The notes below the pieces were generated by a model. That model had not been told where the DNA came from. It ran no database searches and saw only the letters and a program-made list of their open reading frames with translations. From positions 1 to 38,782 of the IMG/VR virus record IMGVR_UViG_3300037258_000239: a DNA stretch of 38,782 bases. One strand, 5' to 3'. This DNA comes from a virus. Made by a program: the position numbers and the translations under genes. Positions 1 to 38,782 of this stretch are shown one piece after another. Numbering within the stretch: position 1 is the first letter of the stretch; every line of letters starts with the position of its first letter.

Positions 1-127
1 TCCATGTTTATCCCATAGGGAGGATCTGTAAGCATCAAAATAGCTTTGGTTTCGGCCAAGATTCGTTTAAGAATATCTGGGCTTGCACTATCTCCACAGA
101 TAAGACGATGGCTTCCCAATTCATATA
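1..127. repeat. Terminal redundancy, left copy (circular contig overlap)
   Basis: The first 127 bases match the last 127 bases (38656-38782) exactly. The methyltransferase reading frame continues through the join without interruption. A 127-base exact overlap is what short-read assemblers using a 127-mer leave on a circular contig, so this is probably an assembly signature of a circular or circularly permuted genome and not a biological terminal repeat. The unique length is then 38,655 bp. Confidence 0.95.
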
Positions 128-605
128 AGTCTCCCAATTGAGTTATAGCTTCTTCCTCTTTAGCAGGCTCCAGGACTTTCCCATCTTCCTCTGTCAGACC
201 GGATCCGGGAATGGCATCTTCACCCGTCAATCCTAAAAGCTGATCCTCAGTAAATCCCCAATTGAGGAGGTCTATCATCTCGTATTCATTTGCTAGAATA
301 TCATAATCCCAGGCCCCCTGATTCAAGTTAAGGCCGATGCAAAGATGGTCTATTTCCTCATCTGAAATCTGTTCACTAGCCACCCAGCATTCAACGTTTT
401 TGACCTTCATTTTCTTGAGTATCTTAATACGTTGATGACCTCCAATAAGGGAATGATCTTTATTGAGTATGGGTTTATCTATAAGACCGAATTTCTCTAT
501 TAAACCTTGCAAATGCGCCAATTGATTTTTGGAGATCTGGCGGGGGTTCTTTGGGTTGGCTTTGATCGTTGATATTTTTATTGTCTCTAGGTGCCATTCG
601 ATCAT
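1..605 (-). CDS. ParB-domain DNA methyltransferase, N-terminal part (continues at 38655)
   Basis: N-terminal 201 codons of a 398-residue protein completed by 38655-38064. It starts at the ATG at 605-603, directly after the stop of the Cys-rich gene. Residues about 1-90 are a ParB/sulfiredoxin-like domain: a short strand (ISTIKANPKNPRQI), then IDKPILN and the hallmark IGGHQR. After an acidic linker the methyltransferase domain begins near residue 162, with DPPY at 194-197. ParB-methyltransferase fusions are common in phages; the ParB part is thought to bind or nick DNA while the methylase modifies adenine-N6 or cytosine-N4. The recognition site cannot be read from the sequence. It is cut here only because the circle was opened inside it. 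Confidence 0.9.
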   Translation of the reverse strand, partial: MIEWHLETIKISTIKANPKNPRQISKNQLAHLQGLIEKFGLIDKPILNKDHSLIGGHQRIKILKKMKVKNVECWVASEQISDEEIDHLCIGLNLNQGAWDYDILANEYEMIDLLNWGFTEDQLLGLTGEDAIPGSGLTEEDGKVLEPAKEEEAITQLGDLYELGSHRLICGDSASPDILKRILAETKAILMLTDPPYGINM

Positions 606-607
606 AT

Positions 608-856
608 TTAAAGATTATCCTTTGCATTTAAACTATTTCTTAAATTCGTTATCCACATTGGATTGGTGACTATTAACAATCTCCTAGCCTTTCCCTGAAT
701 ACAAAGATGGGTGTAACAGCAGTTTCCACAAAGAAAATTCTTTTTGCAGGTGTTACAAGATCCTGAGAGTTCATAGCAAAAATCCATCTTTTCTTTACAT
801 TCAGAACATTCTTTGGGTATATCTTCACCGCAAATACATTCGTGAGGATCTATCAT
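608..856 (-). CDS. Small cysteine-rich protein, likely zinc-binding
   Basis: 82 residues with about a dozen cysteines in CxC/CxxC-type spacings (CICG, CSECKEK, CNTCKKN, CGNC), all in the first 55 residues, suggesting one or two zinc fingers; the C-terminal third is basic and polar. Its ATG overlaps the stop of the upstream 33-residue membrane peptide (ATGA), and its stop lies two bases before the ParB-methyltransferase start, so these genes are co-transcribed. I do not recognise a named family; DNA, RNA or protein binding are all possible. Confidence 0.75.
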   Translation of the reverse strand: MIDPHECICGEDIPKECSECKEKMDFCYELSGSCNTCKKNFLCGNCCYTHLCIQGKARRLLIVTNPMWITNLRNSLNAKDNL

Positions 857-954
857 AACCTTATCAGTAAATGGGTCAGGCTAAACGCAAAGGTTACGGT
901 TATCAATAGAAAAATAAATCCAAAAAGTATCATATAAAAATCTTCCTCATTCAT
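853..954 (-). CDS. Tiny single-span membrane protein (33 aa)
   Basis: Reading from the ATG at 954-952 gives a 33-residue peptide. Acidic residues at the N-terminus (MNEEDF) are followed by one strongly hydrophobic helix (MILFGFIFLLITVTFAF) and a short tail ending in basic residues. It lies two bases after the stop of another tiny membrane peptide and overlaps the start of the Cys-rich gene by ATGA, the coupling expected of a real gene. Tiny phage membrane proteins include holins, antiholins and host-takeover peptides; nothing in it decides between these. Confidence 0.6.
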   Translation of the reverse strand: MNEEDFYMILFGFIFLLITVTFAFSLTHLLIRL

Positions 955-956
955 CT

Positions 957-1070
957 TTATTCTCTTATAAAATCGTATATCGAATTGAAATTCCAGCCTA
1001 GAAAGATTCCAAATGCAAAAATTAAAATATTCAACTCAGGAGCTTCTAGATATATGGCTAGGTCTAACAT
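957..1070 (-). CDS. Tiny single-span membrane protein (37 aa)
   Basis: A 37-residue peptide starting MLDLAIYLEAPELN, with one hydrophobic segment (ILIFAFGIFLGW) and a polar tail (NFNSIYDFIRE). Upstream in the - direction is an AGG about 12 bases before the ATG, a weak ribosome site. The stop is two bases before the next tiny membrane gene, so the pair looks translationally coupled. This is the first gene of the segment facing the + strand gene at 1147, so a promoter may lie in 1071-1125. Function unknown. Confidence 0.55.
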   Translation of the reverse strand: MLDLAIYLEAPELNILIFAFGIFLGWNFNSIYDFIRE

Positions 1071-1146
1071 GGCGGACAACCTATAAAATTTATTTTACTT
1101 GATCTTATGTTCTCAATCGGGAAATATGTCAGAAAAGGAGATTATT

Positions 1147-1407
1147 GTGAATGCTTTTCAATTAAAATTTGATTTTGACGAGGACGACAAAATTGATATG
1201 CGGTTGAAAGAAATGCAATTGCAACTGAATGCCATGACTGAAACGAATATGAAAGTGCGAAAAAAGCTTTTCGCGGAAACCGGCGAATTGAAAAAGCTCG
1301 TTATTTCGCTAAAAATTAAAAATGAAATGCTGGAAAGGCAAATAAGAGAGGCAACAGGGAAAAAAGAGGAATGGTCATATCTTAGCGAAGATTCTCTATT
1401 TTTTTAG
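1147..1407 (+). CDS. Coiled-coil protein, isolated + strand gene in the - strand arm
   Basis: 86 residues when started at the GTG at 1147, which has a good Shine-Dalgarno (AAGGAG, six bases upstream). An in-frame ATG at 1126 has only a weak site, so I prefer the GTG. After an acidic stretch (FDFDEDDKID) the sequence is heptad-like (LKEMQLQLNAM...LKKLVISLKIKNEMLERQI), a probable coiled coil. It is the only + strand gene in the left early arm, so it needs its own promoter. No family recognised. A T-rich run follows the stop. Confidence 0.6.
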   Translation: MNAFQLKFDFDEDDKIDMRLKEMQLQLNAMTETNMKVRKKLFAETGELKKLVISLKIKNEMLERQIREATGKKEEWSYLSEDSLFF

Positions 1408-1453
1408 CCTCATTTTTTGCCTTTCGATAATATTATCTATTTAAAATTATTGA

Positions 1454-1566
1454 TCAAATGGAGCGACTTGAACGCTCACTCGCCAGGTACATTTGCCCCA
1501 GCGAACGGTTATGAATAAAATTGTCACCTTTTACTCCCGCGAGTCTACCAATTCCTCCACATTTAA
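1454..1566 (-). tRNA. tRNA-Leu-like gene with abnormal anticodon region
   Basis: Read on the - strand: acceptor TTAAATG pairs with CATTTGA over seven positions (one G-T). The D arm is GAG/CTC around GAATTGGTAGA, typical of tRNA-Leu. The T arm is GAGCG-TTCAAGT-CGCTC. A long variable arm pairs TCGCTGGG with CCTGGCGA around a nine-base loop. The part that should be a 17-base anticodon arm is about 35 bases and has no canonical 5-bp stem and 7-base loop. A small internal hairpin (GTAAAA/TTTTAT) sits there. It may be a degenerate tRNA, a tRNA with an insertion, or a tRNA mimic. No anticodon can be assigned. Confidence 0.55.
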
Positions 1567-1594
1567 CCAATAAAACTATAATTGCGCTAATAAG

Positions 1595-2002
1595 TCATGC
1601 CGCCGCCTCAATCTCTATTCTAATTCCTAATCGGGAAGACTTTTCCTGCTTATAAGCCCATTTTACCCTGGGGTCACTATCTGCGTGACCTCTATTTTCT
1701 TTGATGACGCCTTTCTTTGTAACATAGATAACCGACTTTTCAGGAAATAGGCATGCACCTATCTGGTCTTTGATCCATTTGAATGCCATTCGGAGATTGT
1801 CCTCCTCGTCCATATAACCCCTCGCCAAGCGCGTACATGTAACTAGGCAGGGTAGGGGTACAGCCCTATTCTCTTGATTGAATAGCTGCCTTATAAAGAA
1901 TTGCTGGAGCTTATGGCGTTTTGTCTTAGCAAAGACATTTTCGTATGAGTTAGTTTCATCGCAAGTCTTTAGAGCAATCTCCCAAACAATTTTATCAGCC
2001 AT
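1595..2002 (-). CDS. RusA-like Holliday junction resolvase family protein
   Basis: 135 residues. The central EEDNLRMAFKWIKDQI and the later DSDPRVKWAYKQEKSSRLGIRIEIE match the pattern of RusA-type resolvases and relatives (DDDN...K...D followed by a D-D/W-Y-Q motif), which cut four-way junctions during phage recombination and packaging. The acidic residues around positions 66-70 and 105-110 are the likely metal ligands. It has a strong ribosome site (AGAGGAG seven bases before ATG). It overlaps a 53-codon gene upstream and precedes the tRNA-like gene. The family call is by pattern only. Confidence 0.65.
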   Translation of the reverse strand: MADKIVWEIALKTCDETNSYENVFAKTKRHKLQQFFIRQLFNQENRAVPLPCLVTCTRLARGYMDEEDNLRMAFKWIKDQIGACLFPEKSVIYVTKKGVIKENRGHADSDPRVKWAYKQEKSSRLGIRIEIEAAA

Positions 2003-2156
2003 GAGGCTCCTCTAATGAAAAATCTGTCGCCTTTACACTTTCTATGTCCTGATGTAAAGATCGGCCAGTAATTTCGTAATATTCCCTCGAATATTTCCTG
2101 ATTAATCTTACCACAATGTTGAATTTCGTTTCTCTATCCTTCGGTTCAGTTATCAT
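1995..2156 (-). CDS. Small hypothetical protein (53 aa) between helicase and resolvase
   Basis: 53 residues, starting MITEPKDRETKFN and ending DFSLEEPHG. Its ATG overlaps the helicase stop (ATGA at 2153-2156), and its last codons overlap the resolvase start, so it closes the gap between the two genes. Composition is charged with a likely helix (IVVRLIRKYSREYYEITGRS). The 3' end doubles as the ribosome site for the resolvase. No family recognised. Confidence 0.6.
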   Translation of the reverse strand: MITEPKDRETKFNIVVRLIRKYSREYYEITGRSLHQDIESVKATDFSLEEPHG

Positions 2157-3562
2157 TTTTCCCATCCTTCATCGAAATCTTTTTCATACCTTTTTTGATT
2201 TTCCCTAGCTTGAATTCTTTTCATTTCATCGCAAATCGACTCATTTTCAAAATATCTATCGCTTAATGACGGATTACAGCTATATTCGATAGTCCCCACT
2301 GTTCCCATTATCCTATTTTTAGCTACAATGATTTCTATCATGCCCGGCTTTTCATTTTTGTTGTAGTAATCCGGCCTGTGAATTAAAAGACAAGCATCGG
2401 CGTCCTCCTCTATTGATCCAGATTCCCTAAACTGAGCAAGGGAAGGTCTTGTCTTCTCATCACCAGCCGCAGAGCGATTGAGCTGCGCTAAACACACAAT
2501 CGGTATATCTAAGATTTTAGCCAAGGATTGAAGTCCCTTACTTACCTCGTCTACCTGCAAATGTTTATTAGAATATTTCGTATCGGACTTTATGAAAGTA
2601 AGATAATCTACGAAAAGAATTTCAATACCAAAATTCTGCTTCATCCTCTTAGCCCTCGCCGCCAACTTCGAAATACTGATACCCCTTTGATCTTCAATGA
2701 AAAGACAATCAAGAGAGAAAAAATCACGTAAAGACTTGAGCTTTTGAAAATTATCTTCTGAAAACTTACCTATTGATACGTCAGAATATTTCAGGTCACA
2801 AAGAATACATAATAACTTCTCAAATATCATCTCTGCTGACATCTCCAGAGAAAACATTCCTATTTTCTTTGTCTTTATCATCTGCGCCATGAGATTAAGA
2901 ATAAACGTTGTCTTACCCATTGATGTCCTGGCGCCTATGTAATACAAAGCTCCATTTTGGAAGCTTCCTAGCTTTTTATCTAGGAGGGGGTATTTGCTTT
3001 CTACGCCCTGATATGATGGTAGTCCTTTGCCATATCTTTCTTTCTTCCAAAGAAGATGCTCCTCAAAAGATTTACCCCTGAAATTGCTAAAGAGAGAATC
3101 TCCGGTAAACGTTGAATTGTTGCTTGTCATAGTCTGTAAAAGTGCGTTCTGATGAGTAGCCAATACCTCATCATGTCTAGCCCCCTCCTTACAAATCTTC
3201 ATTAGCAAATCCTGAGCAGCATAGCAAGACTTTCTTAACCCTGTTATATTCTTTAACTCTTCAAAATAATTTTGATAATCCATTCCAAACCAGGCAGATG
3301 AATCAAGATAATGAAAATAATCTCTTGAGAAATTACCTTCTTCTTTTTCTTTTCTCATTTTAAAAAGCGCAGTAGCAACGTTGACCTCTTCATTTGCCTT
3401 AAACATCTCTCGCATAAATCCAAATATCCTCTTATGATCTCCACAAAAAAAATCTGAATCATCTAGGGAAGAAAATGCGACATTAGAGCAATCCCCTTCT
3501 TTTAAAATTGCTCCCAAGCAAAGTGCTTCAAGCTTCGAATCCTGGGGTATCTTAATTTCCAC
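2153..3562 (-). CDS. dnaB: Replicative DNA helicase, DnaB type
   Basis: 469 residues, the usual length of DnaB. The N-terminal domain (about 1-150) is helical. The RecA-like domain has Walker A GARTSMGKT at 210-218, Walker B ILFVDYL near 315, and the late motif REFRESGS-type (FRESGSIEEDADACLLIHR), all typical of DnaB_C. It unwinds DNA ahead of the replication fork as a hexameric ring and recruits primase. It starts with GTG at 3562, preceded by AAGGAGG, and overlaps the upstream initiator-like gene by 11 bases, so the two are expressed together. The phage encodes no polymerase, so the host replisome is presumably loaded on this helicase. Confidence 0.95.
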   Translation of the reverse strand: MEIKIPQDSKLEALCLGAILKEGDCSNVAFSSLDDSDFFCGDHKRIFGFMREMFKANEEVNVATALFKMRKEKEEGNFSRDYFHYLDSSAWFGMDYQNYFEELKNITGLRKSCYAAQDLLMKICKEGARHDEVLATHQNALLQTMTSNNSTFTGDSLFSNFRGKSFEEHLLWKKERYGKGLPSYQGVESKYPLLDKKLGSFQNGALYYIGARTSMGKTTFILNLMAQMIKTKKIGMFSLEMSAEMIFEKLLCILCDLKYSDVSIGKFSEDNFQKLKSLRDFFSLDCLFIEDQRGISISKLAARAKRMKQNFGIEILFVDYLTFIKSDTKYSNKHLQVDEVSKGLQSLAKILDIPIVCLAQLNRSAAGDEKTRPSLAQFRESGSIEEDADACLLIHRPDYYNKNEKPGMIEIIVAKNRIMGTVGTIEYSCNPSLSDRYFENESICDEMKRIQARENQKRYEKDFDEGWEK

Positions 3563-4433
3563 CGAATTCCTCCTTGCACATCTTCACAAATATTGCCGAT
3601 TTTTCCTTATCAGATTTCTTTTCCTTCATCAAACGTTTAGTTATTTTTTGACATAGTTTTAAACCGTAACGATTTACGCAATATTTTATAGCAAAGGGGG
3701 ATATTATTAAACCATGCTTTTCTTCAAGCATCTCACTCGTCTTCTCTGCCGTTTCATAGGGAAATATCTCATGAGTCACTTGAGGTTTAAATTCTGAGTT
3801 GTCTATATCCTGTGATTCTTGAGATTCTTCATTAGTTTTATCTTCTTTTCTAGGCAAATTTTTCTGCGAAGCAGCAGCAGAAGCAGCAGAAAAACCCTTC
3901 TCTCTTGGGGGACAGCGTCCTGGAATCTTCTCGTGCTTGGGATTCTGCGATATTGTTTCTTCTTCTGCTTCTTGGTTTTTCTTAAGAAGACTTTGTCTTC
4001 TTAATGCTTGCCCATTTTGAGCATGCCCAACTTGAGCTTGCCCAAATTGGGAAAGCGGCAAACATTTTTTGAATTTAGGTCTTTCGGAGATAAAATATTT
4101 GACTTTTCCCCAGGAATTTCCATTTTTTGACTGTTCCCTTTTCATATATCCTGCGTCAATAGCTTCCTTAATGATTTTATAAACAGTCTTGGAAGAATAT
4201 CCTCTATGAATTTTAAGATGATTAACGATTTGCTTAACGCAGATTTTCCAGCCTTTTTCATTAGATAAAAGATAGATAAGAAGCCAACGACAATCCGGCG
4301 TAAGTTTCTCATTACGAATTAGTTCATTCAATATTTGAGCGTATGGATTTTCTTTATCATGAGGACAACGCTCCATGAAAATTTCATCTTCATTGATAAC
4401 ATCTTGATTTTCAATACTTTGTAATTTTGTCAT
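3552..4433 (-). CDS. Replication initiator-like helix-turn-helix protein
   Basis: 293 residues. Residues about 25-115 form a winged-helix domain of the HTH_36 type (ENPYAQILNELI...CRWLLIYLLSNEKGWKI...GYMKREQ). A long low-complexity linker rich in Q, K, E and A follows, and then a C-terminal helical part that may contact the helicase. The arrangement, directly upstream of dnaB and overlapping it, is like lambda O/DnaD-type initiators or helicase loaders. From memory, the N-terminal domain resembles a family frequent in environmental Chlamydiota. Ribosome site AAGGAG lies before the ATG. The 160-bp gap upstream holds a large inverted repeat that could be its target. Confidence 0.7.
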   Translation of the reverse strand: MTKLQSIENQDVINEDEIFMERCPHDKENPYAQILNELIRNEKLTPDCRWLLIYLLSNEKGWKICVKQIVNHLKIHRGYSSKTVYKIIKEAIDAGYMKREQSKNGNSWGKVKYFISERPKFKKCLPLSQFGQAQVGHAQNGQALRRQSLLKKNQEAEEETISQNPKHEKIPGRCPPREKGFSAASAAASQKNLPRKEDKTNEESQESQDIDNSEFKPQVTHEIFPYETAEKTSEMLEEKHGLIISPFAIKYCVNRYGLKLCQKITKRLMKEKKSDKEKSAIFVKMCKEEFGGN

Positions 4434-4453
4434 CTTCTTTTCTCCTTGAAAAG

Positions 4454-4482
4454 ATTATATTTATAAAAATAAACTTGGAGAA
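4454..4482 (-). promoter_or_regulatory. Candidate promoter for initiator/helicase operon
   Basis: On the - strand a perfect -10 TATAAT (4459-4454) lies about 20 bases upstream of the initiator gene start at 4433. At a 17-base spacing the -35 hexamer is TTCTCC, a weak match. The region between is AT-rich. Confidence 0.4.
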
Positions 4483-4553
4483 AAAAATAAAACTCTGATA
4501 CGATCCGAATTGTTGTTGACAGACCATATTTGATCGTATTTGAGTTTATTTTT
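4482..4553. repeat. Large imperfect inverted repeat upstream of the replication genes
   Basis: Arms of about 22 bases face each other around a 26-base spacer. The inner 8 bases are perfect (ATACGATC at 4498-4505 and GATCGTAT at 4532-4539). The outer parts (AAAAATAAAACTC on the left, GAGTTTATTTTT on the right) match with one extra base and two mismatches. The spacer contains a TTGACA on the + strand. Position next to the initiator and helicase fits an operator or an origin element; a protein-bound dyad is more likely than an RNA hairpin because the spacer is long. Confidence 0.55.
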
Positions 4554-4559
4554 CTCTCT

Positions 4560-4593
4560 GACCTCGGTATCCCATACCGGGGTCTTTCCTTTT
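4560..4593 (+). terminator. Rho-independent terminator reading on the + strand (antisense to the operon)
   Basis: Stem GACCTCGGTA (4560-4569) and TACCGGGGTC (4575-4584) gives ten continuous pairs including one T-G, with a five-base loop TCCCA. It is followed by TTTCCTTTT. On the - strand the same sequence has a C-A mismatch and no T run, so it works best against + strand transcription, although all neighbouring genes are on the - strand. Confidence 0.6.
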
Positions 4594-4873
4594 ACGCCTC
4601 TATTTCCTCCCAACTCACCATTTCGATAACTATATCGTCTAGGTCTTCTTTGTAATTTAAAAGGCCCGTGCTACACAATTTTCTTAGCGATGTGCGGAAA
4701 GCATTACTGTTGTAAACTTTCTTGATCTCGCGCCATTTCAGGAGGATTTTACCATCCTCCCCCTTTTTGTCCCAGAGATAACAATATAGCTCCGTGGTTT
4801 TGTCCATGACTTGCATTAAAAATGCCTTGGGGGGTAAGTCTCCCCTCTTTGAAAAATCTTGCCGAATAATCAT
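4592..4873 (-). CDS. Winged-helix-like small regulator
   Basis: 93 residues. The central part (KILLKWREIKKVYNSNAFRTSLRKLCSTGLLNYKEDLDDIVIEMV) looks like a winged-helix fold: a recognition helix followed by a LLNY...VIEMV wing. The N-terminus is LPPKAFLMQVMDKTTELYCYLWDKK. It is a plausible repressor or replication regulator, sitting between the Cro-like gene and the initiator. Ribosome site AAGGAG is twelve bases before the ATG. No named family assigned. Confidence 0.6.
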   Translation of the reverse strand: MIIRQDFSKRGDLPPKAFLMQVMDKTTELYCYLWDKKGEDGKILLKWREIKKVYNSNAFRTSLRKLCSTGLLNYKEDLDDIVIEMVSWEEIEA

Positions 4874-4911
4874 TACTCAACTCCTTTTTTACAAAAATAT
4901 GTCTAACTCAA

Positions 4912-4940
4912 AATATAAATATCGGCAAGAAAAAAGTTAA
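4912..4940 (-). promoter_or_regulatory. Candidate sigma70-like promoter for the 4592-4873 gene
   Basis: On the - strand -35 TTAACT (4940-4935) and -10 TATATT (4917-4912) are 17 bases apart, about 40 bases upstream of the start at 4873. The gap between the two small regulators is otherwise very AT-rich and contains no gene. Confidence 0.5.
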
Positions 4941-4986
4941 CATGAAAATGAAGCAAAGACTTTTGATAATATTTTTTTAAAATATA

Positions 4987-5202
4987 TTATTTTTTTATAA
5001 CTCTTTTTCTTTTTTTACAAATATTCTCGGCTTTAACAATTCCCGCCGTAGCTTTCTCAATATCTCTAGCTAAACGTTTACCGCAAACTGCACTTCCGCA
5101 GATTACGCCAGCTAAATGCGAAATAGAGCACTGGAGTTTAGCGGCAAATGCCGCTAAACTTATTCCTTCATTCGCCAGATAACCTTTTAAATTAATTTCC
5201 AT
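4987..5202 (-). CDS. Cro/CI-type helix-turn-helix regulator
   Basis: 71 residues. LKGYLANEGISLAAFAAKLQCSISHLAGVICGSAVCGKRLARDIEKATAG has the layout of a small Cro-like (YdaS/XRE) DNA-binding domain; ISLAAFAAKLQCS and SHLAGVICGSAVC are the two helices. The tail is strongly basic (KKRKRVIKK). Its start overlaps the end of the exonuclease gene. No CI-like partner or integrase is present, so it is more likely an early-gene timing repressor than a lysogeny switch. A perfect 12-bp-arm palindrome lies inside the coding sequence. Confidence 0.7.
   Translation of the reverse strand: MEINLKGYLANEGISLAAFAAKLQCSISHLAGVICGSAVCGKRLARDIEKATAGIVKAENICKKRKRVIKK
5135..5160. repeat. Perfect palindrome inside the Cro-like gene
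   Basis: AGTTTAGCGGCA and TGCCGCTAAACT form 12-base perfect arms around AA. It lies in the helix-turn-helix coding part (codons for LAAFAAKL). It could be an autoregulatory operator or an mRNA hairpin. The core resembles the GTAAAGC-type palindrome repeated at 5885 and 19228 only loosely. Confidence 0.5.
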
Positions 5203-6049
5203 TAATATTTATCCTCCACGACTTTGTATTAGGTTTTCGATATGGCTCAAGATCCAGATCTTTTAGAGCTACGATTTTACCATAATCAATGTTACCTCGG
5301 CGTATCGTTTTGGTAATTTTTATCCCAGCTCCCATGGTATTTTTGTCTTCAGTGAGAGAAATAATTTTATTTCTCAAAGAATCCTGCTCACTTTCATAAA
5401 ATTTGATTAAATCCGCATTTATTCTGTATGATTCCGCAAAGCTTTTCCACTCTTTAGACTCATTTACAATATAATCTCTATCTGATGGTTCAGGAGGATC
5501 TTTTTTCATGATCCGATCAAAAAAAATCATCTCCCTTTTGTTCATCTCCTTGATATAATTATCATCTTTCATAACTTTTAAAATCGTTCCATCCATCTCA
5601 TAAAAAGCAAAAAAATAAACAAAATCAACTTGTGCTAAATTGATTTGATGCTGGAGCTGGGCTTTATAATAATCTGGAATGATTCCCATTTTCATCATTT
5701 CATATTTTTCTAAGCTCGGACATTTGATTTCAAGAATGGCACTTCTTCCGGCATCTCTACCATCCAAAGAAGCCATTTGCCAACCGTTAGATAATACAAC
5801 GGGTTTCATATCAAAGCCCGTCTTCAGGTTAAAAAGATCTAGCGCAATAGGCTCTAGCTCCATCCCCCGTTTCATAGCATCATTCATGTAAAGCGGCTTT
5901 ACATCGTCGGAAACTTTTTCTTCATAGAGTTGGAGTTCAGTTTTCCAAGGATTTTCCCCCATAATGATGGGGGCATCGGTGGCCGTTATATGCGTTTTAC
6001 GCATTTTAAACCATTCATCCGATCTTTGCTCTAATTCTAGAATTTGCAT
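5192..6049 (-). CDS. YqaJ-like viral recombinase / lambda-exonuclease family nuclease
   Basis: 285 residues. Starts LELEQRSDEWFKMRKTHITATDAPIIMG, the usual beginning of the YqaJ family. Catalytic PD-(D/E)xK residues are visible: E in GMELEP (about 62-67), D96 in ASLDG, E107 and K109 in EIKCP, and a Q in YKAQLQHQ. The enzyme would resect one strand of double-stranded ends to make recombinogenic single strands. It pairs with the ssDNA-binding-like gene upstream (6212-7000) and the 61-residue gene between them, all overlapping. C-terminal third is coiled and probably structural. Confidence 0.88.
   Translation of the reverse strand: MQILELEQRSDEWFKMRKTHITATDAPIIMGENPWKTELQLYEEKVSDDVKPLYMNDAMKRGMELEPIALDLFNLKTGFDMKPVVLSNGWQMASLDGRDAGRSAILEIKCPSLEKYEMMKMGIIPDYYKAQLQHQINLAQVDFVYFFAFYEMDGTILKVMKDDNYIKEMNKREMIFFDRIMKKDPPEPSDRDYIVNESKEWKSFAESYRINADLIKFYESEQDSLRNKIISLTEDKNTMGAGIKITKTIRRGNIDYGKIVALKDLDLEPYRKPNTKSWRININGN
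5885..5904. repeat. 20-bp repeat/palindrome, copy 1
   Basis: CATGTAAAGCGGCTTTACAT; the inner 19 bases are an inverted repeat with nine-base arms around one G. An identical 20-mer is at 19228-19247. This copy is inside the exonuclease gene (codons for DVKPLYM). Confidence 0.8.
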
Positions 6050-6222
6050 GTTGACCTCACACTTAAAAAATCTAATCTCTTTTCAAGATACTCGCATCTT
6101 GCCGTAAGTTCTACAATCTTAGAGGCCAAAATCCCCTCGACAATAGTCGAGGGATTTTCAGACATCTCTAACCACTCAGAAGCTTTTTCATAGGCTTCTT
6201 TAATTACCTGGCTATGATTCAT
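6037..6222 (-). CDS. Small hypothetical protein (61 aa) in recombination operon
   Basis: 61 residues, helical and acidic, starting MNHSQVIKEAYEKASEWLEM, with a probable C-terminal coiled coil (ILASKIVELTARCEYLEKRLDFL). It overlaps its upstream neighbour by 11 bases and its downstream neighbour (exonuclease) by 13, so it is translated as part of the recombination operon. No named family; an accessory subunit is a guess. Confidence 0.65.
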   Translation of the reverse strand: MNHSQVIKEAYEKASEWLEMSENPSTIVEGILASKIVELTARCEYLEKRLDFLSVRSTCKF

Positions 6223-7000
6223 TGGCTATTTTCTCCCCATACTCCCCCGATTGCCGAGCGTGATAAAGTTCCATGTTTTTTTGTGCTGAATTCAAAACTT
6301 TGGCGTAAATATCCTCCGGTATTTCAACCAGCTTATCAGTCTTGTAAGTAGATTTCAGATGATTGAAAAACCATTCCCGATATTTTGGATCGCACTCCTG
6401 GATAACCATATCTAGGTCAAAAGCCTGTTCCATTGAAATGGTATTCTTCAAACTCTGGCTTCCAACATCTTCTTGAGAGAAAATGCCCTGAGTATAATAA
6501 CTATGTTCCTTAGAAAAGGGATCATCTCCGGTAAATAGCGCCTCAAGATTACACCGCCTTTCTCGGAAAAGCTCCTCAATATGAGGAGGCAGTTGTTTTG
6601 GCGGCAAAGCGATGATGTTGTATTTGGTGTCAAGGTTCTCTCCGGCCTTCATAACTTTAATATCATAGAAGTAAGGGGCTCCATACTCCTCCAGTTGCGT
6701 TAGGCTCTCCACGGCCTCTCTAATGCTTGCCTGCGTGATCTGTAGAATCTGTATCTCCTCCGCGAAATAGTTCCATACAATCATCGCCCAAAAATGTTTC
6801 AACGGTTTTTTAGGATCAATGGATTTCTGCGGCTTATTTTCCATCCTATAGCGGATAGGCTTTTTATCCTGCCAATCTTCCCACCCTAAAATAGGCTGAC
6901 TCAAAATTCGGAATTTGTTTTCTCCATCCTGAAATTTCATATAGAAATTAGAGGATTTCGGTGCCTGGTAATTATTAGGCAAAAAGACAACTTTACTCAT
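6212..7000 (-). CDS. Putative single-stranded DNA-binding protein
   Basis: 262 residues from the ATG at 7000, which has GGAG seven bases upstream; a start nine codons earlier lacks a site. The N-terminal pattern FYMKFQDGENKFRILSQPILGWEDWQDKKPIRYRM is that of a phage family often annotated as ssDNA-binding: a strand, a FRILS core and aromatic residues. It lies directly upstream of the exonuclease gene, where a binding or annealing protein is expected. The residues QITQASIREAVESLTQLEEYG form a helical segment. No RecT/Erf signature seen. Call by pattern and context. Confidence 0.55.
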   Translation of the reverse strand: MSKVVFLPNNYQAPKSSNFYMKFQDGENKFRILSQPILGWEDWQDKKPIRYRMENKPQKSIDPKKPLKHFWAMIVWNYFAEEIQILQITQASIREAVESLTQLEEYGAPYFYDIKVMKAGENLDTKYNIIALPPKQLPPHIEELFRERRCNLEALFTGDDPFSKEHSYYTQGIFSQEDVGSQSLKNTISMEQAFDLDMVIQECDPKYREWFFNHLKSTYKTDKLVEIPEDIYAKVLNSAQKNMELYHARQSGEYGEKIANES

Positions 7001-7044
7001 AGTCTTGCTCCATAGAATATATTTCAAAATAAAAACTTATTTCT

Positions 7045-7082
7045 AAAAAATACCGCGCAAGGCTATGATAACCTTGCAGCGG
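7045..7082 (-). terminator. Rho-independent terminator between two - strand genes
   Basis: On the - strand CCGC-T-GCAAGG pairs with CCTTGC-GCGG around a nine-base loop (7082-7053; ten pairs with one bulged T). It is followed by TATTTTTT. It separates the membrane/coiled-coil gene at 7132 from the ssDNA-binding-like gene, implying a partial stop and a new promoter in the 45 bases before 7000. Confidence 0.7.
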
Positions 7083-7131
7083 TGGTGGTTATGTCTTGGC
7101 GGACAACTGTGCTTTCGCTGCTTCTTCTCTC

Positions 7132-7317
7132 TTACGGATTGTTTTTTCTACGCTTTTCTTCAATCTCTGCAATTTTATTTTCTAAATTTGTTATCTCTTC
7201 TTTGATCTTTGAAATTACCAGGGCAGCACACAAAAAATTTGCGCGTGCCTCTCTAACAGCCCAAAGAAACATAGCCATATTTACACCTACAATAATTCCT
7301 ACCTGATACCATACCAT
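7132..7317 (-). CDS. Membrane-anchored coiled-coil protein (61 aa)
   Basis: 61 residues. An N-terminal transmembrane helix (WYQVGIIVGVNMAMFLWAV) is followed by a charged coiled coil (ISKIKEEITNLENKIAEIEEKRRKNN). Strong ribosome site AGGAGGG before the ATG. The layout (one N-terminal span, then a coiled coil) is that of an inner-membrane spanin or a membrane tether. An o-spanin candidate lipoprotein lies far away at 29820, so the link is weak. Antisense frame 7082-7306 is rejected. Confidence 0.65.
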   Translation of the reverse strand: MVWYQVGIIVGVNMAMFLWAVREARANFLCAALVISKIKEEITNLENKIAEIEEKRRKNNP

Positions 7318-7326
7318 TTTTCCCTC

Positions 7327-7497
7327 CTAATATTTATTGGGATACTTTCTTTCGATTTGTCTTAAAATTTCCTTATATGTCGGATAATTCCACCCCTGAG
7401 AATATGTATTTTCCCAAAGATTAATTAAATGCATCTTTCGAGGTTCCTGCACATCCATTGAGGATATGAAATTCTCTACTGCATTTTGATTGATCAT
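7327..7497 (-). CDS. Small hypothetical protein (56 aa)
   Basis: 56 residues, starting MINQNAVENFISSMDVQEP and ending RQIERKYPNKY, mostly helical. It has a strong ribosome site (AGGAGGCCAAG-ATG), and the same 14 bases precede the next gene upstream at 7821. Its stop lies inside the ribosome site of the 7132-7317 gene. No family recognised. Confidence 0.65.
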   Translation of the reverse strand: MINQNAVENFISSMDVQEPRKMHLINLWENTYSQGWNYPTYKEILRQIERKYPNKY

Positions 7498-7506
7498 CTT
7501 GGCCTC

Positions 7507-7821
7507 CTAAATTTTTTTACTTTTTAAGATTCTTGTATATGTGTATTTTTCATGCGGATTATAGCCCTCTCCACCTTCATTTATGAGATTATTATATTTT
7601 TTCCATTCAGGGTTAATTTCCTTTTCAAATGTTACCTCTGATAACTTTACCAAGTTATAACCCTTTAATTTATATGCATTGATGATATTCTTCTCACACA
7701 ATTCAAGATTAGAAAATCTATCTGTCCATTTGGTTTTTTCTTTACCGTCAAGTATGACCGTTACATAAATTCCTAATTTTGATTCTTTAGTAACTGTCAT
7801 TTCTTCATATCCCTGTAGCAT
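7507..7821 (-). CDS. Hypothetical early protein (104 aa)
   Basis: 104 residues. Alternating strands (LGIYVTVILDGKEKTKWTDRF) and a helix, ending in KYTYTRILKSKKI. It is the first gene of the leftward arm, just after the divergent region, so it is probably an immediate-early protein. Ribosome site AGGAGGCCAAG before ATG is identical to that of the 7327 gene. No family recognised. Confidence 0.65.
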   Translation of the reverse strand: MLQGYEEMTVTKESKLGIYVTVILDGKEKTKWTDRFSNLELCEKNIINAYKLKGYNLVKLSEVTFEKEINPEWKKYNNLINEGGEGYNPHEKYTYTRILKSKKI

Positions 7822-7833
7822 CTTGGCCTCCTA

Positions 7834-8036
7834 GCCTATTCTTGTTATGACCTAAATATACGAAAACGGATAATTATTAGCAAGCAAAAAAAGAAAAAAA
7901 AATGAAAATAATATAAATCTGGCAAATATACACAAAAACAGCCTTCACACATACCCCAAAGCAAAATATAAAGACATTATTTTAAAAAGTATTTTGAAGA
8001 AAATACATCGCTCAATACACTTAAGATAAAAACTTT
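7834..8036. promoter_or_regulatory. Divergent intergenic region between early and late arms
   Basis: 203 bases with no gene, very AT-rich, with long A runs (7887-7905). Leftward early genes start at 7821 and rightward packaging genes at 8037, so promoters for both arms should be here. I see AT-rich -10-like boxes in both directions (for example AATATAA, TTAAGATAA near 8022) but no well-spaced -35/-10 pair I would defend. Confidence 0.5.
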
Positions 8037-8438
8037 ATGGCAAGACCCGCAAAACCTATCATCTGGGAAATAGTACAAGAAATGGCTATAGCCGGTATGA
8101 ACGCTACAAATATAGCTAGAAAATTTGAAATTCATGTCAGTAATTTTCTAAGACAATTCAAGAAAGAATTTGAAATTGACTTCCGCAATTACGCAAGCGA
8201 GATAAGAGTTGATAAGGCAAAGTGTGATGATATCCTTTGGTTTCAATATAGACAAGCCAAAAAAGGCAACAGTAGAATGCTTGAATTATTAGGCAGAGAA
8301 GAATGCGGTCAAGGCAAAGAGGTTGTTCAAACTCCTTCATTTGATTTGGTCAACAACCTAGAACGCTTGTTGGCTATAGCTGATAATAAAATCGTCAATT
8401 TAGAGGCGAAGCTTGCCAACAAGCCAGAAACAGAATAA
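8037..8438 (+). CDS. terS: Terminase small subunit-like protein
   Basis: 133 residues. An N-terminal helix-turn-helix (IWEIVQEMAIAGMNATNIARKFEIHVSNFLRQFKKE) recognises DNA in this family, followed by a helical oligomerisation part. It is directly upstream of, and overlaps, the large terminase, the usual order. No Shine-Dalgarno is visible before the ATG. The C-terminal coding end contains the ribosome site of terL. Confidence 0.8.
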   Translation: MARPAKPIIWEIVQEMAIAGMNATNIARKFEIHVSNFLRQFKKEFEIDFRNYASEIRVDKAKCDDILWFQYRQAKKGNSRMLELLGREECGQGKEVVQTPSFDLVNNLERLLAIADNKIVNLEAKLANKPETE

Positions 8439-9687
8439 GAGTATTGCCGAAGCAACTCACCGATTTAATATATGGGTAGGTGCTGTTTCTAGCGGCAAAA
8501 CCTATGCCAGTATGAAAGTATTGGCGCATGATCTCAAACATGCACCGCCTGGTGATGCTATGGTAATCGGCGTTAATAGAACATCAGTACAACGAAATAT
8601 ATTAAAGCCTTTCTACAATCAAATATTAGGTTTCCCATGCCCGACGGAAAAAGCACAAATGAGCAAATTATACGGTCGCGATGTATGGTTTGTGGGAGCG
8701 CCCGATGTCTCGGCCGTATCGACAATTCAAGGATCAACGCTGGCGCTTGCTTATGTGGACGAAGCTACGAACCTACCGGAGCCATTCTGGAAGATGCTAG
8801 AATCGCGCCTCCGTGTTCCTGGAGCGAAACTTCTAGCGACGTGCAACCCTGAAGGGCCGGCACATTGGCTCAAGAAAGATTATATAGATAATAAGGCGCT
8901 TGATTTAGTCCATTGGAATTTTAATCTAGAAGACAATCCCTCCCTCGATGCAGCATATAAGCAACAACTTAAAGCGTCTTATACCGGTATGTGGTACAAT
9001 CGGTATATCCTAGGAGAATGGGCTTTAGCGCATGGGGCGATATACGATAATTACGACAAAGACAACGAGTTTGAACATCCGCTTCCAGCACCTTCTTATT
9101 ACGTGGTTGGTGTTGACTATGGCACGACTAACGCTACAGCAGCAGTTTTATGTGCTATCACACCAAATAAATGGCCTCAAATTCGGGTGGAAGCAGAATA
9201 CTATTATGATTCTGCAAAGCGGGGTCGTTCCAAAACGGATCAGGAGTTGGTGCGGGACATTAAGGATTTTATCGGCTATAAAAACGTCTCAGCGATTTAT
9301 GTTGACCCTGCGGCAGCATCTCTCAAAATAGCTATAAGACAAGAAAATCTACCGGTATTAGACGCTAACAACGACGTATTACTCGGTATTAAGTTATGCT
9401 CTAAATTCATAGGCGGCAAAAATATCGTGATACAGAAAGGTTGTACAACTCTGCGCGAACACATCCAATCTTATGCGTGGGATCCGAAAGCCGCAGACAG
9501 AGGGGAAGACAAGCCTATCAAAAAGAATGACCATATACTCGATGCCCTCCGCTATGCCGTATGCAGCGCTTTTCCTACTGGAGAATTCGACAACCCCGAA
9601 ATACACGATTATGACAAATACCGCCGGGACGTCTTTGGCGGTGATGATTGGGGGCCATTAGGCCCATCACAAGGGGGATATCTTTAA
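8413..9687 (+). CDS. terL: Terminase large subunit
   Basis: 424 residues from a TTG at 8413 with AGAGG six bases upstream. Walker A GAVSSGKT at 23-30; Walker B LALAYVDEAT near 110 with the following catalytic E; ATCNPEGPAHW coupling motif. The nuclease domain has acidic residues in VGVDYGTT (near 233), IYVDPAAAS and NDHILDALRYA. It is the DNA-packaging motor and genome-cutting nuclease (Terminase_6/PBSX-like group). It overlaps terS by 26 bases and the next gene by TAATG. Confidence 0.95.
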   Translation: MPTSQKQNKSIAEATHRFNIWVGAVSSGKTYASMKVLAHDLKHAPPGDAMVIGVNRTSVQRNILKPFYNQILGFPCPTEKAQMSKLYGRDVWFVGAPDVSAVSTIQGSTLALAYVDEATNLPEPFWKMLESRLRVPGAKLLATCNPEGPAHWLKKDYIDNKALDLVHWNFNLEDNPSLDAAYKQQLKASYTGMWYNRYILGEWALAHGAIYDNYDKDNEFEHPLPAPSYYVVGVDYGTTNATAAVLCAITPNKWPQIRVEAEYYYDSAKRGRSKTDQELVRDIKDFIGYKNVSAIYVDPAAASLKIAIRQENLPVLDANNDVLLGIKLCSKFIGGKNIVIQKGCTTLREHIQSYAWDPKAADRGEDKPIKKNDHILDALRYAVCSAFPTGEFDNPEIHDYDKYRRDVFGGDDWGPLGPSQGGYL

Positions 9688-10004
9688 TGGCTTCGTTGTA
9701 TTGTAGATGCGGAAATAGGATGAATAACGCTTGCTTTCCAAATACAATGGAGGGAGAGATTAAAGGAATTTATGAATATAAAGAAAGGAATGTATGGGAG
9801 TGTGAGATATGTGGCAAACTTTGGATAGATATAGATGATCCGGAAGTAAAAGGATGTCATATTAGCAAATGTTATATACCCGAGGATGGGAAAGTGGGGA
9901 ATCTATTTTCTATTGGCTCAGGAGAGGATCTAATAGATTGGTTGAAAGGATTTTGGCGATGGCATAAAAAAGAGTTTAAGAAAATTGATTCTGGGGAATT
10001 ATGA
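9687..10004 (+). CDS. Small zinc-finger-like protein after terL
   Basis: 105 residues from the ATG at 9687, which overlaps the terL stop, with AGGGGG upstream. Cysteines CRCG...C and CEICGK suggest a split zinc ribbon (about 4-8 and 41-44); a tryptophan-rich helical tail follows (LIDWLKGFWRWHKKEFKKI). No named family. Tight overlaps on both sides show it belongs to the packaging operon. Confidence 0.7.
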   Translation: MASLYCRCGNRMNNACFPNTMEGEIKGIYEYKERNVWECEICGKLWIDIDDPEVKGCHISKCYIPEDGKVGNLFSIGSGEDLIDWLKGFWRWHKKEFKKIDSGEL

Positions 10005-10204
10005 TACTACAATTAACCCCCCCTATTCCGATTGAAACGCCCAAAGGCTCCGCTCTAGCGCATCTTATCATTGATTACGGCCCAGAGCATAATCTCTGTT
10101 GGTGCGCCTTTATTGACGCAACCGGCGAGTGTTGGACTTTTCCCAATCCCCAGATACGCGCTCAGAAAAATATCACGATGGGCAGAATGTTACAGAAAGA
10201 ATAA
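10001..10204 (+). CDS. Conserved small phage protein (67 aa)
   Basis: 67 residues. The sequence pattern IPIETPKGSALAHLIIDYGPEH and ECWTFPNPQIRAQKNITMGR is one I recognise as a conserved small protein next to terminase or portal genes in many phages of Gram-negative hosts; function unknown. Its start overlaps the stop of the upstream gene (ATGA). A promoter-like sequence follows before the portal gene. Confidence 0.75.
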   Translation: MILQLTPPIPIETPKGSALAHLIIDYGPEHNLCWCAFIDATGECWTFPNPQIRAQKNITMGRMLQKE

Positions 10205-10213
10205 CTCCCTTCT

Positions 10214-10241
10214 TTGAGACTACGCAAAGATATGCTATATT
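10214..10241 (+). promoter_or_regulatory. Candidate promoter upstream of portal gene
   Basis: -35 TTGAGA (10214-10219) and -10 TATATT (10236-10241) are 16 bases apart. It lies 28 bases before the portal GTG, in the only gap in this stretch of the + operon. Confidence 0.5.
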
Positions 10242-10268
10242 AAATTTTAATTTTATAGCAGGCAAAGC

Positions 10269-12317
10269 GTGGGATCTTACGAATCCGGCCAATATTCCCT
10301 AGGTTATCTCGACCCATCAGATGTAGAGGCTAGAAACCTCAAACAGATGATGGATTGGTTTTACACGTCCAATTACCCTACAAATTCAACATATTGGATG
10401 CAAGGAAGCATCGACAAGCGTTTTAAAGTAGGTGATCAGCAGCTATATAATCAGGCGTTCGGCCAGAATCAGCAGAATATGCAAAGGTTCTTTTTCAACT
10501 ATATTCGCCGCATCGTAAATATGATATGCGGGTTTCAACGTAGGAACCGTAAAAGCACTATTGCGTTGCCTGTCTTTGAAGATGGCGACCCATTAGCCGA
10601 TGACTTTAATAAAGTTATGCGCTGGTGCGATGATAGAGACGGTTTCCAGGAGTATCTTTCAAGGGCATTCGAAGGCGCTGTGGATACGGGAGAAACACTT
10701 CTCTATCTATATCCTGATTATACATTTGATCCGGTGTCATCAGACCTATTTTGCGATGATGTACAGTATAATAATTATTTGATTGATCAATACACTAGGA
10801 AGCAAGATCTTTCCGATTGTAATGGAGTATGGCGTAGGCGTTGGACGTCGAAGACACGCGCTAAAATGCTATTACCCGGTTATGAGAAAGAGATACAGAA
10901 AATGAACGTTGGCGGCATGAAAGATGGCCGCTTCCCGCTGCAAGCAGAACTGCAGAACGTAGCAGTCTCAAACTTATTCACTTATGATGAATTTCACTAC
11001 AGAACAACACGCCCAGGCAAAATTATCGTCGATCCCATGACAGGAGAAGCGGCAGAGTGGCAAGAAGATGAAGACGGCGGCAAAGATGAACTCGATCGCG
11101 TGTTATATCAGCAGCCTTGGCTTAAAGTAGTAAAGAATGAAGTATCAACGGTTAAGTTGATCATCGCCGTCAACGGCAAGATTGTTTATCACGGTAAGAA
11201 CCTCCTTGATATTGACGAATACCCCATCATCCCCGTTCAAACTTATGTAGAGAACGACATACAAGCCTACGCGTGGCGTAAAATGGGCGTCATTAGGGGT
11301 GCTAGAGATGCTCAATGGCTTTTCAATATGCGCAAAATTATTGAGCTTCAGCTATTGCAATCTAGTTTAAATGCCGGTTGGATATATCCTGTAGATGTAG
11401 TGCCAGACCCTAAATGCTTTCGTCAAACAAGTGGGGGCGATGGTTTCTTAATACCATTGAAGGCCGGGCGTCAAGTAGGCGAAATTCAGCGCATTGAGCC
11501 GGTAGCTATTCCGCAGTCATTGTTAGAACTATCAAAAGCATTGGGCGAAGATATAGCCCAGATTACGGGGGTAAATGAAGAACTTTTGGGATCGGCGACG
11601 GATGATAAAGCTGGGATTTTGTCCATGTTGCGCCAGGGGGCTGGACTCACTACGTTGCAAACGATTTTTGACAAGCTGGACTATTCGCAAAGGTTGTTCG
11701 GGAAAATACGACTTAACGCCATTCGCAAAAACTTTTCTAAAGGTAAGATTCGTAATATCCTTGGCCATGATCCAGATCCCCGATTTTGGACAAGCCATTC
11801 TCAGAAATATGCCCTGGCCGTTGAAGAGGGGAATTATTCAACAACACAACGACAAATGGAATTACACCAGCTTCTTGATTTTCGCGAAAGGGGGATTCCC
11901 ATTGCCGACAAGTCCATTTTACGTGCTTCATTCATCGGAAACAAACAACAAGTCATGCGAGATATGGAAGAACAGCAACAGCAACAGCAACAAGCCCAAC
12001 AACAACAAGCCCAACAAGCCGCTGCAATGGATCAAGCAAAAATTCAAGATCTTAATTCAAGAGCTGAGCTTAATATGGCAAAACAGCGAGAAACACTGAT
12101 TGGTGGTCAAGAGAAGATAGCCAAAATTCATGATCTAGAAGCCTCAGCAGCACATAAACAGACACAATCCGACTTGGAACTTGTCGAAATGATTTTGAAG
12201 CTGGAAGACATGCAATTCTCGCAATTTAAAAATGCTTTTGAATACGCCCAGGCTGTCAAGGCAGCCAATCAAGTAGCGCAGATAGAACAACAAGAACAGC
12301 CTGCATTGGCAGGATAG
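10269..12317 (+). CDS. Portal protein
   Basis: 682 residues, the size of P22-like podovirus portals. The order (terminase, portal, scaffold, capsid) and features such as YIRRIVNMICGFQRRNRKS near 75-95, an insertion of acidic sheets, and WLFNMRKIIELQLLQ then ITGVNEELLG near 430 fit the family. It forms the 12-fold channel for DNA entry. The C-terminal 120 residues are very glutamine-rich with CAA/CAG runs (near 11971-12019), then a coiled coil, like the barrel helix of P22 portal. It starts with GTG at 10269 with AGG upstream. Confidence 0.92.
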   Translation: MGSYESGQYSLGYLDPSDVEARNLKQMMDWFYTSNYPTNSTYWMQGSIDKRFKVGDQQLYNQAFGQNQQNMQRFFFNYIRRIVNMICGFQRRNRKSTIALPVFEDGDPLADDFNKVMRWCDDRDGFQEYLSRAFEGAVDTGETLLYLYPDYTFDPVSSDLFCDDVQYNNYLIDQYTRKQDLSDCNGVWRRRWTSKTRAKMLLPGYEKEIQKMNVGGMKDGRFPLQAELQNVAVSNLFTYDEFHYRTTRPGKIIVDPMTGEAAEWQEDEDGGKDELDRVLYQQPWLKVVKNEVSTVKLIIAVNGKIVYHGKNLLDIDEYPIIPVQTYVENDIQAYAWRKMGVIRGARDAQWLFNMRKIIELQLLQSSLNAGWIYPVDVVPDPKCFRQTSGGDGFLIPLKAGRQVGEIQRIEPVAIPQSLLELSKALGEDIAQITGVNEELLGSATDDKAGILSMLRQGAGLTTLQTIFDKLDYSQRLFGKIRLNAIRKNFSKGKIRNILGHDPDPRFWTSHSQKYALAVEEGNYSTTQRQMELHQLLDFRERGIPIADKSILRASFIGNKQQVMRDMEEQQQQQQQAQQQQAQQAAAMDQAKIQDLNSRAELNMAKQRETLIGGQEKIAKIHDLEASAAHKQTQSDLELVEMILKLEDMQFSQFKNAFEYAQAVKAANQVAQIEQQEQPALAG

Positions 12318-12325
12318 GAGTAGTT

Positions 12326-12520
12326 ATGGCACATAGCAAAGAAGCACACGCAAAGATGCCAGCAATGGCAAAGTTTAACGAAGGCCACTGGGAAAAGAAA
12401 ATGGCTGATGTTGAAACTGCGGATGGTAAATACAGCGGAGAAATGGATCAAGCGGAAGAATACAAGAAATCCGTCGATGGTCTTGCAAGCTACGCTAAAA
12501 AGCATCGTGAGAAGCATTAA
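12326..12520 (+). CDS. Small charged protein after portal (64 aa)
   Basis: 64 residues, rich in K, E, H and A (MAHSKEAHAKMPAMAKF...YKKSVDGLASYAKKHREKH), helical. A GGAG site precedes the ATG. It could be a minor virion protein. It is followed by a hairpin with a T run, so it ends the portal transcript or marks an attenuation point. Family not recognised. Confidence 0.65.
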   Translation: MAHSKEAHAKMPAMAKFNEGHWEKKMADVETADGKYSGEMDQAEEYKKSVDGLASYAKKHREKH

Positions 12521-12552
12521 ATGTAGGTTGAGTTCCTTTCAAAACTCCGTCA

Positions 12553-12598
12553 GGCAGATCGCAAATAAGACGCTAAAATAAGTCTGCCACTTTTTTTT
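12553..12598 (+). terminator. Possible Rho-independent terminator
   Basis: GGCAGA (12553-12558) pairs with TCTGCC (12583-12588) around a 24-base loop, followed after AC by eight T. The long loop weakens it; partial termination is plausible. Confidence 0.4.
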
Positions 12599-12614
12599 AA
12601 ATAAGAGGTAGATC

Positions 12615-12824
12615 ATGAAGACAAAACACAATCCAGATTATGCCAAAGATAAGACGGCTGATGTCATCAAAAAGGGAAGCGGTAGAGCCGTACCCAATGA
12701 ACAATGGCAAATGAATCACGATATAACGCCAGCCGGCTCCGATACAGCGGAGGGTGCATTCCTGCCAAGGCAGGCAAGAAATAGGCCAAGACCGTTTACG
12801 CCTATCAATGAGTGTGACCATTAA
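12615..12824 (+). CDS. Small hypothetical protein (69 aa)
   Basis: 69 residues, polar and proline-containing, likely disordered (KTKHNPDYAKDKTADVIKKG...RPRPFTPINECDH). A GAGG site is upstream of the ATG. Its stop overlaps the next start (TAATG). The order in the virion arm suggests a minor structural or assembly role. Confidence 0.65.
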   Translation: MKTKHNPDYAKDKTADVIKKGSGRAVPNEQWQMNHDITPAGSDTAEGAFLPRQARNRPRPFTPINECDH

Positions 12825-13105
12825 TGAAATCCATCAAAAAGGTAGGCCGACTATATGTATCCCGTAGAAAACCTTATGAAAAGAAGAAATGGCGCTACCA
12901 GGATTGCGAAATGGATTATGACAAATGGGTCATTGCTTCGAAATATCTACCAGCCGATTACGATTTATGTTTACTCCGCATCGGGGATAAAATTCTACCT
13001 GGTTGGTCAATCGGAACGAAATGGGACGGGAAGCAAATTGATGAAGATGCACCGGTGACACATTGGAAGAAGAAAGACTTTAGTACGGAGATTATGAATG
13101 CGTGA
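12824..13105 (+). CDS. Hypothetical protein (93 aa) in virion operon
   Basis: 93 residues, basic N-terminus (MKSIKKVGRLYVSRRKPYEKKKW) followed by aromatic-rich sheet-like sequence (YDKWVIASKYLPADYDLCLLRIGDKILPGWSIGTKWDG). It overlaps neighbours on both sides. Family not recognised. Confidence 0.65.
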   Translation: MKSIKKVGRLYVSRRKPYEKKKWRYQDCEMDYDKWVIASKYLPADYDLCLLRIGDKILPGWSIGTKWDGKQIDEDAPVTHWKKKDFSTEIMNA

Positions 13106-13574
13106 AGAAGTATTTAAACGGGAAAGACACCCAACAATTGCATTAAGCGATAAAGAGCATCGGGAAAAGTTAGAGAGCTGGAAACCAACGGGTTATTTTG
13201 TAAAATTCAATAAAGAACCAGCTTTATTAAATGATGGATCAGTAGGAATAAAAATAACTGAAGAAAAGGAGAAAATGGAACTGTTAGCAGCTAGACGTCA
13301 ACAAATTTATTATCACCCCGATACAGAAGATATATTTGAAAATGGTGAACCAATTCGGGTAAAAATAAGCAAAGATTTAGTTTATCAAAAGCCTGATATT
13401 GAAAATATGTCTGAAGATCAAAAGAAAAAATATGAAATAGCCAAGAAAATAGGTGAAAATACTCAAATTATAGATTTAAGGGAGAAAGATGAGAGGAAGC
13501 CGCGTAAAACAACTCCGAAAAAGCCTAGAAAAGTTTATACCCGAACCGACAAAGCAGCAGTGGCGGGTATATAA
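13098..13574 (+). CDS. Hypothetical protein (158 aa), basic C-terminus
   Basis: 158 residues. It starts at the ATG at 13098 with CGGAG eight bases upstream, overlapping the previous gene. The central region has many charged residues; the tail (RKPRKTTPKKPRKVYTRT) is a highly basic stretch that could bind DNA or RNA. It sits between portal and scaffold, where accessory head genes are common. No family recognised. Confidence 0.65.
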   Translation: MREEVFKRERHPTIALSDKEHREKLESWKPTGYFVKFNKEPALLNDGSVGIKITEEKEKMELLAARRQQIYYHPDTEDIFENGEPIRVKISKDLVYQKPDIENMSEDQKKKYEIAKKIGENTQIIDLREKDERKPRKTTPKKPRKVYTRTDKAAVAGI

Positions 13575-13598
13575 ACGCAATTACATGAGAGGCCTATT

Positions 13599-13922
13599 AT
13601 GAATCATCCTATTTTAGACGGCAAATGTCATCCTTTAGATGATAAATTAGGTTATATCGGTAGGCGAATTGATCCTGCATCATCTATTAATCAAATGGAA
13701 AAAGTCAAAGATGAAATTATTTCTGAATATATTACATATTTATTAAGAAATGATTTGGAATTCTGTGTAAATGTAATAAAAGAATATCTTTTATTTAGAT
13801 GCAACGAAAGTGATAAATTTATCTATAGACCCCCATATTTATTGGGAGCATTAGCTCAAACAGGATCATTAGCATATAAATTTCAGCGTTCGGAAAATGA
13901 TGGACTACAAGATGAAATATGA
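13599..13922 (+). CDS. Hypothetical protein (107 aa)
   Basis: 107 residues with a helical middle (MEKVKDEIISEYITYLLRNDLEFCVNVIKEYLLFRCNESDKF). Ribosome site GAGAGG is nine bases upstream. The last 26 bases overlap the next gene. No family recognised. Confidence 0.65.
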   Translation: MNHPILDGKCHPLDDKLGYIGRRIDPASSINQMEKVKDEIISEYITYLLRNDLEFCVNVIKEYLLFRCNESDKFIYRPPYLLGALAQTGSLAYKFQRSENDGLQDEI

Positions 13923-14592
13923 CTATCAAAAGAAAAAAGGGCAAACTGCGGGGCAGTTATCGAAGAAAGCCTCTGAAGACGCTACTAAGTATGATGCGTT
14001 GGAAGTTGGTCATGCTATGGCTGATGATATCGCGCAACATCTTTATGAATGCGTTGCTACTTATCATGATATGATTGACGAGGAAGAATTCTGCGTAGTA
14101 ATGATTATCGGAAAAGATAACATACTCAAGAATGTCATTAGGCGCAAATTCTATTGCTGGCCCTACTTGCCCAAGCCTCGGCCTAATCAGGCCGTATTCC
14201 TGTATAATAAGCGCCTAAATAAGATAACCAAACGCTTATGGGTATTACCTTCGGATATGGTAATGGCAGAACTGGCATCTTTGGCGGTGGTAGATAAACG
14301 CTATAAGACGATGCAAGCATGGTCTGTAGCCTTTTTTGAAGGCAAGTTCTGGGAGTATATCCGCTACGAACATGCCATCAAAATGCCTTCAGAGCAGGAA
14401 TATTTTCTACATCATCGAGAGGAATTGCTCAAGGCTGGCTGCAAGATCCCCGGCCCTCTTGACACCGATCCCTTTGATTTTAGTAAAATCGGTATCAATA
14501 AGGTGGTAAATCCTGGTAATTCCGTTCACCTTCAAAATTTTGTCGAGAGCGGGATTAAGGCAGAGAATCTCAATGGGGGCATCAGCATATAA
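13897..14592 (+). CDS. Hypothetical protein (231 aa) between portal and scaffold
   Basis: 231 residues. It begins MMDYKMKYDYQKKKGQTAGQLSKKASEDATKYDALEVGHAMADDIAQHLYEC, then a sheet-like part (FCVVMIIGKDNILKNVIRRKFYCW). It ends LKAGCKIPGPLDTDPFDFSKIGINKVVNPGNS. A later in-frame ATG at 13912 is an alternative start. The last 186 bases are also coding on the opposite strand (14407-14715), and both frames look credible. Family not recognised; the position suggests a head-assembly role. Confidence 0.7.
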   Translation: MMDYKMKYDYQKKKGQTAGQLSKKASEDATKYDALEVGHAMADDIAQHLYECVATYHDMIDEEEFCVVMIIGKDNILKNVIRRKFYCWPYLPKPRPNQAVFLYNKRLNKITKRLWVLPSDMVMAELASLAVVDKRYKTMQAWSVAFFEGKFWEYIRYEHAIKMPSEQEYFLHHREELLKAGCKIPGPLDTDPFDFSKIGINKVVNPGNSVHLQNFVESGIKAENLNGGISI

Positions 14593-14715
14593 AAGAATGA
14601 TATTTTTTTTATATTCTTCATACTTTTTCAATACCTCCACGCGGATTTTATCTAGATTAAGTTTTTTTTTAATTTCTTCCGGTAAATCGGAAATATCATC
14701 TATAACATCACTCAT
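14407..14715 (-). CDS. Antisense small protein with RNA polymerase alpha-CTD-like helix-hairpin-helix domain
   Basis: 102 residues from the ATG at 14715, with AGG nine bases upstream. N-terminus acidic and helical (SDVIDDISDLPEEIKKKLNLDKIRVEVLKKYEEY). The rest, APIEILCLNPALDKILKVNG then ITRIYHLIDTDFTKIKGIGVK, follows the pattern of the C-terminal domain of RNA polymerase alpha: a leucine-rich helix, a short helix, then a hairpin GIGxK. In alpha that domain contacts UP elements and activators. A phage protein of this type could interfere with or redirect host transcription. It lies antisense to the 3' end of 13897-14592. Similarity seen by eye only. Confidence 0.6.
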   Translation of the reverse strand: MSDVIDDISDLPEEIKKKLNLDKIRVEVLKKYEEYKKNIILLYADAPIEILCLNPALDKILKVNGITRIYHLIDTDFTKIKGIGVKRAGDLAASLEQFLSMM

Positions 14716-14726
14716 GGAGTACCTAT

Positions 14727-15488
14727 ATGGTAGAAACAGAGAATAGCGAAGCAAAAACAATAGATCAACCACAAAATGTGGAAAATAAAAATGAAGCAAA
14801 GCAAGCAACAAGTCCAGATCCGAAAGGCAGTCCGGAAGAACCTAAAGAAGATCCAAACTGGAGAGCATTTAGAGAAGCCCGGAAAAAAGATCGCGCTGAG
14901 CGTCAAGAAGCAGAGCGCCGAGCTGCAGAGAAGGAAGCGGAAGCAGAAGCACTTAAAGCGGCTATGGAAGCCGCCTTCGCAAACAAACCGGCCTTTGTCC
15001 CGGGCGGCATAGAAAGGGGTAACGGGGAAGAAGAAACGGAAGACGCTAAAATAGAACGCAAAGTAGCGGCAGCTCTAGAAATACGGGAGCGCCAGTGGCG
15101 GGAGATGGAAACCCGACGGGAAAGGGAAGAATATCCAGTCAGATTGTCTAAGAACTTTCCGGATTTTAACTCTACAATCGCCCAGGAAAATTTAGATTAC
15201 CTCGATTACCATTATCCGGAAGTGTCAAGACCTCTTCAACGTCTAGCGGATGGATATGAAAAATGGTCAGACATTTATCACGCAGTCAAGAAATTCGTTC
15301 CCAATTTAGGCAATGCTAAGAAAGACGCTGCAAAGATTGATTCCAATCAAATGAAGCCAAAATCCATATCTACGGCCCAGAATCAGGAACAAACGACAGG
15401 GCGAAGCTTAGAAAGCACTTCAGATATAGAGAAAAGACGTGCTGCACGTTATGAAGAAATGAAACGTATAATCAACGGAGTAGGATAA
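14727..15488 (+). CDS. Scaffolding protein
   Basis: 253 residues, highly charged, rich in E, K, R and A, with long predicted helices (RKKDRAERQEAERRAAEKEAE). The acidic N-terminus is disordered and the C-terminus is basic (DIEKRRAARYEEMKRIINGVG), as usual in scaffolds that contact the capsid protein. It lies two genes before the capsid gene. GGAG lies nine bases before the start. Assembly-only proteins of this type are ejected or cleaved after head formation. Confidence 0.82.
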   Translation: MVETENSEAKTIDQPQNVENKNEAKQATSPDPKGSPEEPKEDPNWRAFREARKKDRAERQEAERRAAEKEAEAEALKAAMEAAFANKPAFVPGGIERGNGEEETEDAKIERKVAAALEIRERQWREMETRREREEYPVRLSKNFPDFNSTIAQENLDYLDYHYPEVSRPLQRLADGYEKWSDIYHAVKKFVPNLGNAKKDAAKIDSNQMKPKSISTAQNQEQTTGRSLESTSDIEKRRAARYEEMKRIINGVG

Positions 15489-15925
15489 TGAACATAAGAG
15501 ATTGTGTTTTGAATTATTTAAATGAAAAAGAGGCAGAAGAATTTGGCCAATGGGCATTTTCCATACATTATCTTAAATGGGAATCAGGAGAGCAGTTTTT
15601 AAGGTCATGGAATCTCTCCCATGGACATTTATATCAATTGAAAGAATCCAACGAAATCAAAAGGGATATAGAAAAAATGATAGCTTTTTGGAAAAAAGAA
15701 ACTAAAAAAGAACCTACGGAAAATGAAAAATTGCAGCAAGAATTTCTCCATATCCGAAAAGGTATGTGTAGGAGTTTAAATCTAATCTTATATAACCAGG
15801 ATGAAAGCTCAATCCGGCAAGCTATTTACATATTGGGAAAGATGAAAAATCAATGTGAAGAATATGCCAAAAAATATGGAGCATCAGATGAAGAAATTCA
15901 AAATTCTAGTAATCCTTTGAATTAA
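15488..15925 (+). CDS. Hypothetical protein (145 aa) between scaffold and capsid
   Basis: 145 residues, helical, with aromatic clusters (FGQWAFSIHYLKWESGEQFLRSWNLSHGHLYQL). Starts at the ATG overlapping the scaffold stop (TAATG), with AGGA upstream. N-terminal part could be a helix-turn-helix (NLSHGHLYQLKESNEIKRDI). No named family. Confidence 0.7.
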   Translation: MNIRDCVLNYLNEKEAEEFGQWAFSIHYLKWESGEQFLRSWNLSHGHLYQLKESNEIKRDIEKMIAFWKKETKKEPTENEKLQQEFLHIRKGMCRSLNLILYNQDESSIRQAIYILGKMKNQCEEYAKKYGASDEEIQNSSNPLN

Positions 15926-15944
15926 ATTAATTATTTGATAAGAT
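15917..15944 (+). promoter_or_regulatory. Candidate late promoter for capsid gene
   Basis: TTGAAT (15917-15922) and TAAGAT (15939-15944) are 16 bases apart, 100 bases before the capsid start. The -10 region overlaps TTGATAA (15935-15941), a heptamer that recurs at 28033-28039 before the second structured leader. Confidence 0.5.
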
Positions 15945-15962
15945 ACACGTAACGCGCTAGAT

Positions 15963-16007
15963 GTCGGGAATACGCGTCCCGGCAAGAGCCTACGACTCTC
16001 AAACGTA
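15963..16007 (+). promoter_or_regulatory. Structured 5' leader (hairpin plus H-type pseudoknot), capsid copy
   Basis: Hairpin GTCGGGA/TCCCGGC (15963-15969 and 15977-15983) is followed by stem AGAG/CTCT (15985-15988 and 15996-15999). The seven-base loop of that stem contains TACG (15991-15994), which pairs with CGTA (16004-16007) after a four-base CAAA linker. The same architecture with compensated stem bases is at 28059-28098. It ends 37 bases before the capsid ATG, followed by the GAGAGG ribosome site. Confidence 0.7.
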
Positions 16008-16044
16008 AGAAGACTAAAAAACTTTTTACTTTTGAGAGGCAAAA

Positions 16045-17013
16045 ATGACATTTTCAACCGGCATTGTCGGCATTCAAAACATGGCGCCAGAGCTTCCAGT
16101 TCAGGCGTCGGAAGATCTTCTATCAACTCCAATGTTCAACTTGATTCACTCCTTCGGGGTGGATTTACACCATGCAGAAAGCTATATCGGTAAAACCACT
16201 CGTATGAGTCGTTTTGAGAGGCTTTCTACCGATGGCGGTCAATTAGACGGTTCTGGACTAGATCCCGCTAGTGAAGTTCCTGTCAGAACCGACATCGACG
16301 CGACTATGGAAATATACGCAAAAAGTATCGTAACTAACGAACAGTTAGTCCTTTGGGAAAATTCTAAGACACTTACCAAGTTTACAGCGCTATTAGGTCA
16401 ATGGTTGAGAGAAAAGGAAGATCTTTTGATGAGAGACCTTTTTTCAAGTTCGGTCTCATACCTCAACGCCACTGGGGGCCTGAATGGCGATCAACCTAGT
16501 AATATTTCTTTGAATGATGTGAATAACATCGAGAATATCTTGCTTGGGAATGACTCCAGAAGCATGTTGACTAGCTTAGATGCTACTCTGAAATTCGCCA
16601 CTGGTGGAGTTAGAGACGCATTTATAGCACTTGCAAATACTAATCTTTGCGCCGACCTTCAGAAAGTCCAAGATGTACTGTTAAAGAAGAATTATCCCAC
16701 TCAAGAAGGGATTCGCCCAGAAGAATATTGCTCCATTTCCCGTTTCCGCTTCTTTGTCAGCTCTAAAGCTGCAAGAACACCGGGGATTTCGCTCAAAGGC
16801 AATACGATCTACACAATACCAATGTACGGCCTAGAGGCCGCCGCCAAGATAGAGCAAAACAACTATACCGCGGTAATTGGTTACAGACCGCCTTGGGTTG
16901 TTTCCAGTGTCGCACAAAATAGCCAGCTTTACGCGAAATTCGCAATCGCTAGGGCTATCACCAATCAAAATTGGATTTCCGGCCTAAACGTTACAACTTT
17001 CTTACCAAGCTAA
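16045..17013 (+). CDS. Major capsid protein
   Basis: 322 residues. Follows scaffold, and shows the N4-gp56/P22-type pattern: MTRFERLSTDGGQLDG-like N-arm, then EVPVRTDIDATMEIYAKSIVTNEQLVLW, and a late SRFRFFVSSKA. It forms the icosahedral shell (HK97 fold expected). Preceded by the structured leader and a GAGAGG ribosome site; a promoter and a terminator frame the transcription unit 15917-18084, consistent with very high expression. Confidence 0.88.
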   Translation: MTFSTGIVGIQNMAPELPVQASEDLLSTPMFNLIHSFGVDLHHAESYIGKTTRMSRFERLSTDGGQLDGSGLDPASEVPVRTDIDATMEIYAKSIVTNEQLVLWENSKTLTKFTALLGQWLREKEDLLMRDLFSSSVSYLNATGGLNGDQPSNISLNDVNNIENILLGNDSRSMLTSLDATLKFATGGVRDAFIALANTNLCADLQKVQDVLLKKNYPTQEGIRPEEYCSISRFRFFVSSKAARTPGISLKGNTIYTIPMYGLEAAAKIEQNNYTAVIGYRPPWVVSSVAQNSQLYAKFAIARAITNQNWISGLNVTTFLPS

Positions 17014-17030
17014 TATAGGAGGGAATCAAA

Positions 17031-18038
17031 ATGGCCTTTACAATCACTTATCAGCAAAAAATTACTCAGCCAGCTACTGCGGTTACACAATATGTAAACG
17101 TTCCAACTGGTGCCGATTATATTAAAGTTATCAATATTACACAGCGGAATTTGAGCACCTCAACAGCGGGGAATACCTTTGAATTTTTCCCTGGGATTGA
17201 CCCTCAAGGTTCATCTTTTGAATGGTTTAGAAATAACTCCACAACTGTTTTGGAAAAATACAATACAACTGGTGGATTTATTTATAATGCGAAATATCCT
17301 GATCCTGAAGCAGCTGTCACAGGAACAACTATCACCAATGCGTCCCCAGCGGTAGCATCGGCAACAAATACATATAGCAACGGCGACAGAGTTATAATTT
17401 ATAATTCCGTAGGCGCTTTGATGTATTCCGGGATGACTTTTACAATCTCAAGTGTTAGCGGATCGGGGTTTACTTTGCTAGGTCTTAATACGCCCGGCAG
17501 TGCTGCAACATCTTTTAGCGTAAGACGCATTGCGCCGGCCGCTAGGGTGGAACCAAGGTTCTTCTATGTAACAGCAGTAACTCAAGCAACCCAAGCTGTA
17601 GTCACTCTTTCAGAGGCTCATGACTATGTTGTAGGAATGAAAGTTGAATTCACCGTCCCAGGATCATTTGGAATGACTCAACTCAATAACTTCAACCAGC
17701 CTCAAAACTTGCCGGCGACTATCGTAGCAACCACAACATATACAATCACTGTAAACGTCGATACTACCAGCTATACACCTTTTGCGTTTCCGGCTTCTAG
17801 TGGATCACCCACAACCCAATTATTTGCGACTGTAGCGCCTGCTGGAGCTAGCACACAGGTAACGGGAACTTATCCGAATCAGGTTGTAACGGGATATAAC
17901 TTCCAATACCAACCTTTCAGATCGGGACTATTCGTTCCTTACGTTGTTCTTCCTGCTGGAGCAGATTCCCCAGGGGGCCAAGCAAATGATGTGTTGCTAG
18001 TCCAGTTTTATAAATTTGAGACTGGAACGATTCAATAG
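17031..18038 (+). CDS. Head-associated or decoration protein with FCCH-like domain
   Basis: 335 residues. N-terminal half is beta-rich (VTQYVNVPTGADYIKVINITQRN). Residues about 180-260 (VTAVTQATQAVVTLSEAHDYVVGMKVEFTVPGSFGM, then VNVDTTSYTPF) match a small beta domain seen in phage adhesion and head proteins, FCCH-like. The same domain makes up the 129-residue protein at 18398 and recurs in the tail protein at 21000. Strong site AGGAGGG. The gene ends just before a strong terminator, so it shares the capsid transcript. Confidence 0.7.
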   Translation: MAFTITYQQKITQPATAVTQYVNVPTGADYIKVINITQRNLSTSTAGNTFEFFPGIDPQGSSFEWFRNNSTTVLEKYNTTGGFIYNAKYPDPEAAVTGTTITNASPAVASATNTYSNGDRVIIYNSVGALMYSGMTFTISSVSGSGFTLLGLNTPGSAATSFSVRRIAPAARVEPRFFYVTAVTQATQAVVTLSEAHDYVVGMKVEFTVPGSFGMTQLNNFNQPQNLPATIVATTTYTITVNVDTTSYTPFAFPASSGSPTTQLFATVAPAGASTQVTGTYPNQVVTGYNFQYQPFRSGLFVPYVVLPAGADSPGGQANDVLLVQFYKFETGTIQ

Positions 18039-18053
18039 AAATCTAACCAATAG

Positions 18054-18084
18054 CCCAAAGATCCAATTCGGGTCTTTGGGTTTT
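18054..18084 (+). terminator. Rho-independent terminator after the capsid unit
   Basis: CCCAAAGATCC (18054-18064) pairs with GGGTCTTTGGG (18070-18080) over 11 positions (one T-G) with a five-base loop AATTC, followed by TTTT. One of the strongest hairpins in the window. Confidence 0.85.
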
Positions 18085-18096
18085 AAAAAGGCAAAA

Positions 18097-18282
18097 ATGG
18101 CTGAAAAATGGATACAGAAGGCTTTAGGGCCGAAATCAAAAGGCAAACTCCATAAAAAGCTTGGAGTGCCACAAGGAAAAAAAATTCCCGAATCAAAAAT
18201 AAAAGCAGCAGAAAAAAAGGGTGGCAAGATCGCTAAAGAAGCACATCTCGCCGACACCCTAAAAAAACTAAGGAAAAAATAA
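18097..18282 (+). CDS. Small basic protein (61 aa)
   Basis: 61 residues from the ATG at 18097, which follows the terminator; an upstream in-frame TTG runs through the hairpin and is unlikely. Very lysine-rich (KALGPKSKGKLHKKLGVPQGKKIPESKIKAAEKKGGK). Similar small basic proteins occur in phage heads and are sometimes called DNA-associated or capsid-associated. The stop overlaps the next ATG. Confidence 0.7.
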   Translation: MAEKWIQKALGPKSKGKLHKKLGVPQGKKIPESKIKAAEKKGGKIAKEAHLADTLKKLRKK

Positions 18283-18398
18283 TGAAGAAGAAAGCATCCA
18301 GCAAAATGGGAAAAGTTGAGAAAGAACTCAAAAGCCACATGAAAGCAGACAAAAAAATGCACAAAACTGAAATGAAGAAAATGTCGAAAGGTTGCTAA
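18282..18398 (+). CDS. Tiny lysine/methionine-rich protein (38 aa)
   Basis: 38 residues, starting MKKKASSKMGKVEKEL and ending MSKGC, with lysine and methionine about half of all residues. It is linked by overlapping codons (TAATG both sides), so it appears translated in series with the small basic protein before it and the FCCH-like protein after it. No family recognised. Confidence 0.6.
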   Translation: MKKKASSKMGKVEKELKSHMKADKKMHKTEMKKMSKGC

Positions 18399-18787
18399 TG
18401 GTAAACCAATACTTGCCCCCTGTTGTACAGATTCCCAGTTCTTTGCAGATCACAGCGATAACGCAAAGCGCTCCGATGGTGATAACTGTAGCGATAGCAA
18501 ACCCAACAACAGAGGCAAACACCTATATTGCTGGAATGGCGGTTAGGTTGATGGTTCCTCAGACATTCGGCATGTATCAGGCCAATGGCCTCGTGGGAAC
18601 AATTTTAGCAATAGATGGAAACAATTTCTCATTAAATATCGACTCAACCCAATTTGATCCTTTCGTGGTTCCCTCGGGCAATATTTTACAGCCTGCAACA
18701 ATATCTCCGAATGGGTCTAGAAATCTTCAATATAACAATTTAACAAACGAAGTGCCCTTTCAGTCACTTTCAAACGTAGGAAATTAA
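18398..18787 (+). CDS. FCCH-like beta-domain protein (129 aa)
   Basis: 129 residues from the ATG at 18398, overlapping the previous stop. The core (ITAITQSAPMVITVAIANPTTEANTYIAGMAVRLMVPQTFGM, then LNIDSTQFDPFVVPSG) is a paralogue of residues about 180-260 of the 17031 protein. A virion decoration or attachment protein is likely. Confidence 0.7.
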   Translation: MVNQYLPPVVQIPSSLQITAITQSAPMVITVAIANPTTEANTYIAGMAVRLMVPQTFGMYQANGLVGTILAIDGNNFSLNIDSTQFDPFVVPSGNILQPATISPNGSRNLQYNNLTNEVPFQSLSNVGN

Positions 18788-18788
18788 T

Positions 18789-19223
18789 ATGGCAAAAACA
18801 TTAATGATGTCAACGGCCAGCGGAGAACTCCACGGCCTAATCAACACTTTAAGCAATAATGTTCCACCCGATGATTACAAAAACATGAAACCCGAACACA
18901 AAAGGGACATTGAAGCACAGAGAAAAGAAGATGCCAAAATGGTCAAGGCGGAATACATGAACTCTCGCGGCAAAGCGGAGAGACTTACAAAGCCATATTG
19001 CCGTTACGCCGGTGATCCAATTCAGATTTGGCATTTCATCCCAGGCAAGACTTATGAGCTTCCCTTGGGCCTTGTTAAAGAGGTTAATGATTCTCAAAAG
19101 GTTATGAAGCAGCGAGCTGGCTTAGTCAGCATAGATGGTGCGGAAGTAACGAAAACAGGCGCTCCATTAGAGCAAGACCAAGAAGGTCAATGGTTACATA
19201 AATTCGTTGCTAATAGTTTTTAA
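18789..19223 (+). CDS. Hypothetical structural-operon protein (144 aa)
   Basis: 144 residues. Charged helical N-terminal half (DDYKNMKPEHKRDIEAQRKEDAKMVKAEYMNSRGK), then a sheet-like part (YCRYAGDPIQIWHFIPGKTYELPLGLVKEVND). It resembles phage proteins found between capsid and adaptor genes; no named family. Weak site AGGAAATTAAT before the ATG. Confidence 0.65.
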   Translation: MAKTLMMSTASGELHGLINTLSNNVPPDDYKNMKPEHKRDIEAQRKEDAKMVKAEYMNSRGKAERLTKPYCRYAGDPIQIWHFIPGKTYELPLGLVKEVNDSQKVMKQRAGLVSIDGAEVTKTGAPLEQDQEGQWLHKFVANSF

Positions 19224-19227
19224 TTTG

Positions 19228-19247
19228 CATGTAAAGCGGCTTTACAT
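19228..19247. repeat. 20-bp repeat/palindrome, copy 2
   Basis: Exact copy of 5885-5904, here in the 34-base gap between two virion genes. As RNA it forms a hairpin of about seven pairs immediately before the GAGGG ribosome site of the adaptor gene, so it could influence translation initiation. Confidence 0.8.
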
Positions 19248-19257
19248 TTGAGGGTAC

Positions 19258-20430
19258 ATGAGCGCATTGGTGCAGGCACCATCGACCTACAGCTATATAG
19301 AAACGAAAGTTAGACGCTTGACGGCTTCAGCTAGTCAGGCGTCTTTATCAAGCGCGGATATCCAGTCCTATGTAAATTTGTTTTATAATACGGACTTTCC
19401 TTATGCAATAAAGATTGATCAGCAGAGGCAAGTCTATAAATTTCTTACCATTCCAAATGTTGATCGTTATCCTGTAGATGTTAATACTTATCAGGGATTC
19501 CGCGCACCCCTCTATTTTGAGGGGATTCAGGGTAATTTTTTTAAAAATCGAGATCAACTTTATAATCTTTATCCTAGATTTCCAACTCAGTTTCAGCCAA
19601 TAGGCGGTGATGGAACAACAACATCTTTCACATTTTCATTATTTGCAAATAATGTTTACCCATTTCCGCAAGCAAGTTCGGGTATTTTAAGTACACAAGT
19701 AGTAATCGGAGGTATAGACGCAAATGGTAATCCTATTCGTATCATTGATGATGGTGGAGCTGTTGTTAATGGCTTTGGAATTGGAAGTAATACAACAACC
19801 GGACAATTGCTTTACCTGCAACAAAATGCGGTGGGAGACAATGTATACTTAGATGCAACAAATACCCAACAGCCAGCCATTCCTAATTATGCGCCTTTGG
19901 GTGGACAGCAAAACGCAAATCTACCTAACAATTCCTATCCCCCAACCCCTTTAACTCCTCAATATTGCGGTACAGTCAATTACGTAACGACAGAAATGAC
20001 CATTAACTTTCCTGTAGCTCCGGCAGCAGGGACGATGATCAATGTTTGGGCTGCAACGTATCAGGTGGGAAGGCCATACAACCTCCTATTTTGGAATAAT
20101 GAATTTACGATCCGGCCTGTACCGGATAATGTCTATCTCGTTGAAATAGAAGCCTACCAATCGCCTAGCCAATTCATGATGACGAATGACCATCCTATTC
20201 TCAACCAATGGGCGCAGTATATAGCGTTTGGAGCCGCAAGAGAGATACTACGTGATAGACAGGATATGGAAGGCGTTGAGAATCTTCAAGAAGGTTTTCT
20301 GCGTCAAGAAGGCTTAGTCTTAGAACGTCAAGCAGTAGAAGAAATCGCTGTCCCCAATATCACACTTTTTAATAGCACTCAAAACGGATACGGAAATCAA
20401 GGTGGATGGGGAACAGGACAAGGATTTTAA
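19258..20430 (+). CDS. Head-to-tail adaptor-like protein
   Basis: 390 residues. The N-terminal SYIETKVRRLTASASQASLSSADIQSYVNLFYNTDFPYAIK and the C-terminal FTIRPVPDNVYLVEIEAYQSPSQ, then a helical part (LNQWAQYIAFGAAREILRDRQDMEGV), resemble adaptors (T7 gp11/P22 gp4-like) that join portal to tail. The middle contains a beta-rich insertion. Ribosome site GAGGG. The position between head genes and the tail nozzle supports this. Confidence 0.65.
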   Translation: MSALVQAPSTYSYIETKVRRLTASASQASLSSADIQSYVNLFYNTDFPYAIKIDQQRQVYKFLTIPNVDRYPVDVNTYQGFRAPLYFEGIQGNFFKNRDQLYNLYPRFPTQFQPIGGDGTTTSFTFSLFANNVYPFPQASSGILSTQVVIGGIDANGNPIRIIDDGGAVVNGFGIGSNTTTGQLLYLQQNAVGDNVYLDATNTQQPAIPNYAPLGGQQNANLPNNSYPPTPLTPQYCGTVNYVTTEMTINFPVAPAAGTMINVWAATYQVGRPYNLLFWNNEFTIRPVPDNVYLVEIEAYQSPSQFMMTNDHPILNQWAQYIAFGAAREILRDRQDMEGVENLQEGFLRQEGLVLERQAVEEIAVPNITLFNSTQNGYGNQGGWGTGQGF

Positions 20431-20485
20431 ATATAATGGACACAATATATAGAAAGTGATATCCTTAGGAAAAAGGGGTCACAAA

Positions 20486-21013
20486 ATGAAAATATGTCCA
20501 AAATGTGAAATAGAAAAAGAGTTGTCAGAATATTGGAAAGGAACATCTTATTGTAAGCCTTGTTACAACAATTGGAAAAAAGAGAATCGAAAAAAAAATA
20601 AAGAAAAAATCGCAGAAAGTAGAAAAAAACGGTGGAGAGAAACAAATTCTAGATATTGCAAAAAATGTAACAGTCCTTTTGTGGGTAAGGGAGTTAAACG
20701 GGAATATTGCTCAACGTCATGCAAAATACTGGGAAATATAAAAATTGTTCAAAGTTGCTGGGAATGGCAAGGAGATTTACATCCTAATGGCTATGGATAC
20801 ACAACAAATTATGAAACGAATAAAAGAGAGCATGTACATCGCGTCAGTTTTAAACTTTTTAAAGGCGAAATTCCAGAAGGTTTGTATATTTGCCATCATT
20901 GTGACAATAGAAAATGTATTAATCCAGCACATCTTTTCTCAGGAACGGCGAAAGAAAATATGCAAGATGCAAAGAGAAAGGGAAGGCTAAAAAATCAATA
21001 TGGCAGGGTATAA
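20486..21013 (+). CDS. HNH homing endonuclease
   Basis: 175 residues from the ATG at 20486; a GTG ten codons earlier is possible. Residues 1-25 hold a zinc-ribbon (CPKCEIEKELSEYW...CKPC), then a basic linker, a second cysteine pair, and an HNH_3-type domain (HVHRVSFKLFKGEIPEG, then ICHHCDNRKCINPAHLFSGT with catalytic HH and N). Such enzymes nick or cut DNA and spread by homing. It sits between adaptor and nozzle genes and overlaps the next start by 14 bases, a typical insertion position. AT-rich relative to neighbours. Confidence 0.9.
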   Translation: MKICPKCEIEKELSEYWKGTSYCKPCYNNWKKENRKKNKEKIAESRKKRWRETNSRYCKKCNSPFVGKGVKREYCSTSCKILGNIKIVQSCWEWQGDLHPNGYGYTTNYETNKREHVHRVSFKLFKGEIPEGLYICHHCDNRKCINPAHLFSGTAKENMQDAKRKGRLKNQYGRV

Positions 21014-23387
21014 ACCCCTCAAGATCTCGGGGAATCAAACAGGACTTGTCCAGAATAGAGAAGAATTCATTTTACCTGATGATGCCTACCCCGTATTGCA
21101 AAATGCTTATGTATGGCGTGAGAGGATTCTTCGCAAAAGCGGTTTTCAGCTATTAGGCAGATTGCAACGTAATCTTGTATCTGTATCTATAAATAATCGT
21201 TCTTCCAGTGGACCCGCTACCGTTACGGTGGCTTTATTTACAATTCTAGGGTTCTCAGTAAGCCAGCCATACGCCTCTATCGTTCCAGGTACAACCATCA
21301 TCAATATTGCCGGCGTTGTGAATCAAACACTAACAGATGTCAACGGAAACGGGACATTAACGATTTCACCGGCTGGCATTGTTGATTCTGCTAAATTGAA
21401 TTATGCGACTGGAGTTTTAACTCTCCATTATAATTCAGCCTTTACCTCTTCCCCTTCTACTTTCACCGGGAGTTATTACCCTGGTTTACCAGTTATGGGG
21501 ATAAGGATTAAAGAATTACAAAACAGCGCAAACAATGAAACGATCTTTTTCGATCAAATGTATGCTTATAATTATAATGGAACTACATTTGAGGAATATA
21601 TTCCAGGCACCACTTGGAATGCTCATGCTGGTGATGTAACTGCCGTTGATTTCTTTTGGTCAACAAATTATTGGGTTAGTGATTCCACTAATTTCACGAC
21701 TGAAAACGTGAAACTTTTCTGGGAAACGAACAATACAGGACAATTTGGTGCTGATGAAGATCCGCCGATGATCACCGACGGAACAACTTGGATTAGTTTC
21801 AATTCGGGAACATGGAATCAAATTGATGCCGGCCCGACTTACCTTAGAAATTGGCTCTGTAATCTTCCTTTCAGAGGAAGAATGGTTGTTTTTAATACTT
21901 GGGAAGGCCCACAAACGGGAGCTAGCACTCAATTTTCAAACCGTATCAGATGGTCTACTATTGGTAATCCTTTCATCGCCTATGATGCTGGACCACCCGC
22001 CAAAGGGTCATGGCGTGATGATATAAGAGGCCAAGGCGGATTCCTTGATATCCCCACCTCAGAAGATATCGTCTCCGTTGGCTTCGTCCGGGATAATCTT
22101 ATTATTTACTGCGAAAGAAGCACCTGGCAATTACGGTATACAGGCCGATCTATAGCACCTTTTCAGATTGAGAAAGTCAATTCCGAATTGGGAACAGAAT
22201 CAACATTTTCAGCCATCCAATTTGACACCTCACTAGTCGGAATTGGCGATAAGGGCATTGTAGAGTGTGATAGTTATAAATCAGAAAGAATTGATATTAA
22301 GATACCGGATTTCGTCTATTCGTTGCAGAATCTCAATAGTGGCTTTTCTCGCATTCAAGGCATTAGAGATTTTCCTAACAGGCTAGCATTTTGGACGTTT
22401 CCCCTTGCCGGGGCTTATGATGGGGCTATTTCTTCGGATAATTGGATCTACCCGAACATAAGACTGGTTTACAATTATGAAAATGATTCTTGGGCTATTT
22501 TTACCGATACCTTAACCGCTTTAGGAAATTATCAGGAGCAATCAAATAGAACATGGTTAAATACTCCTGAAACTTGGCTAGAATGTAATTTTAGCTGGAT
22601 AGACCAACCGGAAGGCGATCCGCAAATATCTGGAGGGAATCAACACGGCTTTATCTTTATTCTTGACGAACAGACGGTGAACGATCCTAGCCTGATGATT
22701 ACTAATATTACGGGCAATGTAACGATACCAACCCTTATTACCTCTCCGAATCACAATTTAGTTACGGGCAACGTAATACAAATTAGCGGAGTCATCGGCG
22801 CATTCAGCAATCTTAACGGTGGTATTTTTGGAGTTGCTGTTCAGGATTCCAATACCTTTCTGCTTTATATTTACGATCCTATAGATGATAGCTTCTCAAT
22901 AGCCCAACTCGACCCTTCTCAAACATATATTGGTGGGGGATTAATTCAGATGAGAGAGAATTTTATTATCCAGAGTAAGAAATTTAATCTTATGGATGAG
23001 GGTCAGAGCATCCAAATAGGCTATATTGATGTTTTGATGGTATCAACACAGAACGGGGAAATCTCTCTCAATGTATTCTTAGATTATAACGATTTAGCCG
23101 GAAACGCTTCGAACGCGTTACCGAATAACGCTATTGACAATGGCTCTTCTCCCGCTGTTCCCGATACGTTTTTTAATTCGATTATTCCCACTTCTTCATC
23201 TGCGTTGAATAGTATCGGAGGAACGAAATTTTGGCAGCGTGTGTTCTGCCCTACTAGAGCTAACTTTATTACTCTGCAATATACCTTTAGCAATGCTCAA
23301 TTGGTAACAATACCTCAACAGTTAAGCGTACAGATTGATGCACAAATTTTATGGGCCCGTAGAGGAGGCCGCTTGACCCAGTTTTAA
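21000..23387 (+). CDS. Tail nozzle / stabilisation-like structural protein
   Basis: 795 residues, size and position of T7 gp12 or P22 gp10-like proteins that form the tail nozzle. Features: N-terminal QTGLVQNREEFILPDDAYPVLQNAYVWRERI, mixed beta segments, VSVGFVRDNLIIYCERSTWQLRYTG, and GDKGIVECDSYKSERI in a propeller-like part (about 350-430). Residues about 560-650 hold another FCCH-like domain (ITNITGNVTIPTLITSPNHNLVTGNVIQISGV). Start codon lies inside the HNH gene end. Confidence 0.8.
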   Translation: MAGYKPLKISGNQTGLVQNREEFILPDDAYPVLQNAYVWRERILRKSGFQLLGRLQRNLVSVSINNRSSSGPATVTVALFTILGFSVSQPYASIVPGTTIINIAGVVNQTLTDVNGNGTLTISPAGIVDSAKLNYATGVLTLHYNSAFTSSPSTFTGSYYPGLPVMGIRIKELQNSANNETIFFDQMYAYNYNGTTFEEYIPGTTWNAHAGDVTAVDFFWSTNYWVSDSTNFTTENVKLFWETNNTGQFGADEDPPMITDGTTWISFNSGTWNQIDAGPTYLRNWLCNLPFRGRMVVFNTWEGPQTGASTQFSNRIRWSTIGNPFIAYDAGPPAKGSWRDDIRGQGGFLDIPTSEDIVSVGFVRDNLIIYCERSTWQLRYTGRSIAPFQIEKVNSELGTESTFSAIQFDTSLVGIGDKGIVECDSYKSERIDIKIPDFVYSLQNLNSGFSRIQGIRDFPNRLAFWTFPLAGAYDGAISSDNWIYPNIRLVYNYENDSWAIFTDTLTALGNYQEQSNRTWLNTPETWLECNFSWIDQPEGDPQISGGNQHGFIFILDEQTVNDPSLMITNITGNVTIPTLITSPNHNLVTGNVIQISGVIGAFSNLNGGIFGVAVQDSNTFLLYIYDPIDDSFSIAQLDPSQTYIGGGLIQMRENFIIQSKKFNLMDEGQSIQIGYIDVLMVSTQNGEISLNVFLDYNDLAGNASNALPNNAIDNGSSPAVPDTFFNSIIPTSSSALNSIGGTKFWQRVFCPTRANFITLQYTFSNAQLVTIPQQLSVQIDAQILWARRGGRLTQF

Positions 23388-23408
23388 TATAGTTATAGGA
23401 GCCTTTTT

Positions 23409-24083
23409 ATGCCAGTATACCAACCACTTATCCCTACCGGCTCAGTTCCGTTTAATCAGGATTACTTAAACGTACAGAATAATTTTAACCAAAATAATGT
23501 AGCTTTTGGCGGCGATCATATTCCTTTAACGGATACTACGGGGTTGCCCCCGGGGGGCAAAACAGGATGTCATACGGCAATACATTTCAACCCTCTTTCT
23601 ACACCAACGACAAATATGCCGAATAACTATCCCCCTAATGGATACATAGCGACAGCAGGATTTGGCCAACTTTTCGGTGTATTATCTAATGATGGGATCG
23701 CTACGGATAATATTCTCATGGCACTATCAGGAGGCGGTTTAGTCCAACAGTTGACGAGGAATATAAGCCCTTCGGCCATAGCAAATGGCTACACATTTAT
23801 TCCAGGGGGGATTTTAGTTCAATGGGGAATAAATAATAATGCAATTTCAAGCCAAGTGGAGTCATCGTTAACGCAAAATTTCAATATTTCTTTTCCTACA
23901 AATGTTTTTTTTGTTGTCGGATCTCCCTTATATTCAGCCTCAAATTATCCAGGAAGCCAACTATCAATTAATATAAGGAAGTCAAGTATTACAGGTTCGG
24001 GACCATTTCCAAATTTTCAATATCAACCCTACACCAATTCCAGCGATTATATAGGGTTTGTATGGTTTGCGATAGGTAAATAA
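23409..24083 (+). CDS. Tail fibre/spike-like protein
   Basis: 224 residues. N-terminal part is low-complexity (NQDYLNVQNNFNQNNVAFGGDHIPLTDTTG), as in phage particle-binding domains. The C-terminal half (GYTFIPGGILVQWGINN, then FNISFPTNVFFVVGSPLYS) matches the fibre tip pattern of gp53/gp37-like domains. It probably binds the host surface. Strong ribosome site AGGAGCC. Confidence 0.7.
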   Translation: MPVYQPLIPTGSVPFNQDYLNVQNNFNQNNVAFGGDHIPLTDTTGLPPGGKTGCHTAIHFNPLSTPTTNMPNNYPPNGYIATAGFGQLFGVLSNDGIATDNILMALSGGGLVQQLTRNISPSAIANGYTFIPGGILVQWGINNNAISSQVESSLTQNFNISFPTNVFFVVGSPLYSASNYPGSQLSINIRKSSITGSGPFPNFQYQPYTNSSDYIGFVWFAIGK

Positions 24084-24084
24084 T

Positions 24085-24570
24085 ATGATACCGATAGACA
24101 GTCAAAATTTAGAAAGTTACGTCCCTGTTTATGATACAGTCCCAGAGACATGGGAAGAAGGACGTCAATTTCTTGTCGAGCAGCTAAAGAAGCTAGCGGA
24201 AGCTGTAAATGTCAGGGAAATAGGGTGGTTTCTCGATGAAGAACTTTTATCTGGAAAACAATTTATTCCTGGTGTGCAGATAGCTAATGACGGGGGGGAT
24301 AGCCAGCAATTTAGGACGATATTGAGAAAGGTTATTACCTTTCCTGGGCTAACTATAGGGCTGAATACTCAAGCACACGGTATTTTTGTAGATGCTAATT
24401 TTAGCCTAATACAGATGTTCGGGGCTGCTACAAATGCTACAGCATTGACGGGAGAGCCTTTGCCGAATGGCGCCGATACAGTATCATACGATGCAACGAA
24501 TGTTTACGTTACTGTAGCAGCGGCATACGATCGTGCCTGGGTGACGATGGAATACATACAGGAATTATAG
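24085..24570 (+). CDS. Tail or baseplate-associated protein (161 aa)
   Basis: 161 residues. MIPIDSQNLESYVPVYDTVPETWEEGRQFLVEQLKKLAEAVNVREIGWFLDEELLSGKQFIPG is a conserved start I recognise from structural proteins near fibre genes in podoviruses. The rest is beta-rich. It follows the fibre gene by two bases. Confidence 0.65.
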   Translation: MIPIDSQNLESYVPVYDTVPETWEEGRQFLVEQLKKLAEAVNVREIGWFLDEELLSGKQFIPGVQIANDGGDSQQFRTILRKVITFPGLTIGLNTQAHGIFVDANFSLIQMFGAATNATALTGEPLPNGADTVSYDATNVYVTVAAAYDRAWVTMEYIQEL

Positions 24571-24579
24571 GGGGAGAAT

Positions 24580-25362
24580 ATGGCGTGGAATTGGAGCGGG
24601 GCAGCAAGTGGAGCATTAAGCGGTGGTGTTGCAGGAACAACAGTTTCGCCAGGATGGGGAACAGCCATTGGCGCAGTAGGAGGTGGAATTTTAGGTGGAT
24701 TCACTGGAGGAAATGATAAAAAATCTAAAGGTAGCAAAGGTGGCGGAGGCGGCAACGGGGATGTATGGCAACAGTCTCTTTTAACACCAGAGCAACAGAA
24801 GCTACATGCTCAACTAGTCAATGCAGCAATGCAAGAAGGCGCTGGTGGTGCTTTTGGAACCTCAGCAGATTATTATCGCAACCTATTGAGTGATAATCCA
24901 GAGGATTTGAAGGCTTTCGCGGCTCCAGAGTTAAGGCGCTATAATGAAGAAATTGTGCCTGGGTTATCAGAGCAATTTGCAGGTATGGGATCCGGAGGGC
25001 TTTCTAGCTCAGGATTCCGCAACGCCCAAATACAGGGAGCTACGGATCTATCGGAACGATTAGGGGCTATTAGAGCTAATTTAAGACAATCTGGAGCGCA
25101 AGGATTAACTAATATAGGTCAATTGGGTCTCAACCCTGTCGTTGAGAATCTACGTAATACACCACAGCCTAGCAGCGGAGATATATTTTCAGGTATAGCA
25201 GGTGAAGCATTGCCAGGAGCTATTTCAGGTCTTACTGATTGGTTTAAAGGTTCTGGCGGTTCTCCTGGTGGTAGTGGTACAACGGGATCGTTTAATACAA
25301 GTCCAACATCTTTCGGATCTACTAGCCCTTACGGGGGCGGCTCAATAAGCAGGGGGTACTAA
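24580..25362 (+). CDS. Ejection protein-like virion protein, glycine-rich
   Basis: 260 residues. The N-terminal 45 residues are hydrophobic and rich in A and G (GAASGALSGGVAGTTVSPG, then GWGTAIGAVGGGILGGFTGG), a likely membrane-inserting segment, and the tail is serine/glycine-rich. P22 gp7-type ejection proteins have this layout. Position before two further helical virion proteins supports it. Strong site GGGGGAG. Confidence 0.65.
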   Translation: MAWNWSGAASGALSGGVAGTTVSPGWGTAIGAVGGGILGGFTGGNDKKSKGSKGGGGGNGDVWQQSLLTPEQQKLHAQLVNAAMQEGAGGAFGTSADYYRNLLSDNPEDLKAFAAPELRRYNEEIVPGLSEQFAGMGSGGLSSSGFRNAQIQGATDLSERLGAIRANLRQSGAQGLTNIGQLGLNPVVENLRNTPQPSSGDIFSGIAGEALPGAISGLTDWFKGSGGSPGGSGTTGSFNTSPTSFGSTSPYGGGSISRGY

Positions 25363-26639
25363 TGGTACAGGAACTAACAACATTACCAAGTGCAAGCACT
25401 AGATTTGCTCAAGGACTAGCTCAATCATTGCCAGAAGAAATAAAATATCAACGCATGAAATCCGGGTTAAATGAATTGGCAAATACTGAAGGATTGACTC
25501 CTCGTCAAAATTTGGCAAAAGCCGGTAGCGTTTATGGTATATCTCCCCAATTGATTCAATCATTTGGCCAATTGGCACAACAGGAAGCGAGAGGGAAGGC
25601 TTTGGAACATGTTTCAGAAAAAGAAAATGTTCAAACTAAATCTCCATTTTCTCAAGAAAAAAAAGGAATAGTACAAAATGAAGCAAGTATAAAACCATCT
25701 CTGACTACATCGGAAACGATTGAAAAAGCCATAGAGGGTTTTATTCCTAGAACTGAAGATCAAAAGCTTACGACAGCCGGACAAAAATATAATGCGAATC
25801 CTGCATTATATTCTAATAATCCGCAGATGGCATTAGATAGGGAGGATCAGATTGATGCTACCAATCAGGCAATAGCAAATTCCTATCTTCAAAAACATGA
25901 AAATTTATCAAAGATCCAAGATAATGTAGTCAACCGATTGAATGAACAATCAAAAAAGCTTGAAACGCAAGTACCAGCTGAATTTTATAGTGCTATTGAA
26001 GATGAAGCAATCCAAGCTACAAAGCCTAAAAAAGAAGGAGGTAGGGGATTAACTGAGCAGCAGGCGATTAAAGAATTTGGCGATAAACTTAATGATGCTT
26101 CTCGAGATTTTAAAGCAATAGAAGACTTAGGAGGAGCAGGATGGGGAATAGTGGGAAGACGTTCAAAAGATACACTTGCTTCAATCAAAGGCATACAAAA
26201 GCGAATGGAAGATCTTGACCAGACGGACAATGCAGCTAAATTGATGATCGCTCAAAACAAAATTACCCCTCAATTGGCTTATGCCACAATGGAGCCGGTT
26301 TCAAGGGTTCCTGAGCTTAATAATTTTATAAAATCTTTACCCTCAAATAAAAGGCCGGAAAATTTAGGGGTAAGAAGTCCTGATGCAGCTGCAAAAACCT
26401 TAGAAATAGCTCCTCAATTAGCCCAATTCGTAAAAAATGATAAGAAGTCAAGTCCTTTAGCTATAGCTTATGAATTAGAAAAATTAGGTTACGATGGTTC
26501 CACTTGGCTTCAATATTTTAACAATAATATCAACACGATAAATCCAAAACAAAGACAAGCCGAGCAGGGAAGAACTCCATTGAATGTATCTAGGGGATTG
26601 AATGATTTTTGGTTAGAATCTTTTACAGGAATAGAATAA
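25362..26639 (+). CDS. Large helical virion protein, putative ejection protein
   Basis: 425 residues, polar and helical, Q/K/E-rich in the middle (VVNRLNEQSKKLETQVPAEFYSAIEDEAIQATKPK). The N-terminal TRFAQGLAQSLPEEIKYQRMKSGLNELA and the length suit a P22 gp16/gp20-like injection protein. It overlaps the preceding stop (TAATG) and leads into another. No catalytic domain seen. Confidence 0.6.
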   Translation: MVQELTTLPSASTRFAQGLAQSLPEEIKYQRMKSGLNELANTEGLTPRQNLAKAGSVYGISPQLIQSFGQLAQQEARGKALEHVSEKENVQTKSPFSQEKKGIVQNEASIKPSLTTSETIEKAIEGFIPRTEDQKLTTAGQKYNANPALYSNNPQMALDREDQIDATNQAIANSYLQKHENLSKIQDNVVNRLNEQSKKLETQVPAEFYSAIEDEAIQATKPKKEGGRGLTEQQAIKEFGDKLNDASRDFKAIEDLGGAGWGIVGRRSKDTLASIKGIQKRMEDLDQTDNAAKLMIAQNKITPQLAYATMEPVSRVPELNNFIKSLPSNKRPENLGVRSPDAAAKTLEIAPQLAQFVKNDKKSSPLAIAYELEKLGYDGSTWLQYFNNNINTINPKQRQAEQGRTPLNVSRGLNDFWLESFTGIE

Positions 26640-26640
26640 T

Positions 26641-27327
26641 ATGCAACCTTACCAACAAGCATCAGAAGAAATTAAACGCCAAGGCAATAGACCTGCTCAA
26701 ATAGCTAAAACAGTAGGATCGGCAGCATCCGCAGCGGCTTCGCTATATTCGGGAGGGAATATTCTGGGAAAGGTTCTTCCGATGTTGAGTCAATATTTAC
26801 CGGAAGATTTAGCTATTAAAGGATTAAATAAGATTGATCCGAGATTCGGAAAATTTATCCAAAAAGCTTTATCAAATGGACAATCTTTCGATGAGGTAAG
26901 GGATTTTATTGGCGAAAAGGCAGAAGAACAGAAAACTTTAGATAATCGAAATATTATTGAGCAAGTTAGCCCCGAACTTTTTCAATTCCTCAAAGATCAG
27001 ATCGGTAAAGGTAGACAACCTATAGAAGCGGGAGCTATTGCTCAGCACGATAAAAAATTTGCTGATATTATCAAAAAGCTTATGAAAGACCATAAAACGA
27101 ATTGGTCAGATATTATACAATCCATCTTTGGTAATGGTCAAACAGCACAGCCACAGCAAGCACAAAACGCATTAACACAGCAAGCTATGCAACCTCCCGG
27201 ATCATTGCCTACCCAAAACGCTTCAACAGAAGCGAATGCATTTCAAAGACAACAAGGACAATCAGGTCAAGGACAACAGGCAATAACCGCTATACTTCAA
27301 AAGATACAAAATAAACTCGGAGCCTAA
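26641..27327 (+). CDS. Putative ejection protein (228 aa)
   Basis: 228 residues. Early part holds an alanine/serine-rich helix (TVGSAASAAASLYSGG), a likely membrane-active segment. The C-terminal part is Q-rich (TAQPQQAQNALTQQAMQPPG), then QGQSGQGQQ. This composition and its place after two similar proteins suggest the third internal ejection protein. Confidence 0.6.
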   Translation: MQPYQQASEEIKRQGNRPAQIAKTVGSAASAAASLYSGGNILGKVLPMLSQYLPEDLAIKGLNKIDPRFGKFIQKALSNGQSFDEVRDFIGEKAEEQKTLDNRNIIEQVSPELFQFLKDQIGKGRQPIEAGAIAQHDKKFADIIKKLMKDHKTNWSDIIQSIFGNGQTAQPQQAQNALTQQAMQPPGSLPTQNASTEANAFQRQQGQSGQGQQAITAILQKIQNKLGA

Positions 27328-27329
27328 AG

Positions 27330-27806
27330 ATGGAGCTACGAGAACTACAAGAGTTGATGAATGAGCTTCTTCAAGCGATTCAACTTACCTTGTCATCAGG
27401 TGAACAACTGCCGGATGATATGTTAGGGCAAATAGCTGAAGTCCTAGAATTGCTCTATAATCGCATAGAAGAACTTAGCCAACCCGGAACAGGTCAGCCT
27501 GTAAGAACACCGCCTATCGAGCCAGGAAGGCCATCCAGCAACGTTAACGGCATGGCTTATGATCCTGCTACTCAAAGCATGTATGTTAAGTTTCTCGGGA
27601 AATACCCTAATGCTGAGGGCCCTACTTACCTATATGATCATGTTCCACCTCAAATTGCGCAATTACTTCAATCGGGAGCAGTGCCTGCGCGAACCGATGG
27701 AAGAAACAGATGGGGCCGATGGTGGAAAGGTAAAGTACCAAGTGCTGGAGCTAGTGTGCATACTCTGTTGAAAAATCAAGCATATAATTATCATCGCATT
27801 GGATAA
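27330..27806 (+). CDS. KTSC-like domain protein
   Basis: 158 residues. A helical N-terminal half (about 1-50), then MAYDPATQSMYVKFLGK, a Y-rich loop, TYLYDHVPPQIAQLLQSG and YNYHRIG, which follow the KTSC pattern (a small beta domain with unknown function that recurs at the ends of phage virion proteins). It may be a virion protein. Immediately after it comes a pair of strong hairpins. Confidence 0.6.
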   Translation: MELRELQELMNELLQAIQLTLSSGEQLPDDMLGQIAEVLELLYNRIEELSQPGTGQPVRTPPIEPGRPSSNVNGMAYDPATQSMYVKFLGKYPNAEGPTYLYDHVPPQIAQLLQSGAVPARTDGRNRWGRWWKGKVPSAGASVHTLLKNQAYNYHRIG

Positions 27807-27841
27807 AAAAAGTACCTAGCAGGTAATAGACCCTGCTAGGT
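27805..27841 (-). terminator. Antisense-oriented Rho-independent terminator
   Basis: Perfect 10-bp stem ACCTAGCAGG (27814-27823) and CCTGCTAGGT (27832-27841) around an eight-base loop. On the - strand it is followed by AC and seven T (27811-27805); on the + strand no T run follows. So it is positioned to stop leftward transcripts entering the virion arm. Confidence 0.7.
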
Positions 27842-27846
27842 GTCGA

Positions 27847-27866
27847 AGTAGGGGACAATGCCTACT
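27847..27866. repeat. Short hairpin AGTAGG/CCTACT
   Basis: Perfect six-base arms around GGACAATG. It lies between two terminator-like hairpins; no T run follows on either strand. Confidence 0.45.
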
Positions 27867-27910
27867 AATTCAATTTCTCTTATATCAATATTTCCGAAAA
27901 AAGGTAAAGG

Positions 27911-27942
27911 AAAAAGAGCGCAACAGTTTTGATGTTGCGCTC
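27911..27942 (-). terminator. Second antisense-oriented terminator
   Basis: Perfect 9-bp stem GAGCGCAAC (27916-27924) and GTTGCGCTC (27934-27942) around a nine-base loop. On the - strand it is followed by TTTTT and CCTTT. With the hairpin at 27814 it forms a tandem pair against leftward transcripts. On the + strand it could act as a leader hairpin of the small gene at 27965. Confidence 0.65.
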
Positions 27943-27964
27943 AGGTCTAAGAAAGGAGGTGCAA

Positions 27965-28036
27965 ATGAAAAAACAAGGTCATATCGAAATTATCAAAAAA
28001 GTACATTTAAAGCTAGCCCTTAAAATAATTTCTTGA
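27965..28036 (+). CDS. Possible leader peptide (23 aa)
   Basis: 23 residues starting MKKQGHIEIIKKVHLKLALK, basic, with a very strong ribosome site (AAGGAGGTGCAA before the ATG). It sits in the otherwise non-coding 27807-28136 gap. Its stop TGA lies within TTGATAA (28033-28039), the heptamer shared with the capsid promoter region. It may be a leader peptide or a small amphipathic peptide. Confidence 0.45.
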   Translation: MKKQGHIEIIKKVHLKLALKIIS

Positions 28037-28058
28037 TAAATTAATGGTAGCAGTCATA

Positions 28059-28098
28059 GGGAGTCGCTTCCCAAAAGTGTCTACGTCACTCGAACGTA
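28059..28098 (+). promoter_or_regulatory. Structured 5' leader (hairpin plus H-type pseudoknot), distal copy
   Basis: Hairpin GGGA/TCCC (28059-28062 and 28069-28072, plus a G-T pair inside), three A, then stem AGTG/CACT (28076-28079 and 28087-28090). Its seven-base loop carries TACG (28082-28085), which pairs with CGTA (28095-28098) after a four-base CGAA linker. Identical layout to 15963-16007 with stem bases changed in pairs. It ends 38 bases before the 28137 start; the ribosome site GAGAGG is also shared. Confidence 0.7.
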
Positions 28099-28136
28099 TG
28101 AAATTAATTTTTTATACATCTAAATGAGAGGCAAAT

Positions 28137-28763
28137 ATGACTGCATGTTTTGGAAATGCCAGCAATGGTCCTTTAGGCTATAACATTGACGGCTTCGTCT
28201 ATCCTCAGTTTATTGGTTATGCACTACGCGCACCAACCACCCAAGATATCTACAATCCAGGCACTAGATGGCAAAATAATGCCGTATCTCCCGCTGTACA
28301 GTATTATACGACAGGTGCAGGAAATTGGTATGAATATCCGAATTCGTCCTTCGGCGTTTCTTCTGTTACCGGAACAGCGAATCAAGTGACAGCGACACCC
28401 ACAACCGGCGCAGTAGTTTTAAGTATTCCGTCTACTTTTACATCTCCCGGTTCCGTCACAGCAACACTTGGAGCCATTACCGCGACAAATGGCAATCTAA
28501 ATTTGGCCACGATAGGGAATAAGCTTCTTATTGCCACAGGTACAAATGCTTCTGTTGGTGTCTCTGGTGCTATGGCTGGAACTCCCGGGGCTGTTACTGT
28601 AGCGACTACTGCTTGCACTGCCTCTTCTGTCATCCTCTATAGCAGAGCGACAACAGGTGGTACGCCAGGCCAAGTTTCGATTACTGCGCAAAGCACTTCT
28701 GGTTTTACCCTCACATCGACGGGAAATGAAACGTCAACATTTAACTGGTTAATCATCAATTAG
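28137..28763 (+). CDS. Abundant surface/fibre-like virion protein
   Basis: 208 residues. N-terminal ALRAPTTQDIYNPGTRWQNN is a conserved start of phage head-fibre or tail-fibre-like proteins. Threonine, alanine and valine repeats follow (SVTGTANQVTATPTTGAVVL), a beta-helix or adhesion region, and it ends with a compact C-terminal domain (FTLTSTGNETSTFNWLIIN). It has the capsid-type structured leader and GAGAGG ribosome site, so high expression is likely. Confidence 0.7.
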   Translation: MTACFGNASNGPLGYNIDGFVYPQFIGYALRAPTTQDIYNPGTRWQNNAVSPAVQYYTTGAGNWYEYPNSSFGVSSVTGTANQVTATPTTGAVVLSIPSTFTSPGSVTATLGAITATNGNLNLATIGNKLLIATGTNASVGVSGAMAGTPGAVTVATTACTASSVILYSRATTGGTPGQVSITAQSTSGFTLTSTGNETSTFNWLIIN

Positions 28764-28771
28764 GAGAAAAT

Positions 28772-29101
28772 ATGTCAACGTATATTCTCTATCAGCAGAT
28801 GATCCCGGCGCCTGAATTGATAACAGCTATGACGGGGAGCAGCGTTCTCATAGGAACGCTTTTGCACGTGCCCGTAAAGCTTATATTGGATAATCAAAGC
28901 ACTTCTTCTGTTGTCCTTTCCATTTCGCTTGATGGTGGGACAACGATGATACAATTTAAAACATTTTCCGCAGGTGAAGCCATCATTCTAGACGATGATC
29001 TCTATACCTTCCCGAAAGGAGCAATGTTTTACGGTAACGGTGCAGCCGATGGTAATTTCTCAATAGCATATACCTACATCCAAAACCAGGCAGGCTATTA
29101 A
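28772..29101 (+). CDS. Small virion-arm protein (109 aa)
   Basis: 109 residues, beta-rich (ITAMTGSSVLIGTLLHVPVKLILDNQSTSSVVLSISLDGG). Similar small beta proteins (for example fibre accessory or capsid decoration) are known from phages. AGGAG lies before the ATG; the stop overlaps the next start. No named family. Confidence 0.65.
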   Translation: MSTYILYQQMIPAPELITAMTGSSVLIGTLLHVPVKLILDNQSTSSVVLSISLDGGTTMIQFKTFSAGEAIILDDDLYTFPKGAMFYGNGAADGNFSIAYTYIQNQAGY

Positions 29102-29604
29102 TGAGCCAAATTATAAAAAGCAGTTCAGGAAGCGGAGGTGGATTCGGTTCGCCAACTTATTTTCAAGCTTATTTGACATCACCAGAAACAATCGAGGCTG
29201 GTAGTAATGCCTTTACGGTGGTTTTTGATACAGCAATTGTGAATGAAGGTTCTGCGTATGATACTAGTACGGGGATTTTCACCGCTCCTGCTAACGGATT
29301 TTACGGATTTTCCACCGTTCTTTTTTACGATAATTTAGCTGGAGTTGCTGCAAATACTCAGGCATTGATGGCCTATACAGGAAGTGTACAGTCATTAAGA
29401 TTAGAACAAATTGGTATAGGAGGATATTCAGGGACGAATGAGATCATCCTCACAAGTTCTTGGCAAATGCCTATGTCTCTAGGAGATACTGTAAAAATAC
29501 AGCCCTACGCAGATGGTTCTGGAAATTATGTAATTTATGGAACTGGGCTTTCTCCCAGCGTGCTAAATACTTCATCTACTTTTTCAGGATGGCGGATAGC
29601 ATAA
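29101..29604 (+). CDS. C1q-like (TNF-fold) surface protein
   Basis: 167 residues. From about residue 18: FQAYLTSPETIEAGSNAFTVVFDTAIVNEGSAYDTSTGIFTAPANGFYGFS, the standard C1q pattern (aromatic at the start, FD...N.G..YD..TG.FTAP..G.Y.F), with the closing FSGWRIA at the C-terminus. A short serine/glycine N-terminal stretch may form the trimer stem. C1q domains trimerise as jelly rolls, here probably a receptor-binding tip. The last 70 bases are also coding antisense (29535-29828). Confidence 0.85.
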   Translation: MSQIIKSSSGSGGGFGSPTYFQAYLTSPETIEAGSNAFTVVFDTAIVNEGSAYDTSTGIFTAPANGFYGFSTVLFYDNLAGVAANTQALMAYTGSVQSLRLEQIGIGGYSGTNEIILTSSWQMPMSLGDTVKIQPYADGSGNYVIYGTGLSPSVLNTSSTFSGWRIA

Positions 29605-29828
29605 ATCGGCATGTGATATAAAAATGATTGTGCCATTTCAAGGTGGAAAAGCATTTGCTCATATTCTTCATAGGGGAGATATTGCTTGTTATTTTTGATG
29701 ATCAATTCCAATTCTTCCACATGTAAAGTGATCGTTAAAATTCTCCAATGCTCGAAATGATGTGAAGCAAATGAAAAGGAAAAAGTAGAAATAAAAAAAA
29801 TCAATGATAGGAAAAATTTATGAAACAT
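29535..29828 (-). CDS. Exported protein with signal peptide (97 aa)
   Basis: 97 residues. Signal peptide HKFFLSLIFFISTFSFSFA with a likely cut after A21 or A22, then a helical secreted part (TLHVEELELIIKNNKQYLPYEEYEQMLFHLEMAQSFL). The AGAGGTG ribosome site lies five bases before the ATG. Its ATG overlaps the ATG of the divergent lipoprotein gene within nine bases, and its end is antisense to the C1q gene end. Function unknown; lysis, superinfection control and host-envelope roles are possible. Confidence 0.6.
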   Translation of the reverse strand: MFHKFFLSLIFFISTFSFSFASHHFEHWRILTITLHVEELELIIKNNKQYLPYEEYEQMLFHLEMAQSFLYHMPIYAIRHPEKVDEVFSTLGESPVP

Positions 29829-30014
29829 CTTGCACCTCTTTGCAGCTTTATGTTTTTGTCCAGTTGCTCCACTATGCCTATGCTATATGATTCCGTCGAG
29901 CATATCGCTGATGATAAAGCTATCGACGTGATGATATCGAGAGAGGCCATACAGGAAGACACCAACATAGATATATCGTTAGAAATCCGCAATAGAAAAG
30001 GGTGGTTTAATTAA
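29820..30014 (+). CDS. Small lipoprotein, possible outer-membrane spanin
   Basis: 64 residues. Signal peptide KHLAPLCSFMFLSSC with lipobox LSSC (cysteine at position 16), then 48 residues. AGGAAAAATTT lies before the ATG. Size and lipobox suit an o-spanin (Rz1-like), and the late end of the virion arm is a common lysis position. No i-spanin is beside it. It starts inside the first codons of the divergent exported gene. Confidence 0.6.
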   Translation: MKHLAPLCSFMFLSSCSTMPMLYDSVEHIADDKAIDVMISREAIQEDTNIDISLEIRNRKGWFN

Positions 30015-30078
30015 GATTTTTTTCTTGAAAGAAAAATTCCGATTATGAGAAATTCCCAATAGAATCCTGATTAGTCTT

Positions 30079-30121
30079 GATTAAGCCTCCTCTATCATTG
30101 GGGTAGAGGAGTTCCTTAATC
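30079..30121. terminator. Large hairpin at the convergence of the two arms
   Basis: GATTAAG (30079-30085) pairs with CTTAATC (30115-30121), and inside it CTCCTCTA (30087-30094) pairs with TAGAGGAG (30104-30111), a 15-pair hairpin with one small internal loop and a nine-base loop. It ends one base before the stop of the last - strand gene (30122-30337) and after the last + strand gene. It can act on both strands, though the T runs are short. Confidence 0.65.
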
Positions 30122-30337
30122 TTACAAAATATGTTTCCATATTATGTTACATGCTGTAGCACCCATAATCGCCCCTATTCCAAATCCTATTAAAGCCATT
30201 TTCAAAGATATCCAAGTGGATGTTTCCTGACCTGATGGATTCCTATCGCATAATTGTCTGACTTCTATACTTTGAAAAGATTTGAATATTTCCTCGCATT
30301 GGACGGTAATATAAACCGTTCTCCACCATTTCATCAT
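30122..30337 (-). CDS. Small protein with a C-terminal transmembrane helix (71 aa)
   Basis: 71 residues. The N-terminal polar part (MKWWRTVYITVQCEEIFKSF) leads to a single hydrophobic C-terminal segment (MALIGFGIGAIMGATACNIIW). Two adjacent ATGs at 30337 and 30334 could serve. It ends at the arm-convergence hairpin. A holin or small membrane protein is possible; I cannot decide. Confidence 0.55.
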   Translation of the reverse strand: MMKWWRTVYITVQCEEIFKSFQSIEVRQLCDRNPSGQETSTWISLKMALIGFGIGAIMGATACNIIWKHIL

Positions 30338-30342
30338 TTTAA

Positions 30343-30501
30343 TTATCCTTTTATTAGCTTTAATGACTTTTTCAACTTTTTGGTAATCATAGGGTGATTG
30401 ATCCAGGTTTCTATTTTGGCTTTCGACTCCTCATCATTTAATCCAAGCATGTCACATGTTTCTTTCAAAAATTCTTTTTGTGAATAATCTTTATCTTTCA
30501 T
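30343..30501 (-). CDS. Small helical protein (52 aa)
   Basis: 52 residues, starting MKDKDYSQKEFLKETCDMLG and ending KKLKKSLKLIKG. It overlaps the upstream gene by 11 bases and leaves six bases to the downstream gene. Charged and helical. No family recognised. Confidence 0.55.
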   Translation of the reverse strand: MKDKDYSQKEFLKETCDMLGLNDEESKAKIETWINHPMITKKLKKSLKLIKG

Positions 30502-30769
30502 GAATTTCCCATGGTCTTAAATGATGGGGATTTCCGCAAATCATTTCTTGGATAATAAAATTACATCCAAGTCTACATTTTACCCATTCATAGGGACAAT
30601 TAAGAATCAACCATCCCTGAATATCCGCTATATAGCAAATGCGGGTTTCTCCCTTATATTTGGGCCTTTCACGCATATAGCAAAGATATTCCGGCTTTTT
30701 ACGGATTAGAAAATCGTGTAATTGCTGCCATTCTTTTTTTCTTCCATAAAGATTATCACACGCCGCCAT
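30491..30769 (-). CDS. Hypothetical early protein (92 aa)
   Basis: 92 residues with many aromatic residues and cysteines (YLCYMRERPKYKGETRICYIADIQGWLILNCPYEWVKC). The stop overlaps the 52-codon gene. Starts one base after its upstream neighbour's stop. No family recognised. Confidence 0.6.
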   Translation of the reverse strand: MAACDNLYGRKKEWQQLHDFLIRKKPEYLCYMRERPKYKGETRICYIADIQGWLILNCPYEWVKCRLGCNFIIQEMICGNPHHLRPWEIHER

Positions 30770-31029
30770 TATTTTTGTTCCTCTTTCTCAAGGGGAATAT
30801 CGAAGACAGGTTTGTAATACGTTAAAGCCTTATCTGCTGTGATTCTTAACATTTCATAGGGAACGCCGCATTGATGAAAACCTGCACTTAAAATATAGAA
30901 AAAGGCACTCACCCATAAAGTAGGCTCAATTTGCCTATTTAATGACATCAACTCATAAAGCAATTCAATAGCTTTTTCAACTTCTGCATTATCTGTATCT
31001 TTACCGGGTCTTTCTTCGAATTTTTCCAT
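30769..31029 (-). CDS. Hypothetical early protein (86 aa)
   Basis: 86 residues, helical (VEKAIELLYELMSLNRQIEPTLWVSAFFYILSAGFHQCGVPYEMLRI). Begins directly after the stop of the zinc-ribbon gene. No family recognised. Confidence 0.6.
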   Translation of the reverse strand: MEKFEERPGKDTDNAEVEKAIELLYELMSLNRQIEPTLWVSAFFYILSAGFHQCGVPYEMLRITADKALTYYKPVFDIPLEKEEQK

Positions 31030-31476
31030 TTATTCCTCCTCAGCAAAGGTAAAAGAATTTATAAGGTCTTGAACTTTTGAAATTTCTACAGGATAATGAT
31101 CTATATATTGTATATCTTTTCTTTCTTCCAAAAATTTAATGTTTTTATCTGTCAAATCTCTGAAACTTCTTAAAAAGTCTATTAAAGATTTTTTATGTTT
31201 AATTATTGTTTTCTTGTTTTTATTTTTGGAATTGACAAAATTTTCTATATTGATCCCTTTTATTTTATTCTCTTCTCGTCCCTTTATAAGCCATTCTTTT
31301 TCGTCAACCGTATGTTCAAAAGCATTTGGCATATCTTGATAGCTATTTAGGGTGCGACGGAACCAAGCGCCACCGGTGCCGCGACACAGGGCATTAGGAC
31401 AATGCCAAATCCCTCTTGCCTCAACCCTATCATCTTCGATGCCGCATGACTGACAAATTTCCTGGTTATATTCCAT
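31030..31476 (-). CDS. Zinc-ribbon protein (148 aa)
   Basis: 148 residues. An N-terminal zinc ribbon (CQSCGI...WHCPNALC) at 9-30 is followed by a charged, lysine-rich helical region (NKNKKTIIKHKKSLIDFLRSFRD). It overlaps the phosphoesterase stop by one base. Function unknown. Confidence 0.6.
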   Translation of the reverse strand: MEYNQEICQSCGIEDDRVEARGIWHCPNALCRGTGGAWFRRTLNSYQDMPNAFEHTVDEKEWLIKGREENKIKGINIENFVNSKNKNKKTIIKHKKSLIDFLRSFRDLTDKNIKFLEERKDIQYIDHYPVEISKVQDLINSFTFAEEE

Positions 31477-32168
31477 TATAAAATAATCCTTACCGGTTTA
31501 TTTACCGGGTCATATTCTTCATTGACGATAGAAGCATTTACAAAAATTGTGTCGTTTTTATCTTCTGAGCGTTCAAAAGTAAATTTCTTTCCCCCTTGCT
31601 CATGAATATGGCCAAATAAGTGGAGAAGGGGCGCTACATCTAAAGTCCTCGCCAAAAGAGAAGGACTACCCACTTTCTGCCCTCTAAATGTCAAATCGAA
31701 CATATCATAGGGGGGGCAATGAGTAATTAAGATGTCCGTATCATCGGGTATCATATCCCATTCTTCCGATAATCTTCTTTCGGTATTATCATCGAAAGGA
31801 ATCGTAAAAGCGCAGCAGTGCGGATTAATGCCTTTGAATTGTGCAGTCCATGGAGAGCCCCAGATCTTATATTTATTCCCTTTGAATTCATATTCCGTAC
31901 CTGAATCGCATAAATATGTTACTGTAGGCCTTCCAACTAATTCATCATAAATCGAATCATTAGATTTAATCCACTGCTCACAGAAATTATCATGATTGCC
32001 AGCTATCATAATTTTCCGATCATATTCTTGTTTATCTAGCCAATCAAAAAAATTACCCCATGCCTTAACTTTATCATTTGAGGTACAGTCTCCCGCTATT
32101 AGAAGCAGATTACCGCCTTCCAATTCTGGAAATTCTCCGTGCATATCTGAGATACAGTCAACAATCAT
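31476..32168 (-). CDS. Calcineurin-like metallophosphoesterase
   Basis: 230 residues. All signature motifs are present: DMHG at 8-11, GDCTS near 26, AGNHDN near 56, the late THCPPYDMFD, and FGHIHEQGG near 185. These bind two metals and hydrolyse phosphomono- or diesters; in phages they include 2',3'-cyclic phosphodiesterases and general nucleases. The next gene but one upstream is an RNA ligase, so a role in RNA end repair is plausible but unproven. Confidence 0.85.
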   Translation of the reverse strand: MIVDCISDMHGEFPELEGGNLLLIAGDCTSNDKVKAWGNFFDWLDKQEYDRKIMIAGNHDNFCEQWIKSNDSIYDELVGRPTVTYLCDSGTEYEFKGNKYKIWGSPWTAQFKGINPHCCAFTIPFDDNTERRLSEEWDMIPDDTDILITHCPPYDMFDLTFRGQKVGSPSLLARTLDVAPLLHLFGHIHEQGGKKFTFERSEDKNDTIFVNASIVNEEYDPVNKPVRIIL

Positions 32169-32171
32169 TTT

Positions 32172-32372
32172 TTATTTCCTCTTCAATTTAGGAATGTCCC
32201 AATATCCTTTTTTATGTTCCATTGGGGATGTCCATACTTCATTAAATTTTTTATAGGTATTACCATCAGGAAAATCTTTAATATTTCTTCGGAGCTTTCT
32301 ATTGGCTTTTCTTTTCCAATCTTTTGCGCCATCGGCATTTCCGTAATAGGGTTTTCTATGTGAGCGACTCAT
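32172..32372 (-). CDS. Small basic protein (66 aa) between ligase and phosphoesterase
   Basis: 66 residues, strongly basic (SRSHRKPYYGNADGAKDWKRKANRKLRRNIKDF). It overlaps the ligase stop and ends three bases before the phosphoesterase. Nucleic-acid binding is likely from composition. No named family. Confidence 0.65.
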   Translation of the reverse strand: MSRSHRKPYYGNADGAKDWKRKANRKLRRNIKDFPDGNTYKKFNEVWTSPMEHKKGYWDIPKLKRK

Positions 32373-33352
32373 GTTTCATAATTTAAATTGATAATTTTAA
32401 AGCTGATAGGTTTATGTTGTAATAAATTATTTTGAGATCTTACGACAACACCTTCGCGCTGTTTCCCGCTATTTTTATAAATGCCTTCTCCTAGTAATTC
32501 AAGACCTTCTTTCCTGAAATCTTGCCTCATAGTCAGTATAGGGACTGTAGGAAAGTTCAATGAGCGACATAACCCAATGAATTCGTACATAGTTAAGTAA
32601 CGCCCTTCTGGAATATTATAGGCAGAGAATGCCAATCCATGAATATCTTTAAAGCCGTATGGATTGCCCTGTATCTTAGGGCCGCAGGTTTCCCACTGAA
32701 GCGCTATTCCATCCGGGAGTTTTTCTTCTAGATTATATTGTATGGCGATTTTCCAATAGCCATTATTTTCATCTCGTTTTAACTCCCAATTTCTAGAACA
32801 TACCCCAAATTCACCTTTATATTTAAAAGACGTCGTAGATGATCCATCGGCTTTCTCGGTGATATAATATGAAAAGCCCTCTAAGCATTCTATCAATTCG
32901 GGGACTTTTTGGTAATTTGGTTCATCAGTTTTGGGTATGAAATCTGGAAAATTACCTTTTGCATCACATGCTAAATTAGCTGGAATAGGTTTACAATACT
33001 TCGTAACCTTGACCAATTCCGTCACATCGTAGCCAATAGATCTATTACAAGTGATAGGGAAATGTTTTGTAATTAATACCTCACTGGGTGCACCTCTATA
33101 TCTCCTCATTTTGACGCGCCAATTTGAATCTTTCATAAATGGAAAATCTTTATGATCAACTTCATTGAAGAGGCTGTCAGGGAGGAAAACAAGGCATTCA
33201 TCATTTAAGACAAAATCTGTTTTTCGGATGATCCCTTTCCATTTACCGCCCTTCCCGCAAATAACCGTAGCGGAAACGATAAAATCAGCGTTGGGGATAT
33301 CTTCAATATTAATAATCTTCCCTACATAAACTAAGCCTTTATTTTCTTCCAT
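32369..33352 (-). CDS. RNA ligase, DRB0094 (Rnl5) family
   Basis: 327 residues. N-terminal OB-like domain (about 1-110: VGKIINIEDIPNADFIVSATV) precedes the nucleotidyltransferase domain: motif I EKADGSS with the adenylated lysine K167, motif IIIa in GIALQWETCG, motif IV EGVVVRS (300-306) and motif V SFKIINLNY (317-325). The N-terminal OB domain before the catalytic part is typical of the Deinococcus DRB0094 group. It joins RNA 5'-phosphate to 3'-OH ends and may repair RNA cut by host defence. It overlaps a small basic gene and precedes a phosphoesterase. Confidence 0.85.
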   Translation of the reverse strand: MEENKGLVYVGKIINIEDIPNADFIVSATVICGKGGKWKGIIRKTDFVLNDECLVFLPDSLFNEVDHKDFPFMKDSNWRVKMRRYRGAPSEVLITKHFPITCNRSIGYDVTELVKVTKYCKPIPANLACDAKGNFPDFIPKTDEPNYQKVPELIECLEGFSYYITEKADGSSTTSFKYKGEFGVCSRNWELKRDENNGYWKIAIQYNLEEKLPDGIALQWETCGPKIQGNPYGFKDIHGLAFSAYNIPEGRYLTMYEFIGLCRSLNFPTVPILTMRQDFRKEGLELLGEGIYKNSGKQREGVVVRSQNNLLQHKPISFKIINLNYET

Positions 33353-33355
33353 ATC

Positions 33356-33544
33356 CTATCCTGAGCTAGAAAGTAAAAGATCATTGAGTAAGTTTTCTTG
33401 ATTTTGATATATTTTACCTTTTTCCATAAGTCTTTTGGCTTCTGTGTAACTCACTTTTAATTTTCGCATTAGAAAAGCTTCGCTAACGGCCCCATTGGCT
33501 TTTAGGTAATATAAAGTAAGTCTGAAATTCTCGTCTTTATTCAT
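33356..33544 (-). CDS. FtsK-gamma-like winged-helix protein (62 aa)
   Basis: 62 residues from the ATG at 33544, which has GGAGGAAAC upstream. VSEAFLMRKLKVSYTEAKRLMEKGKIY follows the FtsK gamma winged-helix pattern (an S-x-A/L-Q/R-K/R-F/L-R/K-V/I-S/G-Y pattern before ARLME). In FtsK it reads DNA; here it may be a small regulator. Starts inside the previous gene's end. Confidence 0.6.
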   Translation of the reverse strand: MNKDENFRLTLYYLKANGAVSEAFLMRKLKVSYTEAKRLMEKGKIYQNQENLLNDLLLSSSG

Positions 33545-33758
33545 TGGCTGTTTCCTCCTCATTTGCAGGGTGTAAAAGGGCATCTATAACATATTCGCCT
33601 CTCCATCCTACACAGACGCCATTTTCGCATGTAGCAAAATTTAACGTGCCCGTAAAAAATTCCTTTATATACTTCTCCGGGTCTTCTACGTTATACAGGT
33701 TTCCGCAAAGAATCCGGTCATTCGATAAATGCACTTCAAAATAATATTTACCTTTCAA
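33537..33758 (-). CDS. Hypothetical early protein (73 aa)
   Basis: 73 residues, alternating strands and polar loops (KGKYYFEVHLSNDRILCGNLYNVEDPEKYIKEFFTGT). It overlaps both neighbours. No family recognised. Confidence 0.55.
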   Translation of the reverse strand: MKGKYYFEVHLSNDRILCGNLYNVEDPEKYIKEFFTGTLNFATCENGVCVGWRGEYVIDALLHPANEEETANE

Positions 33759-33964
33759 GTTATATCCTTAAATATTAAATTTCTAATTTTTTTTATATTG
33801 TAAAGATAGGCTTCAGTCATTTTCACACCCATTTCATCATCGCCTAGACCATTATCAGATAAGTCTGTACAGAAATTTTCTATAGCCACTCTAACGGTCA
33901 TACTTTCTCCATGGGTCAATTCTTTACCATTTATGATTATGGTCGCTTCTTTATTCATTTTCAA
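33755..33964 (-). CDS. Hypothetical early protein (69 aa)
   Basis: 69 residues. IIINGKELTHGESMTVRVAIENFCTDLS looks like a short beta-hairpin followed by a helix; a similar start is common in small phage early proteins. No family assigned. Confidence 0.55.
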   Translation of the reverse strand: MKMNKEATIIINGKELTHGESMTVRVAIENFCTDLSDNGLGDDEMGVKMTEAYLYNIKKIRNLIFKDIT

Positions 33965-33973
33965 ATTATCTCC

Positions 33974-34294
33974 CTATTCCCATCCAAAATATATCTTGCA
34001 GAATTCTATATATTCGCGAAAATCAGAAAAAAACCATGTCGATTTACCCTCTATTTCTAATTTCAAAGCCTCCTCAGTAGTTTCTATCGGGTGCCACTGT
34101 CCCTCCAGTCCGTAACAAGAGCAATGGCTTCCTTCGACAACGAAGTATTTTTCATCATCTTTAAAAAGAACGATAGCTTGCCCTTCATAATTGCCAGTTT
34201 CATAATGTGCAAAGAGGATTTCGGCATTACCCAAATCGGTATCGGTAATCTCAAATTCCTGCTTTATCCATTCTCTATTTTCTGTTTCATTCAT
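33974..34294 (-). CDS. Hypothetical early protein (106 aa)
   Basis: 106 residues, acidic (ENREWIKQEFEITDTDLGNAEILFAHYETGNYEGQAIVLFKDDEKYFVVEGSHC). The mixed beta/acidic pattern resembles small early inhibitor proteins, but I do not recognise it. It overlaps the upstream DUF551 gene. Confidence 0.6.
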   Translation of the reverse strand: MNETENREWIKQEFEITDTDLGNAEILFAHYETGNYEGQAIVLFKDDEKYFVVEGSHCSCYGLEGQWHPIETTEEALKLEIEGKSTWFFSDFREYIEFCKIYFGWE

Positions 34295-34523
34295 CTTTTC
34301 CCCCTGGTGGGTTAGGTAAAATCATCCAATGCGTAACATTACCAAAAAATCTATCCGTGGCAAAACTTCCAATTTCACCATCTTTCCAAGTACAAAGTCT
34401 ATCTATTGCATAATATTTTTCATCTTGATCGAAAATGGTTCCCGTTTTATTTATGTAGTATACCAATACATCGACAAACGGTTCTGGCAATTTATCTTCA
34501 ACTTTTATCCATTTATTTTTCAT
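34287..34523 (-). CDS. DUF551-like protein
   Basis: 78 residues. WIKVEDKLPEPFVDVLVYY and THWMILPNPP are the two ends of the DUF551 pattern, small proteins frequent in phage early regions, function unknown. A paralogue is at 37236-37457. Its ATG is the end of the right-hand element of a 21-bp direct repeat (34521-34541). Confidence 0.7.
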   Translation of the reverse strand: MKNKWIKVEDKLPEPFVDVLVYYINKTGTIFDQDEKYYAIDRLCTWKDGEIGSFATDRFFGNVTHWMILPNPPGGKDE

Positions 34524-34541
34524 ATATTTAAAATTTTAACC
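34521..34541. repeat. 21-bp direct repeat, left of the cytosine methyltransferase
   Basis: Begins CATATATTTAAAATTTTA and ends ACC (+ strand). An identical 21-mer lies at 35343-35363. On the - strand it ends in ATG: here the start codon of the DUF551 gene, at the other copy the start of the overprinted reading frame. Confidence 0.85.
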
Positions 34542-35328
34542 CCATTAGGATTTTAAACGCTTCTTTGGCCTGTTGTGGTACCACTGAATTCCCAAGGCAC
34601 TTAATGCGCTCCACTCTGTTTGGTACCCCATCAGCCATTCTACAAATTGAGGATTCACTTTCCCAGAACCGATCGCATCCTGTAGTGTGTAGTGATGGCC
34701 GTTCTGGTTCTTCCTGGCTCCTCTGATACTTGCATCGGGAGTCGGCCACATCCTCACTGCTGCCGGAAGACAGGGAGTTTTGCGATTCTGTGCCGCTGGT
34801 TCGCTTCCTGATTCTTTCCAATCCCTCGCCGTTGGCGTGGGCCAATAGGAACCAACGTTCCCTTTTGTGATGTGCACCAATGGACGCAGCGGATATAATG
34901 CACCATCGACAATCATACCCCATCGAGGCAATTTGCCTAACCACTTCATTTCCTCCTCTGGAAGTAATGGCAGGGACATTTTCCAAAAAGATAAATCTCG
35001 GCTCAATTTCGCGACACAAACGCACGATCTCGAAGAATAAGCCGCTTCGCTCTCCTGCCAAGCCTTTTCCAGCACCTGCAATGCTGATGTCCTGGCATGG
35101 AAAACCTCCGTATATGATATTAATTGACGGTTCATATGAGTTTTTAGCAGAAAAGGTGTTGATATCATTCCAAATTGGTGCAAGGGGTAAAATTCCATCG
35201 GCCATTCGTGAGAGGAGCACTCCTTGACAGTAGGAGTCGATTTCACAATATGCGATTGGTCGCACCCATTCGTTAAGTGCGATTGAAAGTCCTCCGATTC
35301 CTGAAAAGAGATCAAGTCCGTTAAGCAT
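34528..35328 (-). CDS. C5 cytosine DNA methyltransferase
   Basis: 266 residues from the ATG at 35328; an in-frame GTG at 35343 would add five. Motif I LDLFSGIGG (5-13), motif IV GGFPCQDIS with the catalytic Cys78, motif VI ENVPAI (116-121), motif VIII-like GAHHKRERWFLLAH, and motif X GNSVVPQ near the C-terminus. It methylates cytosine in a short DNA target set by the variable region around 170-225, probably against restriction. The whole gene is overlapped by a second open frame (34545-35345) and flanked by 21-bp direct repeats. Its GC content is visibly higher than that of its neighbours. Confidence 0.92.
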   Translation of the reverse strand: MLNGLDLFSGIGGLSIALNEWVRPIAYCEIDSYCQGVLLSRMADGILPLAPIWNDINTFSAKNSYEPSINIIYGGFPCQDISIAGAGKGLAGERSGLFFEIVRLCREIEPRFIFLENVPAITSRGGNEVVRQIASMGYDCRWCIISAASIGAHHKRERWFLLAHANGEGLERIRKRTSGTESQNSLSSGSSEDVADSRCKYQRSQEEPERPSLHTTGCDRFWESESSICRMADGVPNRVERIKCLGNSVVPQQAKEAFKILMGLKF

Positions 35329-35345
35329 GATAGATAAACCCACAT
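34545..35345 (-). CDS. Overprinted second reading frame in the cytosine methyltransferase gene
   Basis: 266 residues in another frame of the same strand, from the ATG at 35345. The N-terminal 80 residues look random. From FHARTSALQVLEKAWQESEA on, the pattern (FWKMS, LPRWGMIVDGALY, then WPTPTARDWKESGS, and VNPQFVEWLMGYQTEWSAL) matches what I recall of a protein family found next to, or overlapping, phage C5 methyltransferases. The start is preceded by the 21-bp repeat that also precedes DUF551. Whether translated is untested; the conserved motifs argue against chance. Confidence 0.55.
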   Translation of the reverse strand: MWVYLSCLTDLISFQESEDFQSHLTNGCDQSHIVKSTPTVKECSSHEWPMEFYPLHQFGMISTPFLLKTHMNRQLISYTEVFHARTSALQVLEKAWQESEAAYSSRSCVCVAKLSRDLSFWKMSLPLLPEEEMKWLGKLPRWGMIVDGALYPLRPLVHITKGNVGSYWPTPTARDWKESGSEPAAQNRKTPCLPAAVRMWPTPDASIRGARKNQNGHHYTLQDAIGSGKVNPQFVEWLMGYQTEWSALSALGIQWYHNRPKKRLKS

Positions 35346-35363
35346 ATATTTAAAATTTTAACC
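35343..35363. repeat. 21-bp direct repeat, right of the cytosine methyltransferase
   Basis: Identical to 34521-34541; the copies are 822 bases apart. On the - strand it spans the end of the 35358-35909 gene and the start codon of the overprinted frame. Deleting one copy and the intervening DNA would join the 35358 gene directly to DUF551. Confidence 0.85.
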
Positions 35364-35909
35364 TATATAAATTAAATCATCTTTTTTAATTTCCATTTCC
35401 AACCCCACCGGATTAAATGGTTCTGTAATGATATGATGGCCATTTTTGGTGGGGTATTCGTAAATTATTTTTTCATTCGGAATCCTCGGAAGGGCGTGAA
35501 GATATTCTTTTCCTGTGTCACAATCAATGAGAAAGTTATTCTGAATACGACAAGAGGGATTCATCAGACATGAAAAAAAATTATTTTCGATATCATTATA
35601 AAATGAATCTCTCAGACTGTCAGCGTTCCTATCATTTTCCAGCTGTCTTCTTTTGAATTCATGGATGGCTTTATCCATATTTCGCGAATTGACGGATGAA
35701 TATATTCTAAAATTTTGATATTCTCCATTTCGTAAAGAAGCAAAATACTGTATGGTATTATACCAATCATTTTTACCCATAGAGATTCTTTTAATGGATT
35801 TCCTTTGCGCGTTGCCGATGCAACCGTCTTTATTACGGTGTAGGAGCATAACACCTCTTACACCGTCTTTGAACATATCCGGTAACTGTTCTAAATTGTC
35901 TATAATCAT
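35358..35909 (-). CDS. Hypothetical protein (183 aa)
   Basis: 183 residues. MIIDNLEQLPDMFKDGVRGVML, then FRIYSSVNSRNMDKAIHEFKRRQLENDRN, and later NNFLIDCDTGKEY and PTKNGHHIITEPFNP. The last two stretches superficially resemble the D-x-D and xH elements of archaeo-eukaryotic primases, but I cannot establish the family. It is the gene just upstream of the methyltransferase insert. Confidence 0.6.
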   Translation of the reverse strand: MIIDNLEQLPDMFKDGVRGVMLLHRNKDGCIGNAQRKSIKRISMGKNDWYNTIQYFASLRNGEYQNFRIYSSVNSRNMDKAIHEFKRRQLENDRNADSLRDSFYNDIENNFFSCLMNPSCRIQNNFLIDCDTGKEYLHALPRIPNEKIIYEYPTKNGHHIITEPFNPVGLEMEIKKDDLIYIG

Positions 35910-35947
35910 ATAGTAATATTTCTCACGTCTGATAATCTAAATTATGT

Positions 35948-36175
35948 TTAAAATAATTTCAATTGCTTTTCATCACGTATTTTATCCATTGTATCTAAAT
36001 ACTTAAGGAATTTCTCTACTTCCTCACGGACAAAATAAATCTTATCATTACGGTGAGGAAAGTAATCAGCAAAAAATTCAAGAGATATCGCATCATTCGA
36101 CATAGCCCTTTGCATTGATTCTTTGGTCAATTTCCCTTCTTCATAACATGCTGCCAACCAAATCCACATCTCCAT
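35948..36175 (-). CDS. Hypothetical early protein (75 aa)
   Basis: 75 residues, helical (LTKESMQRAMSNDAISLEFFADYFPHRNDKIYFVREEVEKFLKYLDTM). It lies three bases after the ParB-like gene's stop. No family recognised. Confidence 0.6.
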   Translation of the reverse strand: MEMWIWLAACYEEGKLTKESMQRAMSNDAISLEFFADYFPHRNDKIYFVREEVEKFLKYLDTMDKIRDEKQLKLF

Positions 36176-36178
36176 GTT

Positions 36179-36904
36179 TCACTCTATCCCGTTGACACGT
36201 TTCTTGAAATTGTACACCCTTTCTTTTAGGCATTCTTGAATCAAGGGGGCACTATTAAATTGGGTTATCGAAATGACATTAGACGGATAATTTTTAACGG
36301 CCTTCATCATGATCTCATGATCATAATTTTCTGATCTTGTAAAATTCCATAATCCTTTCAGAAAGGTGCAAGGAAGGTATTTTCTTTTATCATTTGAATT
36401 TTTCATGTAGAAAAAGATTAATTCTTTTAGCTCATGAAAATTTTGGAATTTTTGGAACATTATTTCATGCGTTTCTTTTATTTTAAATTTACCCAATCTA
36501 AATAATTTATAACCCCCTTTACTTGTATCGCAGCAATCTATGATGAAGTGTATTGGATATTTGAATTTATCCATTATTTCGGAAACAAATTTATAAACTG
36601 GAAGATCTTGATAGAACCGTAAATAATCCGGCATCGTCCAACATTTTTGAACTTGGCATCTTCCCATGTCATTTTCTGTTAAATCTTCCGAAATTGTATA
36701 GAAAATTGGAATCCCAAGATATTGCGCTGCCTTTAGTCGATGCTGACCATCTATGATATTCATATTTTTATCTACAATGATAGGAAAAGATTTTAACATA
36801 TTTTTTTCTTTAATGGATTCGATCAAATATTTTGGATAGATAGGGCGATTTTTTTCTAAAAATTTGAATTGCTCATAATCTGTCGTTGATTGTATAGTTG
36901 GCAT
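36179..36904 (-). CDS. ParB-like domain protein
   Basis: 241 residues. The pattern KSFPIIVDKNMNIIDGQHRLKAAQYLG (about 38-64), with the GQHR core, is the ParB/sulfiredoxin nuclease fold also found in the methyltransferase at 605-38064. The C-terminal 150 residues are helical with no known domain. Strong ribosome site (AAGGAGG) precedes it. Phage ParB-like proteins have been linked to nucleases, CTP-dependent DNA binding and partitioning; which applies is unclear. Confidence 0.8.
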   Translation of the reverse strand: MPTIQSTTDYEQFKFLEKNRPIYPKYLIESIKEKNMLKSFPIIVDKNMNIIDGQHRLKAAQYLGIPIFYTISEDLTENDMGRCQVQKCWTMPDYLRFYQDLPVYKFVSEIMDKFKYPIHFIIDCCDTSKGGYKLFRLGKFKIKETHEIMFQKFQNFHELKELIFFYMKNSNDKRKYLPCTFLKGLWNFTRSENYDHEIMMKAVKNYPSNVISITQFNSAPLIQECLKERVYNFKKRVNGIE

Positions 36905-36998
36905 CTAAGACCTCCTTAAGGTTGATGCGGTTAGATGCTCTACTTTAAGCGATGGTCTTTTTTCTTTCAATAGTTTTCAAGCCTAAACTTAATGTATT

Positions 36999-37017
36999 TT
37001 CTAACATCTTGTTAGAA
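36999..37017. repeat. Perfect inverted repeat upstream of the ParB-like gene
   Basis: TTCTAACA and TGTTAGAA, eight-base arms around TCT, 95 bases upstream of the ParB-like gene and right after the stop of the 37018-37239 gene. It resembles a protein-binding operator. The 36905-37017 gap otherwise holds only a 20-codon open frame (37007-36945) with no good ribosome site. Confidence 0.5.
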
Positions 37018-37239
37018 TTAGCTATAAATTCTTTGATAAAGTTGAACATTTTCTTTTCTCAGGGCTTTATTTTCTTCAATGAGCTGCTGATGAACATAAA
37101 GGATGTCTTGTAGACTAATCTCTTTTCCGATATCAATAGGAGCTTCGTCTGTTCGTGAAAGGGAAAATCGTTCTCTGGGTATATGTAGGGCTAAACTAAT
37201 TCTACGTTCGCAACTAGGGCAAACTAATGTTGTTGTCAT
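37018..37239 (-). CDS. Zinc-ribbon/coiled-coil small protein (73 aa)
   Basis: 73 residues. An N-terminal CPSC motif suggests a partial zinc ribbon, and a C-terminal coiled coil follows (LYVHQQLIEENKALRKENVQLYQRI). It overlaps the start of the DUF551 paralogue by four bases. No named family. Confidence 0.6.
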   Translation of the reverse strand: MTTTLVCPSCERRISLALHIPRERFSLSRTDEAPIDIGKEISLQDILYVHQQLIEENKALRKENVQLYQRIYS

Positions 37240-37457
37240 TTTCCTTTCCTTTCAATTGTTTCCGCTGAAGGTGCCGGCATCCAATGTGTCACATCATAGG
37301 GACTTTCCACCTCATGAATGCAGCAACACGTACTAGACCAATATGAATGATTCTTATGCACATTGTAAGATGCCGTTACAATCCCGTCATAAGGAGAATA
37401 TACGATACATTCCTGATCGTTTTCGGGTTGTCTTTCTGTAATATCAATCCACTGCAT
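37236..37457 (-). CDS. DUF551-like protein, second copy
   Basis: 73 residues. MQWIDITERQPENDQECIVYSPYDG, and later VTHWMPAPS, are the DUF551 pattern, as in 34287-34523. Function unknown. The two copies are divergent, so an old duplication or separate acquisition. Confidence 0.7.
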   Translation of the reverse strand: MQWIDITERQPENDQECIVYSPYDGIVTASYNVHKNHSYWSSTCCCIHEVESPYDVTHWMPAPSAETIERKGK

Positions 37458-37473
37458 TAAATTGCCTCAAGTG

Positions 37474-37686
37474 TTATTCGCAAGGTATTGAAGTATCTAA
37501 ATGCTTATAGCGCTTAAATACACCTGTTTTACTTGAGCTAATATCTAGATGAGGAATATCTTTTTTCAAGTCGCTTGAATATTGGAGAATGGCAGCTATC
37601 AGAGATTCCAAATCGGCAGAAAGGCCAAAGAGTTGGCGATCTACCTTTTTCCTTGTTGTCCCTTTCTTCCTCTTTAACCCGCTCAT
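37474..37686 (-). CDS. Small protein (70 aa), partly overlapping the gene at 37538
   Basis: 70 residues: basic start (SGLKRKKGTTRKKVDRQLFG), then ADLESLIAAILQYSSDLKKDIPHLDI. AGGG lies five bases before the ATG. Overlaps the previous gene in another frame over 149 bases, so at least one of the two is doubtful. Confidence 0.5.
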   Translation of the reverse strand: MSGLKRKKGTTRKKVDRQLFGLSADLESLIAAILQYSSDLKKDIPHLDISSSKTGVFKRYKHLDTSIPCE

Positions 37687-37891
37687 AAATCCCTATAAAT
37701 GTTACATATAATTCGTTTAATCTGAGAAGCCTAGCCGGACATTTACCATATTTTTTATTTCGCATTTTTCTCAATAAAAATCTGCTTATTCGCAAGAAAT
37801 ATTCTGCATTGAAGCCTATTTCAGGCAATGAAAGAAGGTTGCGCGTATAAGGGATTAGAATAGGAGGAGACAAAGATAAAACTGTTATCAT
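37538..37891 (-). CDS. Hypothetical protein (117 aa), start coupled by ATGA
   Basis: 117 residues: MITVLSLSPPILIPYTRN, then FNAEYFLRISRFLLRKMRNKKYGKCPARLLRLNELYVTFIGIYERVKEEE. The start overlaps the stop of the upstream zinc-ribbon gene (ATGA), which argues for translation. The last third, overlapping the 37474 gene, looks less protein-like (SPTLWPFCRFGISDSCHS). Confidence 0.5.
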   Translation of the reverse strand: MITVLSLSPPILIPYTRNLLSLPEIGFNAEYFLRISRFLLRKMRNKKYGKCPARLLRLNELYVTFIGIYERVKEEERDNKEKGRSPTLWPFCRFGISDSCHSPIFKRLEKRYSSSRY

Positions 37892-38064
37892 TTTTTATTC
37901 CCCCAATTGGATGGTAAATTTGGAGGTCTAATCCCGCAATAGGGGCAATATTCAATCCAAGTGAATGTTTCAGGATCTCCTTTAAAAAGTAGCCAAAATT
38001 GTTTACCTCCTGGTGTTAACCATGTTTCGGTCATGCCACCTTTGCAGGTATGTTCTTCAAACAT
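37888..38064 (-). CDS. Small zinc-ribbon protein (58 aa) after the methyltransferase
   Basis: 58 residues from the ATG at 38064, which overlaps the methyltransferase stop (TAATG). CKGG, CPYCGI and GGKQFWLLFKGD are visible; a zinc ribbon is likely. An upstream frame extension to 38199 is only shadow of the methyltransferase gene. No named family. Confidence 0.65.
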   Translation of the reverse strand: MFEEHTCKGGMTETWLTPGGKQFWLLFKGDPETFTWIEYCPYCGIRPPNLPSNWGNKK

Positions 38065-38782
38065 TAGATAAATCCCTCGTGAGAAATAATCTCGCCATTT
38101 CGCTTGATGATGGCATTGAACCCCTGCTTGGCGCAATAATTGATATAGCGCTTTATGATAACATCGCAGTAAGCTCGGGAAAGCTCTATTCCTATGCAAT
38201 TGCGCTTCAGCATCTCAGCGGCTATAAGTGTGGTTCCTGACCCCAAAAAGGGGTCAAAAATATTATCATTCTCTTTTGTGTAATCTTTTAAAATTTCCTG
38301 AAATAATTTCAATGGTTTTTGCGTAGGATGAAATCTCTCTTTTTCCTTACCTAATAATCCATTCCACAAAATTTCATATTTTTTTACTGATTTTCTTTCT
38401 ATGTTTGTCCAGGCCAACTCACAGTCTCCAAATGTTGGCATTGTATTTTTTTTATCCCATACTAACCAATGAGTCGAACGTGGTAAGATATCGGAAAAAA
38501 AATTTCCCCCAAAAATTATGTTTAAATCGCATTGCTCAATCAGTATTTTGAAAGTTTCTTTCGTTGGTCTATCTTCATCCCAATTATCAGAATATTTTCT
38601 TCTAGGAATTTTTTTTCCTTTTCCTGAAAATCCTCCCGATCCTGAAAACCCTTTATCCATGTTTATCCCATAGGGAGGATCTGTAAGCATCAAAATAGCT
38701 TTGGTTTCGGCCAAGATTCGTTTAAGAATATCTGGGCTTGCACTATCTCCACAGATAAGACGATGGCTTCCCAATTCATATA
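38064..38782 (-). CDS. ParB-domain DNA methyltransferase (N6-adenine/N4-cytosine), C-terminal part
   Basis: C-terminal two-thirds of the protein that starts at position 605 on the other side of the join; the frame is open to the window edge. Motif IV (DPPYGI, whole-protein residues 194-199) comes before the SAM-binding motif I (DPFLGSG, 336-342), the order typical of beta-class amino-methyltransferases. ERFHPTQKPLKLFQEIL lies between them, as in the N6_N4_Mtase family. The stop codon overlaps the next start (TAATG, 38062-38066). Expected role: modification of phage DNA against host restriction, or regulation. No cognate restriction enzyme is seen. Confidence 0.93.
   Translation of the reverse strand, partial: YELGSHRLICGDSASPDILKRILAETKAILMLTDPPYGINMDKGFSGSGGFSGKGKKIPRRKYSDNWDEDRPTKETFKILIEQCDLNIIFGGNFFSDILPRSTHWLVWDKKNTMPTFGDCELAWTNIERKSVKKYEILWNGLLGKEKERFHPTQKPLKLFQEILKDYTKENDNIFDPFLGSGTTLIAAEMLKRNCIGIELSRAYCDVIIKRYINYCAKQGFNAIIKRNGEIISHEGFI
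38656..38782. repeat. Terminal redundancy, right copy
   Basis: Exact copy of positions 1-127. It lies inside the ParB-methyltransferase gene, and removing one copy restores one open frame of 1,197 nt. Confidence 0.95.

Follow-up and report, generated by a model that had tools for sequence, protein, structure and literature searches.

Two same-strand overlapping reading frames as the probable subunits of a split phage cytosine methyltransferase

A locus on the minus strand of the window (the whole 38,782-nt stretch of viral DNA analyzed, IMG/VR record IMGVR_UViG_3300037258_000239) was found to carry two overlapping reading frames, here called alpha and beta. Both frames are under coding selection, with the motifs of an m5C methyltransferase divided between them, and there is strong support for two coding frames being overprinted on the same strand. 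The locus is interpreted as a heterodimeric phage m5C DNA methyltransferase, the two subunits of which are overprinted on the same strand (probability of about 0.86). Judging from the sequences, alpha and beta are most likely two parts of one enzyme, whose activity is predicted. The first-pass annotation of this DNA had claimed two full-length minus-strand frames, and both alpha and beta (266 codons) proved to be open across about 800 bp; the beta motifs that it had quoted were also recovered exactly as given (LPRWGMIVDGALY, WPTPTARDW, and VNPQFVEWLMG). The features of the locus are as follows:

34528–35328, minus strand: alpha, predicted catalytic m5C methyltransferase subunit, 266 aa (ATG at 35328, stop at 34528; alternative GTG start at 35343)
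34545–35345, minus strand: beta, the +1-frame ORF relative to alpha, 266 sense codons (ATG at 35345, stop at 34545); its conserved core runs from about residue 80 to the C-terminal end
35290–35316, minus strand: alpha motif I, LDLFSGIGG, SAM binding (translation and HhaI alignment)
35083–35109, minus strand: alpha motif IV, GGFPCQDIS, with the catalytic Cys (invariant in the alignment of relatives)
34840–34863, minus strand: alpha motif VIII, RERWFLLA (translation and HhaI alignment)
34636–34794, minus strand: alpha linker, residues 179–231, low complexity and predicted to be disordered (AF2 pLDDT <50; no alpha consensus there)
34567–34596, minus strand: alpha motif X, LGNSVVPQQA (G246 and N247 invariant and P251 nearly invariant in the alignment; AF2 pLDDT of about 95 in the following helix)
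34893–34931, minus strand: beta segment LPRWGMIVDGALY, over alpha motifs VII–VIII, where the codon of alpha G137 yields a beta Gly
34818–34844, minus strand: beta repeat WPTPTARDW, putative target-recognition region (P-T-P at least 90% conserved in the alignment)
34731–34751, minus strand: second beta repeat, MWPTPDA (translation; PTP motifs are repeated in relatives)
34626–34658, minus strand: beta motif IX, VNPQFVEWLMG
34521–34541, minus strand: direct repeat GGTTAAAATTTTAAATATATG, downstream copy
35343–35363, minus strand: direct repeat GGTTAAAATTTTAAATATATG, upstream copy

The exact 21-bp direct repeat found on both sides of the methyltransferase gene (0.01 matches expected by chance in the window) may mark the insertion of this gene as a cassette. 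The neighboring genes, also on the minus strand, encode an N6/N4 DNA methylase (38064–38774), an RNA ligase (32369–33352), and a calcineurin-like phosphoesterase (31476–32168).

The alpha protein matched PHROG_363 (E = 4.5e-66) and PF00145 (E = 2e-39), the latter over residues 3–194 and profile positions 2–192 only. It contains motifs I–VIII and X, but not motif IX, and the solved structures of M.HhaI and M.HaeIII aligned with it by sequence over motifs I–VIII only. The gene had been described in the first-pass annotation as a complete methyltransferase with all key motifs, which was incorrect in view of this partial coverage and of the location of motif IX in beta. The AF2 model of alpha, for which, as for the other structure predictions, the alignments were built without rows from phage records, consisted of a confident catalytic domain and motif X helix, separated by the residues with pLDDT below 50. 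Its best structural matches were M.HhaI and M.HaeIII, with about 170 aligned columns. In monomeric m5C methyltransferases, the recognition domain and motif IX sit where alpha has its disordered linker. Therefore, while alpha shares the catalytic domain of M.HhaI and M.HaeIII, it lacks the recognition domain and motif IX that these enzymes hold in the same chain as motifs I–VIII, and does not belong to the full-length monomeric class: alpha is an incomplete methyltransferase.

The missing elements were encountered in the other frame. Beta carries WPTPTARD/PTP repeats opposite the alpha linker, followed by VNPQFVEWLMG, and this last segment aligned with the in-frame motif IX of a related single-chain enzyme, L115 (hhalign, E = 1.7e-5), which has both motifs IX and X in the alpha frame and is covered by PF00145 over positions 1–313. 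Residues 73–214 of beta matched PHROG_1008, "DNA methyltransferase" (E = 6.8e-23); although this name suggests an enzyme, the match corresponds to a recognition/IX/X subunit devoid of catalytic motifs. No significant Pfam or NCBIfam family was obtained for beta in profile searches, and the search of the PDB by sequence returned only one weak and irrelevant match (E = 0.3). The AF2 model of beta alone was of low confidence (pLDDT 63.5), so the lack of any match in the fold search with this model was to be expected. The recognition role of beta is thus a prediction based on its position, motif IX, and its relatives. Among bacterial genomes, the closest match to beta (51% identity) was found in L325, a contig of a Bacteroidetes MAG, which is a hint at Bacteroidetes as the host group.

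A long second frame could also be a mere shadow of the first, if the conservation and codon usage of alpha kept the +1 frame open and conserved-looking. Some beta features do underlie conserved alpha motifs, e.g., FxARTS beneath GGFPCQDIS, and such features can be common to methyltransferases with differing C-termini. The stop codons in the +1 frame were counted against a null in which the alpha protein and the codon counts were fixed for each relative and the synonymous codons were shuffled. For the window gene, 7.8 stops were expected and two were present, both confined to the final six codons, where beta is ending or has already ended. Across 39 loci, 122 stops were observed vs. 365 expected, mostly at the two gene ends, the other frame giving 704 vs. 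672. When the count was restricted to the core (from codon 75 to 35 codons before the end) of 29 non-redundant loci, picked by the alpha protein only, no stop was observed in the beta frame against 127.8 expected, and the third frame behaved as predicted (279 vs. 301). The absence of interior stops in the beta core of these 29 relatives also answers the objection, raised when the double frame was first described, that close relatives might interrupt it. As a control, 31 full-length canonical bacterial methyltransferases taken from genomes that share their phylum with a Bacteroidetes bin were used, because the streptococcal phage methyltransferases, which were the first choice, carry a conserved nested +1 ORF of their own. 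No stop depletion was detected in the control (649 observed vs. 620 expected), and the median of the longest open run was 56 codons. The original assertion that such a double frame is unlikely by chance in AT-rich DNA was borne out as to the improbability but not as to the AT-richness, the GC content of the gene being 0.47.

The synonymous codons of alpha were biased toward the needs of beta, as the check for constraint proposed by the first-pass annotation had sought. In the alpha-selected loci, G137 was encoded by GGG in 28/28 cases and G234 in 28/29, when 17% of the Gly codons were expected to be GGG from the same genes; likewise, V239 was GTG in 21 of 22 loci (28% expected). These forced codons match what beta requires for WGM, MG, and GW. 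The significantly constrained columns were concentrated from alpha residue 73 onward (26/38 in residues 73–119 and 14/26 in residues 120–169, compared with 8/39 before residue 73), near the point where the beta motifs had first been noted to begin. Since shared ancestry explains part of this codon-choice signal, distant pairs were also compared. In pairs with 24–40% alpha identity, the similarity of beta exceeded the permuted null with a mean z of about 4–6, whereas the third frame gave about 1.5–2. Moreover, at motif IX beta was conserved above alpha: over alpha residues 226–240, in pairs below 45% alpha identity, the mean BLOSUM score was 3.20 for beta vs. 1.67 for alpha. In three loci (L142, L153, and L154), beta even continues alone after the end of alpha, through the recognition region and motifs IX and X; homologues of beta sequence outside the overlap, the lack of which had been named as grounds for rejecting the second frame, do exist. 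With no stop where 128 were predicted, a control without depletion, and a beta frame that surpasses alpha in conservation at motif IX and outlives it in some loci, it is extremely doubtful that beta is only a shadow of alpha.

The distribution of the motifs was compared in more than 100 related loci. With the beta profile, 71 IMG/VR loci were retrieved, all of them over a methyltransferase in the same relative frame, and the scan with a DNA pattern for beta NPxx[FW]VEWLMG yielded at least 80. Motif IV was found in 66 of the 80 pattern loci listed, always in the alpha frame (66/66) and never in the beta frame; in the other 14, the sequence ended early or the motif expression was unmatched. No stand-alone beta lacking an alpha partner was detected among the 71 profile matches and the 66 resolvable listed pattern loci from IMG/VR. 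Three layouts could be distinguished. In the window and most loci, motif X is in alpha and motif IX in beta. In L142, L153, and L154, both motifs are in beta and alpha ends right after motif VIII, and the L142 beta matched PHROG_1008 over nearly its full length. In L115 and L116, both motifs are in alpha and only the PTP region is in beta; these two loci also have a second m5C methyltransferase, in a different frame, directly upstream of the overlapping one. Loci in which motif X has passed to beta do not maintain an open alpha frame across the recognition region, and therefore the linker of the window-type alpha probably serves only for reaching motif X.

Programmed +1 ribosomal frameshifting, joining both frames into one long chain, would agree with the invariable +1 position of beta, and if the shift occurred after motif VIII, the chain would run from motifs I–VIII through the recognition region to motif IX. 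Such a fusion would, however, lose motif X, which most loci encode in the alpha frame (69 of the 80 pattern loci listed), and it would exclude the part of beta that is constrained upstream of motif VIII (the LPKWGM segment and residues 73–119). For these reasons this explanation is considered quite improbable. An internal Shine-Dalgarno sequence and ATG for beta, which also argue against it, were recognized in some relatives from Firmicutes phages, namely L007 (AAAGGAG-N7-ATG), L239, and L242. The alpha and beta start codons are four bases apart in Salmonella S9-5, a cultured phage that shares the layout of the window, and in Acinetobacter ABMM1. No clear ribosome-binding site was found for the beta start in the window, nor any common start codon or Shine-Dalgarno sequence across the relatives.

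Beta could also be genuine but serve a different purpose, for instance as a regulator or an anti-restriction protein, instead of being a recognition subunit. This is suggested by the streptococcal phage methyltransferases (L239 and L245–L323), in which a single chain contains motifs IX and X and yet motifs IV–VIII are overlapped by a nested +1 ORF that is conserved, and it is compatible with beta having no solved relative. On the other side, beta holds the motif IX that is absent from alpha, and in some relatives motif X as well, and an entirely different role is very unlikely. Nevertheless, because of these streptococcal enzymes, the beta segment over motifs IV–VIII may do more than complete alpha. 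The streptococcal nested ORF ends in LSDILEExVxEKYFLS, a segment that is in frame in some bacterial methyltransferases, e.g., L331, and the G of the GY motif was GGG in 41/44 cases. These genes are possibly a second overprinted methyltransferase family. Streptococcus phage MM1 orf13/orf14 (DQ113772), annotated as "C5 methyltransferase alpha/beta subunit," resembles the window in having a +1 ORF nested in the methyltransferase gene, but the MM1 alpha is a single-chain methyltransferase with motifs IX and X, and the nested ORF lacks the PTP repeats and VEWLMG.

Additionally, motif IV of alpha was found to be broken by a 6-nt insertion containing an in-frame TGA between Pro and Cys in 12 IMG/VR contigs (L359–L370), and also in L048, L049, L054, L056, L066, L067, and L070; this insertion is absent from the window. 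It has the form CCN-TGA-NCA-TGY (GGFP*NCQD), and alpha is open and conserved downstream of the TGA. Beta is open across the insertion, L362 being the exception, with a beta-frame segment that ends nearby. Skipping TGA-NCA would give back GGFPCQD, similarly to two phenomena treated in a review (PMC5009743), the "stop-hop" and the bypassing in T4 gene 60. An HNH-like ORF, called by a Cys/His motif pattern, lies just upstream in the alpha frame in 8 of the 12 contigs; Pfam gave only weak helix-turn-helix matches for these ORFs, with which the HNH insertions described in phage methylases (PMC11855218) may be compared.

By analogy, the organization of the locus has a characterized precedent. The small subunit of M.EcoHK31I is encoded within the gene of the large one, in an alternative frame, and a second gene overlapping the first in another frame is likewise found in the window and its relatives. 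As described, the large subunit of M.EcoHK31I contains motifs I–VIII and X and the small one motif IX (PMC3404938). To judge from this description of the motif layout, the window shares its partition with M.EcoHK31I (and M.EaeI; YGGCCR), beta carrying motif IX on what would be a separate second polypeptide. The predicted recognition domain of M.EcoHK31I is, however, in the large subunit (PMC3404938), whereas in the window the predicted recognition region appears to lie in beta, and all that alpha has there is a disordered linker. In M.AquI, the split comes partway through the variable region, with motifs I–VIII and the recognition parts on two polypeptides and motif X on the small subunit (PMC3404938); the window departs from this type by having motif X in alpha. 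An M.AquI-like layout is present in L142, L153, and L154, with a long overlap, and in the phages MeeZee (gp78/77) and Lilbooboo (gp32/33), which are annotated with two "DNA methylase" genes and a short overlap. Two nested "DNA cytosine methyltransferase" genes are annotated in Paenibacillus phage Likha.

We therefore favor two separate subunits over the alternatives above. Alpha, in frame 0, would bind SAM, perform catalysis, and provide the closing helix through motifs I–VIII and X, and beta, in frame +1, would contribute motif IX and the target-recognition region with its PTP repeats. A separate beta polypeptide would be translated from an internal start and would assemble with alpha, filling the gap left by the disordered linker. 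Together they would methylate a specific site in the DNA of the phage, probably protecting this DNA from host restriction. As for the early suggestion that two related functions are overprinted here, the coding overlap on the same strand is upheld by the stop and synonymous-constraint analyses; a separate second function is not, as beta most likely supplies the recognition region and motif IX.

No paper on this phage arrangement was found in a literature search that was thin for subscription journals. What seems under-recognized is how common the arrangement is in phages, the location of the recognition region in the overprinted frame, and the varying placement of motifs IX and X among relatives. 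It is rare for both products of a long same-strand overlap to belong to one enzyme, and such cases are easy to overlook, as annotation generally retains a single frame. On balance, we think it probable that these loci form a large and old group of phage m5C methyltransferases with the DNA-recognition half permanently overprinted on the catalytic half, in which motifs IX and X were moved between frames by lineage, so that the enzymes form a natural series, at one end monomer-like and at the other fully split, and beta may be a specificity subunit evolving under, and constraining, the catalytic gene. If this is true, many phage "DNA cytosine methyltransferase" entries are annotated with only one half of the enzyme, and the prediction of specificity and the cloning of these genes would fail without beta. 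The differing motif partitions among the relatives would make the evolution of split enzymes directly testable.
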